Source of the DNA: a virus
DNA: 48,907 nt
Strand: one strand, 5' to 3'
IMG/VR virus record: IMGVR_UViG_3300014501_000007
Span: 1-48,907 of that record
The notes under the pieces are model-generated. The model was not told the DNA's origin. It saw only the letters and a list, made by a program, of their open reading frames with translations, and ran no database searches. This document shows positions 1 through 48,907 of the stretch, in pieces. The position numbers and the translations under genes were made by a program. Position 1 is the first letter of the stretch. Each line of letters starts with the position of its first letter.

Positions 1-123
1 CTGCCGTTTGAATTCAGGGTCATTCATCAGGCCCGCGTCTGCAATAGAGTCGATAACATCTTGAACACTCGCAACTTTCGCGTACTGCGGGTTAAATTCG
101 CGCGCTATGCGCGGTCGAACAGC
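1..123. repeat. terminal direct repeat, left copy (circle overlap)
   Basis: The first 123 bases are identical to 48785-48907. The repeat lies inside the coding sequence of an 82-residue protein and not in a non-coding terminus. This fits an assembly overlap of a circular or circularly permuted genome better than a T7-type terminal repeat, although the sequence alone cannot exclude the latter. The unique length is 48,784 bp. Confidence 0.95.
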
Positions 124-213
124 TAGCATATCCGCGAATTTCATATCCTTACGGAATTTGCCAACTACTGACCGCGCAGCGCCCACCTGCGATTGATACT
201 TAGCTGGATTCAT
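1..213 (-). CDS. hypothetical protein, 82 aa, interrupted by the window ends
   Basis: An ATG at 213 opens a frame that runs off the left end. After joining the circle it continues to a TGA at 48749-48751, giving 82 residues starting MNPAKYQSQVGAARSVVGKF. The product is basic at its N-terminus and helical in character, and I do not recognise the family. The start lies 7 nt beyond the stop of the 105-residue gene at 220-537, so the two are probably co-transcribed. The ribosome site is weak, which suggests translational coupling. GC content is high for this genome (33 of 60 in bases 61-120), a sign of possible separate origin. A strong terminator follows at 48689-48728. Confidence 0.7.
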   Translation of the reverse strand, partial: MNPAKYQSQVGAARSVVGKFRKDMKFADMLAVRPRIAREFNPQYAKVASVQDVIDSIADAGLMNDPEFKRQ

Positions 214-219
214 AACAGC

Positions 220-537
220 TTACTCGCCCAAGCCAAGCATCTTTCGCGCTTCGCTCTCACTCTTCCCGGTTGCCAGCAACACACTCATGGCAGCCTTAAG
301 GACTTTCTCACGCTTGCTCAGAGCATATTCGTACCGAGCTTCGAGCGCTTGATCCAGCAGAAGATTGACATAAAACTGAATCGGTTCAATTTTCAACTTG
401 CGCGCTTCCGCTTTCAAATTCTCCTGAAAGCTGTCGCGCTCTGCATACATCGCAACTTTCGCTTTGTTAACGAAAGTCTCAGACGCGGCGATTTCGACCG
501 CATCATTGAACAGTTCCACATCCTTTACACGAGGCAT
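220..537 (-). CDS. hypothetical protein, 105 aa, first gene of the minus block
   Basis: I chose the ATG at 537 because AGAGGA sits about nine bases upstream. A longer frame to 585 lacks such a site. The product starts MPRVKDVELFNDAVEIAASE and is rich in Ala, Glu, Lys and Arg, with predicted long helices and no cysteine. I do not recognise the family. It is the promoter-proximal gene of the leftward transcript from the predicted promoter at 653-681, after a leader of about 110 nt carrying two hairpins. That position is typical of early phage genes or regulators, but no DNA-binding motif is obvious. GC content is higher than in most of the genome. Confidence 0.75.
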   Translation of the reverse strand: MPRVKDVELFNDAVEIAASETFVNKAKVAMYAERDSFQENLKAEARKLKIEPIQFYVNLLLDQALEARYEYALSKREKVLKAAMSVLLATGKSESEARKMLGLGE

Positions 538-586
538 AACTATATCCTCTCTTCTTGCGAGTGTCCAAGTTGTCAAAGAACCCACA

Positions 587-647
587 GCCGGTAACTAGGC
601 TTGCTGAAGCCATTACAGCGTTACCGGCCTAGCTCTGTTTAGAGCTA
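587..647 (-). promoter_or_regulatory. structured 5' leader with two stem-loops
   Basis: In the transcript expected from the promoter at 653-681, the first hairpin has 7-bp arms (641-647 with 630-636, 4-nt loop) almost at the predicted start. The second has 9-bp arms (620-628 with 587-595) enclosing a smaller 5-bp stem (598-602 with 607-611). Both are perfect within the stated arms. They could protect the early mRNA end or regulate the 105-residue gene. No T-run follows, so they are not ordinary terminators. Confidence 0.5.
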
Positions 648-652
648 TTCGT

Positions 653-681
653 AGTATGCTCCTACTCCTGTAATTTGTCAA
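653..681 (-). promoter_or_regulatory. sigma70-like promoter, leftward (TTGACA-17-CATACT)
   Basis: Read on the minus strand, TTGACA (676-681) is followed by exactly 17 bases and CATACT (653-658). The -35 box is a perfect match and the -10 box matches four of six. It points into the minus-strand block beginning at 537. The rightward promoter at 1088-1116 has the same -10 box and spacer length, which supports both. Confidence 0.6.
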
Positions 682-1087
682 GTATTATTTCAGCTAATTC
701 ATTATCATATAACTTAGTAGTCAACTAGTAAACACTCATGCTCAGTCGCCTACTGCCTCCCTCACTAATAACCATCCAGTTAATATCGGGAGGGTCAAGG
801 TCCAAAAATTGAAAAAAATTTCAAAAACTCGGGGGGGCTCTCAAATAATTTTTTCAGAAAATACACTCTAGCATTTTAGCAGTATTAGCATCTTAGCAGT
901 ATTGGCAAATACTAGAAGATAGAGGGCTTTCTTTAGCAATATTAGCAAATACTAGAAGATAGAATGTTTTAGGATTAGAGGGCTTTAGTGCTAGAATCTT
1001 TCCCCGACCCCGGCGGCGAGGGGCGAAAGTGTACCGGGAAAATGATAAATTAGGCCTTTAAAGTACAGGTGTACTCTCTTTTAGAGC
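682..1087. other. non-coding divergent control region
   Basis: About 400 bases hold no credible gene on either strand. The stretch includes A-rich and G-run sequence (G7 at 831-837), tandem repeats at 876-965, and copies of GTGTAC near 1029 and 1069. It lies between the two divergent promoters and is a plausible site for transcription control or replication initiation. There is no direct evidence for an origin. Confidence 0.6.
876..965. repeat. imperfect tandem repeats (iteron-like)
   Basis: The core TTAGCARTATTRGCA starts at 876, 893 and 933. The last two units have a 40-bp period and share the longer segment ending AAATACTAGAAGATAGA. The shorter string TAGAGGGCTTT also occurs twice (920-930 and 976-986). 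Repeats of this kind in a non-coding control region could bind an initiator or repressor. Spacing is not regular enough for a CRISPR array. Confidence 0.6.
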
Positions 1088-1116
1088 TTGACTCTTCATC
1101 TAAAAGAGGGCATACT
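1088..1116 (+). promoter_or_regulatory. sigma70-like promoter, rightward (TTGACT-17-CATACT), within an inverted repeat
   Basis: TTGACT at 1088-1093 is followed by 17 bases and CATACT at 1111-1116. A perfect 10-bp inverted repeat (1076-1085 with 1099-1108) straddles the -35 box, as an operator would. A GTGTACTC octamer ends the upstream side (1069-1076). The expected transcript begins near 1123 and leads into the plus-strand block starting at 1226. Confidence 0.5.
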
Positions 1117-1225
1117 CGACGGCAGCTAGGGGTTTTCTCGTTTGGTGACGATGTTAAGCTCTAGCTTTTAGTGGTTCGTGTACATGGGGAAGAGAGCGCT
1201 TTAAGGTAAAATAAGAGGTTTCTTA

Positions 1226-1387
1226 ATGACTCAGCAGCTAGAGAACACGCATCTCGATCAACCTTGTGTTAGCGAGGATGTCAGTGTTAAGGAAGCAGTT
1301 GAGATTAAGGAGCCTCCTGTTTTTAAGGCGCTCTCTCTTTTTCTCCAGGAGTACGCTTGGGATAAGAGTTTGGTGAGGAGCAAATAA
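1226..1387 (+). CDS. small hypothetical protein, 53 aa
   Basis: The ATG at 1226 has AAGAGG upstream. The product is acidic in its first half and ends with a helix-forming segment rich in Phe, Leu and Trp. No family is recognised. It is the first gene after the rightward promoter, and its TAA is followed directly by the ATG of the next gene, so the small genes ahead of terminase look like one translationally linked group. The short length limits what can be said, but the ribosome site and tight spacing favour a real gene. Confidence 0.6.
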   Translation: MTQQLENTHLDQPCVSEDVSVKEAVEIKEPPVFKALSLFLQEYAWDKSLVRSK

Positions 1388-1534
1388 ATGATTGCGCGAA
1401 AACATATTATCGCAGCAATAGAGGCTGCACCAAGAGAACTTGAGTTTAAGAAATACTATATTCGTGCTACTTATTACAGAAATTCAAAATCGGGAAAAAA
1501 TTCAGGTGTTAAAATTATCTGGTGGATAAAGTAA
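1388..1534 (+). CDS. small basic hypothetical protein, 48 aa
   Basis: The ATG touches the preceding stop codon, and GAGGAG lies nine bases upstream inside the previous gene. The product is basic (many Lys and Arg) and ends KIIWWIK. It could bind nucleic acid or a membrane surface, but no family is recognised. The gene lies between two other small genes ahead of terminase. Confidence 0.6.
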   Translation: MIARKHIIAAIEAAPRELEFKKYYIRATYYRNSKSGKNSGVKIIWWIK

Positions 1535-1547
1535 AAAAGGAGATTTG

Positions 1548-1691
1548 ATGATTCATATTATTCTACTTGCATTTGCATTTGTGTTCTTCGTGCTGGCAGC
1601 TTTTGGTGTTTCACATCCACGAATTAATCTAGTCGCTGCTGGTCTTGCTTTCTGGGTTATGGCAGTTATTCTTAGTGGTTACGGTCATTAG
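1548..1691 (+). CDS. small membrane protein, 47 aa, two transmembrane segments
   Basis: AAGGAG precedes the ATG at a good distance. Residues about 2-20 (rich in Ile, Leu, Phe, Ala and Val) and about 27-42 are hydrophobic and are separated by a short SHPRIN turn, so the product is a helical hairpin in the membrane. Two-segment small membrane proteins in phages are often holins or membrane-active early proteins. Its position before terminase does not decide between these. No family is recognised. Confidence 0.6.
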   Translation: MIHIILLAFAFVFFVLAAFGVSHPRINLVAAGLAFWVMAVILSGYGH

Positions 1692-1699
1692 GACTAAAG

Positions 1700-2287
1700 A
1701 TGCCAATTAGTACAATTCTCACCGCGACTAGGCGCCGCTTAAAAATGGAGCGGATAGCTCGCCTCGAAGTCGCGGGGTATAAAGATGAAGAAATTGCAGC
1801 GACAGTTGGAATTACTAAGACCTATGTATCAATGTTGCGAAGAACTCCAGAATATATTGGAGTCCGAGTTGAAGTAGCTTCTGGAGTCTTAAGCGAAGCA
1901 GATAGAGTCCTTCTGCAAGATCAAGAAGCAACTTATGAGCAACTCAAGCAGCTTGTTCCGTCCGCTATGCTTACCATCAAAAACACTCTCCACAATTCTA
2001 GAAATCCCAAACTTCAATTCGACGCCGCGAAAGAAATTCTCGATCGAGAAGGAACCTTTGCGAAGATCTCGAAGAGTGAAATCAAAGTAAAAGATAAGTT
2101 TGAGTTTGAAGAGAATACTCTCATTGTAACTGATCTTCTCGCAGCTCTCCAGAAGAATAATCCAGAAGAAACAGAAGCTATGATGGATTCTTTTACGAAT
2201 TCTGGCCTCTCTAAAGAAGCAGAGAAGACGATTCAAGAAGGAATGAAACTTGTAGAGATGCCTTCGCCTACAGAAAAAATTCAGTAA
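1700..2287 (+). CDS. terS: terminase small subunit-like protein
   Basis: 195 residues. A helix-turn-helix at about residues 18-50 (DEEIAATVGITKTYVSML) is followed by a helical middle region and a charged C-terminal tail. Small terminase subunits recognise the packaging site and deliver DNA to the motor. The assignment rests on the HTH, the size and the position directly before the large subunit, 11 nt away. The ribosome site is modest, so coupling to upstream small genes is possible. A transcription regulator with the same HTH is the main alternative. Confidence 0.8.
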   Translation: MPISTILTATRRRLKMERIARLEVAGYKDEEIAATVGITKTYVSMLRRTPEYIGVRVEVASGVLSEADRVLLQDQEATYEQLKQLVPSAMLTIKNTLHNSRNPKLQFDAAKEILDREGTFAKISKSEIKVKDKFEFEENTLIVTDLLAALQKNNPEETEAMMDSFTNSGLSKEAEKTIQEGMKLVEMPSPTEKIQ

Positions 2288-2298
2288 GAGTGAGCTAG

Positions 2299-4164
2299 AT
2301 GGGCCTATCGACGCCTGATCTACAAGAGCAACAAGTAGTAGATTCAGTCAAGAGAACTATCGACTACGAGATAGATGAACTCGGAGCGACTCAGGTTCCA
2401 CGTTCTGTTATAAATAGCTGGCGTCTAATCAACATTAACGACTGCTCTACACAAGAATCCAAGAAAAGCGCAGAGAGGCTGAATTCATTCGCCTCTCTTT
2501 TTTATTTCTCGCTGCGAGTCCTGAAGAAGAACAAGCTTCAGACGAATCCAATCTTCAAGCATAATCTTCATTATCAGATGTGCCAAGCGGTGATGAAAGA
2601 TGGGCTCAAAGAAGTCATTGAGATTCCTCGTGATCACTATAAATCTACAATCTATAGTGAGTGCTTTCCTATTTGGCGGTCCCTTCCTTTTTCAAATAAA
2701 GACGCGGATTTAATTCTTAAGATCTATGACCAACTTGGTCAAGATGGTACGATGTATGTTGAGTGGATGCGGAGAGCGCATAATCAAGATTCAAGAATTC
2801 TAGTTGTATCAGAGACAATTAAAAACGCCGCCAAGCTAGGAATACGAGTAAGAAACCATTATGAAAATGGTGACATTTTCAGATATCTCTTCGCGGAAGT
2901 CATACCGGATGCTTCTTGCATCTGGACGAATGAGTCGTTACAGCAAAAGAGAACTAGAGCAGGTAGTGGTCACGGCGAGGGAACGTTTGATTTTATTGGA
3001 GTCGGAGCAGCCCTTCAAAGTCGTCACTATAATATCATTATCCAAGATGATCTTGTAGGGAAGGATGCTCTTAAATCAGAATTAGTGATGAATGATACGA
3101 TTGAGTATCATAAGCTTCTAGTGGGAGCCTTTGATGCAGATGCTGATAATGCGGGTCGTGACAATGATGAAATCGTAGTTGGAAATAGATGGAGCTACAA
3201 TGATCTCAATTCGCATCTCCGCGACAACGAAAAATATTTTAACTTTTCTAGACATTCAGCCCTCGGTGGTTGCTGCGACCAACATCCTCATGGAATCCCG
3301 ATCTTTCCAGAAGCTTTCAACATTGCTAAACTAAGTCGCTGGCGTGCAAGACTTGGAACATATCTCTACTCTTGTCAATTCCTTAATCTTCCAATTAACC
3401 CCGAAAAATGTAAGTTTGACACTTCTAGACTCCGTTACTTCCACTATGATAGAGACTACATCGCAGTCGCACGCAATGACCAGCGCGTAGATGATCAAGG
3501 TCGCGGCTATCGTGTAAAAATGGTCCATCATATAGATGAGAAGACTATGGAACCTGCGATGGAGGATGTGTTTCCGCGTAATCTTCAGCGCTATATGATT
3601 ATTGATCCTAATCATAGCGGACAGAAAGGCAGATGCCGTCATGCGATTACTATTACTGGTGTATCACAAAAGCCTCGGCGCATCTATTTGTTACGAACTT
3701 GGGCAGAAGCAGTTGATACTAATACCTTCGTCGAAATTATTTTTCAACTTGCTACTGCTTTTAAGATCAATACAATTCATATTGAGACGGTGGCAGCTCA
3801 AAAGTATCTCAAATTTCATCTTGAATATTATATACAAGCGAATAGAAAAACAAAACCTGAACTTGCTCATATCAGATTTGCAGACTTGAAATCTTCAACC
3901 ACTGCAAATGCTAAAATTGAACGTATCGATTCTGTCATCCCAATAGTCGAGCGCGAAGAACTCTGGTTAGATGCTCGTGACTGCTCAAAAGTTGTAGAAG
4001 AACTCGAAGCCTACGGCAACAAGAATGGCCTAGTCGATATCCTAGATACTCTCGGCTACGGCCCTCAAGTCTGGAAATTCGATGACGTAGACGATGAAGA
4101 ATTAGAGAATCTCGTCATAGCCCAACAGACAAGATTCAGAAAAGCAATGCGTATGTCTGCCTAG
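2299..4164 (+). CDS. terL: terminase large subunit (packaging ATPase/nuclease)
   Basis: 621 residues. The N-terminal ATPase has a deviant Walker A, EIPRDHYKST near residue 112, followed by VVSETIKNAAKLG and a Walker B, NIIIQDDLV near residue 250. The C-terminal RNase H-like nuclease is marked by RYMIIDPNHSG near residue 432, IHIETVAAQ, and an Asp-rich stretch near residue 590. The enzyme pumps DNA into the prohead and cuts the concatemer. Length and domain order are normal for the family. It follows the small subunit by 11 nt. Confidence 0.95.
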   Translation: MGLSTPDLQEQQVVDSVKRTIDYEIDELGATQVPRSVINSWRLININDCSTQESKKSAERLNSFASLFYFSLRVLKKNKLQTNPIFKHNLHYQMCQAVMKDGLKEVIEIPRDHYKSTIYSECFPIWRSLPFSNKDADLILKIYDQLGQDGTMYVEWMRRAHNQDSRILVVSETIKNAAKLGIRVRNHYENGDIFRYLFAEVIPDASCIWTNESLQQKRTRAGSGHGEGTFDFIGVGAALQSRHYNIIIQDDLVGKDALKSELVMNDTIEYHKLLVGAFDADADNAGRDNDEIVVGNRWSYNDLNSHLRDNEKYFNFSRHSALGGCCDQHPHGIPIFPEAFNIAKLSRWRARLGTYLYSCQFLNLPINPEKCKFDTSRLRYFHYDRDYIAVARNDQRVDDQGRGYRVKMVHHIDEKTMEPAMEDVFPRNLQRYMIIDPNHSGQKGRCRHAITITGVSQKPRRIYLLRTWAEAVDTNTFVEIIFQLATAFKINTIHIETVAAQKYLKFHLEYYIQANRKTKPELAHIRFADLKSSTTANAKIERIDSVIPIVEREELWLDARDCSKVVEELEAYGNKNGLVDILDTLGYGPQVWKFDDVDDEELENLVIAQQTRFRKAMRMSA

Positions 4165-4181
4165 TGTGAGGTTTAGATGAG

Positions 4182-4430
4182 ATGGTTAAAAAACCAACCT
4201 CTAGAGAAGAGGATGATGGTAAGATTTATACTGAAAGGGAATTACATAGGATAGTAGCTAAGTTAAGAGTGGATATATATGAAGGACAAGACATAGATAA
4301 TCCTTCAGTTATAACGAGGTTAGCTTTGATTGAGACAACGATAAGCGAGATCAAAAAGCTTAAATGGTATTTAGTAGGAGCTATTTTAGCTATGGTTGGT
4401 GGTATTATTATAAATTTTATCAGGCATTAA
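4182..4430 (+). CDS. XhlA-like small membrane protein, holin candidate
   Basis: 82 residues. The first 50 are charged. A short coiled coil (about 44-58, RLALIETTISEIKKLK) leads into one C-terminal transmembrane helix (about 60-79, ending IIINFIRH). This layout of cytosolic coiled coil plus C-terminal anchor is that of haemolysin XhlA-type proteins, which assist host lysis in several phages. The resemblance is by topology and pattern only. The gene lies directly after terminase and far from the lysin candidate at 24558. Confidence 0.55.
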   Translation: MVKKPTSREEDDGKIYTERELHRIVAKLRVDIYEGQDIDNPSVITRLALIETTISEIKKLKWYLVGAILAMVGGIIINFIRH

Positions 4431-4440
4431 AGGAATAAGA

Positions 4441-4605
4441 TGGAAGATTCTAGGCCACAATTTACATATTATACTCCTCCAGCGCAAGGCGCTAAGTTTG
4501 CACCGATGGATGAAGAGAGACTTATAAAGAAGGTAGTTCCTAGGATTGAAGAAGGACTAGAGGAAGAGAAAGAAGAAGATGGGAACAGTAAAGACATTCT
4601 TTGAT
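4441..4605 (+). CDS. small acidic hypothetical protein, 54 aa
   Basis: The ATG at 4441 has AAAGGA about seven bases upstream. The product starts MEDSRPQFTYYTPPAQGAKF and ends in a strongly acidic Glu-rich helix. Its 3' end overlaps the next gene by 27 nt in another frame, and the Glu-rich codons (GAAGAGAAAGAAGAAG) also form the ribosome site of that gene. No family is recognised. Confidence 0.6.
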
Positions 4606-4839
4606 AGTAAAGAAAATCTTCTCATTATGTTCTGGTTATTCTCAGGTATTATGGACTCTATGCCTCCTATTCCTCCGAACGCCTCTTGGCCTCTAGTGTG
4701 GCTGCATAATACTTTTCAATTTATAGGAGCAAACTTAGGTAATATAAGTCGCCGCCCTACACAAGTAATGCTGTCAACAACGACAGAGCAGACGCCAACA
4801 GCGAGTTCAAAAGTAGAAACTTTAACGACAACGAAATAA
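4579..4839 (+). CDS. small putative membrane-associated protein, 86 aa
   Basis: A hydrophobic segment spans about residues 13-55, with one probable transmembrane helix (LLIMFWLFSGIM) and an amphipathic stretch. A Thr/Ser-rich hydrophilic tail (STTTEQTPTASS) follows. The start overlaps the preceding gene by 27 nt, and a purine-rich ribosome site lies in that overlap. It belongs to a run of small membrane-active genes between terminase and portal, where lysis or inner-membrane functions are plausible. No family is recognised. Confidence 0.6.
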   Translation: MGTVKTFFDSKENLLIMFWLFSGIMDSMPPIPPNASWPLVWLHNTFQFIGANLGNISRRPTQVMLSTTTEQTPTASSKVETLTTTK

Positions 4840-4850
4840 GGGAGATAGAG

Positions 4851-5264
4851 ATGGCAAGCTTTAAATCAATTCTTTCAGATATTGGTCACGGGCTTAAAGT
4901 ATTTTTTGAGAAAGTAATCCCTGGTGCAGTCGCAGCAGAGCCTCTTGTGGATGCTATATTTCCTGGAATTGGAATGCTTTTTAATACAGTAGTAAATGAA
5001 GTTGCTTCAGTGGAAGGAATTTCAGTTGCGGCTGGAGCACAATCTGGGACAGGAACGCAGAAGCTTGCTCTAGTTCTAGGGAATCCGAATGTTCAAAGTG
5101 CTATCACAGCTATTGAGACTAATTTGGGAGTTTCAATCAATCAAACACAGCAGACTTCTATTATTAATGCTATTGTAGCACTTCTCAATTCTATTCCAGC
5201 ACCAGCTTCGAGCACTTCTACTCCGGTTACTCAAGCAGTCCCTACAGTTTCAGCAGCAATTTAA
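4851..5264 (+). CDS. hypothetical protein, 137 aa, hydrophobic and alanine-rich
   Basis: The ATG follows GGGAGA. The N-terminus (SDIGHGLKVFFEKVIPGAV) is amphipathic. A hydrophobic region at about 25-50 (DAIFPGIGMLFNTVV) and a second near 110-120 (INAIVALLNSI) precede a Pro/Ser/Thr tail. Similar small proteins near terminase in phages are often membrane or virion accessory proteins. No family is recognised and I do not assign a function. Confidence 0.6.
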   Translation: MASFKSILSDIGHGLKVFFEKVIPGAVAAEPLVDAIFPGIGMLFNTVVNEVASVEGISVAAGAQSGTGTQKLALVLGNPNVQSAITAIETNLGVSINQTQQTSIINAIVALLNSIPAPASSTSTPVTQAVPTVSAAI

Positions 5265-5276
5265 AAGGAGATTAAA

Positions 5277-5690
5277 ATGGCAACTACCACACCTCTTGGT
5301 ATCGTAAAGCTTGATGGCGTTACCGTGGCTAAAATGGAACTTCTTGAAGCGGCAGCTAGGAAGCAGTTTGGAGGCACAAATCTAAGTGCTACTAGCGGTA
5401 CGATTCAAGATCATGGTGCCTCGGCAATTTATGAATATGATGGAACTGATATTCTTACTATTAGTATCATCAAGCTTCCATCTATCTTTGGTCATAAATT
5501 GATGGATGTTCCTGAACTTCAGTCTAAGATTCTTGCTTGGGTTGAAGAGACTATTAATCCTCCAGAGCCAGTTCCAGTTCCGGCGAATGAGCTTTCGACT
5601 GCTATTCCAGCCTCAGTTCCGGTCCTAGATAAAACTACTCCAAAGACAGTTCCCACAGTCACTGTTCCAGTGGGAAACAAGGTAGAATAA
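5277..5690 (+). CDS. hypothetical protein, 137 aa, small domain plus Pro/Val tail
   Basis: A clear AAAGGAG precedes the ATG. Residues 1-90 look like a compact alpha/beta domain (ALG-type start, IYEYDGTDILTISIIKLP strand region). The last 45 residues are a low-complexity Pro/Val/Thr tail like those that dangle from small phage structural proteins. It ends one base before the GTG of the portal gene, so it may be coupled to it. The family is not recognised. Confidence 0.6.
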   Translation: MATTTPLGIVKLDGVTVAKMELLEAAARKQFGGTNLSATSGTIQDHGASAIYEYDGTDILTISIIKLPSIFGHKLMDVPELQSKILAWVEETINPPEPVPVPANELSTAIPASVPVLDKTTPKTVPTVTVPVGNKVE

Positions 5691-5691
5691 A

Positions 5692-7713
5692 GTGGCCTAT
5701 CCTCAAATCTTCCAAGTTAACTTTGGTGATACAGAGATGCCTCTGTTGCATAAGTATATCAAAGATAACGTGGAACATATTAAACTCCAAGTCAGGGGAC
5801 TCCGCGAGGATCTTTTACCTAAATGGGTAAAGATTTATCGCGGAACTCCTGCGGAGGAGGAGGCTACTTTTCCGTGGCCGGGCGCAGCGAACCTAGTTAT
5901 ACAAGTAGCAGGGACTCATTGTGACGAGCTTTTATCCAGAGTGATGGCAATCTGGGCCAACTCTCCTTTGTGGGTCGCAGAAATCTACGGTGACTACAAT
6001 AAAGGCGAAGCAGATGATCAGCGTGAACAGTTAGAGCGTTTTCTAGAGAAGCAAGCTTTTGAGTCCTCAGAACTTGATCTCTATAGAGTAGAAGAAACAA
6101 TGTTCTCTTCTACAATCAGATATGGAACAGGTATCGTTAAGATTCCATATGAATATCTCGTAGAGAAAGCCCCCGTGTTTATTCCGGGGGCTTCTGCTGA
6201 GGGTTCTGAGACGATTGCGAAATATGGATCAAATTTCCTGACTCAGGCAGATCAGACTAAATTTACAGATTTGGTGAAAAGAGATGGTCCTCACCCTGAA
6301 CCAGTACCTCTTAATCTTTGGGGCATTGACCCTAGGTATCCTAATTTATATAATGCACCTTTTGTTTATCATATCTTAAAGAAGACTAAGACGCAGCTTC
6401 TAGAGATGAAGCTCCATCCTGAGATTTATGACCCAGCTCTGGTTGATGATATCTTAACTCAAGGCCCTACCCGTTATGGTCCTGATGATTTTACGATGGA
6501 GCTTCAATCTTCTAAGAAAGCTTGGTGGGCAGAAGGAGATAATGATGAAGCTGGAGAATATGATATATATGAGTGCTGGTATCGCTATCGCCTTGGAGAT
6601 GTTAACTATAGCTTAGTCTCTTACTACAGTGAGAAGCTAGAGAAGACGATTGGTACTATCTTCAATATGTACCCAAAGAATGAGTCTCCATTCGTAGACT
6701 CAAAGTTAGCCTATGATGATGATATGTATTATGGTTATGGCTTTACTGAGATGCTTAATGCGTATCAGCAGGATATATCGAAGAATCATAACTGGCGTAG
6801 AAACAATAAAGACTTCGCAACTACAGGCATTGGTCGAGTTAACAAGAATTCCAAGCTCTCTAGCATAGTACAGCTATTTCCAGGTCTTCTTATCCCTTCA
6901 GATGCGGGAGAAATAGAACCTCTTCAGTTTGGAGCTGGAGCTTTACAATATGGAGTAGAAGATGAGCAGCTCACTTTAGCCCTGGCTAAAGAAAGAAGTG
7001 GCGTTGATCCTGCTATCGGCGGAGCAGGAGGAGGAGTTGTAAATGCAAAGAGAGGAATCTATAGCGCCCAAGGCACTGCCGCCGTTATGCAACAGCAGAA
7101 TAATAGAAACAATCTGCGTATGTCCGATATGCGAAGCGCCCATGTTCGTATTGGGAGAAAGATTCTTAATATTTATTCGCATTTTGGCATATCAACCAAA
7201 CTGCGGATGCTGGGTGATAATGCCGAGGTCTTATCCGCAGCGCTTAAGATGTATAAGGACGAAAAACTGGGCCTTGGAATTAAAGCCAGCACTGCTTCAG
7301 TCAATAGAGAACTTGAAAAACAGAACGACATCTTACTCTCAGCTACCCTTGAGAGACTTTATGCAGGAGATGCTCAAATAATCCAGTCTCTAGTGACTCC
7401 TGGGATTAGTAAAGAGCTTGGAGCATATTATTTAGAGGTTCTTGCTGCGAAGAATTCCTTGATGAAACATATCTTGAGGAACTTCGGAAGAGATGACGTA
7501 GATAGATTAGTACCAGTACCAGATTTCTTGAAAAAAGCGAGAGGAGCGTTGTCTAATGGAAGCGGAGCAAACGGAGTTGCAAGTCCTGGTGGTCAAACTA
7601 TTCAAGGCCAAGGACAAAATCAAGGAGCTATTCCAGTCGGAGGCGGGCAAACTGGTGGTGGAGTACCTTCAAATACTCCGCCAGTACAATCTGGAGAGCC
7701 TAGCATACAGTAG
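5692..7713 (+). CDS. portal protein
   Basis: 673 residues with a GTG start one base after the previous stop. The portal forms the dodecameric ring at the capsid vertex through which DNA passes. Support comes from size, place between terminase and scaffold/capsid genes, and the N-terminal pattern FPWPGAANLVIQVAGTHCDE typical of podovirus-type portals, followed by the long helical core. The last 50 residues are Gly/Gln/Pro-rich (GGQTIQGQGQNQGAIPVGGG) and are written over by another gene starting at 7556. Confidence 0.9.
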   Translation: MAYPQIFQVNFGDTEMPLLHKYIKDNVEHIKLQVRGLREDLLPKWVKIYRGTPAEEEATFPWPGAANLVIQVAGTHCDELLSRVMAIWANSPLWVAEIYGDYNKGEADDQREQLERFLEKQAFESSELDLYRVEETMFSSTIRYGTGIVKIPYEYLVEKAPVFIPGASAEGSETIAKYGSNFLTQADQTKFTDLVKRDGPHPEPVPLNLWGIDPRYPNLYNAPFVYHILKKTKTQLLEMKLHPEIYDPALVDDILTQGPTRYGPDDFTMELQSSKKAWWAEGDNDEAGEYDIYECWYRYRLGDVNYSLVSYYSEKLEKTIGTIFNMYPKNESPFVDSKLAYDDDMYYGYGFTEMLNAYQQDISKNHNWRRNNKDFATTGIGRVNKNSKLSSIVQLFPGLLIPSDAGEIEPLQFGAGALQYGVEDEQLTLALAKERSGVDPAIGGAGGGVVNAKRGIYSAQGTAAVMQQQNNRNNLRMSDMRSAHVRIGRKILNIYSHFGISTKLRMLGDNAEVLSAALKMYKDEKLGLGIKASTASVNRELEKQNDILLSATLERLYAGDAQIIQSLVTPGISKELGAYYLEVLAAKNSLMKHILRNFGRDDVDRLVPVPDFLKKARGALSNGSGANGVASPGGQTIQGQGQNQGAIPVGGGQTGGGVPSNTPPVQSGEPSIQ

Positions 7714-7855
7714 TTTTCTAGAGGATAATGGGAGTAGAGTAGGAAAGTTGCAGGGGGAGATTAGAGGTTATGATGAAGTTATAGATTGTATTAAGAATCT
7801 AGAGAAATATGAACTTAAAGAAGATAAGTTACAAATGAAGAGAGAGGAGAAATAA
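7556..7855 (+). CDS. small coiled-coil protein overlapping the portal end
   Basis: 99 residues. The ATG lies 158 nt inside the portal gene in a different frame, with a strong GAGGAG nine bases upstream. The product is helical, and residues 60-80 (KLQGEIRGYDEVIDCIKNLE) resemble the small coiled-coil proteins often found directly after portal genes. The overlapped portal tail is low-complexity, which suggests that this frame is the constrained one. It ends one base before the scaffold ATG. Its role is unknown, perhaps in head assembly. Confidence 0.75.
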   Translation: MEAEQTELQVLVVKLFKAKDKIKELFQSEAGKLVVEYLQILRQYNLESLAYSSFLEDNGSRVGKLQGEIRGYDEVIDCIKNLEKYELKEDKLQMKREEK

Positions 7856-7856
7856 A

Positions 7857-8576
7857 ATGCCGTGGTGGATGGATAAAAAGTCTGAAGAAAAGAAGATAGA
7901 AGAGAAAAAAGACGCTTTTGAGATGCCAAAAGAGGTTAAGGAGAAGTTTGATAAGATAGATCAAATTGATTCTATCAAGACAGATGTAGCGGCGTTTAAA
8001 GAGAAGACTGGTATCTTGGATAGAATGGCATCTTTTATGGACGCTGAAGATGCGAAAAAGAAGGAAGAAGGAAAGAAAAAACAGCAAGAAAATAAGCAAC
8101 AGACTGACGCGGAGCTGGAAGAAGAGTTCTTGACTGATCCTGCCGCGGCGACTAGGAAACTTCTTCAAGGTACTATGAATCCTCTAATCGTAGCCCAGAT
8201 CAATACTGGAGCAAAGCTTACGATTAAAGAAATGTATGATGATGATCCAGAGGGAATGCAGTATCTGGCTGATCCAAAGGTTAAAGAAGAAGTAGAAAAG
8301 CTTGTTTCTACGCTTCCTTTAGATCAGAGGGCAAATAAAGAATCTATTCGTAACTGCTATTATGTAGCAGAAGGTAAATTCAAGCAGGAAATTAAGGATG
8401 GTAAGATTAAGTCTAAGCTCTCTTCTATTTCTTCTTCGGGGACAGGAACTGGAGCACCTAAGGATAAGACAGATGAAGTAATTCATCTCACAGATGAGCA
8501 GAAGCGAGCAGCTAAAGTCTTCGGTATTAATGAAGAAGACTATGCAAAGAGTGCGAAGGAGTTGAATTATGTCTAA
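7857..8576 (+). CDS. capsid assembly scaffold-like protein
   Basis: 239 residues, highly charged, with long Lys/Glu/Gln-rich coiled coils (10-30, 60-85) and a basic-acidic helical C-terminus (DEQKRAAKVFGINEEDYAKS). Scaffolds fill the prohead during assembly and bind the capsid through such a C-terminal helix. The position between portal and capsid and the composition fit. GAGGAG precedes the start. It overlaps the next gene by 8 nt. A head protein of other function is possible because scaffolds share little sequence. Confidence 0.75.
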   Translation: MPWWMDKKSEEKKIEEKKDAFEMPKEVKEKFDKIDQIDSIKTDVAAFKEKTGILDRMASFMDAEDAKKKEEGKKKQQENKQQTDAELEEEFLTDPAAATRKLLQGTMNPLIVAQINTGAKLTIKEMYDDDPEGMQYLADPKVKEEVEKLVSTLPLDQRANKESIRNCYYVAEGKFKQEIKDGKIKSKLSSISSSGTGTGAPKDKTDEVIHLTDEQKRAAKVFGINEEDYAKSAKELNYV

Positions 8577-9420
8577 TTTTGATCCTCATACTAATTTTCC
8601 AGACGATGGAACAACTCCTGATCTTATTCTGCCGCAAGAGCAAATTGATAAGATGCTTAATTTGGAACAAGAGAATCTAACTCAAACTGCACAGTACGAT
8701 AAACCAATAGAAACTGGATCTACTACTCCTTCTGTTGGTTTTAAGCCTATTGGCAAAGCAGCTCATATCAAAGAGGAGAAGCAAGCTCAACAGACTGCTG
8801 ACCCAGAAGTTAATGTAGATGCTCGAATTAAAGAGATGGAAGCTACACTAAAAGCCTTAGTTGAAGGTAAAGGTGTAAGACTGGCATCTGCGACGAAGAA
8901 AATTCCAAAATTAGATTATAGCAAGTTGACTGAAAAAGATGTATGGGACTTAAATATCCCCATTGAAGCTATTACTCACGATCTTCCTGATACCATGCTT
9001 CTGGATCTTAAAGATCCAGCTTATGTAGGAAGATGGGTTTCAACTAATTCACAGCGACTAGGCTCAATGAAAGCGATGGGTTTTACTTTCATTCAGCCAG
9101 AAGACTTTGCGCATGAGTTAGTTCTTGCCATCAAACCTAATGAGAATGGTTGGTATCAATATAACGATGTAGTTGCGATGAAGATTACTAAAGAGAAGTA
9201 TTTTGGTGCTCTTCGTCGTAATCACATTCGAGCAATGGCTATGGTAAATCCAGCCGCAGCACAACAGATTGGTAAGAAGATGGCAGAACAAGAGATTGCT
9301 TCTGGAAAGGCGATTGATCTAGAAGGAGTTTCTGATCCAGATTTGGCAGGTTCTCGTACTAGAGATTATCAAAAATATACAGCAGAGAAAAAGCTTGAAG
9401 TCTATACACCTGGTATTTAA
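8569..9420 (+). CDS. hypothetical virion or head-assembly protein, 283 aa
   Basis: The start overlaps the scaffold gene by 8 nt. The N-terminal third is acidic and Gln-rich. Residues about 115-220 look folded, with the motif DPAYVGRWVSTNSQRLGSM and MGFTFIQPEDF, and the C-terminus is charged. I recall this pattern in podovirus-like genomes next to capsid genes, but no function comes with it. A head-completion or internal capsid role is plausible from context only. Confidence 0.65.
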   Translation: MSNFDPHTNFPDDGTTPDLILPQEQIDKMLNLEQENLTQTAQYDKPIETGSTTPSVGFKPIGKAAHIKEEKQAQQTADPEVNVDARIKEMEATLKALVEGKGVRLASATKKIPKLDYSKLTEKDVWDLNIPIEAITHDLPDTMLLDLKDPAYVGRWVSTNSQRLGSMKAMGFTFIQPEDFAHELVLAIKPNENGWYQYNDVVAMKITKEKYFGALRRNHIRAMAMVNPAAAQQIGKKMAEQEIASGKAIDLEGVSDPDLAGSRTRDYQKYTAEKKLEVYTPGI

Positions 9421-9454
9421 CTTTAAACTAGTCAAGTAAGAGGGAGATTTAAAT

Positions 9455-10090
9455 ATGAGTGGTCCAAATCTAACAACGCATGTTCCCGCTATCCCCTTGA
9501 AGACGGTTAGCGGGAATACTGAATTAACTCTTTCCGTTAACGAAAAATCAGGGCAGACATTTCTAGCTGGAGTGCCTGTACAACTTGCATCTGGTGTCGT
9601 ACAGAAGTGGGATGGAACTACAATTTCAGCGGGAATTTTTGGTATGTCGCTGATTATGGGTTCTAATCTTGCTTCTAATGGCAAAGGTGCTCCACCGCAG
9701 CCTTGGGGACAGATTGGCTCTCCAGGGGCTATTCAAACTTGGGGTTCTGTTCCAAATCAACCGAATGGAGTTAATATTGCTATTGGTACTCCATTTTCGG
9801 ATGGACGAACTCTGTTGGCTGTTTCTTATGGAGATACCATCTTTGAGGCCATGTGTGATAATTCTGCGGGCTCTGTTGCGGCAGATTACACGCCCACTCA
9901 AGCTTCTATTGGGACTCAGTATGGATTGACCTTTGATACTAATGGTTACATCTATGTTGATCTTGGTAAGACCACTCCTGGCACTAATACTGTGGTTCAA
10001 TGCGTAGGGATCAATCCTGATGATGGGCTCATCGTAAATGCACGTTTGCAGTTTGTATTCATCAAGAGTGCTCAACAGACGTGGGTATAA
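9455..10090 (+). CDS. capsid decoration-like protein
   Basis: 211 residues of beta-rich, Gly/Thr/Val-rich sequence with segments such as FLAGVPVQLASGVVQKWDGT and AGIFGMSL. This pattern resembles head decoration or cement proteins that bind the outside of HK97-fold capsids, and the gene sits directly upstream of the major capsid gene as those often do. GGGAG precedes the ATG, within a 15-base string (9430-9444) that recurs at the capsid gene start. Confidence in the exact role is moderate. Confidence 0.6.
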   Translation: MSGPNLTTHVPAIPLKTVSGNTELTLSVNEKSGQTFLAGVPVQLASGVVQKWDGTTISAGIFGMSLIMGSNLASNGKGAPPQPWGQIGSPGAIQTWGSVPNQPNGVNIAIGTPFSDGRTLLAVSYGDTIFEAMCDNSAGSVAADYTPTQASIGTQYGLTFDTNGYIYVDLGKTTPGTNTVVQCVGINPDDGLIVNARLQFVFIKSAQQTWV

Positions 10091-10144
10091 ACCGGAGTCG
10101 ATTAGACTCATAAATTGTTTTAATTTCTTAAAAAGGATGAAAAC

Positions 10145-11101
10145 ATGAGTCAAGTAAGAGGGCAGTTTGCACAGCTAATGACTCCGGGCTTGAAGAAAAT
10201 CTATGATGACGCGACGCAGTATGAACAGACTGCGAAGCTTTATCCTCAGCTTTTCAATATTGAGAGTTCGGATTCAGAGTATGAGCAGGTCTTAGAGTTT
10301 GCTGATCTAGGACCATTGCAGGAGAAGCCGGAGAATACTTCGACTGCTTACAATAACAGGATCCAGGGCGCGTCAAAGCGTGCGATTCATCTTACCTATA
10401 GCTTGGGAGTTAGAACTTCTAAGGAACTATGGGATGATGATAAGTACGGTTTGATTAAGATGGGGCCTCGTGCGTTGGCGCGGTCTACGAGGTTCACGCA
10501 GGAAGTTGTGGCTTGGAATATTGTTAATCAGGGATTTTCCTCTAATGTTACGACGTTTGATGGAAATTCTCTCTTTAATAATCAGCACAGTCTTCTTGGT
10601 GGCATCAATGCAACTAATATTGCTCCTGGTGCTTCTAACGTTATCTCAGCGGCTGGAACTTATCCCAATCGTCCGGCTACCGATATTGATCTTTCTATTG
10701 CTGGTTTGCAGCTCGCTACAAACTACGCCAATAGAATGATTGATAACCAAGGATTTCCGATCAATGTTAAATTTAAGTATCTGGTAATTCCTCCAGAACT
10801 TATCTTTATTGCTCGTGAGATTCTCGGCTCTCCTGGTAAGCCTTATACTTCTGATAATGAGATTAACTCTCTCCTTGCAGAAGATTATCATTTCATGGCA
10901 GTTCCGTATCTTACATCTGGTGGCGCGTGGTTCCTCTTCACAGAGAAGCGTTATCACTCTCTTACAGTCTTTGATAGAGAAAAGCCTTCTACAGACTTTG
11001 ATGATGACTTTGATACGGATGCTATTAAACAAAAGACCCGGATGCGTATGTCAGCGTTTTGTCCTCGTTGGCAGGGTTCTTTTGGCACGAACGCCCCTTA
11101 A
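10145..11101 (+). CDS. major capsid protein, HK97-fold
   Basis: 318 residues. The sequence shows patterns of major head proteins related to Mu gpT: RTSKELWDDDKYGL, then FDGNSLFNNQH near residues 139-149, and the beta-rich half with FKYLVIPPELIFIAREIL and the closing FCPRWQGSFG. Length and context (portal, scaffold, decoration upstream) agree. A good AAGGA precedes the ATG. A small imperfect hairpin lies in the 54-nt gap upstream. Many copies form the capsid shell. Confidence 0.85.
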   Translation: MSQVRGQFAQLMTPGLKKIYDDATQYEQTAKLYPQLFNIESSDSEYEQVLEFADLGPLQEKPENTSTAYNNRIQGASKRAIHLTYSLGVRTSKELWDDDKYGLIKMGPRALARSTRFTQEVVAWNIVNQGFSSNVTTFDGNSLFNNQHSLLGGINATNIAPGASNVISAAGTYPNRPATDIDLSIAGLQLATNYANRMIDNQGFPINVKFKYLVIPPELIFIAREILGSPGKPYTSDNEINSLLAEDYHFMAVPYLTSGGAWFLFTEKRYHSLTVFDREKPSTDFDDDFDTDAIKQKTRMRMSAFCPRWQGSFGTNAP

Positions 11102-11116
11102 TTAAAGAGGCACTCA

Positions 11117-11485
11117 ATGGATAATGAACTTAGAGAATTAATTGATGCTGTAAAAGAATTATCAAAGGAGATTAGAGAAATGGCTACTTCCACTACTGCT
11201 GGACTCACCGCGCTAACTCAGGCGGTGAGTGATCTTACGGCGGCTGTTACTACTGAGACTGCTGATGTAGCTAGTGCTGCGGCTGCGATTTCGAGTCTTG
11301 CCTCGCAGATTGGTTCTTCTTCGGAAGATCCTCAAGTACAGGCTCTGGCAGCGCAGATTGAAACTCAGGTAGCTGCGATTAATACGGCTAATACTAACCT
11401 TGCTGCGGCTGTTTCGGCTGCAACTACTCCGCCTGCGACTTCAGCTTCGGCTCAAGCTGTTAAACCTCTTAATAAGGCTATTTAA
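11117..11485 (+). CDS. coiled-coil accessory head or fibre-like protein
   Basis: 122 residues with an acidic N-terminal helix (ELRELIDAVKELSKEIREM) followed by Ala/Thr/Val heptad repeats to residue 105 and a disordered end. The composition predicts a long parallel coiled coil, as in capsid fibres or stalks that follow major capsid genes. No enzymatic motif is present. It starts 15 nt after the capsid stop with a GAGG ribosome site. Confidence 0.65.
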   Translation: MDNELRELIDAVKELSKEIREMATSTTAGLTALTQAVSDLTAAVTTETADVASAAAAISSLASQIGSSSEDPQVQALAAQIETQVAAINTANTNLAAAVSAATTPPATSASAQAVKPLNKAI

Positions 11486-11487
11486 AG

Positions 11488-11577
11488 TTGAGTCCCTCCC
11501 GCTGGGTCTTATTTGGGGCTCCTCTAGTACGGGCTAGTGTTACTGCTCCTCCCACTAGCCCTGCTGGGGTAAATTAA
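11488..11577 (+). CDS. possible microgene, 29 aa, TTG start
   Basis: Two bases after the preceding TAA, a TTG opens 29 codons reading LSPSRWVLFGAPLVRASVTA and ending in a Pro/Thr/Ser tail. This fills the otherwise empty gap before the zinc-ribbon gene. The amino-acid pattern (a W-FGAP-V core and a Pro-rich end) looks protein-like, but no strong ribosome site exists, so it would need coupling to the upstream gene. The same bases also form a 9-bp hairpin (11531-11561), so a purely RNA role is an alternative. Confidence 0.3.
   Translation: MSPSRWVLFGAPLVRASVTAPPTSPAGVN
11531..11561. other. perfect 9-bp inverted repeat after capsid genes
   Basis: GGGCTAGTG (11531-11539) pairs with CACTAGCCC (11553-11561) around a 13-nt loop. 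No T-run follows on the plus strand, so it is not a typical intrinsic terminator. It may be an mRNA 3' stabiliser or processing site behind the capsid genes. Confidence 0.5.
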
Positions 11578-11588
11578 GGGTTAAATAT

Positions 11589-11855
11589 ATGGCAACTCCT
11601 CGTGGTCGTCGTGCATTAGGTCAAGGACCCTGGCATTATTGCTCGAGATGTGATTATAAGAGCTTGATTTACTCTGAACTTCAGTGGCAGCGAGGAAAGC
11701 TCTTATGCTGTAATTGCATAGATGTTAGACTCATAGGCGATCGAGAAGTAGCAATAGCTCAAGTTCTACAAGATGGAAAAGAAGAGCTTGCTCCAGTTGA
11801 GAAGCTTAGGAATCCAGATTTTCAATACACGGATGATGATATTCTTGTAAATTAA
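11589..11855 (+). CDS. zinc-ribbon protein of the virion gene block
   Basis: 88 residues. Two CxxC pairs (CSRC near residue 18, CCNC near 38) form a predicted zinc ribbon, flanked by a basic N-terminus and an acidic C-terminus (YTDDDILVN). Small zinc-ribbon proteins are frequent between capsid and tail genes in phages and may be minor head components or assembly factors. No specific function can be given. The ribosome site is weak (AAGGG about ten bases upstream). Confidence 0.65.
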   Translation: MATPRGRRALGQGPWHYCSRCDYKSLIYSELQWQRGKLLCCNCIDVRLIGDREVAIAQVLQDGKEELAPVEKLRNPDFQYTDDDILVN

Positions 11856-11907
11856 ACGCTCCAGAAACCGCGGGTCGGCGCACTGTAATCCGACATTGGA
11901 GATTTAA

Positions 11908-12609
11908 ATGAGTAAAACTAGTGGAACTTGGACTCAAGATGGGGCTTTTACGGATGGACAAATCTTCGTAGGGCCTTCAGAATTTCTAGATTTAGCAGGA
12001 TTTGGTACTTTAACTAGTGCTGGAGCAGGACTTCTAACACTTAATCAGGTCGCTTCTAAAGCATCTACGTATTTTGCAGATATTAGCAAGATGCTTAGAA
12101 CAGGACAGCTTGCTGTATTTGGACAACAGGCTTTTGGTACGACTGGTCCTCTCCCAATTCCAGGGCCTTCCGCAGTTGCGAATACCTCTAGTCCTGACTC
12201 TACTCTTGGGCGACCGCCGCTGCTTACAGCAAAGCTTCCTACTATTTTAGGTCCAGTTAGAGGAGCTGTTCCAAAAGGACTTCAGATTAATTCAGTAGAT
12301 GTAATCTATGAAGTTGATGCGGTGGCTCTCGCTGCGGCAACACTAGGGCTTACACAGACTGTATTTCCTCTCTCTGGAGCTAGTGGCGCTCCTGTAGTTA
12401 CGAATCTGGTTGCACTTGCCGCGAATGGACTTCCTACTGCGACTAACACTGCTGGTCAAGCAACTACTACTCGTGTGCTTGTACCGACTCCAGCGATGCT
12501 TCAGCTTACAGAAGGTGAGATTATCCTTAATATCAATCTTACCACTCCTGCTGGGGGCACCTCTAAATTCTATGGCGCAATTCTGAATTGCAACTTTAAC
12601 TATAACTAA
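11908..12609 (+). CDS. hypothetical virion protein, 233 aa, beta-rich
   Basis: Composition is Gly, Ala, Thr, Ser, Pro and Leu with few charges, as in beta-rich structural proteins. The C-terminal part (LQLTEGEIILNINLTTPAGG) looks like beta-sandwich strands. GGAG precedes the ATG. The place between capsid and tail genes suggests a head-surface or tail-attached protein. I recognise no named family. Confidence 0.55.
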   Translation: MSKTSGTWTQDGAFTDGQIFVGPSEFLDLAGFGTLTSAGAGLLTLNQVASKASTYFADISKMLRTGQLAVFGQQAFGTTGPLPIPGPSAVANTSSPDSTLGRPPLLTAKLPTILGPVRGAVPKGLQINSVDVIYEVDAVALAAATLGLTQTVFPLSGASGAPVVTNLVALAANGLPTATNTAGQATTTRVLVPTPAMLQLTEGEIILNINLTTPAGGTSKFYGAILNCNFNYN

Positions 12610-12620
12610 GAGGAGCTTAT

Positions 12621-12890
12621 ATGGCAGGGCAGACAAATCAAATCATCATGTCTGCCACTGGCCAATATGGTCCTCCTTGTAGGATGAAGATCATAGACGG
12701 CTGGTGGCAGGATGCAGGTACAGCAGGAGACACCTTAACCTTTACAGATGCTCTAGGTAATACTTACACCTACAGATGCACTCAAGCATTCTATCCTACT
12801 GATCTAGGTAAACTGGATTGGCTTGTAGGCCCAATTACGGTTACTGTGATTAGTTCCGGTACTGCCTATCTTATAATGGGCAATAAATAG
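12621..12890 (+). CDS. hypothetical virion protein, 89 aa
   Basis: Small beta-rich protein (TLTFTDALGNTYTYRC, GPITVTVISSGTAYLIMG), probably one compact beta domain. GAGGAG precedes the start. It sits between two larger structural genes with gaps of about ten bases, so it is co-translated with them. Function unknown. A minor head or tail component is likely from context only. Confidence 0.55.
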   Translation: MAGQTNQIIMSATGQYGPPCRMKIIDGWWQDAGTAGDTLTFTDALGNTYTYRCTQAFYPTDLGKLDWLVGPITVTVISSGTAYLIMGNK

Positions 12891-12900
12891 AGGCTTCTAG

Positions 12901-15051
12901 ATGGGCCTAGTTGCGTTCGATCAGAACTCGAAGTCTCTAGAAATAACCTATGGAGGGAGAGAGAATCCTTTCATGGGTATTGATTCGTCGTTTCCTGATC
13001 CGTATATAGGCCCTGGGCAACTTACGAGAAATTCTGTAAATGCTATCGTAAATAACGGAACTCTCTTAGCTACTTTTTTTAAATCTATATCCCAACTCAG
13101 CTCAGGTTTGATTATAGGTTTTGGTGATTTAAATGGTCAAGTCTTTGTTGTTTCACTTGATCCGTCACAGAACGTAGACGTTATAGGGATTCCTAATTTT
13201 CCATCTCTTACTGGAATTTATTCGATTGCAGCTATTCCTACGGCGGCTGTATACAGCACAGCTTTAGGAATGAATGTACAGCCGAATACTTTAACCTATA
13301 AGAATGTAAATGGAGTTTGCTTCTTTAGTTTCCCAGGTTGTCCTTTCATCTTCCAGCATAATAACCTGGCTGGAAATATACTTACCACTTATCTTGGAGC
13401 TTCTTTTCTCTCTGAGTTTAATGGACGATTGATCGCTGCGAATGTATATCAGATTACTGGAGTTACTTCCAACACATACACTCCTACACAACAGATAACA
13501 GGGATTGGAAATTCTTCTAATAATGGGGGATCAAGTACTGGAACTAGTTCAGTTATTAATACTTTCCCCAGTGAAGTCACTGGTGGAAATTATGTAAATA
13601 TTAATGTTACTATTCAAGGAACTTATAGTTGTAACCCACAAAATAATAACGCGAACGTAGGTAATCTAGAATTTCAATATAGCCCAGATGGAGGGACTAC
13701 TTGGATTACGTTTTATTCATGGAGTCCAAGTGCTACTAATCAGACTCTTCCTTCGCAGCAAATTCCGATTCTTAACGTAGTTGGAATTACAAATATAAAT
13801 ACGATTCAGTTAAGGATAATAGCCTCTACTACGGCAGGAGCTGGAGTTAGTGTTGCTTCAGCTATTAGTGGAGAAATCACAGCGGCGACTGCACAGATTG
13901 TGGGTGCTCCTTCTACTATTACGATTACTAATTTTCCATTCCAATACGCTTGGAGTGCTCCTACAGGACAGTATGGACAGTTCAACCCACAGACTACGGA
14001 TCAATTTGGCAATACTGTCGTCACTGGCGCTGGTTATAATAATCTTCCTGATGTAGAGGATATTATTACGGGACTATTTAATACTGGGCCTACTGAATTT
14101 GTGCTGCGAGGGCAGGGAATTACTGAAGTTACAGCTCTACAGAGTGGCATTCAGCCATTTCAATTTGATCATCTATGGGCGTCACATAAAGGAATTGGAA
14201 CAATATATCCTGATACGGTCGGACAATATGGTTCTCTTGGAGCATTTTTTGCAGACACTGGCATCTTTACTTTTGGATATGAAGGTATAAACGAGGTTGG
14301 ATATAAAGCACTTTCTGCGATTTATACAGACCTAGTTCAAACTTGCAAATCTAATTTTCTCTCTGGTGGTCTTGGACCACTATATATTAACGGTGAGGTT
14401 TATCTTTGCTATATCCTTTGCGCTGTAAATACATCTGGATTAATTTATATTTGGGTCTTAAATACAAAAACTAAGGAGTGGTATAGATTTCAAACGGCCT
14501 TAAATATGACCTGTTTTGGACTTCAGGTTATAGGAGTTAATCTAGGTACTATTTCTCAAACGAATCAGAATAGTGTCTTTATAACTGCGTTGACGAATAA
14601 TGGGATTCAGGCTTATATTTTAGGGCTGCCGATAAATGGAACTTTGACTACGACTCCAACTGGACCTACGGCACCGGCGACTGAAATGATCTTTCCGGCG
14701 GAGGAATTGAAGATTGCAAGAGATATAACTATAGACTCGATTGTAGTTGGATATGCTGGATATGAATCTCTAACTGCGATTTTAGAGTCTATTTTCTCGA
14801 TAAATGGAATTCCATACGAGACAATAGAAGATTCTAACGTAAATGTGGATTTTGATACAGACTTTAATTATATGGTCTTAGCTCCTAATCCTTTGAATAA
14901 TCCTCCTAATCCGTATACAGGAAAGAACCCGCAGCTCTCTGTACAGACTTCAATTACAGCAGGTTCTACACAGACTGCACTTCTAGCCTTTAGTAAGATT
15001 GTTTTGATGGGTTCTATGGACTCTACTCAAAGACCAGCGGGGAATATCTAG
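12901..15051 (+). CDS. large virion protein, probable tail component, 716 aa
   Basis: A long beta-rich protein with repeated aromatic/Gly strand patterns in the second half (HKGIGTIYPDTVGQYGSLGA, LIYIWVLNTKTKEWYRF) that look like beta-propeller blades. A central insertion (about 200-340) is Asn/Thr/Ser-rich. In P22-like phages a propeller protein plugs the tail. Size and position before an adaptor-like gene fit a similar place, but there is no sequence recognition, so I leave it as a probable tail protein. The stop abuts the next ATG. Confidence 0.55.
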   Translation: MGLVAFDQNSKSLEITYGGRENPFMGIDSSFPDPYIGPGQLTRNSVNAIVNNGTLLATFFKSISQLSSGLIIGFGDLNGQVFVVSLDPSQNVDVIGIPNFPSLTGIYSIAAIPTAAVYSTALGMNVQPNTLTYKNVNGVCFFSFPGCPFIFQHNNLAGNILTTYLGASFLSEFNGRLIAANVYQITGVTSNTYTPTQQITGIGNSSNNGGSSTGTSSVINTFPSEVTGGNYVNINVTIQGTYSCNPQNNNANVGNLEFQYSPDGGTTWITFYSWSPSATNQTLPSQQIPILNVVGITNINTIQLRIIASTTAGAGVSVASAISGEITAATAQIVGAPSTITITNFPFQYAWSAPTGQYGQFNPQTTDQFGNTVVTGAGYNNLPDVEDIITGLFNTGPTEFVLRGQGITEVTALQSGIQPFQFDHLWASHKGIGTIYPDTVGQYGSLGAFFADTGIFTFGYEGINEVGYKALSAIYTDLVQTCKSNFLSGGLGPLYINGEVYLCYILCAVNTSGLIYIWVLNTKTKEWYRFQTALNMTCFGLQVIGVNLGTISQTNQNSVFITALTNNGIQAYILGLPINGTLTTTPTGPTAPATEMIFPAEELKIARDITIDSIVVGYAGYESLTAILESIFSINGIPYETIEDSNVNVDFDTDFNYMVLAPNPLNNPPNPYTGKNPQLSVQTSITAGSTQTALLAFSKIVLMGSMDSTQRPAGNI

Positions 15052-15450
15052 ATGCGACCTGTGAATCCATCTATGGAAGCTGTGAAAACTCCAGCGGGGA
15101 ATCTTAGAGTTTTGAAGAGTGTTGCCGAGACTTTAAACGGAGCTTTGAGCTATGGTCAACCCACTGGAGATAAAGATTCTACTGGTGTCTTTTCTAAGTT
15201 TACTCTTGATAATGTTAATAATATCATTATTCGCATTGGCGCTAATGGCTCGACAAATGGACAGTATCAGTGGTCATCTGGGGGAGTTGCAATAATCAAT
15301 CACGGACTACAGAGACAGCCTATCGGATTTAGAGTCCTTGATAAAGACGCTACATGCGATGTATACAGAACTGGTGGAGCACCTACAGTGAACATCATCC
15401 AGTTAACTTGTACTGACGCAGCGGCGAATGTAACTGTGGAGATTTTCTAA
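15052..15450 (+). CDS. hypothetical tail/virion protein, 132 aa
   Basis: The start and stop both abut the neighbouring genes without spacing, so it is part of one translational unit. The second half (VAIINHGLQRQPIGFRVLDK and LTCTDAAANVTVEIF) resembles a small immunoglobulin-like or beta-sandwich domain. No catalytic motif is visible. A minor tail or head surface protein is likely from context. Confidence 0.55.
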   Translation: MRPVNPSMEAVKTPAGNLRVLKSVAETLNGALSYGQPTGDKDSTGVFSKFTLDNVNNIIIRIGANGSTNGQYQWSSGGVAIINHGLQRQPIGFRVLDKDATCDVYRTGGAPTVNIIQLTCTDAAANVTVEIF

Positions 15451-16197
15451 ATGTCTTTTACAGTATCTCAAGTCTTTACAGATGTTCAAGAATATCTCTC
15501 AGGGAGAAATATCTCTACTACTCAAGGATATGAGTGGGTCAGGAAGAGTGTCTTAGAACTTTCTGAGACTTATAAATTTCCTACTCTTCAGGTCACTGGA
15601 CCTACTGTACAGCTTACGATTTATAATCCTGGACCTTATAATTATAACCTATTCATGCAACCTGGAGATGCGGGATTAGAGATCGAGTGTATTGATTCTT
15701 TTTTCATTTATTATCAGCAACCAGTATCTCTCTCGGGATCAAATGGAGAGAATGCTGGACTTTTGATGAAGTTTAAGACCATAGACTCGATCGAATTAAG
15801 CACTAATATCACTGGTCAGACTATCTTCTGGACACGTTTTCAAGGGCAGATTTACTTCGCATTTGCTCCGATAATGCCATATTATGTGTATTGTAGATAT
15901 AGAAAAGAGAACAAATTCTCTTCTCCAGTTTCAGGAACTGATCCAATTCTTTTACCTAATACATGGCAAGATATAGTCGGATACGCGGCAGCAGAGCGTG
16001 GGGCAATGAGTCTAGATTTAAATGACAGGGCAGATAAGTTTCATACTAAGATTTATGGCGACCCAAAATGGCAAGCCACCGGCGGAACAGAAGGCGCTCC
16101 TGGATTAATTTTCATGCGTACTTCTCAAGAACAACGTGATAAGCAGAATTCTGGAATCTCAATGAGATTGATGATGCGGAGTCCACAAAATGTCTAG
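15451..16197 (+). CDS. putative head-tail adaptor / tail tubular-like protein
   Basis: 248 residues. The N-terminal part is helical (VSQVFTDVQEYLSG, then EWVRKSVLELSETYKF). A beta-rich middle (YVYCRYRKENKF) is followed by NTWQDIVGYAAAERGAMSLD, a pattern I associate with phage adaptor proteins that join portal and tail (P22 gp4 / T7 gp11 type). The placement after the 716-residue tail protein and before the ejection-like genes agrees. It overlaps the next gene by 8 nt. Confidence 0.6.
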   Translation: MSFTVSQVFTDVQEYLSGRNISTTQGYEWVRKSVLELSETYKFPTLQVTGPTVQLTIYNPGPYNYNLFMQPGDAGLEIECIDSFFIYYQQPVSLSGSNGENAGLLMKFKTIDSIELSTNITGQTIFWTRFQGQIYFAFAPIMPYYVYCRYRKENKFSSPVSGTDPILLPNTWQDIVGYAAAERGAMSLDLNDRADKFHTKIYGDPKWQATGGTEGAPGLIFMRTSQEQRDKQNSGISMRLMMRSPQNV

Positions 16198-17083
16198 CTT
16201 AAGTACGGTTCCTGATTTGACGAATAATAATACTTTTCTGAATCAAGGAAAGCCAGTAGTGGGAAATACAGGGGTAGCTAATCCTAATAATAGTGCCGGT
16301 GGACCGATGCCTCTTCCTATAGTTGGGGCACCTTCAGGAACATTAGGATTGGGGAATGGAGGTTTAGTATCAGGGCAGCCTCCTCTTGGTGTGGCGCCAG
16401 TGTATACTCCGGGAAATGGTTCAGGGATTACTGCTAATTCAACTACTCCTGGAACCCTCTCTACGACTGGCGTAGCTTCTTCAGCAGTTCCTACTGCTAC
16501 TACAACTGGAGTAGGAACTGGTGCGACTGCTGGAACTATCGTCCCTAATTTAGATAATGGTTTAAATAGTACTTACGGTTCTGGTTTAGGTTCTCTTATC
16601 TCTTCGGAGATTGGTAATCTAGGTTCTAACGATAGTTCCTATATGCAGGCTTATGATAAAGCTATGGGGAACTCGAATGCAGAACAGATGGCTACACTGC
16701 AAACTACTCTAGGAAATGAGGGAGTCTCTGGTAACTCTAGTACTGCGGCGATAGCTCAATCTGATCTCTTGTCTCAAGAGACTTCTCAAGAAGGACTTCA
16801 AGAGCAGCAGTTGCAGGAGAATGATCTATCTCAGCTTCTTGGGTTGACAGAATCTGTAGAAGGTTCTGTTTCACAAGAGTATGCGGCTTCTAGTCCTCTT
16901 GCTATCTTTGGAGACATCGCATCTGGAGTTGGAGACTTAGCTGGTGGAGTCTTAGGGTTTGGTGGAATTAGCGGACTAACTTCTGGTGGTAAAAGTGGTG
17001 GTGGCGGTGGCTTTATGGTCCCCGGTCCTACTGGATTACAAACACAAGATCCCTCTTTTAATCTTGGAGGCATCGAAGCATAA
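16190..17083 (+). CDS. low-complexity virion protein, ejection-protein candidate
   Basis: 297 residues. The first 130 are Gly, Thr, Pro and Ala low-complexity. Residues 150-225 form Gln/Ser/Glu helices (SQEGLQEQQLQENDLSQLL). A Gly-rich hydrophobic stretch (about 232-265, GDIASGVGDLAGGVLGFGG) could insert in a membrane. Small proteins of this composition in podovirus genomes are often internal virion proteins ejected with the DNA. The start overlaps the adaptor gene by 8 nt and the stop forms TAATG with the next start. Confidence 0.55.
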   Translation: MSSLSTVPDLTNNNTFLNQGKPVVGNTGVANPNNSAGGPMPLPIVGAPSGTLGLGNGGLVSGQPPLGVAPVYTPGNGSGITANSTTPGTLSTTGVASSAVPTATTTGVGTGATAGTIVPNLDNGLNSTYGSGLGSLISSEIGNLGSNDSSYMQAYDKAMGNSNAEQMATLQTTLGNEGVSGNSSTAAIAQSDLLSQETSQEGLQEQQLQENDLSQLLGLTESVEGSVSQEYAASSPLAIFGDIASGVGDLAGGVLGFGGISGLTSGGKSGGGGGFMVPGPTGLQTQDPSFNLGGIEA

Positions 17084-18537
17084 TGAATGAACTTAGTATG
17101 GTTCCAGGTACGATGATTCCACAGCCTCAGCAGCCTCAGCAGCAACAAGGGATGACTGCGGAACAGCTTCTTGCTCAACTTCAACAACAGAAGCAACAGG
17201 CTGATGCGGCAGTTACAGCAGCTACGCAGAAGGCTATGGTCCCAACTTCTTCTATGGCTGGCGGAACTAGTCCTGGCTTGACAATGAATCCAGTACAGCC
17301 TTATCAACAGCAGCCGTATAATAATAGACAGCCGCGGAGTCAGAAACAAGGGCAGGGACAAGGTATTCAGAACATCTTAACGGCGGCTGCGAATGTCGTA
17401 GGTAAGTATGGACAGAAAAGACAGCAAGAACAGCAAAGAGCACTTTCTGTAGATTTGGAGCGAGTATTTCAATCTGTAGATGGAATCCAACAGGCGCAGG
17501 ATGCACTAAAACTTGATCCGAATAATAAAGATGCACAAGCGGCTGTAAAGAAGGATCAAGGTATTATAGATGCTCTCCTGTCTGACCCAAAGAAGCAGAA
17601 GCAGATTGCTAAGGCTCTAGATATTAGTTTCACTGATCCTTCTTCTAATGCAGGACCAGAACATGATGCTTTAAAGCAGGCTGCAAAGAGCTATAGTCAA
17701 CAGTTAATGGATAAGATTCCGCAGGGGATGAAGCCAAATCCAGCGGCGATTCAACAGCTTCAATTAGCTCAAGCACAGCAAAAATCTGCAAATGATGCAA
17801 TCGAGAAGATTGCTCCTACTGTAATTCGAGAAGGTGCTGCGAATGATAGAGAGCAATTTAAACAGCAGAATGAGAACCAGAGAACTATAGCAAGACTAAA
17901 TTCAGATGCTCAGAAATCACAGAATGAAATAGCTGGCCGCTTTCAAACAGCTATGTCTGTATCCAAGACTAATCAAGATGCGGCGATGGCAAGGACTCAG
18001 TATAAGGCTCAGACTGATTATCAGCGTACGATGGATTCTCTTCAGATGCGAGAGCAGCTTATCAGCCAACGAGGATTGAGCGGCGACAAGCTAACAGCAG
18101 CAACTCAGAGGAACCTTCAGCTCGCTATGAAACTGAACTCCGATGCTTCTAGTAATATTAATCAACAGAAGCAACTCAGAGAGCAGCTTCAGAAGCAAGA
18201 AAAACTTAAAGGAGATGATCCTAGACTTCAACCATATAATCAAAGTATTAAGTTCTGGGAAGACCAATTAAAAACTTCTACTGCTAGTATTAATAAGTAC
18301 CAGAAAAAACTTAGCGATGCTGGTCCTCCTGAGGGAGCAGATTCTTCTGATTGGAAAAAGAATGCTAATGGAAGTTATACATATACGGGTGTAGTACCGC
18401 CCTTTAGAGGTGATAGTGGGCAGTCCTCTTCTCAATCCAATACTGGATCTAATTCCAAGGTTGTCGGGCAATCAGCAGACTCCGACGAGGACGACTCCGA
18501 TATCTACGGCGTCTCCAACGACAACACAGAGCAGTAG
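17083..18537 (+). CDS. glutamine-rich coiled-coil virion protein, ejection candidate
   Basis: 484 residues, starting within the TAATG overlap. Residues 10-60 are almost all Gln, Pro and Ala. Residues 100-410 are long Gln/Lys/Ala coiled coils. The last 45 residues are acidic Ser/Asp-rich (SADSDEDDSDIYG). The second of four consecutive helical low-complexity proteins, it fits the class of internal core or ejection proteins. The final 120 bases are shared out of frame with the next gene. Confidence 0.6.
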   Translation: MNELSMVPGTMIPQPQQPQQQQGMTAEQLLAQLQQQKQQADAAVTAATQKAMVPTSSMAGGTSPGLTMNPVQPYQQQPYNNRQPRSQKQGQGQGIQNILTAAANVVGKYGQKRQQEQQRALSVDLERVFQSVDGIQQAQDALKLDPNNKDAQAAVKKDQGIIDALLSDPKKQKQIAKALDISFTDPSSNAGPEHDALKQAAKSYSQQLMDKIPQGMKPNPAAIQQLQLAQAQQKSANDAIEKIAPTVIREGAANDREQFKQQNENQRTIARLNSDAQKSQNEIAGRFQTAMSVSKTNQDAAMARTQYKAQTDYQRTMDSLQMREQLISQRGLSGDKLTAATQRNLQLAMKLNSDASSNINQQKQLREQLQKQEKLKGDDPRLQPYNQSIKFWEDQLKTSTASINKYQKKLSDAGPPEGADSSDWKKNANGSYTYTGVVPPFRGDSGQSSSQSNTGSNSKVVGQSADSDEDDSDIYGVSNDNTEQ

Positions 18538-20698
18538 TTCTGGAATTTTAGATTCTTTAAAAGATGCTGGATCGACTCTTCTTAGACTTCAAAAGGAAGA
18601 GATGCCGGAGTCTTATCTAAAGCATGAATCCTCTGAAGAAAAGAGCACAAGATTAAATGCAACCTATCACATGGACGAGAGAGAGGCTCGATGGAAAAAG
18701 GTTTCAGATCATCGAGTTATTGATCCTAATACTTTTACTGATCCTACTGATCGGATGGCTGCTATCTATGCCAGAGCAGATAGAATTCTTGGTGACAAGA
18801 GGTTTCAATCACTTCCAGAAGAGCATAGGGCTGCTGTTTTAGGGAACTATTATGACAAGTATGTGGCTCCTGGGTATAGAGCTTTGGGATATGATGTGCC
18901 GGATAAAGACCTCTATATCAGAGGGATTCAAGAGAATAAAGGGAAGATAAACTCTAAAGACTTTTATACTGCACCCTCGAATCTATCTAGGTTCTTAAAT
19001 TCAATGAGTTCTGAGACTGCTTCTATAACTAGAGGACTTACTTATGCAGGTATTAATGTTGGTTCTAAAGTGCAGCAATTACAACTTCTAGGTCTGGATA
19101 AGTTCTTCCCTCATGGTCAAGAATATAGAGATCAAGTACAAAAACAGACCGATGTTGCAAAACACATAGTAGATAAAGTAGATAACGCTATCTATGATAG
19201 CCCTCGATTCTGGCTCGCTGCGCATCCATCTAGAAGTTGGACAGATAAGATGGACACTTTTGTAGGGGAGAATCTAGTTCAGCTTCCACTCTATGAAGCT
19301 ATTGGAACTGCTCGCGTGGCTCTTGTGCCGGGTGAGACTTTAACAGCTAAACTAGGCACTTCTAAGATTGGGCAATTTGTTGGTCGCCGTTTAATGGAGG
19401 CTTCTGATGGATATGTTGGTGCGCTCTTACAGGACAAAGGAAAAGCTGATAGACTTGGGGACGCTGTTAGTTTTGCTGCTTTTGGTGCTGCCCTTGAGAG
19501 TGCTGCTATTCCTTCACGATTTCTTATCAAACAATTCACGTCTAGAAATGTTGGAGTTGGAGGAACTCTCTTTCAAGAGGCTATCTCAGATGAAGCGGAG
19601 CATGAATTAACGCATGAGATACATGAGCCTCAGTTTGCGGCGGCTGATCCGATTAAGAATAAAGTTGTAACTGCTGAAAAAGTAACTCTCTCTCAGATAG
19701 GCAAAGAGAAATACGGCAAAGCCTGGAATCAGCTTTCTCAATCTCAGCGAACTGCAATAAGGACTGCTCGTGATAAGATCACATCAGAGGCTGCTTCAGA
19801 GGCGGCGGTTCATAATTCAGATATTGCTAAGATGGAAGTTACGCAGCGAGTATCTGAAGATGCAAAATCTAATCCAAAGCTCGCGCAGAGAATTGCAGAA
19901 GCAGAGAAGGCGAGTGGATTCAAGGTTTCAGATGCACTCTTTAATGCAGAACAAGAGGCGATAAAGCAGCAGAGTGGGATTAAACAAAGTCAAGGTATTC
20001 CCAAGAAACTAGCATCTAGTCGTAAAGAAGCTCTCGATGGATTCTTTGAAGGACAGAAAGTAAATGCCGAAGGAGAAGCCAGACGCTTTGCACAATTTAA
20101 GACTGAATCTCTAAATTATTTTATTAATCGAGCTAAAGCTTCTGGTCCAAATCTCTCGACTGAAATTAAAGACATGGACTCAGAAGAGTTCACTGAGTCT
20201 ATTCAAGAACAGCTTGGTAATTTCGTCAAGTTCGAGAATTCAGAACATGCTCTTCTGTGGGCTAATCAATTCCGTTCTGATCTACCAACTGCATTCAGCC
20301 GCCGTCTTACGGAAGAACTGCATGAACTTAATCCAAATGAAACCGTTAAAGACTGGAATGAGCAGTCTAAAAACCTTTCTACGCATATGGGTGAACTTGC
20401 TTATGTTGGTAGGCTTTTTAGCCAAGGTAATGTTTTTCGTTCTACTCGTGTGGATCAGTGGCTTGATAAGACCAAGTGGCAAGATGGACTACAGCAAGAA
20501 GTTGAGGGAAGAGAGCTTGCGGTACTCAAGAGAAAATTAGCAAGATATCCTAAAATAGTTAAAGCGGCAGAGAAACAACTTAAGACTCTACAGATGCTGC
20601 GAGCGAAGACTCAAACTGCCGGATATTACTCAGCGCAGACAGAAAAGATCAGGACAATGCTTGAAAAGAAAGGCAAAGAATGGGCGGCGCAGCCTTAA
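18416..20698 (+). CDS. large internal virion / ejection protein candidate, about 760 aa
   Basis: The frame is open from 18410. I prefer GTG 18416 because AGAGG lies five bases upstream. TTG 18461 and ATG 18602 remain possible, and the last would remove the overlap with the preceding gene. The protein is mostly helical, with a less charged segment near 290-365 (ALVPGETLTAKLGTSKIGQF) and charged coiled coils after residue 450. A HELTH string near residue 398 matches the HExxH zinc-protease signature but may be chance. Its length and position suit a DNA-ejection core protein. Confidence 0.6.
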   Translation: MGSPLLNPILDLIPRLSGNQQTPTRTTPISTASPTTTQSSSSGILDSLKDAGSTLLRLQKEEMPESYLKHESSEEKSTRLNATYHMDEREARWKKVSDHRVIDPNTFTDPTDRMAAIYARADRILGDKRFQSLPEEHRAAVLGNYYDKYVAPGYRALGYDVPDKDLYIRGIQENKGKINSKDFYTAPSNLSRFLNSMSSETASITRGLTYAGINVGSKVQQLQLLGLDKFFPHGQEYRDQVQKQTDVAKHIVDKVDNAIYDSPRFWLAAHPSRSWTDKMDTFVGENLVQLPLYEAIGTARVALVPGETLTAKLGTSKIGQFVGRRLMEASDGYVGALLQDKGKADRLGDAVSFAAFGAALESAAIPSRFLIKQFTSRNVGVGGTLFQEAISDEAEHELTHEIHEPQFAAADPIKNKVVTAEKVTLSQIGKEKYGKAWNQLSQSQRTAIRTARDKITSEAASEAAVHNSDIAKMEVTQRVSEDAKSNPKLAQRIAEAEKASGFKVSDALFNAEQEAIKQQSGIKQSQGIPKKLASSRKEALDGFFEGQKVNAEGEARRFAQFKTESLNYFINRAKASGPNLSTEIKDMDSEEFTESIQEQLGNFVKFENSEHALLWANQFRSDLPTAFSRRLTEELHELNPNETVKDWNEQSKNLSTHMGELAYVGRLFSQGNVFRSTRVDQWLDKTKWQDGLQQEVEGRELAVLKRKLARYPKIVKAAEKQLKTLQMLRAKTQTAGYYSAQTEKIRTMLEKKGKEWAAQP

Positions 20699-22410
20699 TT
20701 CCTTCTTCAGTTAAAGAAGAAGCATCAGAGCTAGGGCAGAAATTCTTCCGCTCTATGGAGACGGAGTTTGCTAAATCTCCTGCTGGACAAGGAATTTTTA
20801 AAGTTATTAAAGAAGACTATGAGCCCATTCTCTCTAAGACAAAGCAGGAGATGTTAAATCTAGCACAAAGAGGCGGGGGAACACATCCCGCCTCTGGCTT
20901 GACGGTCCAAGCTGGAGAATCAGCTAATAAGATTAATTCGATGGCTCAGAATTACTCTAGAACTACGTCAATGGGGAGGAATGATGCTCTAGCTGCTCAT
21001 GCTTATATCTGGGCACAGCATACTAATGGTCCAATACATGCTCAGAATCTAGCAGATCATATGGCCATGTATTTTCATGGTAATATGACTGATTATGCTG
21101 GAGCGAATGTTTCTAGGCTTAAGTATAATATAAGGATGAATAAAGATTATAAAGATTTCACTAAGGATTTGGATACTAGTGCAGTCTCTTCTAGTAGAGG
21201 AGAAATAGAAAAGAGACTTCAAAGCTATGCATCAACTATTTTAGCTCCTGCCATTGTAATTCCTCATCTAGAGACGCCATTAAATGTGATATTGAATACT
21301 CCTCTGACTGATACGATTAAAGGTCTTGCAGATATGATGCTGCGAGGGAAAAATGGAGTAAAACAGACTCTTTTACAGACTGGAGTATTTGCAGATAATT
21401 CTCTTCGTGCGTGGCAGGAGCTTCAACAATATAGAAGTGGCACAGTAGCTAAAGTAACTGGTTCTCCTCAGATTGGATATATTTTAGGAAAAGCGGTTCA
21501 TCAGCCGGGGTTTAATGCGTTAAGAGATTGGACTCTGGCATTTGCCGGTACGACTGGTTATCATACTGCTATGGATATGGCGGATGATTTTGCTAAGACA
21601 GGCTCTACAAGAGCAAAGATCCAACTGGAGAGAATGGGCATTGATCCCCTAGTTGTAGCTAGACAAGGAGGAAAACTTACTCAAGACCAAGTGGAGAAAG
21701 CTGTATATCACTTTGTGGATAATAAAGTCTTTCTCAATATGCGTATGAATCGCAGCTATATGGCGACTGCAAATGCGCCGATGCGTATTGGATTGATGTT
21801 TCATAATTATGTTGCCGCAGAGGGTAGATTTCTAAAGCGTGAATTTAGCGATATGCTTCGGTCTAAAGACCCAATGATGGCTGTACAATGGCTTGCTACG
21901 ATGGGAATCATATTTCCTACTGCTGGAGTCTTGACAGAATCTCTTGAAAATTATGCTAGAGGTCAAGATGATGATCTTCAGAAGCGCGTTGGAAATATGA
22001 TGTTTCAGAATGGAGCTTGGAATGGAATAGAATCATGGGCTGATGCATATGCTCATATGGCTGGTTTTGGAGTACTTACTTCTTACATTAGAGGAGCCTC
22101 TAGAAATGAACTCTCGAATGCTCTATGGGGTCCGATAGGGAATGTGGCACTTAGAGATATACAAGATGTAGGACAGCTTGCACTCAAAACTGGAGAAGGG
22201 AAATACTCTGACGTAGGAGACGCGGCTTCTAGTCCTGCGGCAAAGCAAATATATAGAGATGCGTTAGCACAATCTCTTCCAGATAATCTTGGCAAAATCA
22301 TCTCTCATAGATTTATTCCCACTAAGACAGAGGAAAAAGAAAGAGGAGGATCGAAACTTAGTTTTAGGAGAAAGAGCTCTTTTAAAGGTCTTAAACATCT
22401 ATCACAATAA
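20680..22410 (+). CDS. large internal virion / ejection protein candidate, 576 aa
   Basis: The ATG lies 19 nt inside the end of the preceding gene, behind AAAGG. Mixed helical protein with several weakly hydrophobic stretches (LQSYASTILAPAIVIPHLET; MAVQWLATMGIIFPTAGVLT near residue 407) that could span the host envelope after ejection. The pattern MRMNRSYMATANAPMRIGLM followed by FHNYVAAEGRFLKREFSDM resembles the C-terminal parts of large phage virion proteins. The C-terminus is strongly basic. No lytic domain is visible. Confidence 0.6.
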   Translation: MGGAALIPSSVKEEASELGQKFFRSMETEFAKSPAGQGIFKVIKEDYEPILSKTKQEMLNLAQRGGGTHPASGLTVQAGESANKINSMAQNYSRTTSMGRNDALAAHAYIWAQHTNGPIHAQNLADHMAMYFHGNMTDYAGANVSRLKYNIRMNKDYKDFTKDLDTSAVSSSRGEIEKRLQSYASTILAPAIVIPHLETPLNVILNTPLTDTIKGLADMMLRGKNGVKQTLLQTGVFADNSLRAWQELQQYRSGTVAKVTGSPQIGYILGKAVHQPGFNALRDWTLAFAGTTGYHTAMDMADDFAKTGSTRAKIQLERMGIDPLVVARQGGKLTQDQVEKAVYHFVDNKVFLNMRMNRSYMATANAPMRIGLMFHNYVAAEGRFLKREFSDMLRSKDPMMAVQWLATMGIIFPTAGVLTESLENYARGQDDDLQKRVGNMMFQNGAWNGIESWADAYAHMAGFGVLTSYIRGASRNELSNALWGPIGNVALRDIQDVGQLALKTGEGKYSDVGDAASSPAAKQIYRDALAQSLPDNLGKIISHRFIPTKTEEKERGGSKLSFRRKSSFKGLKHLSQ

Positions 22411-22419
22411 GGAGAAAAT

Positions 22420-22569
22420 ATGAGTGGTCAAAGTTCTCAGCTCTCTAGAAAAGAAAGTATGATGCTGCAAAAGAAAGTAGACGTAGGAACCAAGAAAACA
22501 GGTGGTTCTACTGGAGGTGGTGATCCAGCGTGTGAGGGTAAGAATGGTGGAAAGAAAGGTGGAATGTAA
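22420..22569 (+). CDS. small basic Gly/Lys-rich protein, 49 aa
   Basis: An exact GGAG ribosome site precedes the ATG, ten bases after the previous stop. The product starts MSGQSSQLSRKESMMLQKKV and ends in a Gly/Lys tail (GKNGGKKGGM). Its TAA touches the GTG of the next gene, and its tail codons provide that gene's ribosome site (AAAGGTGGA). Unknown function, possibly a small DNA-binding or virion protein. Confidence 0.55.
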   Translation: MSGQSSQLSRKESMMLQKKVDVGTKKTGGSTGGGDPACEGKNGGKKGGM

Positions 22570-22938
22570 GTGAAGAAATCTCTCTTAGTTCTATTCTGTT
22601 TTCTAGCCGCGTCTTTGCCAGTTCTAGCCGCGACTCCACCCTCTGTCACACTAACATGGACTGCTTCAACTACTGCAAGTACTACAACTAATGTCTACAG
22701 ACTTACTGGAACTTGTCCTGCGTCTGTGACAACTACTACGGGCTTCACCGAACTGGCCTCAAGCCAGCCTGCTGCGGGGCCTTATACAGACACCAACGTG
22801 ACTCTAGGTACTACCTATTGCTACGTCGTGACGGCAGTTGCAGGAGGCTTGGAAAGCGTTCCATCAAATACCTTTCAAGCTGTATTTCCTGGAGCACCGG
22901 CGGCACCAAAGGGACTCACTGGGACAGTCACACCGTAA
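22570..22938 (+). CDS. secreted fibronectin type III-like protein
   Basis: 122 residues with a GTG start. Residues 1-21 form a classical Sec signal peptide (MKKSLLVLFCFLAASLPVLA, cut near AA-TPP). The rest fits one fibronectin type III-like domain: SVTLTWTAS at the start, YTDTNVTLGTTYCYVVTAV in the middle, and the closing strands. Two cysteines could pair in the periplasm. A phage protein of this type could bind the cell surface after export or be a transferred host module. It is the first of three signal-peptide proteins in this segment. Confidence 0.65.
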   Translation: MKKSLLVLFCFLAASLPVLAATPPSVTLTWTASTTASTTTNVYRLTGTCPASVTTTTGFTELASSQPAAGPYTDTNVTLGTTYCYVVTAVAGGLESVPSNTFQAVFPGAPAAPKGLTGTVTP

Positions 22939-22965
22939 CGAAGACGATAACTAAAGGAGGAGTCA

Positions 22966-23244
22966 ATGATTAAACCTACAATTGGTCGTGTAGTTTGGTT
23001 TCATCCAGCAGGTTCTACTGAACAAGAACAACCTTTTACAGCACTAATTTGTCATGTATGGTCAGATACATGCGTAAATCTTGCAATTTTTGATTATAAT
23101 GGAATACCGTCTAATCAGACTAGTGTATTTCTCTATCAAGGAGAAGGAGAAAAACCTTCTTCACAATATGCTGAATGGATGCCGTATCAGCAGGGTCAAG
23201 CAGCTAAGACTGAACAACTAGAAAAACAACTACAACAGAAATAA
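22966..23244 (+). CDS. small conserved-type phage protein, 92 aa
   Basis: AAAGGAGG precedes the ATG, the best ribosome site in the area. The sequence begins IGRVVWFHPAGSTEQEQPFT, continues with LICHVWSDTCVNLAIFDYNG, and ends in YAEWMPYQQGQA plus a Gln-rich helix. I recall this pattern as a frequent small domain in phage genomes without known function. It is beta-rich and probably compact. Located between the secreted FN3 protein and the ATP-grasp gene. Confidence 0.65.
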   Translation: MIKPTIGRVVWFHPAGSTEQEQPFTALICHVWSDTCVNLAIFDYNGIPSNQTSVFLYQGEGEKPSSQYAEWMPYQQGQAAKTEQLEKQLQQK

Positions 23245-23256
23245 GGACAAGGCCAG

Positions 23257-24558
23257 ATGAAGATTGCTCTTAATTCATATACGGGATATGGCAGATGGTT
23301 TGAATTCCTCTTGCGGAATGAAGACCATGATGTTACTTATTTTCTGTCAGAACCCAAATTTGAAAATGTTCTATCTGGCCTTCTTCCTCCTCCGCAGATG
23401 GTTAAATTAGATCATAGAATGCATGATGAGAATTATCATGGATCGTTGCCAGATTATAGTAAGTTTGATCTCTCTATATTTGATCTAACAGATAAACCTA
23501 GATGGAGTGATCATTCCGCTCTATTAACCCCTACAATTGGAGATGGCTCTTTTCATTGTATCTTGGAGAATGAACGCTCTAAAGGTATAGAGCTAATGAA
23601 AGAAGTTGGTATCTCGATTCCTCCTACTGAGGAGTTTGAGGATGTCAAAGAGGCGAAAAAATTCATCAAGAAAACTGGAAAAAGATATGTTTTCAAAGCA
23701 GACGGCGGCCAAGATATAGATGCCGCATCTTCTTATGTTAGTAAAGATTCTGAGGATATGCTTGATTATCTTGATAAAGTCTCAGAGCTAGTCCATGATC
23801 ATAAATTCATTCTTCAAGAATTTGTAAAAGGCATTGAAGTTTCAGTAGAAGGTTGGTTTAATGGAACTGATTTCTATTGCTTAAATGCCACTCTAGAAGA
23901 AAAAAAGTTTATGAATGACGGTAAAGGTCCGAATACAGGATGCTCTGGAAATTTAGTCTTTACCTTAGGTCCAGATGCTAAGATCTACAAAGAGGGTCTG
24001 TGGAAAATGCGTGAGTTCCTTCAGGGAACTACTTTTAAAGGAATGCTTGATTTAAATACAATCGTAACTCCAGAAGGAGCTTATGGACTCGAATGGACAC
24101 CGAGATTCGGCTACGATGCATCCGCAACTTTGTATGCAATGTATAGCGGAGGACTTGGAAATTTACTACATGCTTCTGCCACGGGCGGAGTTCCTGAAAA
24201 TAGTTGGAAAGCTGAATTTGGAGCAGCTGTTAGAATTACAGTCCCTCCATATCCCACAGAGATTCGATTGAAGAAAGAAGCAGGAATTCCTGTAAAGGGT
24301 ATAGATCCAGATAATAAAGAAGATATATTAAGGACTTATTTATATGATGTCGCCTTGGATAAAGATAAGCTTGTTACTGCTGGCATATCTGGTTTTGTCG
24401 CTGTTCCTATAGAGATCGGGAATTCTATTCCAGAAGCTTTTGGAAAGTTAGAAGATAGGCTGAAGAAGATACAGATTCCAGATATGCAGTATAGGACAGA
24501 TATAGGAAAAAAGACTTCTGAAAGATATTATGAACTACTTAAACAAGGGTGGATATAA
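23257..24558 (+). CDS. PurD-like ATP-grasp ligase
   Basis: 433 residues. ATP-grasp core motifs run in order: KRYVFKADGGQDIDAAS (near 141-157), FILQEFVKGIEVSVEGWFNG (near 183-202), GPNTGCSGNLVFTL (near 223-236) and GMLDLNTIVTPEGAYGLEW (near 264-282) followed by TPRFGYDA. The order and spacing resemble phosphoribosylamine-glycine ligase (PurD), but the usual GPNTGGMG and RFGDPE are altered, so the substrate is probably different. The enzyme would join a carboxylate to an amine using ATP. It is not near nucleotide genes but is coupled by TAATG to the DUF2778 gene. Confidence 0.75.
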   Translation: MKIALNSYTGYGRWFEFLLRNEDHDVTYFLSEPKFENVLSGLLPPPQMVKLDHRMHDENYHGSLPDYSKFDLSIFDLTDKPRWSDHSALLTPTIGDGSFHCILENERSKGIELMKEVGISIPPTEEFEDVKEAKKFIKKTGKRYVFKADGGQDIDAASSYVSKDSEDMLDYLDKVSELVHDHKFILQEFVKGIEVSVEGWFNGTDFYCLNATLEEKKFMNDGKGPNTGCSGNLVFTLGPDAKIYKEGLWKMREFLQGTTFKGMLDLNTIVTPEGAYGLEWTPRFGYDASATLYAMYSGGLGNLLHASATGGVPENSWKAEFGAAVRITVPPYPTEIRLKKEAGIPVKGIDPDNKEDILRTYLYDVALDKDKLVTAGISGFVAVPIEIGNSIPEAFGKLEDRLKKIQIPDMQYRTDIGKKTSERYYELLKQGWI

Positions 24559-24917
24559 TGTGGTCATATAATGTTCAGTATGGCACTGTGACACATGATG
24601 AGAATTTTGAAGGTGTAGGATATAGCGGTAACGGTGATGGGTTAAATAATCCTGCGATGGAAGACAAGATGGACATAGGACCGATCCCTCGTGGCCTCTA
24701 TAGGATAGAGGGCTTCTTTGATGATCTAGAGAAAGGTCCAGTTGTAACACATCTTGATCCTGACCCTTCTAATGAGATGTACGGACGATCTGGTTTTATG
24801 ATCCACGGTGATAATCAATCTATGAATCACTCTGCGAGTGATGGATGTATCATCTTAGATAGGGATATAAGAGAAGCAATCAGAGATTCTGAGGATATGG
24901 AGCTTACAGTTATATGA
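24558..24917 (+). CDS. DUF2778 / Tlde1-like L,D-transpeptidase-fold protein, lysin candidate
   Basis: 119 residues. GYSGNGDGLNNP and GPIPRGLYRIEG, then SGFMIHGDN (His83) and SASDGCIIL (Cys97), are the signature of DUF2778, the family of the type VI effector Tlde1, which cuts or exchanges residues on peptidoglycan stem peptides. I chose the ATG of the TAATG overlap, with GGGTGG upstream. A GTG at 24549 would add three residues. There is no signal peptide, so a holin would be needed if it is the endolysin. I find no other wall-degrading enzyme in the genome. Confidence 0.85.
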   Translation: MWSYNVQYGTVTHDENFEGVGYSGNGDGLNNPAMEDKMDIGPIPRGLYRIEGFFDDLEKGPVVTHLDPDPSNEMYGRSGFMIHGDNQSMNHSASDGCIILDRDIREAIRDSEDMELTVI

Positions 24918-25003
24918 GACTCGCACATGGCTGCGTGGTGGATTTGCTTGAAGTTTTAGTCTGTGAAGATCATCAAGATAACGCTTATTGGTGGTGGGCA
25001 TGA
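24914..25003 (+). CDS. microgene, 29 aa, ATGA-coupled on both sides
   Basis: The ATG overlaps the DUF2778 stop (ATGA) and its TGA overlaps the next ATG (ATGA). The product, starting MRLAHGCVVDLLEVLVCEDH and ending AYWWWA, has two cysteines, one hydrophobic patch and a Trp-rich end. No family is recognised. Fitting both overlaps exactly is good evidence that it is translated. A membrane-associated lysis accessory is possible but unproven. Confidence 0.6.
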   Translation: MRLAHGCVVDLLEVLVCEDHQDNAYWWWA

Positions 25004-28000
25004 AGCATTTAGGACTATTTTTACTGTACCTTACTCTAGGTTGGACCGCTTTCGCGCAGAATACAACTGTCTCTGGTACTATTGTAGATACAGACGGAAC
25101 CGTATGGGCTAATGGCTCTTGGCAAGCACAGCTTATTAATCCCAATGGCGGTGTTCCTCTATACTGTAATGGAGGGGGAGCAGTTGTTACCCAATATAGC
25201 GGCGTCTTAAATGGCTCTGGAGCCTTCTCTCAAGTAATGGCAGACAATACTCAAGTCTGTCCTGCGGGCACTCTTTGGCAATTTACATTCGCCTCGCATA
25301 CAAGTGCTCAAGCGAGTCAGATTTCAGCTCTTGTTATTAGTGGAACGACTTTTAATATAAGCTCCTATGCGACTTTGAATATAACTGCGCCTAGAATTAA
25401 GATTGGAAACTTGGCTGGAATCTATGCTTATACAGATGCTGAAATCATAAACCAAGCTCCAGGGAATATGTATTGGAATGTCTCATCTCTAGCAACGAGG
25501 CAATGGACAGGTTCTATATGGCAAGATCTTGTAGTTGGAACTGGTACCTATCTGCCGCTAACTGGAGGTACGCTAACTGGGCAGCTTAATGTCGGGACAA
25601 CGCAGTTCATCGACTCCAGTTTCTATAACTATTTTGCTAATGCTTGCGCTGCTGCGCAAGTAGCAAACGCCACCCTGTTACTAACCAAGACATTCACGAA
25701 CGTTCCTACGGGAACATATAACTGCAACATCGCTGTTCCGGTTGGAGTGGGCAGTACATCCGCTTTGCTTCAGGCGGCGGCGGGGGCAACCCTGACCTTT
25801 ACTGGACAGTACTCAGGGCCATTTACTCCGTGGATTGATATTCACACCAACTCAGGCGCCGCCCTGCTTTGGAACAGCCCGTCTACCCTATATCCCAACT
25901 ATCTGGGAGCGAAAGGCGACTACAACGGCAGCACAGGGACCAACGATGGACCCATACTCCAAGAGTGGCTCTACACACTCCTCACCAGCGGCCCTAACTA
26001 TGGAAATCCAACGGGGTATGGCGTACCCGGTGAGACTTATCTCAGCAATCAAAACCTGAACGCGACCTGTCCAAACAACGGCTATGAGCGTCTTAAGGTG
26101 TGGAATATCGGCATCACTGTCGCGGCGACAACCGGCAGTCCGGGTTCCATGTTCGACATCGGTGGCTGTAACGGAGCGGACATCGAGAACGTGGCCATTC
26201 AGCCTCCCGGAGGCAATCCTGCCAACTCTCCTGAGTCCACTTCCGCCCTGCTTGACTCGAATGGTCACTGGAACTCCGGCGTCAACGCTCAGGCAGGCGG
26301 AAATCTGCACCTAAATAACGCATATCTCATCGGCGGCTATAACACCGCGACGAGTGACGGGACGGGCACAGCGGCGCTGGCGATTATCAATGCGGACCTT
26401 CCTGTAGTAGAAAACAGCACCATCGGCAGCGAAATCAGCGGATGGGGTGGGGCCGGTGTCACAGTAGGAGAGAAGTTGGGAATTTCCACGGCACTCAATT
26501 CGAGCGTCTATACCCTGACTGGGGGCGGTAACACCACGATGGCGACCTTCTCGAACAACATCGTCAATGGCGAAATTGGCCCGGTTTACGACCTGACCGG
26601 AAGCCGCCAGTACAAAATCGAAGACAAGTACAATGTCGCCGGGTTGGGCGCTAACTCCATCTTCTATTTCGATGTCAACACAACAGCCGATCTTCTCACC
26701 TGTAACGGCATCAACGCCGAAGGCGGTGCTGGGGGAGGGTCGTCGTTCCTGTTCGACCTTGGCGCGCAAGGCGTCAACTGCACGGGATCGTTCAATCAGA
26801 GTTACCTGGTAGGCAACAATGGCGGGGGCGGTGGACTGAGAAATCTAACTATCGACGCTACCAGCAGCGGAGTTCCAACCATTTTCAACGGCGCTTATTT
26901 TGTGCGAGGTTCGCATATCACAGTCGGTCCCGGCACAACAGCGGTTGGTACCGTCTATAGCTTCGACGGGGGCACCATCACGGCTCCTAATATCAGTCTG
27001 GCAACCCTGCTGGCGACTCCCAGCAGTCCCACCGCTCCGAGTTGCTACACGGGAACCAACGGATTAAGCTCGTGCAGCAATCTTGTGGGAAACGGGCTTA
27101 CCGTTAACGGTACGGCAACGGTCAACGGGACTGTTGAGGCATCTGGGCTGAGCACGCCCTCGCTGCTCACTGGACTGTTCCAGAATTACGCGCCGTGCTC
27201 CAACAGTTTTCAGTGCGCCAGCGGCACATGGCGCGTCCAGAGCGGGTTCACAGACTTCGACAGCTACACGCCGGGGGCGAGCGATCCATACGGAAATGCC
27301 GGGACTACACTCGCCTGTGCAGCCGGGGGCTGCGGAATCTACGCAAGCGAATCTGGCGGTACGCCCCTTACGGCGAACACGCTCTATGACATTGTGCTGT
27401 GTGGGAAAACGGCAAGCGGAACTGGCAGTTATCATGCTGGGTTTCAGGGAGTCGGCGGCGTACTCCTCAATTTTGGGCCAACTTACTCGTGCCAGACCGC
27501 AAGCTCCACCACCGGTTCATCTCCTGGCACATGGATCACTGACCTTTACACCACAACCGCCCAAACTGCGACGTTCAGCGGCATCGGCGTCTACCTGCCG
27601 GGGCAATCTGCGGGGCTCTTCAACACAGGAGCGTCCCAGCAAATCAGCCAGGTACTGGCGACGTTTAGTGCTGTTACTACCACGCCTCAACTTACCGCTC
27701 CATCCGTCATCATATCTAACAAATGCGTCAGCGCTGCGTCCCCCGCAGTCTGCGGGTCGAGTTCATCTGGATATGTAGCCGTGCCCGCAGGTACGAATTC
27801 CACGCTGGTTGTGGATACAACAGCGGTGACAGCCACCAATGGGATCACGTTCCAGTACGATGAGTCGCTGGGAACGCCGCTCGGGGTAACGTGCGCTCCT
27901 GGGATTCTCCCCAGCGGGTCTACCATCACGGCGCGAACAGCGGCGACAAGTTTCACGGTTGAGGTTCCCGGCACCACGACAGGATATACCTGTGGCTTCT

Positions 28001-28014
28001 ACACGATCTTTTGA
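25000..28014 (+). CDS. tail fibre / depolymerase-like protein with signal peptide
   Basis: 1004 residues from the ATG of the ATGA overlap. Residues 1-20 (MKHLGLFLLYLTLGWTAFAQ) form a Sec signal peptide. Residues 21-185 are a beta-rich domain shared with the 454-residue protein at 28065. From about residue 200 the sequence is Gly, Asn, Thr and Ser-rich, with regular strand-turn patterns (PVVENSTIGSEISGWGGAGV) that suggest a right-handed beta-helix like phage tailspike depolymerases. The C-terminal 250 residues are beta-rich. GC content rises sharply near 25,590 (35 of 60 in 26101-26160), pointing to a transferred module. Confidence 0.7.
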   Translation: MKHLGLFLLYLTLGWTAFAQNTTVSGTIVDTDGTVWANGSWQAQLINPNGGVPLYCNGGGAVVTQYSGVLNGSGAFSQVMADNTQVCPAGTLWQFTFASHTSAQASQISALVISGTTFNISSYATLNITAPRIKIGNLAGIYAYTDAEIINQAPGNMYWNVSSLATRQWTGSIWQDLVVGTGTYLPLTGGTLTGQLNVGTTQFIDSSFYNYFANACAAAQVANATLLLTKTFTNVPTGTYNCNIAVPVGVGSTSALLQAAAGATLTFTGQYSGPFTPWIDIHTNSGAALLWNSPSTLYPNYLGAKGDYNGSTGTNDGPILQEWLYTLLTSGPNYGNPTGYGVPGETYLSNQNLNATCPNNGYERLKVWNIGITVAATTGSPGSMFDIGGCNGADIENVAIQPPGGNPANSPESTSALLDSNGHWNSGVNAQAGGNLHLNNAYLIGGYNTATSDGTGTAALAIINADLPVVENSTIGSEISGWGGAGVTVGEKLGISTALNSSVYTLTGGGNTTMATFSNNIVNGEIGPVYDLTGSRQYKIEDKYNVAGLGANSIFYFDVNTTADLLTCNGINAEGGAGGGSSFLFDLGAQGVNCTGSFNQSYLVGNNGGGGGLRNLTIDATSSGVPTIFNGAYFVRGSHITVGPGTTAVGTVYSFDGGTITAPNISLATLLATPSSPTAPSCYTGTNGLSSCSNLVGNGLTVNGTATVNGTVEASGLSTPSLLTGLFQNYAPCSNSFQCASGTWRVQSGFTDFDSYTPGASDPYGNAGTTLACAAGGCGIYASESGGTPLTANTLYDIVLCGKTASGTGSYHAGFQGVGGVLLNFGPTYSCQTASSTTGSSPGTWITDLYTTTAQTATFSGIGVYLPGQSAGLFNTGASQQISQVLATFSAVTTTPQLTAPSVIISNKCVSAASPAVCGSSSSGYVAVPAGTNSTLVVDTTAVTATNGITFQYDESLGTPLGVTCAPGILPSGSTITARTAATSFTVEVPGTTTGYTCGFYTIF

Positions 28015-28064
28015 GAATACGACGACTTTGTATAACTATACGATTTGGAACTGAGGATACTAAA

Positions 28065-29429
28065 ATGAAAAAGATCTTTTTAACTGTAGGTTTAATTTTC
28101 GGAGGTCTAGTCACCTCTGCACAAACCACTTCTGTAACCGCTACGATCACAGATTCAGATTCTCAGACTTGGAATAATGGAACCTGGACCGCAGTTTTAA
28201 TGAATATTGCGAATCCGAATGGACCTTATTATCTAGACGGAGTACAGCTTACTGCCGCACAACTCCAAAAGAGCGGCTCTATGTCTTCGTCTGGAGTAAT
28301 TACAGGAACATTCTATGATACTGTAAATCACAGCACTCCAAATGGCTCTGTCTATCTTTTTACACTTTGTCCAAATGCTAGTGCGCCTTGTGTATCAAAT
28401 ATTGGCGCTTCTCCAACTGGTTCGAGTATAAATTTAAGTACAACGCTTTCAGCTAATTTAGCTGGTCCTCGATTCGCTGCGACTGGGGCAAATAAGTTTG
28501 GATATTTGGATGCCGAAATAAATCCAACTCCAGTTTCAGGAGGAGTGTATTATAATGTAACCACAGGACTTCAACGTATTTGGAGCGGCGCTGCGTGGAG
28601 TAATAATGGATCAGGAGCAGGAGGTCCACCTACAGGAGCAGCGGGTGGTGATCTGAGCGGAACCTATCCTAATCCCGGTGTGGCGAAAGTGAATGGCGGA
28701 GCTATACCGCTGAGTAAAACTGTGGTCGGCACAAATAGCAGCGGGCAGATTGTGGATGCGGGCGCGGCGACGTTGGCTAACAATACTACCGGCAACGCGG
28801 CCACAGCCACACTCGCGGCCACGGTTACGAGCGTAGCGGGAGCTACGGGCCTAACCTCCGGGCAGGTTACAACGGCTCTGGGGTTCACGCCAGCTCTGAC
28901 ACAGATCGAGAAAACAACGATTTCAGGGGCATCTACGACTTCTGTGACGTTCTCTTCGATTCCGCAAACCTTCGGTTCTCTCTCGCTGACCATCAATGGA
29001 GCAACGTCAGATGCTGCCTTTGCCACGCCTATATTTTGTAGTTTTAATGGCGATACCACGTCAGGTGACTATGCAGGATATTACTTGGTTAGCGGGTTTA
29101 GCAATGGAACCGGCTCGTCAACTGCATCTTCCTCGGGCCTTGCTTTGGGAGTTGTCGCATCTGCAAGCTCTTCGGGCGGTGCAGATGCAAACGGCACAAT
29201 AACACTCAACATTTCCAACTACACCAACGCATCTTTTTACAAGGCGCTACAGTCGTTATCGGTCTATCCCAACAGTGCCACATTTGGACAGAACAATAAC
29301 TATCTTGTAGGTGGCACATGGAAGGGCACAAGCGGTAGTCCCACAGCGATTACCAGTATCACCTGCGCCGACACCGGAGGCGGATACTTCCTCGCGGGCA
29401 CAACGTTCACGCTGTACGGGATACTGTGA
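28065..29429 (+). CDS. tail fibre-like protein with signal peptide
   Basis: 454 residues. The ATG has GAGGA seven bases upstream. A longer frame to 28011 lacks support. Residues 1-19 form a Sec signal peptide (MKKIFLTVGLIFGGLVTSA). Residues 20-180 repeat the N-terminal domain of the 1004-residue neighbour (D-D-W-NG-W, NPNG, YLDAEINPTP). Residues near 190-275 carry GGDLSGTYPNP, the common phage-fibre repeat motif, in a GC-rich patch. The C-terminal 170 residues look like a compact beta domain. Probably a receptor-binding or surface protein. Confidence 0.7.
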   Translation: MKKIFLTVGLIFGGLVTSAQTTSVTATITDSDSQTWNNGTWTAVLMNIANPNGPYYLDGVQLTAAQLQKSGSMSSSGVITGTFYDTVNHSTPNGSVYLFTLCPNASAPCVSNIGASPTGSSINLSTTLSANLAGPRFAATGANKFGYLDAEINPTPVSGGVYYNVTTGLQRIWSGAAWSNNGSGAGGPPTGAAGGDLSGTYPNPGVAKVNGGAIPLSKTVVGTNSSGQIVDAGAATLANNTTGNAATATLAATVTSVAGATGLTSGQVTTALGFTPALTQIEKTTISGASTTSVTFSSIPQTFGSLSLTINGATSDAAFATPIFCSFNGDTTSGDYAGYYLVSGFSNGTGSSTASSSGLALGVVASASSSGGADANGTITLNISNYTNASFYKALQSLSVYPNSATFGQNNNYLVGGTWKGTSGSPTAITSITCADTGGGYFLAGTTFTLYGIL

Positions 29430-29460
29430 GCAGCGCCAGCGAGAGACGAGAGATAATTAG

Positions 29461-30009
29461 CTAGAATTGTTTATCTAAAGGAATATCAAAATCCATAAAC
29501 TGTCTAGCGTCAATATCCGTCCCATAGATAACTGCGAGAGGTTCATACTCTCGCATTATTTTGAGACGGATATTTCCTTTGAAGGGGATCATAGTGCCGA
29601 CGTGAGGCTGGAAGAGGACTTTGGCGCCATTTCTAACTTTGATGTTATTTCTGCGATAAACTGAGTCATTAGATAACCACCATAAAAATTTCTGCCACCA
29701 TCCGGCCTCTATACGTCTACGCCATCTAGTCTTCTCTCCCATAGAGAGCACAGTTCCTAAAGTAGGCAGCGACTTAGAAATCTCTGGAATAACCAGCGTA
29801 GCCCCCTTGCCATTACAAGCTTCACAATCTCTTTCAGCGCCTTCAACTACAATTGATTTAACTTTTCCAGTGCCACCACACTCTTTACACTCATATCCAG
29901 ATTTATAAGAATCCATCATTACTATGATCTTATCTTCAGTAGCATCTAATTGAATTTCTAATTCCACAAGTTCTGCTGCATTATCTTTATCAATATTAAC
30001 TTTACCCAT
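29461..30009 (-). CDS. GroES-like co-chaperonin with inserted DnaJ-type zinc finger
   Basis: 182 residues. The fold of GroES can be followed: DKIIVMMDSYKSG (26-38), a GroEL-binding loop ending TLVIPEISKSLPTLGTVLSM (71-90), then VRNGAKVLFQPHVGTMIPFK (125-144) and IMREYEPLAVIYG (151-163). Inserted in the mobile loop, just before the LVI tripeptide, are two CxxCxGxG repeats (C41-G48, C62-G69), the DnaJ zinc-finger signature. A Trp-rich insert (92-121) replaces the roof hairpin. It should cap the host GroEL for phage protein folding. AGGGGGAG precedes the ATG. It is the last gene of the minus block. Confidence 0.75.
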   Translation of the reverse strand: MGKVNIDKDNAAELVELEIQLDATEDKIIVMMDSYKSGYECKECGGTGKVKSIVVEGAERDCEACNGKGATLVIPEISKSLPTLGTVLSMGEKTRWRRRIEAGWWQKFLWWLSNDSVYRRNNIKVRNGAKVLFQPHVGTMIPFKGNIRLKIMREYEPLAVIYGTDIDARQFMDFDIPLDKQF

Positions 30010-30017
30010 TTCTCCCC

Positions 30018-31292
30018 CTAGTTATTAAGCTTCGGATTAGAACTCAAAACACTTTTTAAAGTCTGCGCCGTCGTAATAGGTGGTGCGACTGCGGGTTTCT
30101 TCAAGATGAAATATGGATTTCCATTCGCAGAACCAGAACTTATACCTAGATAATCAATATTCATCAACATATTAAGAACTCTATCTAGAGTCTCTGGACT
30201 CATATCTTTTATGAGCTGACCCATAAGTTCTGATTTAGAAATTCCTCCGCGCCGCTCTAAGATAAGCTGTACCTTTGCAGTCGCCTCTGCTAAGTCTGAA
30301 TCTCCAACTGCTCTAAATGCCTTTTCTAGATTAAGCTCAACATGCTTAAGACACGTCGCTGCGTTCTGGATGTCTCGATCAGTTATCTCTAGAGTGTCTC
30401 TCTCTGAGAGAGAGAAAATCATAGAAGTCTTCAAGACGTGTGTAAGTAATCGAGACTTAAAATTAACAAGAATCTCTGAGTCATCATCGTCTATATTGAG
30501 CTTTTTATGGAACTGCTCTAGCGCGATGCGCCCCATTGGAGAAAAAGTCATAGAGCCTTTTATATGCGATATAACAGAGAGATCATGCTCTAAATCTGCG
30601 ATGATCTTCTTTCCCTTTTGGGTTTTATCTAGAGGCTCCGGCCATGTGATCTTTTTCGTCGAACGATCTGCAAATACGAAGATCGTTCGTGCGGTAAAGC
30701 CGTCGTTTATATCTTTTCGATCCTTATTAAGTCTAGCAATAAGATTAGGCACACAAGCCCCAATGAGGCTAACACACATATTCTCAATAAATGCGGAACC
30801 GCTGTTTTTAGTGTCATATTCAAATTTATTTTTATCCCACAAGTCACACAATAAAGCAAGCATCCAATCACTACTAGTGATAAGAGTCTGAAGCTCAGTA
30901 GAGACAAGTGTTGCAGAAGAGTCTTTAGCAATTACAATCCCTCCATTCTGTATTTGAGGTAATCCAGGAAATCCATCTGCGAGCCTCTTTAAAATCTTCT
31001 CTGCTGTCACTCTATCAGAGATACTATTTATAAGCTTAAGTCTTTCAGCAAAAGCATAGACGTATCTAAGAGCTTCACCTTTTCCGGTGCCAGGTGGACC
31101 AGTTAGCACGACATAAGTATTCGGATATATCGTATAAGTCGCTCTATCTATAGACACGTTGTTCTTAGCTATAGCTCCTATCATAGAAATCGCCGCCCAT
31201 ATATGAAATTGAGAGGGAGATTGAGATATAGGTGCTACTGCCTCAGCATACGAGCTGATCCAATTACTTTTTAAGAGACGCTTACTTGACAA
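30018..31292 (-). CDS. DUF3987-like ATPase, replicative helicase candidate
   Basis: 424 residues with a TTG start preceded by GAGG. The core starts with SPSQFHIWAAISMIGAIAKN and a Walker A GPPGTGKGE near residue 66, where Gly replaces the usual Ser/Thr after Lys. A later segment (FIENMCVSLIGACVPNLIA) and an Arg-bearing stretch (GFTARTIFVFADRS) follow. The C-terminus has a winged-helix look (RRGGISKSELMGQLIK). The pattern matches phage DUF3987-type proteins placed with family A polymerases, where they probably act as helicase or primase-helicase. No separate primase was found. Confidence 0.65.
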   Translation of the reverse strand: MSSKRLLKSNWISSYAEAVAPISQSPSQFHIWAAISMIGAIAKNNVSIDRATYTIYPNTYVVLTGPPGTGKGEALRYVYAFAERLKLINSISDRVTAEKILKRLADGFPGLPQIQNGGIVIAKDSSATLVSTELQTLITSSDWMLALLCDLWDKNKFEYDTKNSGSAFIENMCVSLIGACVPNLIARLNKDRKDINDGFTARTIFVFADRSTKKITWPEPLDKTQKGKKIIADLEHDLSVISHIKGSMTFSPMGRIALEQFHKKLNIDDDDSEILVNFKSRLLTHVLKTSMIFSLSERDTLEITDRDIQNAATCLKHVELNLEKAFRAVGDSDLAEATAKVQLILERRGGISKSELMGQLIKDMSPETLDRVLNMLMNIDYLGISSGSANGNPYFILKKPAVAPPITTAQTLKSVLSSNPKLNN

Positions 31293-31313
31293 AGGAGCCT
31301 CGGGGGAGGTAAT

Positions 31314-31544
31314 TTAAGCTTTTTTGATATCTGTAAATGGATTCGCGTTTAAAATTTGCGGCTGCTGCATTCCTGCAAAAGATATATTTAAAAAATGTCC
31401 ACATTCTCCGCAACCGAATATTGTTGCGATAACTCCATTGTTAAAAGTCATCATATCATTAGTAACTAGAGCTAAATCTTTCTTGCAGTTTGGACAGCGA
31501 GCTTTTTTAGGTTGTTTTGGTAGACCGTCAATAATATCAGACAT
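31314..31544 (-). CDS. small zinc-ribbon protein, 76 aa
   Basis: Two CxxC pairs (CPNC near 17-20 and CGEC near 45-48) make a zinc ribbon. The flanks are short and flexible. The ATG overlaps the previous stop as TAATG, coupling it to the 73-residue gene. It lies between polymerase and ATPase genes, so a role with replication proteins is plausible but not shown. Confidence 0.65.
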   Translation of the reverse strand: MSDIIDGLPKQPKKARCPNCKKDLALVTNDMMTFNNGVIATIFGCGECGHFLNISFAGMQQPQILNANPFTDIKKA

Positions 31545-31765
31545 TAAGAATCTCTTCTTTCTTCAGATTTATTGTTCGCAGCGGTAAGTTCGTCTAAATA
31601 ATCCAGGAACACCAGGATGTTACCGGGTGTCGCTACCTGAGCAAACTCCTTAATCACTTCTGGATTGCAGATGTCGCCCCTCTCCCATCGTAACCACTCC
31701 GTCCTGCAACTTTCAGCTTTAGTACGCAGGAGTTTTAGAATCTTGTCCCGTTCCGTATCAGGCAT
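31544..31765 (-). CDS. small helical hypothetical protein, 73 aa
   Basis: Charged helical protein starting MPDTERDKILKLLRTKAESC and ending LTAANNKSEERRDS. The start overlaps the polymerase stop by 8 nt and the stop overlaps the next start by one base. The family is not recognised. Tight coupling on both sides favours expression with the polymerase. Confidence 0.6.
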   Translation of the reverse strand: MPDTERDKILKLLRTKAESCRTEWLRWERGDICNPEVIKEFAQVATPGNILVFLDYLDELTAANNKSEERRDS

Positions 31766-33242
31766 TTATAATCTCCTCTCTCTTCTCATCCATTTCTTGT
31801 TCTCTTAGTTTAACAACTTTCTCTAGCGCCTCACAGACACCAGCGTAGGAGAGGTCTTTGATCTTTACAGTTGTCGCAAAATCAAATCCTATTTCTGCTT
31901 CGATCGGTATATTGATTCTAATGCCATTATAGAATACAAACTCTCTTTCAAATGCCCTAATGGTGTGCTCGAGAGCTGTCCAGATTCTATCAGATGAATG
32001 AGGTAAATCCTGCACAATGGAGTCGTGTCCTTCTTGGACAATGAAACTTGTATCTCTAGCTGAATTATTTTCCAAGTGAAAAACAGCAAAGCCAGTATTA
32101 TCACCAACAGTTGATTGTGGGACATATGCGTAAGCCTCGTTTAGAATAGAGTAGTTTGTATCATTTGGTCGAAGTCCTAGAAACTGCCTCTGTCTTCCAG
32201 CAGGAGTTTCTAAAACCCTAGATTTATAGAGTTGCTCTTGGATGTATTTATGAAAGACGTTCTCTGTAGATGGATCGAATGCTGTAAGCTTATCGAGAAG
32301 ATGTTGACACATTGTTGGATTAATACTAAAGCCTTCTTGAGCCAGACTATCGCTCATCCGATTCCCACGCATCCCGTAGTTTTTCGCGTGCCCGCACTTC
32401 TTCCCAAGATAGTATTCCATCCCATCTTTCCACTCCCCTTCGGACTTGACGGATAAATCTAAACCAAATAAGAACGCAGCCCGTTTTAAATGACGGTTTA
32501 ACCCGGTTTGTAATTCTGTAAGTGCGCTTGTATTTCCAGAAAGTGCTAAAACCGGCCATTCCTCCGCTCCCTTCTGATCCACCATTAAGAAGATACCCCC
32601 TGGTCTGGCAACCAGACACCTTCTAAATGTTTTAGCAATCGACCCATGTTTTGGAAAGTTTTGTGCGTTATTTCCAAACCCGAATGTATGCTTTTTAGAT
32701 GATCTTCTGCCAGTAACAGTCCCTGCAACATTGTAAGAGGATAGATATAAAAGAAGATCATCTGGTGTTTTATAAAGCCTTGCGTTAAGATAAGAGCTTT
32801 TGATTTTCCCCAATTCACGTATTTTAAGGATTGCTCGGATTGCTGGGTCGCCGCCGGCGTAGTTAAATTGATTCTTGACGAGAATTTTTTGGAGCGCAAG
32901 TTCGGAGGATGAGAACTTTTGGTCATAGTTTCCTTCGGAGTCTTTCTTTGTTATTTTTGGAATCTCATATCCAAGTTCTTGCATCTTCTTGACTAGGGTT
33001 CTTTGGCCGTTGTTGGCATTGATATTAACTGAGCCTTCTGAGCCATCATCATTCTCTGCGCCGAGATAAACTGTGCAATTCCATTGAGTCGTAGCGATTT
33101 CTAGATTCTTTTTAATCTCTTCATTGACGAAGATTTTAGCTTCTTTTAGCCGTAGGGGATCGACACAGATTCCTCGATTTCCTATGCGGTTGTAGATGGC
33201 CTGGAGAGAGTGGAGATAGGAGGAGGTTATTTTTTCAATCAT
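31758..33242 (-). CDS. family A DNA polymerase, polymerase domain only
   Basis: 494 residues from the ATG at 33242 (ATGA overlap with the HNH gene). A longer frame to 33278 merely reads the HNH gene end. Motif A is LMVDQKGAEEWPVLAL with the catalytic Asp, motif B is HAKNYGMRGNRMSDSLAQ, and motif C is EGHDSIVQD with Ser in place of the usual Glu. TGRRSSKKH with the nearby NFPKHG matches the template-binding region. The exonuclease part is a separate gene at 33680-34813. Joined end to end, the two cover one complete Pol I-type protein with nothing missing at the linker. Confidence 0.9.
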   Translation of the reverse strand: MIEKITSSYLHSLQAIYNRIGNRGICVDPLRLKEAKIFVNEEIKKNLEIATTQWNCTVYLGAENDDGSEGSVNINANNGQRTLVKKMQELGYEIPKITKKDSEGNYDQKFSSSELALQKILVKNQFNYAGGDPAIRAILKIRELGKIKSSYLNARLYKTPDDLLLYLSSYNVAGTVTGRRSSKKHTFGFGNNAQNFPKHGSIAKTFRRCLVARPGGIFLMVDQKGAEEWPVLALSGNTSALTELQTGLNRHLKRAAFLFGLDLSVKSEGEWKDGMEYYLGKKCGHAKNYGMRGNRMSDSLAQEGFSINPTMCQHLLDKLTAFDPSTENVFHKYIQEQLYKSRVLETPAGRQRQFLGLRPNDTNYSILNEAYAYVPQSTVGDNTGFAVFHLENNSARDTSFIVQEGHDSIVQDLPHSSDRIWTALEHTIRAFEREFVFYNGIRINIPIEAEIGFDFATTVKIKDLSYAGVCEALEKVVKLREQEMDEKREEIINA

Positions 33243-33679
33243 TCTAGTCCGCGCTCTTTTAATTCTTCTTCTTTCCATACTTCAAATCTTATAATTCTTG
33301 ATACATGAAGTTGTGAAATTCCATATTTCTGCGCTATTCTTCTTTGAGTTTCTTTTTTACAGTCTTCTCTTATCTTTCTTGCTATTTCCATGTTGATCTT
33401 AACATGTTTTGATCTTCTTGTATTTTCTTTGTGTGTTACAGGTTTTAAATGTTCTGGATTAATACAAATTTTAACATCGCAAAGATGATCTAGTTCTAAT
33501 TCAGAAGGAACAGCTCCATATTTTTGCTCATAAAAATAAATATGAGCAAGAATATTTTTTTGTTTTATGTTATCCCAGTAATATCCATAACCAGTATGGT
33601 GAGGAGAACCTCCGTATATATGACATGAAGTTATATATCCTCTATCTTCTTCAGTATAAAGCTTAAAAATTTTTGGCAT
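33239..33679 (-). CDS. HNH homing endonuclease-like protein with HTH, inserted in the polymerase locus
   Basis: 146 residues. The HNH motif is LDHLCDVKICINPEHLKPVT (His65, Asn74, His77). A helix-turn-helix follows at 111-131 (TQRRIAQKYGISQLHVSRII). The gene is more AT-rich than its neighbours and lies exactly between the exonuclease and polymerase genes. Its last residues, FEVWKEEELKERGLE, mimic the end of the exonuclease protein (MEVFEQQEIEIKERGIE). The ribosome site GAGGAA lies in the exonuclease end. Probably a mobile free-standing endonuclease. No intron features were seen. Confidence 0.8.
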   Translation of the reverse strand: MPKIFKLYTEEDRGYITSCHIYGGSPHHTGYGYYWDNIKQKNILAHIYFYEQKYGAVPSELELDHLCDVKICINPEHLKPVTHKENTRRSKHVKINMEIARKIREDCKKETQRRIAQKYGISQLHVSRIIRFEVWKEEELKERGLE

Positions 33680-34813
33680 TTATTCAATTCCTCGTTCTTT
33701 TATTTCTATTTCTTGTTGTTCAAATACTTCCATTGTAACGGTGACATCTAGACAATTATATCTTCTTAATCCTGACATATCCTTCATTGACCATTGTTTT
33801 CCATCTTCTTTATAAAAAGGTTGTCTAGTATATTGTCGAGTCATGAATTGCAGCGAATGAGGTAATTCTGCCCAAAGAATATGATGTCTTATTCGAGTAT
33901 CAACAATATTTGATAAAGGAATGTCAAAACCTAGACAATTTAATCTTGACACATCGAATTCAAAAAAGTTCTGCCCTAATATTTTCTTTTCTTTAAAGAG
34001 TTTATCTAATTTTCTCCATAAAATAATCTGTTCATATTCAGATTCCCTAAATAAGGGGAAACTTATCCCCAAATCACGAGAAGAAGCAATACCAATACAA
34101 GTAGGATAACCAATATGGGGATAAAAGAAACTGTTCTTTTTGCAATAAATCGTTTCAATATCCACAGAAAGTAAGCTACAAGAATGCTCGAAATAATCCA
34201 ACAGCTTAAGAATTTCAAAAAAAGAAAGATCATATAAGAGCTTTCTATCTGGAAGAGGTTGGATGAAGCCATTTTGTTTATGGTAGTCTAGTTCCGATTT
34301 CGCTTTTCCAAGATCCAAGGAAACGATAATATCACGAAGACTCCAATCAGCCATGATGGAATCAGGGAGATAAGATGGAATAACATAATGAGGATAAGTA
34401 AGCAGATTGCTGCAAAGTAAAGAACCAGCGTACTTATCAAGAGGAGTTTCGTCTTCGTTTTCGATGAGAAGCCCGGCAATTTCTCTTGCACTTCTTCGTC
34501 CTTTTCTTGTATTCGCATCTCGAACCTCTTTGCACAAATAGGATGATGTATTCCCTAGAGCTATAATCAGTGGCGGCTTATAATGATTAAGATCATTCTC
34601 TATAATTCGATAACTGGACTTATCCTCTAAATCTGGCTTTCTGCAAGTTACATAGTAGTCTGTAATTTCAGCTTCTTTCATCATCTTATCAAAGACGTAT
34701 CCTAAACCAGAAGAAAAGAGAAAGCCTTTCTCCGCGTCCTTTTGATAAGGCTCATCTACCGTAACCCAGATTTGAGAATGTGGATCGCCTTTAGAATGAA
34801 TCTCTTTAGGCAT
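33680..34813 (-). CDS. UDG-like domain fused to a 3'-5' exonuclease (split PolA N-terminal part)
   Basis: 377 residues. The N-terminal 165 resemble a degenerate uracil-DNA glycosylase fold (WVTVDEPYQKDAEKGFLFSS and PPLIIALGNTSSYL) without the normal GEAPG loop, so glycosylase activity is doubtful. The C-terminal part is a DnaQ-like proofreading exonuclease: Exo I LSVDIETI (Asp218, Glu220), Exo II LGQNFFEFD (Asp287), Exo III YNCLDVTVT (Tyr352, Asp356). It provides proofreading for the polymerase encoded at 31758-33242. The start overlaps the DUF4326 gene by 8 nt, behind GAGG. Confidence 0.8.
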   Translation of the reverse strand: MPKEIHSKGDPHSQIWVTVDEPYQKDAEKGFLFSSGLGYVFDKMMKEAEITDYYVTCRKPDLEDKSSYRIIENDLNHYKPPLIIALGNTSSYLCKEVRDANTRKGRRSAREIAGLLIENEDETPLDKYAGSLLCSNLLTYPHYVIPSYLPDSIMADWSLRDIIVSLDLGKAKSELDYHKQNGFIQPLPDRKLLYDLSFFEILKLLDYFEHSCSLLSVDIETIYCKKNSFFYPHIGYPTCIGIASSRDLGISFPLFRESEYEQIILWRKLDKLFKEKKILGQNFFEFDVSRLNCLGFDIPLSNIVDTRIRHHILWAELPHSLQFMTRQYTRQPFYKEDGKQWSMKDMSGLRRYNCLDVTVTMEVFEQQEIEIKERGIE

Positions 34814-35063
34814 TTGCGGCCTCAGCTAAAACATCTCCATGACAAGGCTTAGGATGACACCAACAGCCTAACACTTTTCCTCTCAAATTAATTACTTGCC
34901 CTTTTAACCAGTCATTATTTAAAAGCCGCTGTTTATATTTTGCAATAACTTCTTCTCTTGTACCATCTCTACCTATGACGAAAGGATTTCCCCATATAGA
35001 AGGTCTTCCTATATATACATCATAAGATGCTTTCTTAATATGTACTACCATCTCTTTTGGCAT
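34806..35063 (-). CDS. DUF4326 family protein
   Basis: 85 residues with the full family pattern: YDVYIGRPSIWGNPF, then GRDGTREEVIAKY, NLRGKVLGCWC and PKPCHGDVLAE. The three conserved cysteines and the histidine suggest metal or ligand binding. The family is frequent in phages and its function is not established. It overlaps the zinc-finger gene upstream by 29 nt and the exonuclease gene downstream by 8 nt. Confidence 0.85.
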   Translation of the reverse strand: MPKEMVVHIKKASYDVYIGRPSIWGNPFVIGRDGTREEVIAKYKQRLLNNDWLKGQVINLRGKVLGCWCHPKPCHGDVLAEAANA

Positions 35064-35304
35064 TATTTATACACCAACAATCTATGCATCTGACAAGATT
35101 TTTATAAGCTGGACGTATTCCACAAGTAACGCACATTCCTTGTGCCTTAAGTGCATCATATCTCTTTTTTCTCTTATTTCTGAATCGCTCTGTATACATT
35201 AGACGGCACTTTAGGCAATAAGAATGATGCGGAGAGCTGCGGCCACAATTCAGACAGATACCTCTAGCTTTTCTGGCCTCACGCCATTTTGATCTGTTTC
35301 TCAT
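35035..35304 (-). CDS. multi-zinc-finger protein, 89 aa
   Basis: Four CxxC pairs are present: CLNC, CLKC (residues near 17-33), CVTC and CIDC (near 58-76). They form two similar finger units separated by a basic helix (YTERFRNKRKKRYDALKAQ). The arrangement ARG-CLNCG and AQGMCVTCGIRPA looks like a duplicated phage zinc-binding module. Basic character suggests nucleic-acid binding. The start is coupled to the 69-residue gene by an ATGA overlap. Confidence 0.7.
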   Translation of the reverse strand: MRNRSKWREARKARGICLNCGRSSPHHSYCLKCRLMYTERFRNKRKKRYDALKAQGMCVTCGIRPAYKNLVRCIDCWCINNAKRDGSTY

Positions 35305-35510
35305 AGATATTTGTCTTTTATATCTCGTAACCAGAAGAGTTGCTTTACACTTATTGGGATACCGTCACCCACTTGGTCTAGGAATCTCTTCTCAGATTCT
35401 GTAAAAGAATCTCCAAGGACTCCAATACCATACATTTCCATAATCTTATCTGCTTCCTGTCTTCGTTCATCTGCATTTAAAGTACAACTACTAAGATCGT
35501 GATAACTCAT
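35301..35510 (-). CDS. small hypothetical phage protein, 69 aa
   Basis: The C-terminal half (SEKRFLDQVGDGIPISVKQL then FWLRDIKDKYL) is a pattern I recall from small phage proteins near replication genes, without known function. The ATG overlaps the stop of the 56-residue zinc protein (ATGA), and its own stop overlaps the next start. So three small genes form a coupled string. Confidence 0.65.
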   Translation of the reverse strand: MSYHDLSSCTLNADERRQEADKIMEMYGIGVLGDSFTESEKRFLDQVGDGIPISVKQLFWLRDIKDKYL

Positions 35511-35677
35511 AAGATAATCTCCACCCTATGCTTTCCCGGATTCGTATCATTCTGCCAGTGCTTATTACAGAGATAACGACTATCAAATGGATGCTCTTCG
35601 TTATAATGAAGAATCACATTCGCTTCTTCTTGACATCGTCTACCATCGCAGTCTACATATTGGCATTGGCGACTCAT
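35507..35677 (-). CDS. small zinc-finger-like protein, 56 aa
   Basis: The ATG at 35677 has GAGGTG six bases upstream, and the TGA overlaps the next ATG. The sequence (MSRQCQYVDCDGRRCQEEAN at the start, later YLCNKHW) has cysteines at 5, 10, 15 and 37 and a histidine at 40, consistent with one zinc site. No named family is recognised. It is the first gene after the terminator-like hairpin at 35694-35726. Confidence 0.65.
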   Translation of the reverse strand: MSRQCQYVDCDGRRCQEEANVILHYNEEHPFDSRYLCNKHWQNDTNPGKHRVEIIL

Positions 35678-35693
35678 CAGCACACCTCAATCG

Positions 35694-35726
35694 AAAAATC
35701 TAGGAGCACTATCTCTAGTGCTCCTA
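35694..35726 (-). terminator. intrinsic terminator-like hairpin
   Basis: Perfect 10-bp arms (35717-35726 with 35701-35710) around a 6-nt loop are followed on the minus strand by a five-T run (35694-35698) two bases after the stem. It lies about 50 bases after the SSB-like gene and just ahead of the 56-residue gene. It could end or attenuate transcription. A 14-base repeated string (35727-35740) lies immediately before it. Confidence 0.65.
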
Positions 35727-35773
35727 AGTCAAGTAAGAGGATATATCGAATCGTCCTTTAGAGGACTGTTGGT

Positions 35774-36280
35774 TTAATCTTTTGAAGCCATGTCTCTAGC
35801 ATGGCGAATCTGAGGATACAAAGAAGCGCATTCCCCTTTATCTCCTTTGATAGCGCAGATAAACTGCCGCGGCTCATTGGAATCTCGTCCTTGATAAGTC
35901 TTAATCCCAACTTCCCATTGAGCAGTTTTTCCAACGATAGGACCAGCGTATTTCCATGTCGTAGGGTCTTCTGCATTAAAGGTAGCTTTATCTACGTCAA
36001 AGATTCCGGGAATCGAGGGTTCTTCTCCATTCTGATCTTCCATAGGAACACCAAAGGAGTGAAAGAAATCTTGAATCCAAGATGGAATCTTAGTATTCAA
36101 TCCTGCAAAGATTCTCTTTCCATCTTGATCGCCACCTACAATGGAGACTTCTGCATTAAAGTTTATCGAGTCTCCAGCTTTAGACTTCTTTGGTCTAAAC
36201 TGTTCAAATTTCACAGTATATAGACCTGGAGGAACTGGCTTTGGACCACTGAGTTCTTCTTTATTGAATTTAAAACCCAT
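35774..36280 (-). CDS. single-stranded DNA-binding-like protein (DUF669 type)
   Basis: 168 residues. The pattern PKPVPPGLYTVKFEQFRPK followed by KAGDSINFNAEVSIVGGDQD and KRIFAGLNTKIPSWIQDFF is that of phage OB-fold SSB-like proteins of the DUF669 type. The second half has a Gly/Asp-rich linker and an acidic/basic tail. It would coat single-stranded DNA during replication and recombination. The neighbouring Sak4-like ATPase and RecB-like nuclease support this. The ribosome site AAAGGAG is strong. Confidence 0.75.
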   Translation of the reverse strand: MGFKFNKEELSGPKPVPPGLYTVKFEQFRPKKSKAGDSINFNAEVSIVGGDQDGKRIFAGLNTKIPSWIQDFFHSFGVPMEDQNGEEPSIPGIFDVDKATFNAEDPTTWKYAGPIVGKTAQWEVGIKTYQGRDSNEPRQFICAIKGDKGECASLYPQIRHARDMASKD

Positions 36281-36327
36281 TTAATTGCTCCTTTTTGAGT
36301 TTGTATTTTTAGATTTACATCTAAACT

Positions 36328-36576
36328 TCATGGAAAAAATCCAATTATAACAACTTCTGCTCCATCACGAACAGCTTCGACTGGAAATTCTTTAACATAT
36401 GATTGTTTTAATACTCCGTCAGAAGTGTAAAGAATAGTATAAAGTTCTTCATCAAGTTTAGGAGGGTTATCAACTGAGTTTATATATTTATTGTGAAATT
36501 TACGATAATCTCCCTCAAGAATAAAGAATTTAATATCTTCTTGTCCGCACTGATCGTAAATAATTACTGTCTTCAT
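36328..36576 (-). CDS. small hypothetical phage protein, 82 aa
   Basis: Mixed alpha/beta protein. The central stretch (FILEGDYRKFHNKYINSVDN) recalls small phage proteins that sit beside SSB and recombinase genes, but no function is attached. Its start overlaps the stop of the Sak4-like gene (ATGA). The end VVIIGFFP suggests a buried last strand. Confidence 0.6.
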   Translation of the reverse strand: MKTVIIYDQCGQEDIKFFILEGDYRKFHNKYINSVDNPPKLDEELYTILYTSDGVLKQSYVKEFPVEAVRDGAEVVIIGFFP

Positions 36577-37394
36577 TTCTTCGCTCCGATTCTTTCATGA
36601 TGCTTTTTCAAAATAAGCTCTATCGAGGGCGTCTCTTCTTTGTCAATCTCAAGAGTCGTAGATGCCCCAAACTCATTATCTGGCTTTGTCTGTACTATGT
36701 ACGCATTTTTATAATCAATAGTAATACGCCAACATTCGTTAAAAATACACAGAACAGTAGCAAGGTATTGAGGATCGACTGTATATCTTCCTGTGTAGGC
36801 GGTTTTTTCTGCCGTCGATTTATCCACATCCTTCTCATCTCGTTCATGAAACACAAACACAACATTACCAAGCTGAGAGAACTCGTTAACAATATACTCA
36901 AGATACCCACGAACGCCATTGATTATATCCCATCCAGCTCCAATACTGAGTTTCTTATTAGGGCTTAAACGAATACTTCTACCAAGCTTTGAGTCTTGTC
37001 TAATGAGTTCATTCTCCATAGCTTTTTTCATGTAAGTCACAGAGTCAAAGACAAAAGTAGAAGGAATAGATTCTCCTGCGCTCTTAACAGATTTAAGAAG
37101 TGCTAGATCATTCTCCACTGTTCTCATAGCATTTGGATTATTCTGGTCTAAATCAACCAGAGTCTTGATTCTGATTCCATCTTTTCCCCTAAGAGATTGA
37201 GCGCGGTCATCGAAATCATAAACGAGAATAGGCTTAGGCGCGGTGACTGCTAACCAGCTTTTACCTGTCTTTGGTTTTCCTACTATAGCAAGCTTAAGCT
37301 TTACTTCAGAGAGGAGGGATTTAGCATCTACCCCTCCTATTTGCGCGAAGGGATCTGAAATAGAAGATAATGGGGATAAAGGTTGCGTGGTCAT
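36573..37394 (-). CDS. Sak4-like / RecA-fold phage ATPase
   Basis: 273 residues. Walker A is VGKPKTGKSWLAV near residues 33-45, and a RecA-like strand ILVYDFDDRAQSLRGKDG follows. A Walker B-type strand, IPSTFVFDSVTYMKKAM, lies near residue 110. The later QLGNVVFVFHERD is typical for AAA_24/Sak4 proteins, which promote single-strand annealing with a partner SSB. The SSB-like gene downstream and the nuclease upstream give a complete recombination set. It is joined to both neighbours by ATGA overlaps. Confidence 0.8.
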   Translation of the reverse strand: MTTQPLSPLSSISDPFAQIGGVDAKSLLSEVKLKLAIVGKPKTGKSWLAVTAPKPILVYDFDDRAQSLRGKDGIRIKTLVDLDQNNPNAMRTVENDLALLKSVKSAGESIPSTFVFDSVTYMKKAMENELIRQDSKLGRSIRLSPNKKLSIGAGWDIINGVRGYLEYIVNEFSQLGNVVFVFHERDEKDVDKSTAEKTAYTGRYTVDPQYLATVLCIFNECWRITIDYKNAYIVQTKPDNEFGASTTLEIDKEETPSIELILKKHHERIGAKK

Positions 37395-37708
37395 ATCTCT
37401 CTCACATGCTCTACTGGTTGATCGGATGTAGGTTTAGGCCAAGCTCTTTTTTTGTTTTTTTCTAATTTAGCAAAGCAACCAAGTACGAATTCCTCAAATG
37501 TAAATCCAGCGCGTCTAGCTGCATCAAAGATTAAAAATTGGCAATCCACATATTCTTCAAGATCAGTCTTATTATCTAGTACCTCTTGCACTTCTTTTGC
37601 CAAATGTTTTAATGGTCCCTCTGGGCCGCGTTCTTCATCTGATCCAAATATTTTTCTCGACCATTCTGCTTGTAGATTCCAAAATCTCTTTAAGGTTGGA
37701 GCTTTCAT
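37391..37708 (-). CDS. MazG-like dATP/dGTP pyrophosphohydrolase family protein (DUF550)
   Basis: 105 residues with the family pattern PLKHLAKEVQEVLDNKTDLE, then EYVDCQFLIFDAARRAGFTF and WPKPTSDQPVEHVR. Acidic residues in the helices (KEVQE, EEYVD) are the expected metal ligands. Such all-alpha pyrophosphatases adjust nucleotide or alarmone pools. No companion genes for 2-aminoadenine DNA were found. Joined to both neighbours by ATGA overlaps. Confidence 0.8.
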   Translation of the reverse strand: MKAPTLKRFWNLQAEWSRKIFGSDEERGPEGPLKHLAKEVQEVLDNKTDLEEYVDCQFLIFDAARRAGFTFEEFVLGCFAKLEKNKKRAWPKPTSDQPVEHVREI

Positions 37709-37929
37709 CCAAGTACCTCCTCTACCTCTACATTCAAACTCGCAGCTTTAAGCTTAAAGAGTGCATAATGCTCCGCACAGAAATACTCTCCACCTGCAAT
37801 TCTCTCTCTATCCTCTACTATTTCAACCTGCGCATTTCTTGTACATTGCATATGATTCTTCTTTAAAGCCGTACATCTAGGCGTATCTGTGTGAATATTG
37901 GGAAGTTTTTTAATTTTGATGAAGGTCAT
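37705..37929 (-). CDS. small zinc-binding-like protein, 74 aa
   Basis: I chose the ATG at 37929, nine bases after AGGAG. A TTG at 37935 would add two residues. Cysteines in RCTALKKNHMQCTRNAQV and a later YFCAEHYALF give a C-C-C-H set that could bind one zinc. It is encoded partly inside the nuclease gene end (20-nt overlap). The function is unknown. Confidence 0.6.
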   Translation of the reverse strand: MTFIKIKKLPNIHTDTPRCTALKKNHMQCTRNAQVEIVEDRERIAGGEYFCAEHYALFKLKAASLNVEVEEVLG

Positions 37930-39082
37930 TTGCAAGTTCTCCTATCTTTAAGTCTTCTTTAGTTTTCTCTTCGGGATTCCAACACTTTACTTGAACGAAC
38001 GAGTTCGCTCTGACTACCTTTTGTGCTTCTGAGTCGAGTCTATGGAGGTTTTGAAAAGGGCAATTAGAGTGCATATAATTTGTGCAATGAGAAGTATCGT
38101 AATCAGGAGTAACACCGTTATCAAGTCCCAGAAGAAGGTCATAGATTTTAGATGCCGTCCTTATTTGTCGAAGACGATAATCTTCAAGTTGTTGATCTGT
38201 TTTATAAAGAGGCATACGCTTAAATCGCTCTTCAAGCTTCTCATTATAAGCTGTCTGGAGAAAGTTCATCCAGATTTTGTTTGTGGGTTTTCGAGTGATC
38301 CTTCCAGTTGTAACAGGCCCTCCTAGCTCATTAAAGCTCTTAATAAGGGCTCTCGCAGCATACACATACCCTGTCATTCCATCTTGAATCTCGTAATCTA
38401 TGAGAGGAGAGCCTCTAAAAGCAGCCTTAGTTTTATGATCCATTGGACAGATGGATTCGCCGTCGTCTACTAGGAGATCAATTTTTCCAGAGAGGTAGAG
38501 ACGGAATGGAAACTCTCGAAGAACCTCATAATGAAATGAGTCTCCAATTTTCAGTTCACTTTTATAATCTGAAGATTCAATCTCAGGTAAAGAGAATAAT
38601 GGAACCTCTTTACTCTTGCCAAAATAAAGCTCCGTTCCTATAACTCTGAATCTCTCGTTCTCTTTGCTGAAGTAAGTAGCGTATCCTAACATCCAAGTAC
38701 TAAAGCCTAAGAATCCATTTAATGCAGAGTAGTTCTTTCTATCTTTTTCAAACTCGCTCGTTCTATAATAGTCCATATCAAGGCCAGTCCATATCTTAGA
38801 GGCAGTCGCCGTGGCCCATAATGGAATAGAGAATTGAGGGTCTTTTCGATGCGTGTAATAAAGCTCTACCATCTTATGCACTGCTGTGCCTAGGTCGAGA
38901 AACCAAACTCTATGCCCCTGTGGGGCCACGCAATAGATGAATTCTTCTGTGAATTTCGCTTCACAGGTTCTAAAGGTGCTCATCATGTGATGATCTAGAT
39001 AGAGTTCTAGCACGCCGTCTTCAGCTATCTTGAGCCAGTGCAGTTTTTCAGCGTATTTTATAAGTTTTTCAAGATCAGTCAT
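37910..39082 (-). CDS. RecB-like PD-(D/E)XK nuclease
   Basis: 390 residues. Signature elements in order: FLDLGTAVHKMVELYY (near 82-97), the catalytic pair GKIDLLVDDGESICPMDHKTK (Asp at the first strand, Asp-His-Lys at the second), and the QxxxY-like YEIQDGMTGYVYAARA. Three late cysteines (SHCTNYMHSNC, then VKCW) could bind iron-sulphur or zinc as in Cas4/AddB relatives. It probably processes DNA ends in recombination or packaging. It overlaps its upstream neighbour by ATGA. Confidence 0.8.
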   Translation of the reverse strand: MTDLEKLIKYAEKLHWLKIAEDGVLELYLDHHMMSTFRTCEAKFTEEFIYCVAPQGHRVWFLDLGTAVHKMVELYYTHRKDPQFSIPLWATATASKIWTGLDMDYYRTSEFEKDRKNYSALNGFLGFSTWMLGYATYFSKENERFRVIGTELYFGKSKEVPLFSLPEIESSDYKSELKIGDSFHYEVLREFPFRLYLSGKIDLLVDDGESICPMDHKTKAAFRGSPLIDYEIQDGMTGYVYAARALIKSFNELGGPVTTGRITRKPTNKIWMNFLQTAYNEKLEERFKRMPLYKTDQQLEDYRLRQIRTASKIYDLLLGLDNGVTPDYDTSHCTNYMHSNCPFQNLHRLDSEAQKVVRANSFVQVKCWNPEEKTKEDLKIGELANDLHQN

Positions 39083-39462
39083 TGTACCTCATTTGGATCA
39101 TCATCTATTAATTTGACGTATCCGATGATATCATGCCATGAATCCTTATAGTTCGGATCACCATTTAAGATGCGACCGATCTTGACAGCTATCATCTCTA
39201 GAACTTCTTTCTTTGCATCCGAAAGATGCTGCCAATTTTTCGCACCATCCATCACGTTTTTAAGTCTCTGTGTTATTTGAGCACGTTCGTGAAAAGAGCC
39301 ATACTTTTTTTCCCTATCTAAGAGAGTTTGTTCTATTGATTCTTCTTGTTTTCGAGAGGCTAAATATTGAATATCATCTCTCGCTTTTGTCTCTTCCATG
39401 CGAGAGTCTTGTTCTTTTTCGGGGAATCTTAAATATTGAATATCACCGCTTTCATCCATCAC
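39079..39462 (-). CDS. DUF6378-like phage protein
   Basis: 127 residues. Residues 50-125 match a common phage domain (REKKYGSFHERAQITQRLK, then EMIAVKIGRILNGDPNYKDS and WHDIIGYVKLIDD). The conserved Glu, Asn, Asp and Trp resemble an all-alpha nucleotide-pyrophosphatase-like fold, but activity is not established. The first 45 residues carry an internal repeat (DIQYL twice) arising from a 16-bp direct repeat. Joined by ATGA overlaps on both sides. Confidence 0.7.
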   Translation of the reverse strand: MMDESGDIQYLRFPEKEQDSRMEETKARDDIQYLASRKQEESIEQTLLDREKKYGSFHERAQITQRLKNVMDGAKNWQHLSDAKKEVLEMIAVKIGRILNGDPNYKDSWHDIIGYVKLIDDDPNEVQ

Positions 39463-40172
39463 TTCCCTCCAAACATTCCAACAATCTGATCCTGCGTATA
39501 TCCCGCATTTAAAAGCTGCTGTAAAATATCTTTCATAGAGTTCTCTTTAGGCTTAATAACCCTAGTCTTCTTGACTGTAGTTTCAGTTGAAGAAGTTCCT
39601 GATACAGGAACAGTCGATGTATTGATCTTAAACTGTCTCCCCGCATTTCTATGAAACCACTCTGATCTACGCTTATCTCGCTCTCTAAGCATTGCACCAT
39701 AGATTGTATGGTGGAATTCAACCGCTAGAAGCAGTTCATCATCTGTAAGAGTGCTTATTTTTCTATTATAGAAAAGCCAATCCTCGCCGCTGAAGCTGAT
39801 TTGTCGCGCTTTTTGAGTTCTGAAGTAAGTTCTATCTTTCTCTTCGTCATAGTGCTCAGACTTCTTTACTACAACCTGCTCTGTCATTGTGACTTTAGAC
39901 AGGCAATTAGAGCACTTAGATGGATCAACTGTGGAAGCGTTATGAATGCAGTATTGCTCCCTACATTGACGGCAACAGCCTAGATGAACTTGTTCTGTTA
40001 GATTTAACTCTCTACAGTCGCCACAAACATAGGGATAGAGAAGGGAAGTGTCTTCTATGAGCTTTTGATCTATCTCTTCATTTGTTGAATCTATGGCTTC
40101 TGTCGTAGAATCAGATAAAGGCTCTAGTTCTGATTCTAATTCCTCTTCTTGATCTTGATCGAAGTCTGCCAT
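39459..40172 (-). CDS. zinc-ribbon-containing hypothetical protein, 237 aa
   Basis: I chose the ATG at 40172 (one base after the upstream stop, AAAGG nine bases before). A longer frame to 40190 is possible. An acidic N-terminus (about 45 residues) is followed by four cysteine pairs (CGDC, CCRQC, C-C near KCSNC) at about 50-92, then a mixed domain and a helical C-terminus (LLNAGYTQDQIVGMFGGK). The family is unknown. Multiple zinc sites suggest binding to nucleic acid or protein. Confidence 0.65.
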   Translation of the reverse strand: MADFDQDQEEELESELEPLSDSTTEAIDSTNEEIDQKLIEDTSLLYPYVCGDCRELNLTEQVHLGCCRQCREQYCIHNASTVDPSKCSNCLSKVTMTEQVVVKKSEHYDEEKDRTYFRTQKARQISFSGEDWLFYNRKISTLTDDELLLAVEFHHTIYGAMLRERDKRRSEWFHRNAGRQFKINTSTVPVSGTSSTETTVKKTRVIKPKENSMKDILQQLLNAGYTQDQIVGMFGGK

Positions 40173-40173
40173 C

Positions 40174-40380
40174 CTATGCAACCTTTCCATTCCTAGACTC
40201 TAGAATCTTTTGAAGCTTCGCCTGTTGTACCGGCAGCTTACCTGCTAAGAGATCATCAAGTATAATCCGCATCAGCGTCTGAGCTATCGGCCCAAGAGAA
40301 TCAAGATAAACCATATGCGTAGCAGAGACTTTAAAAGTCTTAGGAACTAATACAGAATGAGATTTTTGTTTTAGAATCAT
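40174..40380 (-). CDS. small basic hypothetical protein, 68 aa
   Basis: The predicted promoter at 40401-40429 starts transcription near 40394, so the first usable start is the ATG at 40380. The GTG at 40419 would lie inside the promoter. The leader is only about 14 nt without a clear ribosome site. The product starts MILKQKSHSVLVPKTFKVSA and has a helical second half. No family is recognised. Confidence 0.55.
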   Translation of the reverse strand: MILKQKSHSVLVPKTFKVSATHMVYLDSLGPIAQTLMRIILDDLLAGKLPVQQAKLQKILESRNGKVA

Positions 40381-40400
40381 TTTGGGTGTACTCAATTTCA

Positions 40401-40429
40401 AGGATAGCACTCGGTACACCGAAAGTCAA
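40401..40429 (-). promoter_or_regulatory. sigma70-like promoter (TTGACT-17-TATCCT)
   Basis: On the minus strand TTGACT (40424-40429) is followed by 17 bases and TATCCT (40401-40406). GTGTAC-type octamers lie in the spacer (40412-40419) and just downstream (40386-40393), where a repressor could bind. It would drive 40174-40380 and the genes below it. Confidence 0.55.
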
Positions 40430-40522
40430 GGCCCTTTGCAACCCTTTGATTCGATGTGTCTTATGCCCAGGCCCTCGAGGGAGGGACTAAATCCTCGCTC
40501 CTCTCAGCGAGAGAGGGACTAA
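40430..40522. other. intergenic segment with direct repeats and a hairpin
   Basis: No gene is visible. CGAGGGAGGGACTAA and CGAGAGAGGGACTAA form a near-perfect direct repeat about 32 bases apart. Between them CTCGCT and AGCGAG can pair. There is no T-run, so terminator function is doubtful. The segment separates the FtsK-containing group from the promoter at 40401-40429. Confidence 0.4.
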
Positions 40523-40729
40523 TCACCTGCTTAGATCGTCGAAGAGCTTCCTAGCCCTCGGGTGTTCACAGCGACTGACACTGAGAATTCTAGAACTGAT
40601 TCCTGCTGGAGCATCAGAAAGATAGGTAGAATAGTCTCTTATCTCATGTGCTGATGCAAATTCTTCCTTATTCTTTAGTTCAATTTCATCTCTTATTTTT
40701 ATAACTACAATCCATTCACGACATTTCAT
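40523..40729 (-). CDS. small hypothetical protein, 68 aa
   Basis: AGGAG lies six bases before the ATG, inside the end of the FtsK-like gene. The product starts MKCREWIVVIKIRDEIELKN, a likely beta-hairpin, and has a Ser/Arg-rich second half with one cysteine near the end. No family is recognised. It is the last gene before a non-coding gap. Confidence 0.55.
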   Translation of the reverse strand: MKCREWIVVIKIRDEIELKNKEEFASAHEIRDYSTYLSDAPAGISSRILSVSRCEHPRARKLFDDLSR

Positions 40730-40730
40730 T

Positions 40731-41891
40731 TTAAACTCCTCTCATAACCTCAAATTGATTTTGAAACGTTTCTCGAATCTGCTCATGCTCTGCTACGACT
40801 CGTGCTATATCTTCCATACTCACAAAGGCTCCATGTCCTCTTTTTACTTCTGAAGTCTGAGCAGTTCTATACAAGAAGTCGCCTTTTCCGAGCAAGAATT
40901 CAGCGCCATTCTCATCGAGTACAACTCTGGAATCTGTTCCAGTGGGGAGTTTAAAGCATATTCTCGTGGGGAAATTTGCTTTGATGTCTCCGTCGATAAC
41001 TTTGATCGAAGGTCGTTGCGTAGCCGCAATAATGTGAATTCCAGCAGCTCTAGAGATTTGAGCCAGTCCTTTAATAGAATCGCTAATTCTGATTCTTTTT
41101 GAGTCTTTGTCTTCATTTTTCGCAAGCTCCTTGTCTTGACCGATTACGTCTGCGAGTTCGTCTATGATTAGGACGTAGTATGGTTTCTGTCCATAACCTA
41201 GTCTATTATATTCAGTTATATTTCGTGCTAATCCTTTCATAAGCTCTGTACGAAGACGTACTTCTTTCTTAAGCATATGAAGGACATCATAGAGGTCTTC
41301 GATTTTATCAATCATTTCTAAAGTATGATCTAGAGAATTGAATAACGTAAGATCTAATTGCTTTGTATCCACTAAAATGAGCTTCAATTCTGATGACGCC
41401 TTCATCAAAGACAAGCCACAAATTAATTCGCTTAAAAAGACAGACTTCCCAGCGCCAGTACTTCCAGCTATCAAAAGATGGGGTTGAGTAACTAAATCTA
41501 AGCAGAGAGTTTCCCCAGTTACGCCTTTTCCAAGCATAAGTGGAAGATGATATTTTTGCTGTTGTGCTATCTGTAGTGTCTGCCATAAGCAATCATCAAA
41601 CCTAATTAAGGTTCGCTCCTTATTTGGGACCATGATTGAAATTTCGTTTAAGATACGTTGAATAAGGACTGACTCAACGCCGCAAGCTAGAGCTATGTCT
41701 TCAGTCTTGTTTAAGACTTTAGCCAAGGGACTAGTTGCAAGAGGTTTGAAGAAATAAGAAGTAACAACTGGCCCTGGTTCTACGCGATTAAACGTCGCGT
41801 AGAAGCCAAGAGCAGCAAGTTTAGAGGTTATGGCTTTGGCGATAGCAGCGTTTTCAGGTTGTAAGTTCTCGAAAGGATTAGTTTGCTGCAT
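40731..41891 (-). CDS. FtsK/SpoIIIE-type DNA translocase
   Basis: 386 residues. The N-terminal alpha domain (GPVVTSYFFKPLATSPLAKV) is followed by the RecA-like beta domain: Walker A LIAGSTGAGKSVFLSELI near 134-151, Walker B YYVLIIDELADVI, the sensor IIAATQRPS, and the closing RVVLDENGAEFLLGKGDFLY. The gamma winged-helix domain that reads polar DNA signals in bacterial FtsK is absent, and no membrane segment is present. It is a soluble double-strand DNA pump. In a phage it could move, segregate or strip DNA. It overlaps the DUF7352-like gene by 14 nt. Confidence 0.85.
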   Translation of the reverse strand: MQQTNPFENLQPENAAIAKAITSKLAALGFYATFNRVEPGPVVTSYFFKPLATSPLAKVLNKTEDIALACGVESVLIQRILNEISIMVPNKERTLIRFDDCLWQTLQIAQQQKYHLPLMLGKGVTGETLCLDLVTQPHLLIAGSTGAGKSVFLSELICGLSLMKASSELKLILVDTKQLDLTLFNSLDHTLEMIDKIEDLYDVLHMLKKEVRLRTELMKGLARNITEYNRLGYGQKPYYVLIIDELADVIGQDKELAKNEDKDSKRIRISDSIKGLAQISRAAGIHIIAATQRPSIKVIDGDIKANFPTRICFKLPTGTDSRVVLDENGAEFLLGKGDFLYRTAQTSEVKRGHGAFVSMEDIARVVAEHEQIRETFQNQFEVMRGV

Positions 41892-42171
41892 ATTGTGGAA
41901 TCCTTATTTGATTTTCCACTGCACTGTAAATATGCCATAAAAAGTCTCGTAAAATTACAGTGGATAGATATCTTGATTGCTCTGGAATCTCTTGTCCAGT
42001 TCCTACAATGTAAATTGTAGCTTTATGACATATTTCTGTTTTGTCTACTTCAAACCATAAAGTTATTTTATCCATTTGTTTATCCGCAAAAAGAAATTTA
42101 GACCACCTTGGAAGCATGAGAGGTTGCTTATCGACGAAATCTAATTGATACTTATATATTATTCTGGCCAT
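41878..42171 (-). CDS. DUF7352-like small phage protein, 97 aa
   Basis: Beta-rich sequence IIYKYQLDFVDKQPLMLPRW, then FADKQMDKITLWFEVDKTEI, then IYIVGTGQEIPEQSRYLSTV. I recall this arrangement (KYxL, LWxxVD, GTG) as a widespread phage family of unknown function. It overlaps both neighbours (20 nt upstream, 14 nt downstream), so it is coupled to the FtsK-like translocase. Confidence 0.7.
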   Translation of the reverse strand: MARIIYKYQLDFVDKQPLMLPRWSKFLFADKQMDKITLWFEVDKTEICHKATIYIVGTGQEIPEQSRYLSTVILRDFLWHIYSAVENQIRIPQYAAN

Positions 42172-42541
42172 AAAGCTCCTCCAACTCTGAGACTTGAGAC
42201 TCTTTCTCTTTCTTTTTCTCCTCTATGATGATTAAATCAAAAATCAAAGAGAGAGCAGCAGCGTCATTGTATGAGGATGCGATCATTAAAATCATTAATT
42301 CTTTATCCAAGTCTGGTCTGATCTCATGTATATAATTGAATACCACCATCTGCGATGCAAAAGTATTAACTAGGGCTTTTCGCATCCAGCTATAGCGTTC
42401 TGTGTTAGATTCTTTCTCTTCCAGAGTAGCTTTCTTTTCTTGAAGACACTTATTTAAATATTCTTCAAGTGGTTTTCTAAACTTCTCTAACTCTGCGGAC
42501 CAGTTTATATCTTTTATGAGGATTTCATCGGGGTTATCCAT
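42152..42541 (-). CDS. helical hypothetical protein, 129 aa
   Basis: The ATG overlaps the upstream TGA by one base (TGATG). A TTG at 42544 would add one residue. The product is helical, rich in Glu, Lys and Leu, with a coiled coil near 25-45 (EYLNKCLQEKKATLEEKESN) and a charged C-terminal helix. No family is recognised. It lies within the vWA-FtsK gene group. Confidence 0.6.
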   Translation of the reverse strand: MDNPDEILIKDINWSAELEKFRKPLEEYLNKCLQEKKATLEEKESNTERYSWMRKALVNTFASQMVVFNYIHEIRPDLDKELMILMIASSYNDAAALSLIFDLIIIEEKKKEKESQVSELEELYGQNNI

Positions 42542-42699
42542 CAATACTCCTTGCTCAATAAAGGCTCATTAGCAGCTGCAAATATTCGCAATAAATCCAT
42601 ATAATAGCGATCATACATGCTATCGCGTTCATCCACTTCAAGTTGCATTATTAAAGCAGTTGCCATTACTTCAATATCTTTGTATGTATATCGATTCAT
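42541..42699 (-). CDS. small hypothetical protein, 52 aa
   Basis: The ATG at 42699 overlaps the vWA gene stop (ATGA), and its TGA overlaps the next ATG. The product starts MNRYTYKDIEVMATALIMQL and continues as a second helix rich in Tyr, Asp and Arg. Size and composition suggest a helical hairpin. The double overlap supports a real gene. Unknown function. Confidence 0.65.
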   Translation of the reverse strand: MNRYTYKDIEVMATALIMQLEVDERDSMYDRYYMDLLRIFAAANEPLLSKEY

Positions 42700-43433
42700 T
42701 TCAATCTTCCTTCCTCCAACGCCTTTCTTACATTCCCATCATGTAACTGCAACCTAAGAGTCGGTGCAAGATACTTAAATGCACTCTTAAAGTTCACCTT
42801 ATTTCTATCGAACTTCAAAAAATATCCTCCAGTTCTATCTGCAATCTCCTTTAGAAGTACTGCACCGTAGTCAGAGTCTCCTATACAGATAAAGACTGTA
42901 TCTACTGGAGTCTTTTCTTCGATAGCTTGAGTAAGGCATTGTTCTTTCTTCTCTGTGTTATTTGGCTGCCCGTCGCTAAAGATAACATAACGAGAAGCCT
43001 TTGGATTCATCTTTTGTGCCCTGTCAAAGGTTTCAAAGAGTGGCGTGCTGCCACTAACTAGAATGTCTCCATCTGGCCCTACTAGAGCCTTTACTGCTAC
43101 AGATAGAGCAGGTAGATTAGTTGTAAGAGGCTCTAACTGTTGATCTGCGACTTTATTCATCGGATGAATTGATACAGCAGTTTGATTTAAAACGCAGTTA
43201 CGCATAAACTCTACGCAACCTTCTATAGCATCTGTAATCTTCGGACCTGCCATAGAGCCAGAATCATCAAAGATTATACGAATTCGCTCTGAACAATCTT
43301 CGGGTTTGGAGTATTTGATCTCTTGCGATAAAGCTTTAGATTCTTTCTTTATAAGTCCTTCTTGCTTTTGTGCTTGATCTAAAGCTGCCGCGAGGCCACT
43401 TTTCTTTGGGGTGAATTTGAAGCCGTCTGTCAT
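42696..43433 (-). CDS. von Willebrand factor A domain protein
   Basis: 245 residues. The metal-ion-dependent adhesion site is complete: IRIIFDDSGSMAG (Asp56, Ser58, Ser60), VSGSTPLF (Thr130) and YVIFSDGQPNN (Asp154). The N-terminal 45 residues are basic and flexible. Such cytosolic vWA proteins commonly act with a MoxR-type ATPase, but no such ATPase is visible here. The closest ATPase is the FtsK-like translocase a few genes downstream. ATGA overlaps link it to both neighbours. Confidence 0.8.
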   Translation of the reverse strand: MTDGFKFTPKKSGLAAALDQAQKQEGLIKKESKALSQEIKYSKPEDCSERIRIIFDDSGSMAGPKITDAIEGCVEFMRNCVLNQTAVSIHPMNKVADQQLEPLTTNLPALSVAVKALVGPDGDILVSGSTPLFETFDRAQKMNPKASRYVIFSDGQPNNTEKKEQCLTQAIEEKTPVDTVFICIGDSDYGAVLLKEIADRTGGYFLKFDRNKVNFKSAFKYLAPTLRLQLHDGNVRKALEEGRLK

Positions 43434-43579
43434 TGGATTGTATCCTTATCTTCGTCCTCATCTTCATCTTCAAGATCATAGAGTTCATCGAAACAGTCTG
43501 CACAGAGATAACTGTCATCATCAAGTGGTCTGATGTTCAACCTATCTGTAATTTCAACACCACAATTTTCACACTTCAT
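43430..43579 (-). CDS. small zinc-ribbon protein with acidic tail, 49 aa
   Basis: I chose the ATG at 43579 because GAGAGGAG precedes it. A frame to 43636 overlaps the previous gene and adds an unlikely cysteine-rich start. CENC (3-6) and CADC (26-29) form one zinc ribbon, and the last 18 residues are nearly all Asp and Glu. The stop overlaps the vWA start (ATGA). Confidence 0.65.
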   Translation of the reverse strand: MKCENCGVEITDRLNIRPLDDDSYLCADCFDELYDLEDEDEDEDKDTIQ

Positions 43580-43598
43580 CTTTTGCTCCTCTCTCATC

Positions 43599-44729
43599 TT
43601 ACGCTCTATACATCTGCCACAACATATTAAGTTCACTCATCTTCGATCCATCTCCTCCATTTCTATCTGGATGATAGATCAAAGCTGCTTTTCTGTAAAC
43701 TTTGAGTAAGTCTATCGCACTGGATTTAGATAGATCAATCTCTGTTTTTAAGGCTTCAGCCAATATTCCTTGAAGCTTCGCAGCAATAGATTCTTTTGAT
43801 AGACTGCCGCCAGCTACAGGTTGGCCGTAGGAATAGAAGAATTCTTCTGCTTTAGGAATATCTCCCAGTTTTTGCTTTTTGACTCCATCTACAAAGTCTT
43901 GTAGAGAATCATGCTTTTTAAAATAAGATTCTGAGCTTATATATTGCATCGTAAGATAGATCTTCTTTAGAGAGTCAAATTTATCTTGAGGAATAGTCCA
44001 GATATAAGTCTTCGGGTCCATTGTTCTACTATCTCCAGGAATCTGCTTGAGATAATAGCAACAATCTTTTATAGTCGCAAAGACCTTTGCTCCATATACC
44101 TTTTTCTCAGTTGCTGAGATAGAGAAAACAAGACGCACTAAGTCTTGAACTCCCTTATCTGGAAGGGAGATTTGAAATTCCTCATAGTGAAGATAGAGCA
44201 TACTTTGTCCTCTGTAGTAGAGAGATGAAAACGAATCTTTAACTTTTTCAAATCTGTAAGTTCCTGCTTTATCACAATATAGAGATTGTATTTCGCCGTG
44301 AATCTGATGTTTGAACTCAGTGAAAGGAGTTGGGGACCAGAAATATAGAAACTTACAGGCAATACAGACACAATATTCTCCATAAATCCAACGCTCATTG
44401 TCTCTATTATCTAGGAGAAGTTCTTGCTCCTCACAGAAGAGACAATCGTAGACTTTAGCTTCAAGTTTACGACAGTCGTCGCACTTGTTAAAAGTGAGAA
44501 AACAGTGCTTTTTACCGCAGCTTGAACATGCGGGAGCGAGTTCTTCGAGTCTCTCCTTTACCGCTTTTAATTTTACAGCGTCATAGTCATAGTTTCCAGA
44601 TATAAAAATATCTTCTTTTTTAATTTGAGCTTTAATTTTTATTATCTTTTGTATACAATCTGTACAGTAACTACTATTAAATGAATAAAATACTTTCGCT
44701 CCGCATTGTTTACAAGTATTTAATATCAT
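43599..44729 (-). CDS. multi-zinc-ribbon protein with C-terminal J-domain
   Basis: 376 residues from the ATG at 44729 (AGGA six bases upstream). Several CxxC pairs (CKQC, CTDC, CSSC, CDDC, CLFC, CIAC) lie in the first 130 residues and imply three zinc ribbons. The last 50 residues contain LKVYRKAALIYHPDRNGGDG, with the HPD motif of DnaJ-type J-domains followed by a helix (MSELNMLWQMY). J-domains recruit and stimulate DnaK. The middle part is not recognised. An alternative start at 44768 adds 13 residues but lacks a ribosome site. Confidence 0.75.
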   Translation of the reverse strand: MILNTCKQCGAKVFYSFNSSYCTDCIQKIIKIKAQIKKEDIFISGNYDYDAVKLKAVKERLEELAPACSSCGKKHCFLTFNKCDDCRKLEAKVYDCLFCEEQELLLDNRDNERWIYGEYCVCIACKFLYFWSPTPFTEFKHQIHGEIQSLYCDKAGTYRFEKVKDSFSSLYYRGQSMLYLHYEEFQISLPDKGVQDLVRLVFSISATEKKVYGAKVFATIKDCCYYLKQIPGDSRTMDPKTYIWTIPQDKFDSLKKIYLTMQYISSESYFKKHDSLQDFVDGVKKQKLGDIPKAEEFFYSYGQPVAGGSLSKESIAAKLQGILAEALKTEIDLSKSSAIDLLKVYRKAALIYHPDRNGGDGSKMSELNMLWQMYRA

Positions 44730-44749
44730 ACGAAGTCCTAAAACACCTC

Positions 44750-44858
44750 TAGCCATCTCATAGATCAAGCCAAATTCGACTTGTACTAGAGGAGATGGCT
44801 ATCAGTGAATTTTACTTAAGAACAGACCCCCTTGGTCCTCATGAGATTTTAGGGGGTC
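44750..44858 (-). promoter_or_regulatory. two hairpins in the leader of the J-domain gene
   Basis: A perfect 10-bp pairing (44750-44759 with 44792-44801) encloses smaller pairs (TAG/CTA and CAAG/CTTG). A second element pairs GACCCCC (44825-44831) with GGGGGTC (44852-44858). Both lie in the 181-nt gap between the 203-residue gene and the J-domain gene, the first ending 20 bases ahead of the start codon. They may control translation or partially terminate transcription. No T-run follows. Confidence 0.45.
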
Positions 44859-44910
44859 AGACTTAGCATTCGGGCAACCACCTTTGTTTTGGAAGACAAA
44901 TAATAAAGAA

Positions 44911-45522
44911 TTACGACTGTGAAGCCTGCAGTGCCTGAAGCATTGCAATAAGATCAGCAGCACTAACTCCAGAGGCAGTAAGCTTCTTAAGATCACGAGT
45001 AGCTTTTTCCACAGGAGAAAGATTACGCCGCTGAATCTCAGCAGTCAAAAGCTCCCTAGGATCAAATACAGTCTCAGAGAAGGGAAACTTCAAAGTCCCA
45101 TCTTCAACTGTATCCCCAAGAGCCTTTGGAACTACAGTGCTAAAGCGTGAATTAACACCGAGATTAACAATATACATCGCAAGCTCGGGATCATCATCAA
45201 AGTACTTCTCAAATGCCTCAATAGAGCCAAACTTCGGCTTTGCAATAGTCTGCATTGCCTCACATTCCATCTTCGTCCCATCCGTAGGATCAGCAGTCTT
45301 ATCATTTGCTGCTTCATACTTTGAGAAGTTTGGATCTTTCTGTGTAGCAAGCTTTACTTCCCTGATGATTTCTCCCGGTTTACCATCCTTATCTTTTTCA
45401 CGAACTGGACTTCCCTCTTTATCCAGTTTCGTATAGACGCGATAATCTACATTCTCCGTAGAGAGAGGGACTGCGAGAGTGTTAGAGGTTTCAGTGGAGG
45501 GTAGAGCAGCAGTAGTAGACAT
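44911..45522 (-). CDS. hypothetical protein, 203 aa
   Basis: Starts MSTTAALPSTETSNTLAVPL. The first 30 residues are flexible, residues 35-150 are a mixed charged domain (KDKDGKPGEIIREVKLATQK), and the C-terminus is helical (PVEKATRDLKKLTASGVSAA). No cysteine-rich or catalytic pattern appears. AAGGAG lies eleven bases before the ATG, a rather long spacing. It follows the structured non-coding gap 45523-45733. I do not recognise the family. Confidence 0.65.
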   Translation of the reverse strand: MSTTAALPSTETSNTLAVPLSTENVDYRVYTKLDKEGSPVREKDKDGKPGEIIREVKLATQKDPNFSKYEAANDKTADPTDGTKMECEAMQTIAKPKFGSIEAFEKYFDDDPELAMYIVNLGVNSRFSTVVPKALGDTVEDGTLKFPFSETVFDPRELLTAEIQRRNLSPVEKATRDLKKLTASGVSAADLIAMLQALQASQS

Positions 45523-45571
45523 AAATTTAATTGCTCCTTCTTTCGGTTTAGATTAGAATTTAACTACTTTT

Positions 45572-45727
45572 ACTGGCAAAGCCAGAGAGCCTTTGAGATT
45601 TTAAGCTCTATGCTTCTCTTCCGCGAAAATCTAAGAGACTGGTTTTCGCACTTACAGTCTATCTTAGAGGAAACACCTTTAATGGTGTCTAAGAAGAGAA
45701 GCATACAGCCTAAAGCTGCTTAGGCTG
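45572..45727 (-). ncRNA. candidate structured RNA with branched helices
   Basis: The 211-base gap between two minus-strand genes has no reading frame but at least six helices. A long outer stem has 12-13 perfect pairs (45609-45621 with 45693-45705). Inside it are two hairpins (45623-45629 with 45643-45649; 45673-45677 with 45684-45688, extended by 45662-45667 with 45689-45694). Flanking hairpins lie at 45706-45727 (8 bp), 45586-45609 and 45573-45585. This is a three-way-junction architecture, not a tRNA. It would be transcribed from the promoter at 45910-45938. Confidence 0.55.
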
Positions 45728-45733
45728 TTTAAA

Positions 45734-45886
45734 TCAATCCTTTTCAAATACTACTAGTAGCTGATCTTCATCACATATAACGGCTACAAGTTCCTCTCCG
45801 TATTTTTCTTGAAAATACTTAATTGCCTCTTCGGATGTTTCAAAGGCTTTTAATTTTAATTCTATTTCTGCATAATAATTTTTCAT
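45734..45886 (-). CDS. small hypothetical protein, 50 aa
   Basis: The ATG lies about 17 bases after the transcription start predicted from the promoter at 45910-45938. The product is MKNYYAEIELKLKAFETSEE followed by AIKYFQEKYGEELVAVICDE and a short end, a plausible beta-alpha-beta small domain. No family is recognised. A short AG-rich stretch serves as a weak ribosome site. The structured non-coding gap follows. Confidence 0.65.
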   Translation of the reverse strand: MKNYYAEIELKLKAFETSEEAIKYFQEKYGEELVAVICDEDQLLVVFEKD

Positions 45887-45891
45887 GTGCT

Positions 45892-46203
45892 CTAAACCAA
45901 GCCTTTCTGAGTGTACTCCCTCATATCCGGTTTGTCAAGCAAAATCAGCGTCTTGGAGCGGATTTTTTCACTTTGAAGCTGTGCAATTTGCGCTGCCGAA
46001 GGCACCCATTCAGGCTCTCTCGGTTGGATTGAGAGCGGCTTCCAATTCTTGTAGGCTGAGAGCGGCCATCTGCGCCCACACTCTATACATAGATGATGCT
46101 GTTTTTGCGGCGGTAATCTTAACTCTTCGCCTTTAGAGCCAGTGGCGAAGCGCTCGATGATTGTTTCTTTGTGTCTACAAAAAAGCTGTTTTAAGCTTAT
46201 CAT
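45892..46203 (-). CDS. small zinc-binding-like protein, 103 aa
   Basis: A basic N-terminal part (MISLKQLFCRHKETIIERFA) precedes HHLCIECGRRWPL near residues 36-48. Cys, His and the CxxC pair could hold one zinc. The second half is a charged helix (SAAQIAQLQSEKIRSKTL). The GGGAG ribosome site lies in a 17-base leader (46207-46223) that is duplicated before the next upstream gene. The promoter at 45910-45938 lies inside its 3' end. Confidence 0.65.
   Translation of the reverse strand: MISLKQLFCRHKETIIERFATGSKGEELRLPPQKQHHLCIECGRRWPLSAYKNWKPLSIQPREPEWVPSAAQIAQLQSEKIRSKTLILLDKPDMREYTQKGLV
45910..45938 (-). promoter_or_regulatory. sigma70-like promoter (TTGACA-17-TACACT)
   Basis: On the minus strand a consensus TTGACA (45933-45938) is followed by 17 bases and TACACT (45910-45915). 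The plus-strand octamer GTGTACTC (45911-45918) overlaps the -10 box, as at the other candidate operator sites. Initiation near 45903 would serve the 50-residue gene, the structured gap and genes beyond. Confidence 0.6.
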
Positions 46204-46206
46204 CTA

Positions 46207-46448
46207 AAAGCTCCCTTCACGGCAGCGAAGAACGCTGTGTTTTCTAGCTGTGTGTATACCCATCTTTTTCAATTCCAATAAACATTCCACACCATCTTAG
46301 TCCTAAATAGTCGCCGTAATCTTCTACTCGTTTTGCAAATTCATTTAAGCTCTTGCATCCATCATCGCTTCGACGATATAACTTTATGAGCGCAATTTTT
46401 TGTGCGTCTGTCCATTTTAAATTTAACATATAAAGCTCCCTTCACGGC
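46207..46448 (-). repeat. duplicated 17-base translation leader
   Basis: The string GCCGTGAAGGGAGCTTT (minus strand) occurs at 46432-46448 and again at 46207-46223, each time directly before a start codon (46429 and 46203). It contains the GGGAG ribosome site. The two genes it precedes are unlike each other, so the leader was copied without the gene, or was conserved because it is regulated. Confidence 0.7.
46244..46429 (-). CDS. small hypothetical protein, 61 aa
   Basis: Starts MLNLKWTDAQKIALIKLYRR. The first helix pair has the look of a short DNA-binding (SANT/Myb-like) start: W-DAQKIALIKLY and later SLNEFAKRVEDYG. The second half has two aromatic-rich strands. GAAGGGAG lies in the duplicated leader before the ATG. 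DNA binding is a guess, and no family is firmly recognised. Confidence 0.6.
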   Translation of the reverse strand: MLNLKWTDAQKIALIKLYRRSDDGCKSLNEFAKRVEDYGDYLGLRWCGMFIGIEKDGYTHS

Positions 46449-46479
46449 TTAAAAATGACTTCCCTGCGGCGTTGCCGCG

Positions 46480-46734
46480 TTATAATGGTAGTTGTGGCTC
46501 TTTATAAAACCATGAACTATATTGTGCTTTTGCAAGACCACGTTCTTCTAGAATCTTTTTAATCAAGTCTTTCATTCCACATCTTATTCCATGCCCATTT
46601 AAGGCACAGTAAACGAGATTCCATTGTCCTGACCAAACGGAGCCGTGACTATCTCTTTCATCTCGTGTAACTCCGCCTAGCTCTAAATACATATTTACGT
46701 ATTGAGTTTTTGTGAGATTTAATCTTCTTCGCAT
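46480..46734 (-). CDS. small hypothetical protein, 84 aa
   Basis: A strong AAGGGAG precedes the ATG. Basic start (MRRRLNLTKTQYVNMYLELG), a Trp/Gly-rich middle (GSVWSGQWNLVYCALNGHGI) and a basic helix (MKDLIKKILEERGLAKAQY). It could bind nucleic acid, but no family is recognised. The leader region upstream contains the long inverted repeat 46747-46831. Confidence 0.65.
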   Translation of the reverse strand: MRRRLNLTKTQYVNMYLELGGVTRDERDSHGSVWSGQWNLVYCALNGHGIRCGMKDLIKKILEERGLAKAQYSSWFYKEPQLPL

Positions 46735-46746
46735 GATTTAATCTCC

Positions 46747-46831
46747 CTTGAGACATTCTAGGAATTGCAACCTTCCGTTCAAGTACTACGGTGACATTAT
46801 TTTTGAACGTTGCTTTTTAGAATGTCTCAAG
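46747..46831. other. 85-base imperfect inverted repeat (long hairpin)
   Basis: Outer arms of 14 perfect pairs (46747-46760 with 46818-46831) are followed inwards by 5 pairs (46767-46771 with 46809-46813) and 6 pairs (46777-46782 with 46803-46808), with a 20-nt loop. It fills the gap between two small genes on the minus strand. It could be a regulatory RNA, an mRNA-processing site or a remnant of a small mobile element. Confidence 0.55.
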
Positions 46832-46849
46832 CGAGACTAAACTCGCTTT

Positions 46850-47188
46850 TTAGTCTCTTTTCGGATCATATCCCATCTTATGCAAGATATCATCCACGCT
46901 ATTCTCATCCCTAGTATCTCTAACTGGTATAAGTGGATTATCTCCACTAAAGATACCAGTCTTCAAGAATGCATTTGGATTCTCTCTTAGAGCAGAGTCT
47001 ATAACCTTATTGCCGGCAGCGAGCTTTTTATTATCGTTATCTTGACAAGCTGCGGAGCAATAAAGCTCTTTTTCTGAAAGAGCAGAGGATTCAGTCTCGT
47101 TGTATTGATTGAAACAGTTTACACATTCATTCATGCCTCCACGCTTCCCTTCTCTTCTTGAATATAACACTTTACCGATTGTATTCAT
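46850..47188 (-). CDS. small zinc-finger-like protein, 112 aa
   Basis: I chose the ATG at 47188 because AGGAG precedes it and it overlaps the upstream stop (ATGA). A longer frame to 47272 has a low-quality start. CVNC and YCSAAC (near residues 22-48) form a treble-clef type zinc site, as in FCS/MYM-like fingers. The C-terminal part ends VDDILHKMGYDPKRD. Three mutually exclusive hairpins lie at and after the stop codon (46824-46857). Confidence 0.6.
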   Translation of the reverse strand: MNTIGKVLYSRREGKRGGMNECVNCFNQYNETESSALSEKELYCSAACQDNDNKKLAAGNKVIDSALRENPNAFLKTGIFSGDNPLIPVRDTRDENSVDDILHKMGYDPKRD

Positions 47189-47349
47189 ATCTTCACTCCT
47201 AACTGGCGAGCAGCTTCTTTGCCGCCTTCCACGAAGGCCAGAGCTAGAGCAACCTTGAACCAAACCATGCATGCTGATGGGAACATAGGCATCGATTTTT
47301 TGTGTTGTTCCTGTTCCACGAACTCGTTAGCGTACTGTTCCGGAGTCAT
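47185..47349 (-). CDS. small hypothetical protein, 54 aa
   Basis: I chose the ATG at 47349, eight bases after GGGAGG. The same frame stays open upstream to the TTG at 47427 and beyond without a good start. The product starts MTPEQYANEFVEQEQHKKSM, and a hydrophobic helix (MVWFKVALALAFVEGG) follows. GC content is higher than in neighbouring genes. Unknown family. It is coupled to the zinc-finger gene by ATGA. Confidence 0.55.
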   Translation of the reverse strand: MTPEQYANEFVEQEQHKKSMPMFPSACMVWFKVALALAFVEGGKEAARQLGVKI

Positions 47350-47494
47350 ATCTGTATCCTCCCGCCCACCACTCCGTGGTGGATTATCAACTCCCGCATC
47401 TCTGGCTAGAGCATTAAGCTCCAACAATAGCTGTTTCTTTACCGGATTGTTCTGGGCTTCGCGTTCATGGGCACAGTGATTGCTGTTCCCATCG
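47350..47494 (-). other. open frame without a start between two small genes
   Basis: In the frame of the 54-residue gene, bases just upstream encode a protein-like stretch (HCAHEREAQNNPVKKQLLLE and LNALARDAGVDNPP) that runs back to a stop inside the 32-residue gene. Only TTG codons near 47427 could start it, and they lack a ribosome site. Either this is a decayed gene start, a frameshifted product, or an accident of higher GC content. Confidence 0.35.
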
Positions 47495-47593
47495 TTAATC
47501 GAATTGATCGCGGTCCAAACACGTCATAAAGCACATGAATGGATCACCGTGTTCGATGTAGTTACGAAGATGACGCACAGCTTGCTCCGACAT
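47495..47593 (-). CDS. possible small protein, 32 aa
   Basis: AAGGA lies about eight bases before the ATG at 47593. The product starts MSEQAVRHLRNYIEHGDPFM and ends CLDRDQFD, a helix followed by a Cys/Met-rich end. The downstream frame (47350-47490) also looks coding but has no start, so this could be the first part of a longer protein reached by frameshift. The evidence is the ribosome site and tight fit only. Confidence 0.45.
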   Translation of the reverse strand: MSEQAVRHLRNYIEHGDPFMCFMTCLDRDQFD

Positions 47594-47609
47594 TGTGTTT
47601 TCCTTTCTC

Positions 47610-48287
47610 CTATTTCTTTCCTTCAGCCAACCTAGCTGCAAAACTCTTCTCCGGTGGCGCTATCGCGCTATCCAAAAACTCTAAGCCATCATCTATGGCT
47701 TTTATTGGAAGTTCCTGAATCCTCGATTCTTCTCTAAGCTCTTGCTGATTCTGTTGAATAAGCTCCTGCAAGGTGCCGTCATCTGCGATTTGATCTTCCT
47801 CTTTCTTTGTAACTAAAGTCAGAGCCTCATCATAAGAGAGAGAAGGATTTACTTGTATAAGCCTATACGCTTTGCCCATGAGAGGATTCGTTCTTTCGAG
47901 TTCTTTGAGCGAAGCTTCTGCATTCTCTTCTTGTTTCTCCGTTGCTTTCTCTTCTTTTTTAGCTCTTCTCGCGTTAGCGTAACCTTCGGTAAGCTCATTA
48001 ATCTTTCCTCTCTCAGCATCTATGATTGTGAGCTTATTAATAGTCTTTAGCTCCAGCTTAATGCGATAAGCTTCTAGCTCTTTCTCTTGCTTAAGCTGTA
48101 GCTCATGCATCTTCTCCGCGAGAGTTAAATCTTTCTGCGCTGTTCTAAGCTGCCGCGAGAGCTTTAGCTCAAGAGTCTTAGCTCCTTTGTCATCCATAGA
48201 ACTAAACATAGTGCTAAGAGCAGCAATCTGCTCTTGAAGAGATTCTACCTTTAATCTCAGTGTTCTAATCCTTCTGGGTGTGGTCAT
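47610..48287 (-). CDS. coiled-coil hypothetical protein, 225 aa
   Basis: Almost wholly helical, with long Lys/Glu/Leu heptads from about residue 10 to 125 (LKVESLQEQIAALSTMFSSM; AQKDLTLAEKMHELQLKQEK), then a small domain near 135-165 (NPLMGKAYRLIQVNPSLSYD) and an acidic Gln-rich end. No ribosome site precedes the ATG at 48287, and the predicted promoter places the transcript start about two bases ahead, so translation may be leaderless. It is the first gene of a minus-strand transcript. The family is unknown. Confidence 0.65.
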   Translation of the reverse strand: MTTPRRIRTLRLKVESLQEQIAALSTMFSSMDDKGAKTLELKLSRQLRTAQKDLTLAEKMHELQLKQEKELEAYRIKLELKTINKLTIIDAERGKINELTEGYANARRAKKEEKATEKQEENAEASLKELERTNPLMGKAYRLIQVNPSLSYDEALTLVTKKEEDQIADDGTLQELIQQNQQELREESRIQELPIKAIDDGLEFLDSAIAPPEKSFAARLAEGKK

Positions 48288-48295
48288 AATGACTC

Positions 48296-48325
48296 ATTAT
48301 CGCACCCTTAGGCGCAGCCTGTCAA
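48296..48325 (-). promoter_or_regulatory. sigma70-like promoter (TTGACA-18-GATAAT)
   Basis: The -35 box TTGACA (48320-48325) is a perfect match and the -10 box GATAAT (48296-48301) matches five of six, with an 18-base spacer. This is the best promoter in the window. It lies so close to the ATG at 48287 that the mRNA would have at most a few leader bases. Confidence 0.65.
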
Positions 48326-48688
48326 GTGCTTTTGACTTAAAAGGCACTCGAATCGACCGCCAAAAACCATCTAAGCGATTGATTCCAAAGCCCTTCGGCC
48401 CTTCGGTCCTACACAAAAAATAAAATGCCCTCTCTCCCTCCCCCCCTTAAGACCCCCCCTATCCCCCTCTCCCCTCTCCCCTCGAACTCGATATTTTAAT
48501 ATTAGTGAGTGCCTACTCTAATTCTCTAGTCTCTTCTTTTAAAAATTTTTTTTCTAATAGATACCTAGAATAGAGAGTCTTAATAGAAGGCTCGATTCTT
48601 AATTTTAAAATGGCCTCTGGCCCCTTGGGGGCATATACCCCCCTTGGGGAGAGAGAGGGAGAGAGCCTCTTTTTTAGTTTGAGGCGCG
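48326..48688. other. non-coding region with polypyrimidine tract and hairpins
   Basis: Between the promoter at 48296-48325 and the terminator at 48689-48728 no credible gene exists. The stretch has a long C/T tract (48428-48482), an AT-rich segment and an imperfect C4/G5 hairpin at 48621-48649. A 79-codon frame on the minus strand (48513-48752) crosses the terminator and is rejected. The region could hold an origin or packaging signal. Confidence 0.5.
48453..48481 (-). other. canonical G-quadruplex motif
   Basis: On the minus strand four G-runs (lengths 4, 4, 5 and 7 at 48478-48481, 48471-48474, 48463-48467 and 48453-48459) are separated by loops of exactly three bases (AGA, AGA, ATA). A further G7 lies at 48440-48446. 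Short loops and long runs predict a very stable quadruplex in DNA or RNA. Confidence 0.7.
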
Positions 48689-48728
48689 CAAAAACGCCTA
48701 AGCCCTCTGTTATGAGAGCTTTAGGCGT
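48689..48728 (-). terminator. strong intrinsic terminator
   Basis: On the minus strand a 14-bp stem with a single bulged base (48722-48728 and 48714-48720 pairing with 48694-48700 and 48701-48707) has a 6-nt loop and is followed directly by five T residues. It ends the transcript of the 82-residue gene whose stop lies about 20 bases upstream. Confidence 0.8.
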
Positions 48729-48748
48729 CTTTGTATGGCCAGTTTCGG

Positions 48749-48907
48749 TCAAAATCGGTTACAAATCGAGCTCAAACCCTGTAGCTGCCGTTTGAATTCA
48801 GGGTCATTCATCAGGCCCGCGTCTGCAATAGAGTCGATAACATCTTGAACACTCGCAACTTTCGCGTACTGCGGGTTAAATTCGCGCGCTATGCGCGGTC
48901 GAACAGC
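48749..48907 (-). CDS. hypothetical protein, 82 aa, C-terminal part at the right end
   Basis: This is the other end of the gene described at 1-213. The stop TGA is at 48749-48751 and the frame runs off the window end inside the terminal repeat. Joined across the circle it ends QLQGLSSICNRF. The part inside the repeat (48785-48907) is the same sequence as 1-123 and should not be counted twice. Confidence 0.7.
   Translation of the reverse strand, partial: AVRPRIAREFNPQYAKVASVQDVIDSIADAGLMNDPEFKRQLQGLSSICNRF
48785..48907. repeat. terminal direct repeat, right copy (circle overlap)
   Basis: Identical to bases 1-123. See the left copy for interpretation. Confidence 0.95.

Follow-up and report, generated by a model that had tools for sequence, protein, structure and literature searches.

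GroES lids are usually seen as passive caps whose mobile loop merely docks on GroEL. A small gene in a phage record of 48,907 nucleotides, analyzed over its full length (the window), raises the question of whether such a lid can carry part of a second chaperone. In the first-pass annotation, its product was read as a co-chaperonin of the GroES type whose mobile loop has a DnaJ-type zinc finger built into it. That reading is upheld by profile scores, structure prediction, and a large conserved family. The plus-strand reading of the locus is riddled with stops, and the true open reading frame lies on the minus strand (Table 1).

Table 1. Positions of the lid gene, the segments of its product, and two neighboring genes in the window
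Feature	Coordinates	Strand	Details
GroES gene with predicted zinc finger, complete	29461-30009	minus	182 aa; ATG at 30009, stop 29461-29463
Shine-Dalgarno-like GGGGGAG	30012-30018	minus	2 nt ahead of the ATG; overlaps the stop codon of DUF3987, the gene upstream; read from sequence
First barrel strand and start of mobile loop	29896-29955	minus	residues 19-38, ...LDATEDKIIVMMDSYKSG
Predicted zinc-finger insert	29797-29895	minus	residues 39-71, within the GroES mobile loop
Outer motif I	29866-29889	minus	CKECGGTG, residues 41-48
Outer motif IV	29803-29826	minus	CEACNGKG, residues 62-69
LVI tripeptide	29788-29796	minus	residues 72-74, equivalent to GroES I25-V26-L27; GroEL contact
Trp-rich insert	29644-29724	minus	residues 96-122, five W, at the roof-hairpin position
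C-terminal half of barrel	29524-29643	minus	residues 123-162, best Cpn10 match
C-terminal extension	29464-29523	minus	residues 163-182, past the GroES end
DUF3987 primase/helicase-like gene	30018-31292	minus	upstream, co-directional; conserved neighbor in clade A
DNA polymerase A	31758-33278	minus	independent family bait

The GroES core and its docking loop

The stretch from KSG (residues 36-38) to L72-V73-I74 encloses two CxxCxGxG motifs, C41/C44 and C62/C65, and the protein's four cysteines all fall inside this insert. In the finger-free core, KSG meets GGxLVxP at the excision point, which immediately precedes the equivalents of GroES I25-V26-L27. I25 and L27 of GroES are essential for GroEL binding, with either I25A or L27A lowering affinity more than 1000-fold (PMC5575113). 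Among 39 distinct relatives, the first position of the tripeptide is L in 22, I in 15, and V in 2, and the third is I, V, L, or M in 34 and T or A in 5. Between the tripeptide and the next strand, the limb aligns with GroES without gaps; the distance from docking site to barrel therefore seems unchanged. Because this limb keeps its GroES length, the insert is not merely a longer stalk, and the idea of a finger that makes the stalk longer and the cage larger, an effect proposed for gp31, is the less likely reading.

Excision of the cysteine insert raised the Pfam Cpn10 score instead of dropping it to background, from 20.9 bits for the intact protein (cut-off 21.1), which matched best over residues 120-160, to 25.9 bits (E 1e-5). 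Without both the Cys and Trp inserts, it reached 32.6 bits (E 8.5e-8) and covered profile positions 4-92 of 93. Cpn10 was matched by 26 of 30 relatives at E 0.01 (best 8.3e-10). A finger-free core profile built from seven sequences aligned end to end with co-chaperonins in the PDB, including Cpn20 (3e-20), H. thermophilus GroES (1.6e-11), and E. coli GroES (3e-4). PHROG 3188 (phage co-chaperonin GroES) was matched by 18 of 30 relatives, with the window protein falling short of E 1e-3. PHROG 8897 (E 3e-5) was set aside as another family, since only three members matched it. Profile searches with the window protein and the 30 relatives found neither a J domain nor a C-terminal substrate-binding domain of DnaJ.

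An AlphaFold model of the monomer, made from a 30-sequence alignment, has a mean pLDDT of 79.7 and contains the GroES beta-barrel. The top Foldseek matches of this model are all Cpn10/GroES (probability 1.00), with T4 gp31 (1g31) at rank 8.

A five-tryptophan insert had also been described as replacing the roof hairpin. It is present in the window protein, where all five tryptophans fall in residues 96-111, but it is not a shared design: the roof is short or absent in most relatives. The closest one, L014, has no Trp-rich insert; long inserts of other kinds are present in L015 and L016, and most have none. The sole look-alike is a polymerase-fetched protein (L217:7229-7949), with a similar Trp/Arg-rich roof stretch (WFRKGWWFYRK) and differences in much else. 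AlphaFold modeled the window's roof insert as helices with moderate confidence; as a guess, it might form an aromatic surface atop the dome. The C-terminal extension beyond the GroES end is present in relatives too.

Cysteine sets and evolution of the finger

Finger cysteines number four in 9 of the 39 proteins, eight in 29, and nine in 1, and their occurrence in sets of four is an indirect hint that the finger may bind zinc. Their spacings are close to symmetric (3,8,3,n,3,8,3, for instance). A hairpin arranged as in DnaJ, whose outer zinc site is made by motifs I and IV and whose inner site is made by motifs II and III, would be expected to show this. Eight-cysteine fingers are 47-82 residues long and occur in about three quarters of relatives. 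Judged from its motifs, the window protein is the minimal, outer-only form, with one predicted zinc center because only the two outer motifs are present. It does not have the four-motif layout with two zinc centers; L016, L036, and L041 have four CxxC pairs.

The Pfam model DnaJ_CXXCXGXG gave 17.5 bits with the intact window protein and 20.7 bits with the isolated finger, both below its cut-off of 32.7, and was matched by 19 of 30 relatives at E 0.01 (best 5.5e-6). A monomer model of the eight-cysteine relative L041 has a pLDDT of 82.6, with 93-94 in the finger. This single chain matched Cpn10, GroES, and gp31 as well as the DnaJ Cys-rich domain 1exk (probability 0.99) and BSD2 (probability 1.00, 34% identity).

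A maximum-likelihood tree of the finger-free core has seven changes between the four- and eight-cysteine states, at least six of them forced by well-supported branches, and the outer four cysteines are kept throughout. The inner knuckle has therefore been gained or lost as a unit, and the outer one never lost. The finger tip is highly variable across relatives and between clades, which could reflect varied clients or little constraint. Between related pairs, pS is 0.54-1.05 (near saturation) and amino-acid change is far lower, in finger and barrel alike; the finger is under weaker constraint in the pair of the window protein and L014 (dN/dS about 0.33).

Family extent and phage lineage

Searches with single sequences found few relatives, and none in bacterial genomes; aligning the window protein with one relative opened the family and retrieved 36 IMG/VR loci. 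This retrieval used the finger start [YF]KSGYEC as bait, so the invariance of this motif among them is partly built in. Baits from the C-terminal half brought 12 further loci, with finger motifs in 12 of 12 newly read proteins or fragments (two end at a contig edge). With DNA polymerase as bait, the lid gene was found on the same strand in 40 of 40 loci having at least 2.6 kb downstream, giving 32 distinct proteins; every one with a delimitable finger has 4, 8, or 9 finger cysteines. The variants KSGLEC, LSGFEC, and RTGFEC were brought in by the finger-free baits (C-terminal halves, large terminase [TerL], and DNA polymerase). The TerL bait also fetched many more distant phages without a lid gene nearby, and linkage to the lid gene thus holds for closer relatives only. 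The insertion accordingly recurs in other phages, with the same layout in 39 distinct relatives, also when the bait was a different gene.

The lid genes fall into two clades, A (which includes the window) and B. In clade A, the lid gene follows DNA polymerase and DUF3987 in that order, and these genes converge with putative tail genes; loci that reach far enough add an ATP-grasp gene on the converging side. In clade B, the lid gene is upstream of TerL. Between the window and clade B, TerL is 30-44% and capsid 38-52% identical, and by these two markers the clades are one uncultured phage lineage. The ATP-grasp protein of the window (23257-24558, plus strand) is PurD-related (GARS_A, E 1.5e-13), and many clade A relatives have copies with 47-63% identity close to their tail genes. 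The DNA polymerase of the window is split into an exonuclease and a polymerase gene (31758-34813, minus strand), with an HNH-like open reading frame (33239-33679) between them and a weak uracil-DNA-glycosylase-like stretch in the exonuclease gene. A 76-aa protein with two CxxC pairs and no Pfam match is encoded between the polymerase and DUF3987 genes (31314-31544, minus strand).

Bacterial genomes yielded one match, in a phage-like contig with the same gene order in a Sulfuriferula MAG, possibly placed there by a binning error. No finger-bearing GroES was found among 50,697 phage records. Matches in the cultured Bacteroides phage DAC19 and phage DSL-LC05 are plain short GroES proteins. In DAC19 (L047:3953-5852), the GroES-like gene is annotated as hypothetical and is followed by a gene for 540 aa that may encode GroEL. 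A match to Acinetobacter phage MD-2021a came from bacterial contigs filed as phage, with bacterial groSL; CAKLQH020000021.1, filed under this name, looks chromosomal (groSL, pckG, dgkA, glpQ). A jumbo-phage protein (L048:2044-3453, LR745206.1) was rejected as an unrelated CxxCxGxG array that is not GroES-like; it has a long run of such repeats. The remaining cultured-phage matches were weak and at chance level.

Pfam, PHROGs, and NCBIfam recognize the two halves separately and not as a combination, and no paper pairing GroES with a zinc finger was found in the searchable literature, a body that leaves out most subscription papers and preprints. Both halves are already known, and the hybrid is apparently a new combination, as had been suspected.

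Possible roles and known counterparts

No GroEL gene was found in 27 phage records, no Hsp70 gene in 21, and no second Cpn10 gene in any phage record examined, several of these records being fragments. Given this lack of GroEL, the phage lid most likely caps the GroEL of its host, as gp31 does; together with the conserved tripeptide, it also makes a GroEL cap with a client-binding finger a fitting interpretation. We put at about even the chance that the protein is a phage GroES-type lid for host GroEL with a DnaJ-type zinc hairpin on each mobile loop, the hairpins holding or steering clients. A ring of seven would dock on host GroEL via the tripeptide, replacing host GroES in the manner of T4 gp31. 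The outer two CxxC pairs would together coordinate a single zinc and seal the finger at its base, placing seven rigid hairpins where the lid and apical domains meet. In the least certain step, the hairpins would hold or steer unfolded phage proteins, comparable to DnaJ zinc center I, and deliver them to the cage upon lid closure.

DnaJ zinc center I is reported as essential for substrate binding and center II for interaction with DnaK (Linke 2003, as cited in PMC4428491). If the outer site corresponds by position to center I, the part that is always kept would be the substrate-binding one. Against client-holding fingers, the DnaJ zinc domain contributes only in part to substrate binding, and DnaJ without this domain still works as a co-chaperone (PMC4428491). 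Some holding activity of ZnJ6, an algal finger protein, is likewise independent of its zinc cysteines (PMC7865324). That the phage fingers hold clients and hand them over is our inference. A more far-reaching proposal, somewhat short of an even chance, is that Hsp10 and Hsp40 principles are fused in one lid of a widespread lineage, with 7 or 14 zinc centers ringing the cage mouth, taking and handing over phage clients, and redirecting GroEL to virus proteins.

The same GroEL lid could use its finger only as a loop stiffener, a zinc-pinned hairpin that pre-orders the otherwise disordered mobile loop, strengthens binding to host GroEL, and so lets the phage lid outcompete host GroES without touching clients. 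The position of the finger directly before the conserved tripeptide agrees with this, as do the variable tip and the permanence of the predicted outer zinc site, the one nearest the loop. A stiffener needs no second zinc site, yet fingers of 47-82 residues with eight cysteines are retained in about three quarters of relatives; we consider this account unlikely, if far from negligible. Zinc fingers are common protein-binding modules, and the finger might be an adaptor that binds an additional surface of the host chaperonin or one phage protein, such as a capsid or DNA-replication protein, and so tunes the choice of partner. The tip differs between clades, and so does the setting of the gene, among replication genes in A and ahead of TerL in B, both of which speak for an adaptor; even so, we rate it as improbable.

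It is more doubtful still, and in our estimate highly improbable, that the GroES fold no longer works with GroEL and now serves in a structural role, in nucleic-acid binding, or as an ADH-like N-terminal domain. The sequence is far from cellular GroES, no GroEL gene adjoins, and ADH_N has weak matches in 3 of 30 members, but the tripeptide is in register with GroES and the Cpn10 and NCBIfam GroES models outscore ADH. The structural zinc loop of ADH follows the VGDRV strand and is not at the mobile-loop position. An ADH/MDR origin was rejected, with Cpn10 as the best match and a chain too short for a Rossmann domain.

The module of a second chaperone has been retained at precisely the docking loop throughout a whole lineage of phages, and it comes in two discrete sizes. 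Should the fingers contact clients, the lid would itself share in client choice. Such a protein would also lend itself naturally as a modular lid with which to re-target GroEL for protein production. The finger-bearing lid also illustrates how much chaperone variety uncultured phages conceal.

Among known systems, T4 gp31 is likewise a phage lid with a GroES barrel, and it is a structural match (1g31). It works with host GroEL, has a mobile loop of 22 residues compared to 16 in GroES, is without roof loops, and is needed for folding of capsid protein gp23 (PMC6318259). Descriptions of gp31 mention no zinc finger, whereas the loop here bears a Cys insert of 32-82 residues; the record of PHROG 3188 describes no finger either. 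With GroES/Cpn10 (PF00166), the phage protein shares the barrel, the mobile-loop tripeptide, and the G/P pattern after it, and differs in its finger insert, its C-terminal extension, and its missing or replaced roof. The DnaJ Cys-rich domain (PF00684) and chloroplast BSD2 have the same CxxCxGxG motifs, with the four-motif form seen in relatives and a structural match to L041; the phage finger is instead a loop insert without a J domain or DnaJ C-terminal domains, and its window form has only the two outer motifs. Anti-TRAP is a small DnaJ-like zinc protein with two CxxCxGxG motifs and a weak profile match, but it is a stand-alone protein of 53 residues that inhibits TRAP and has no GroES barrel.
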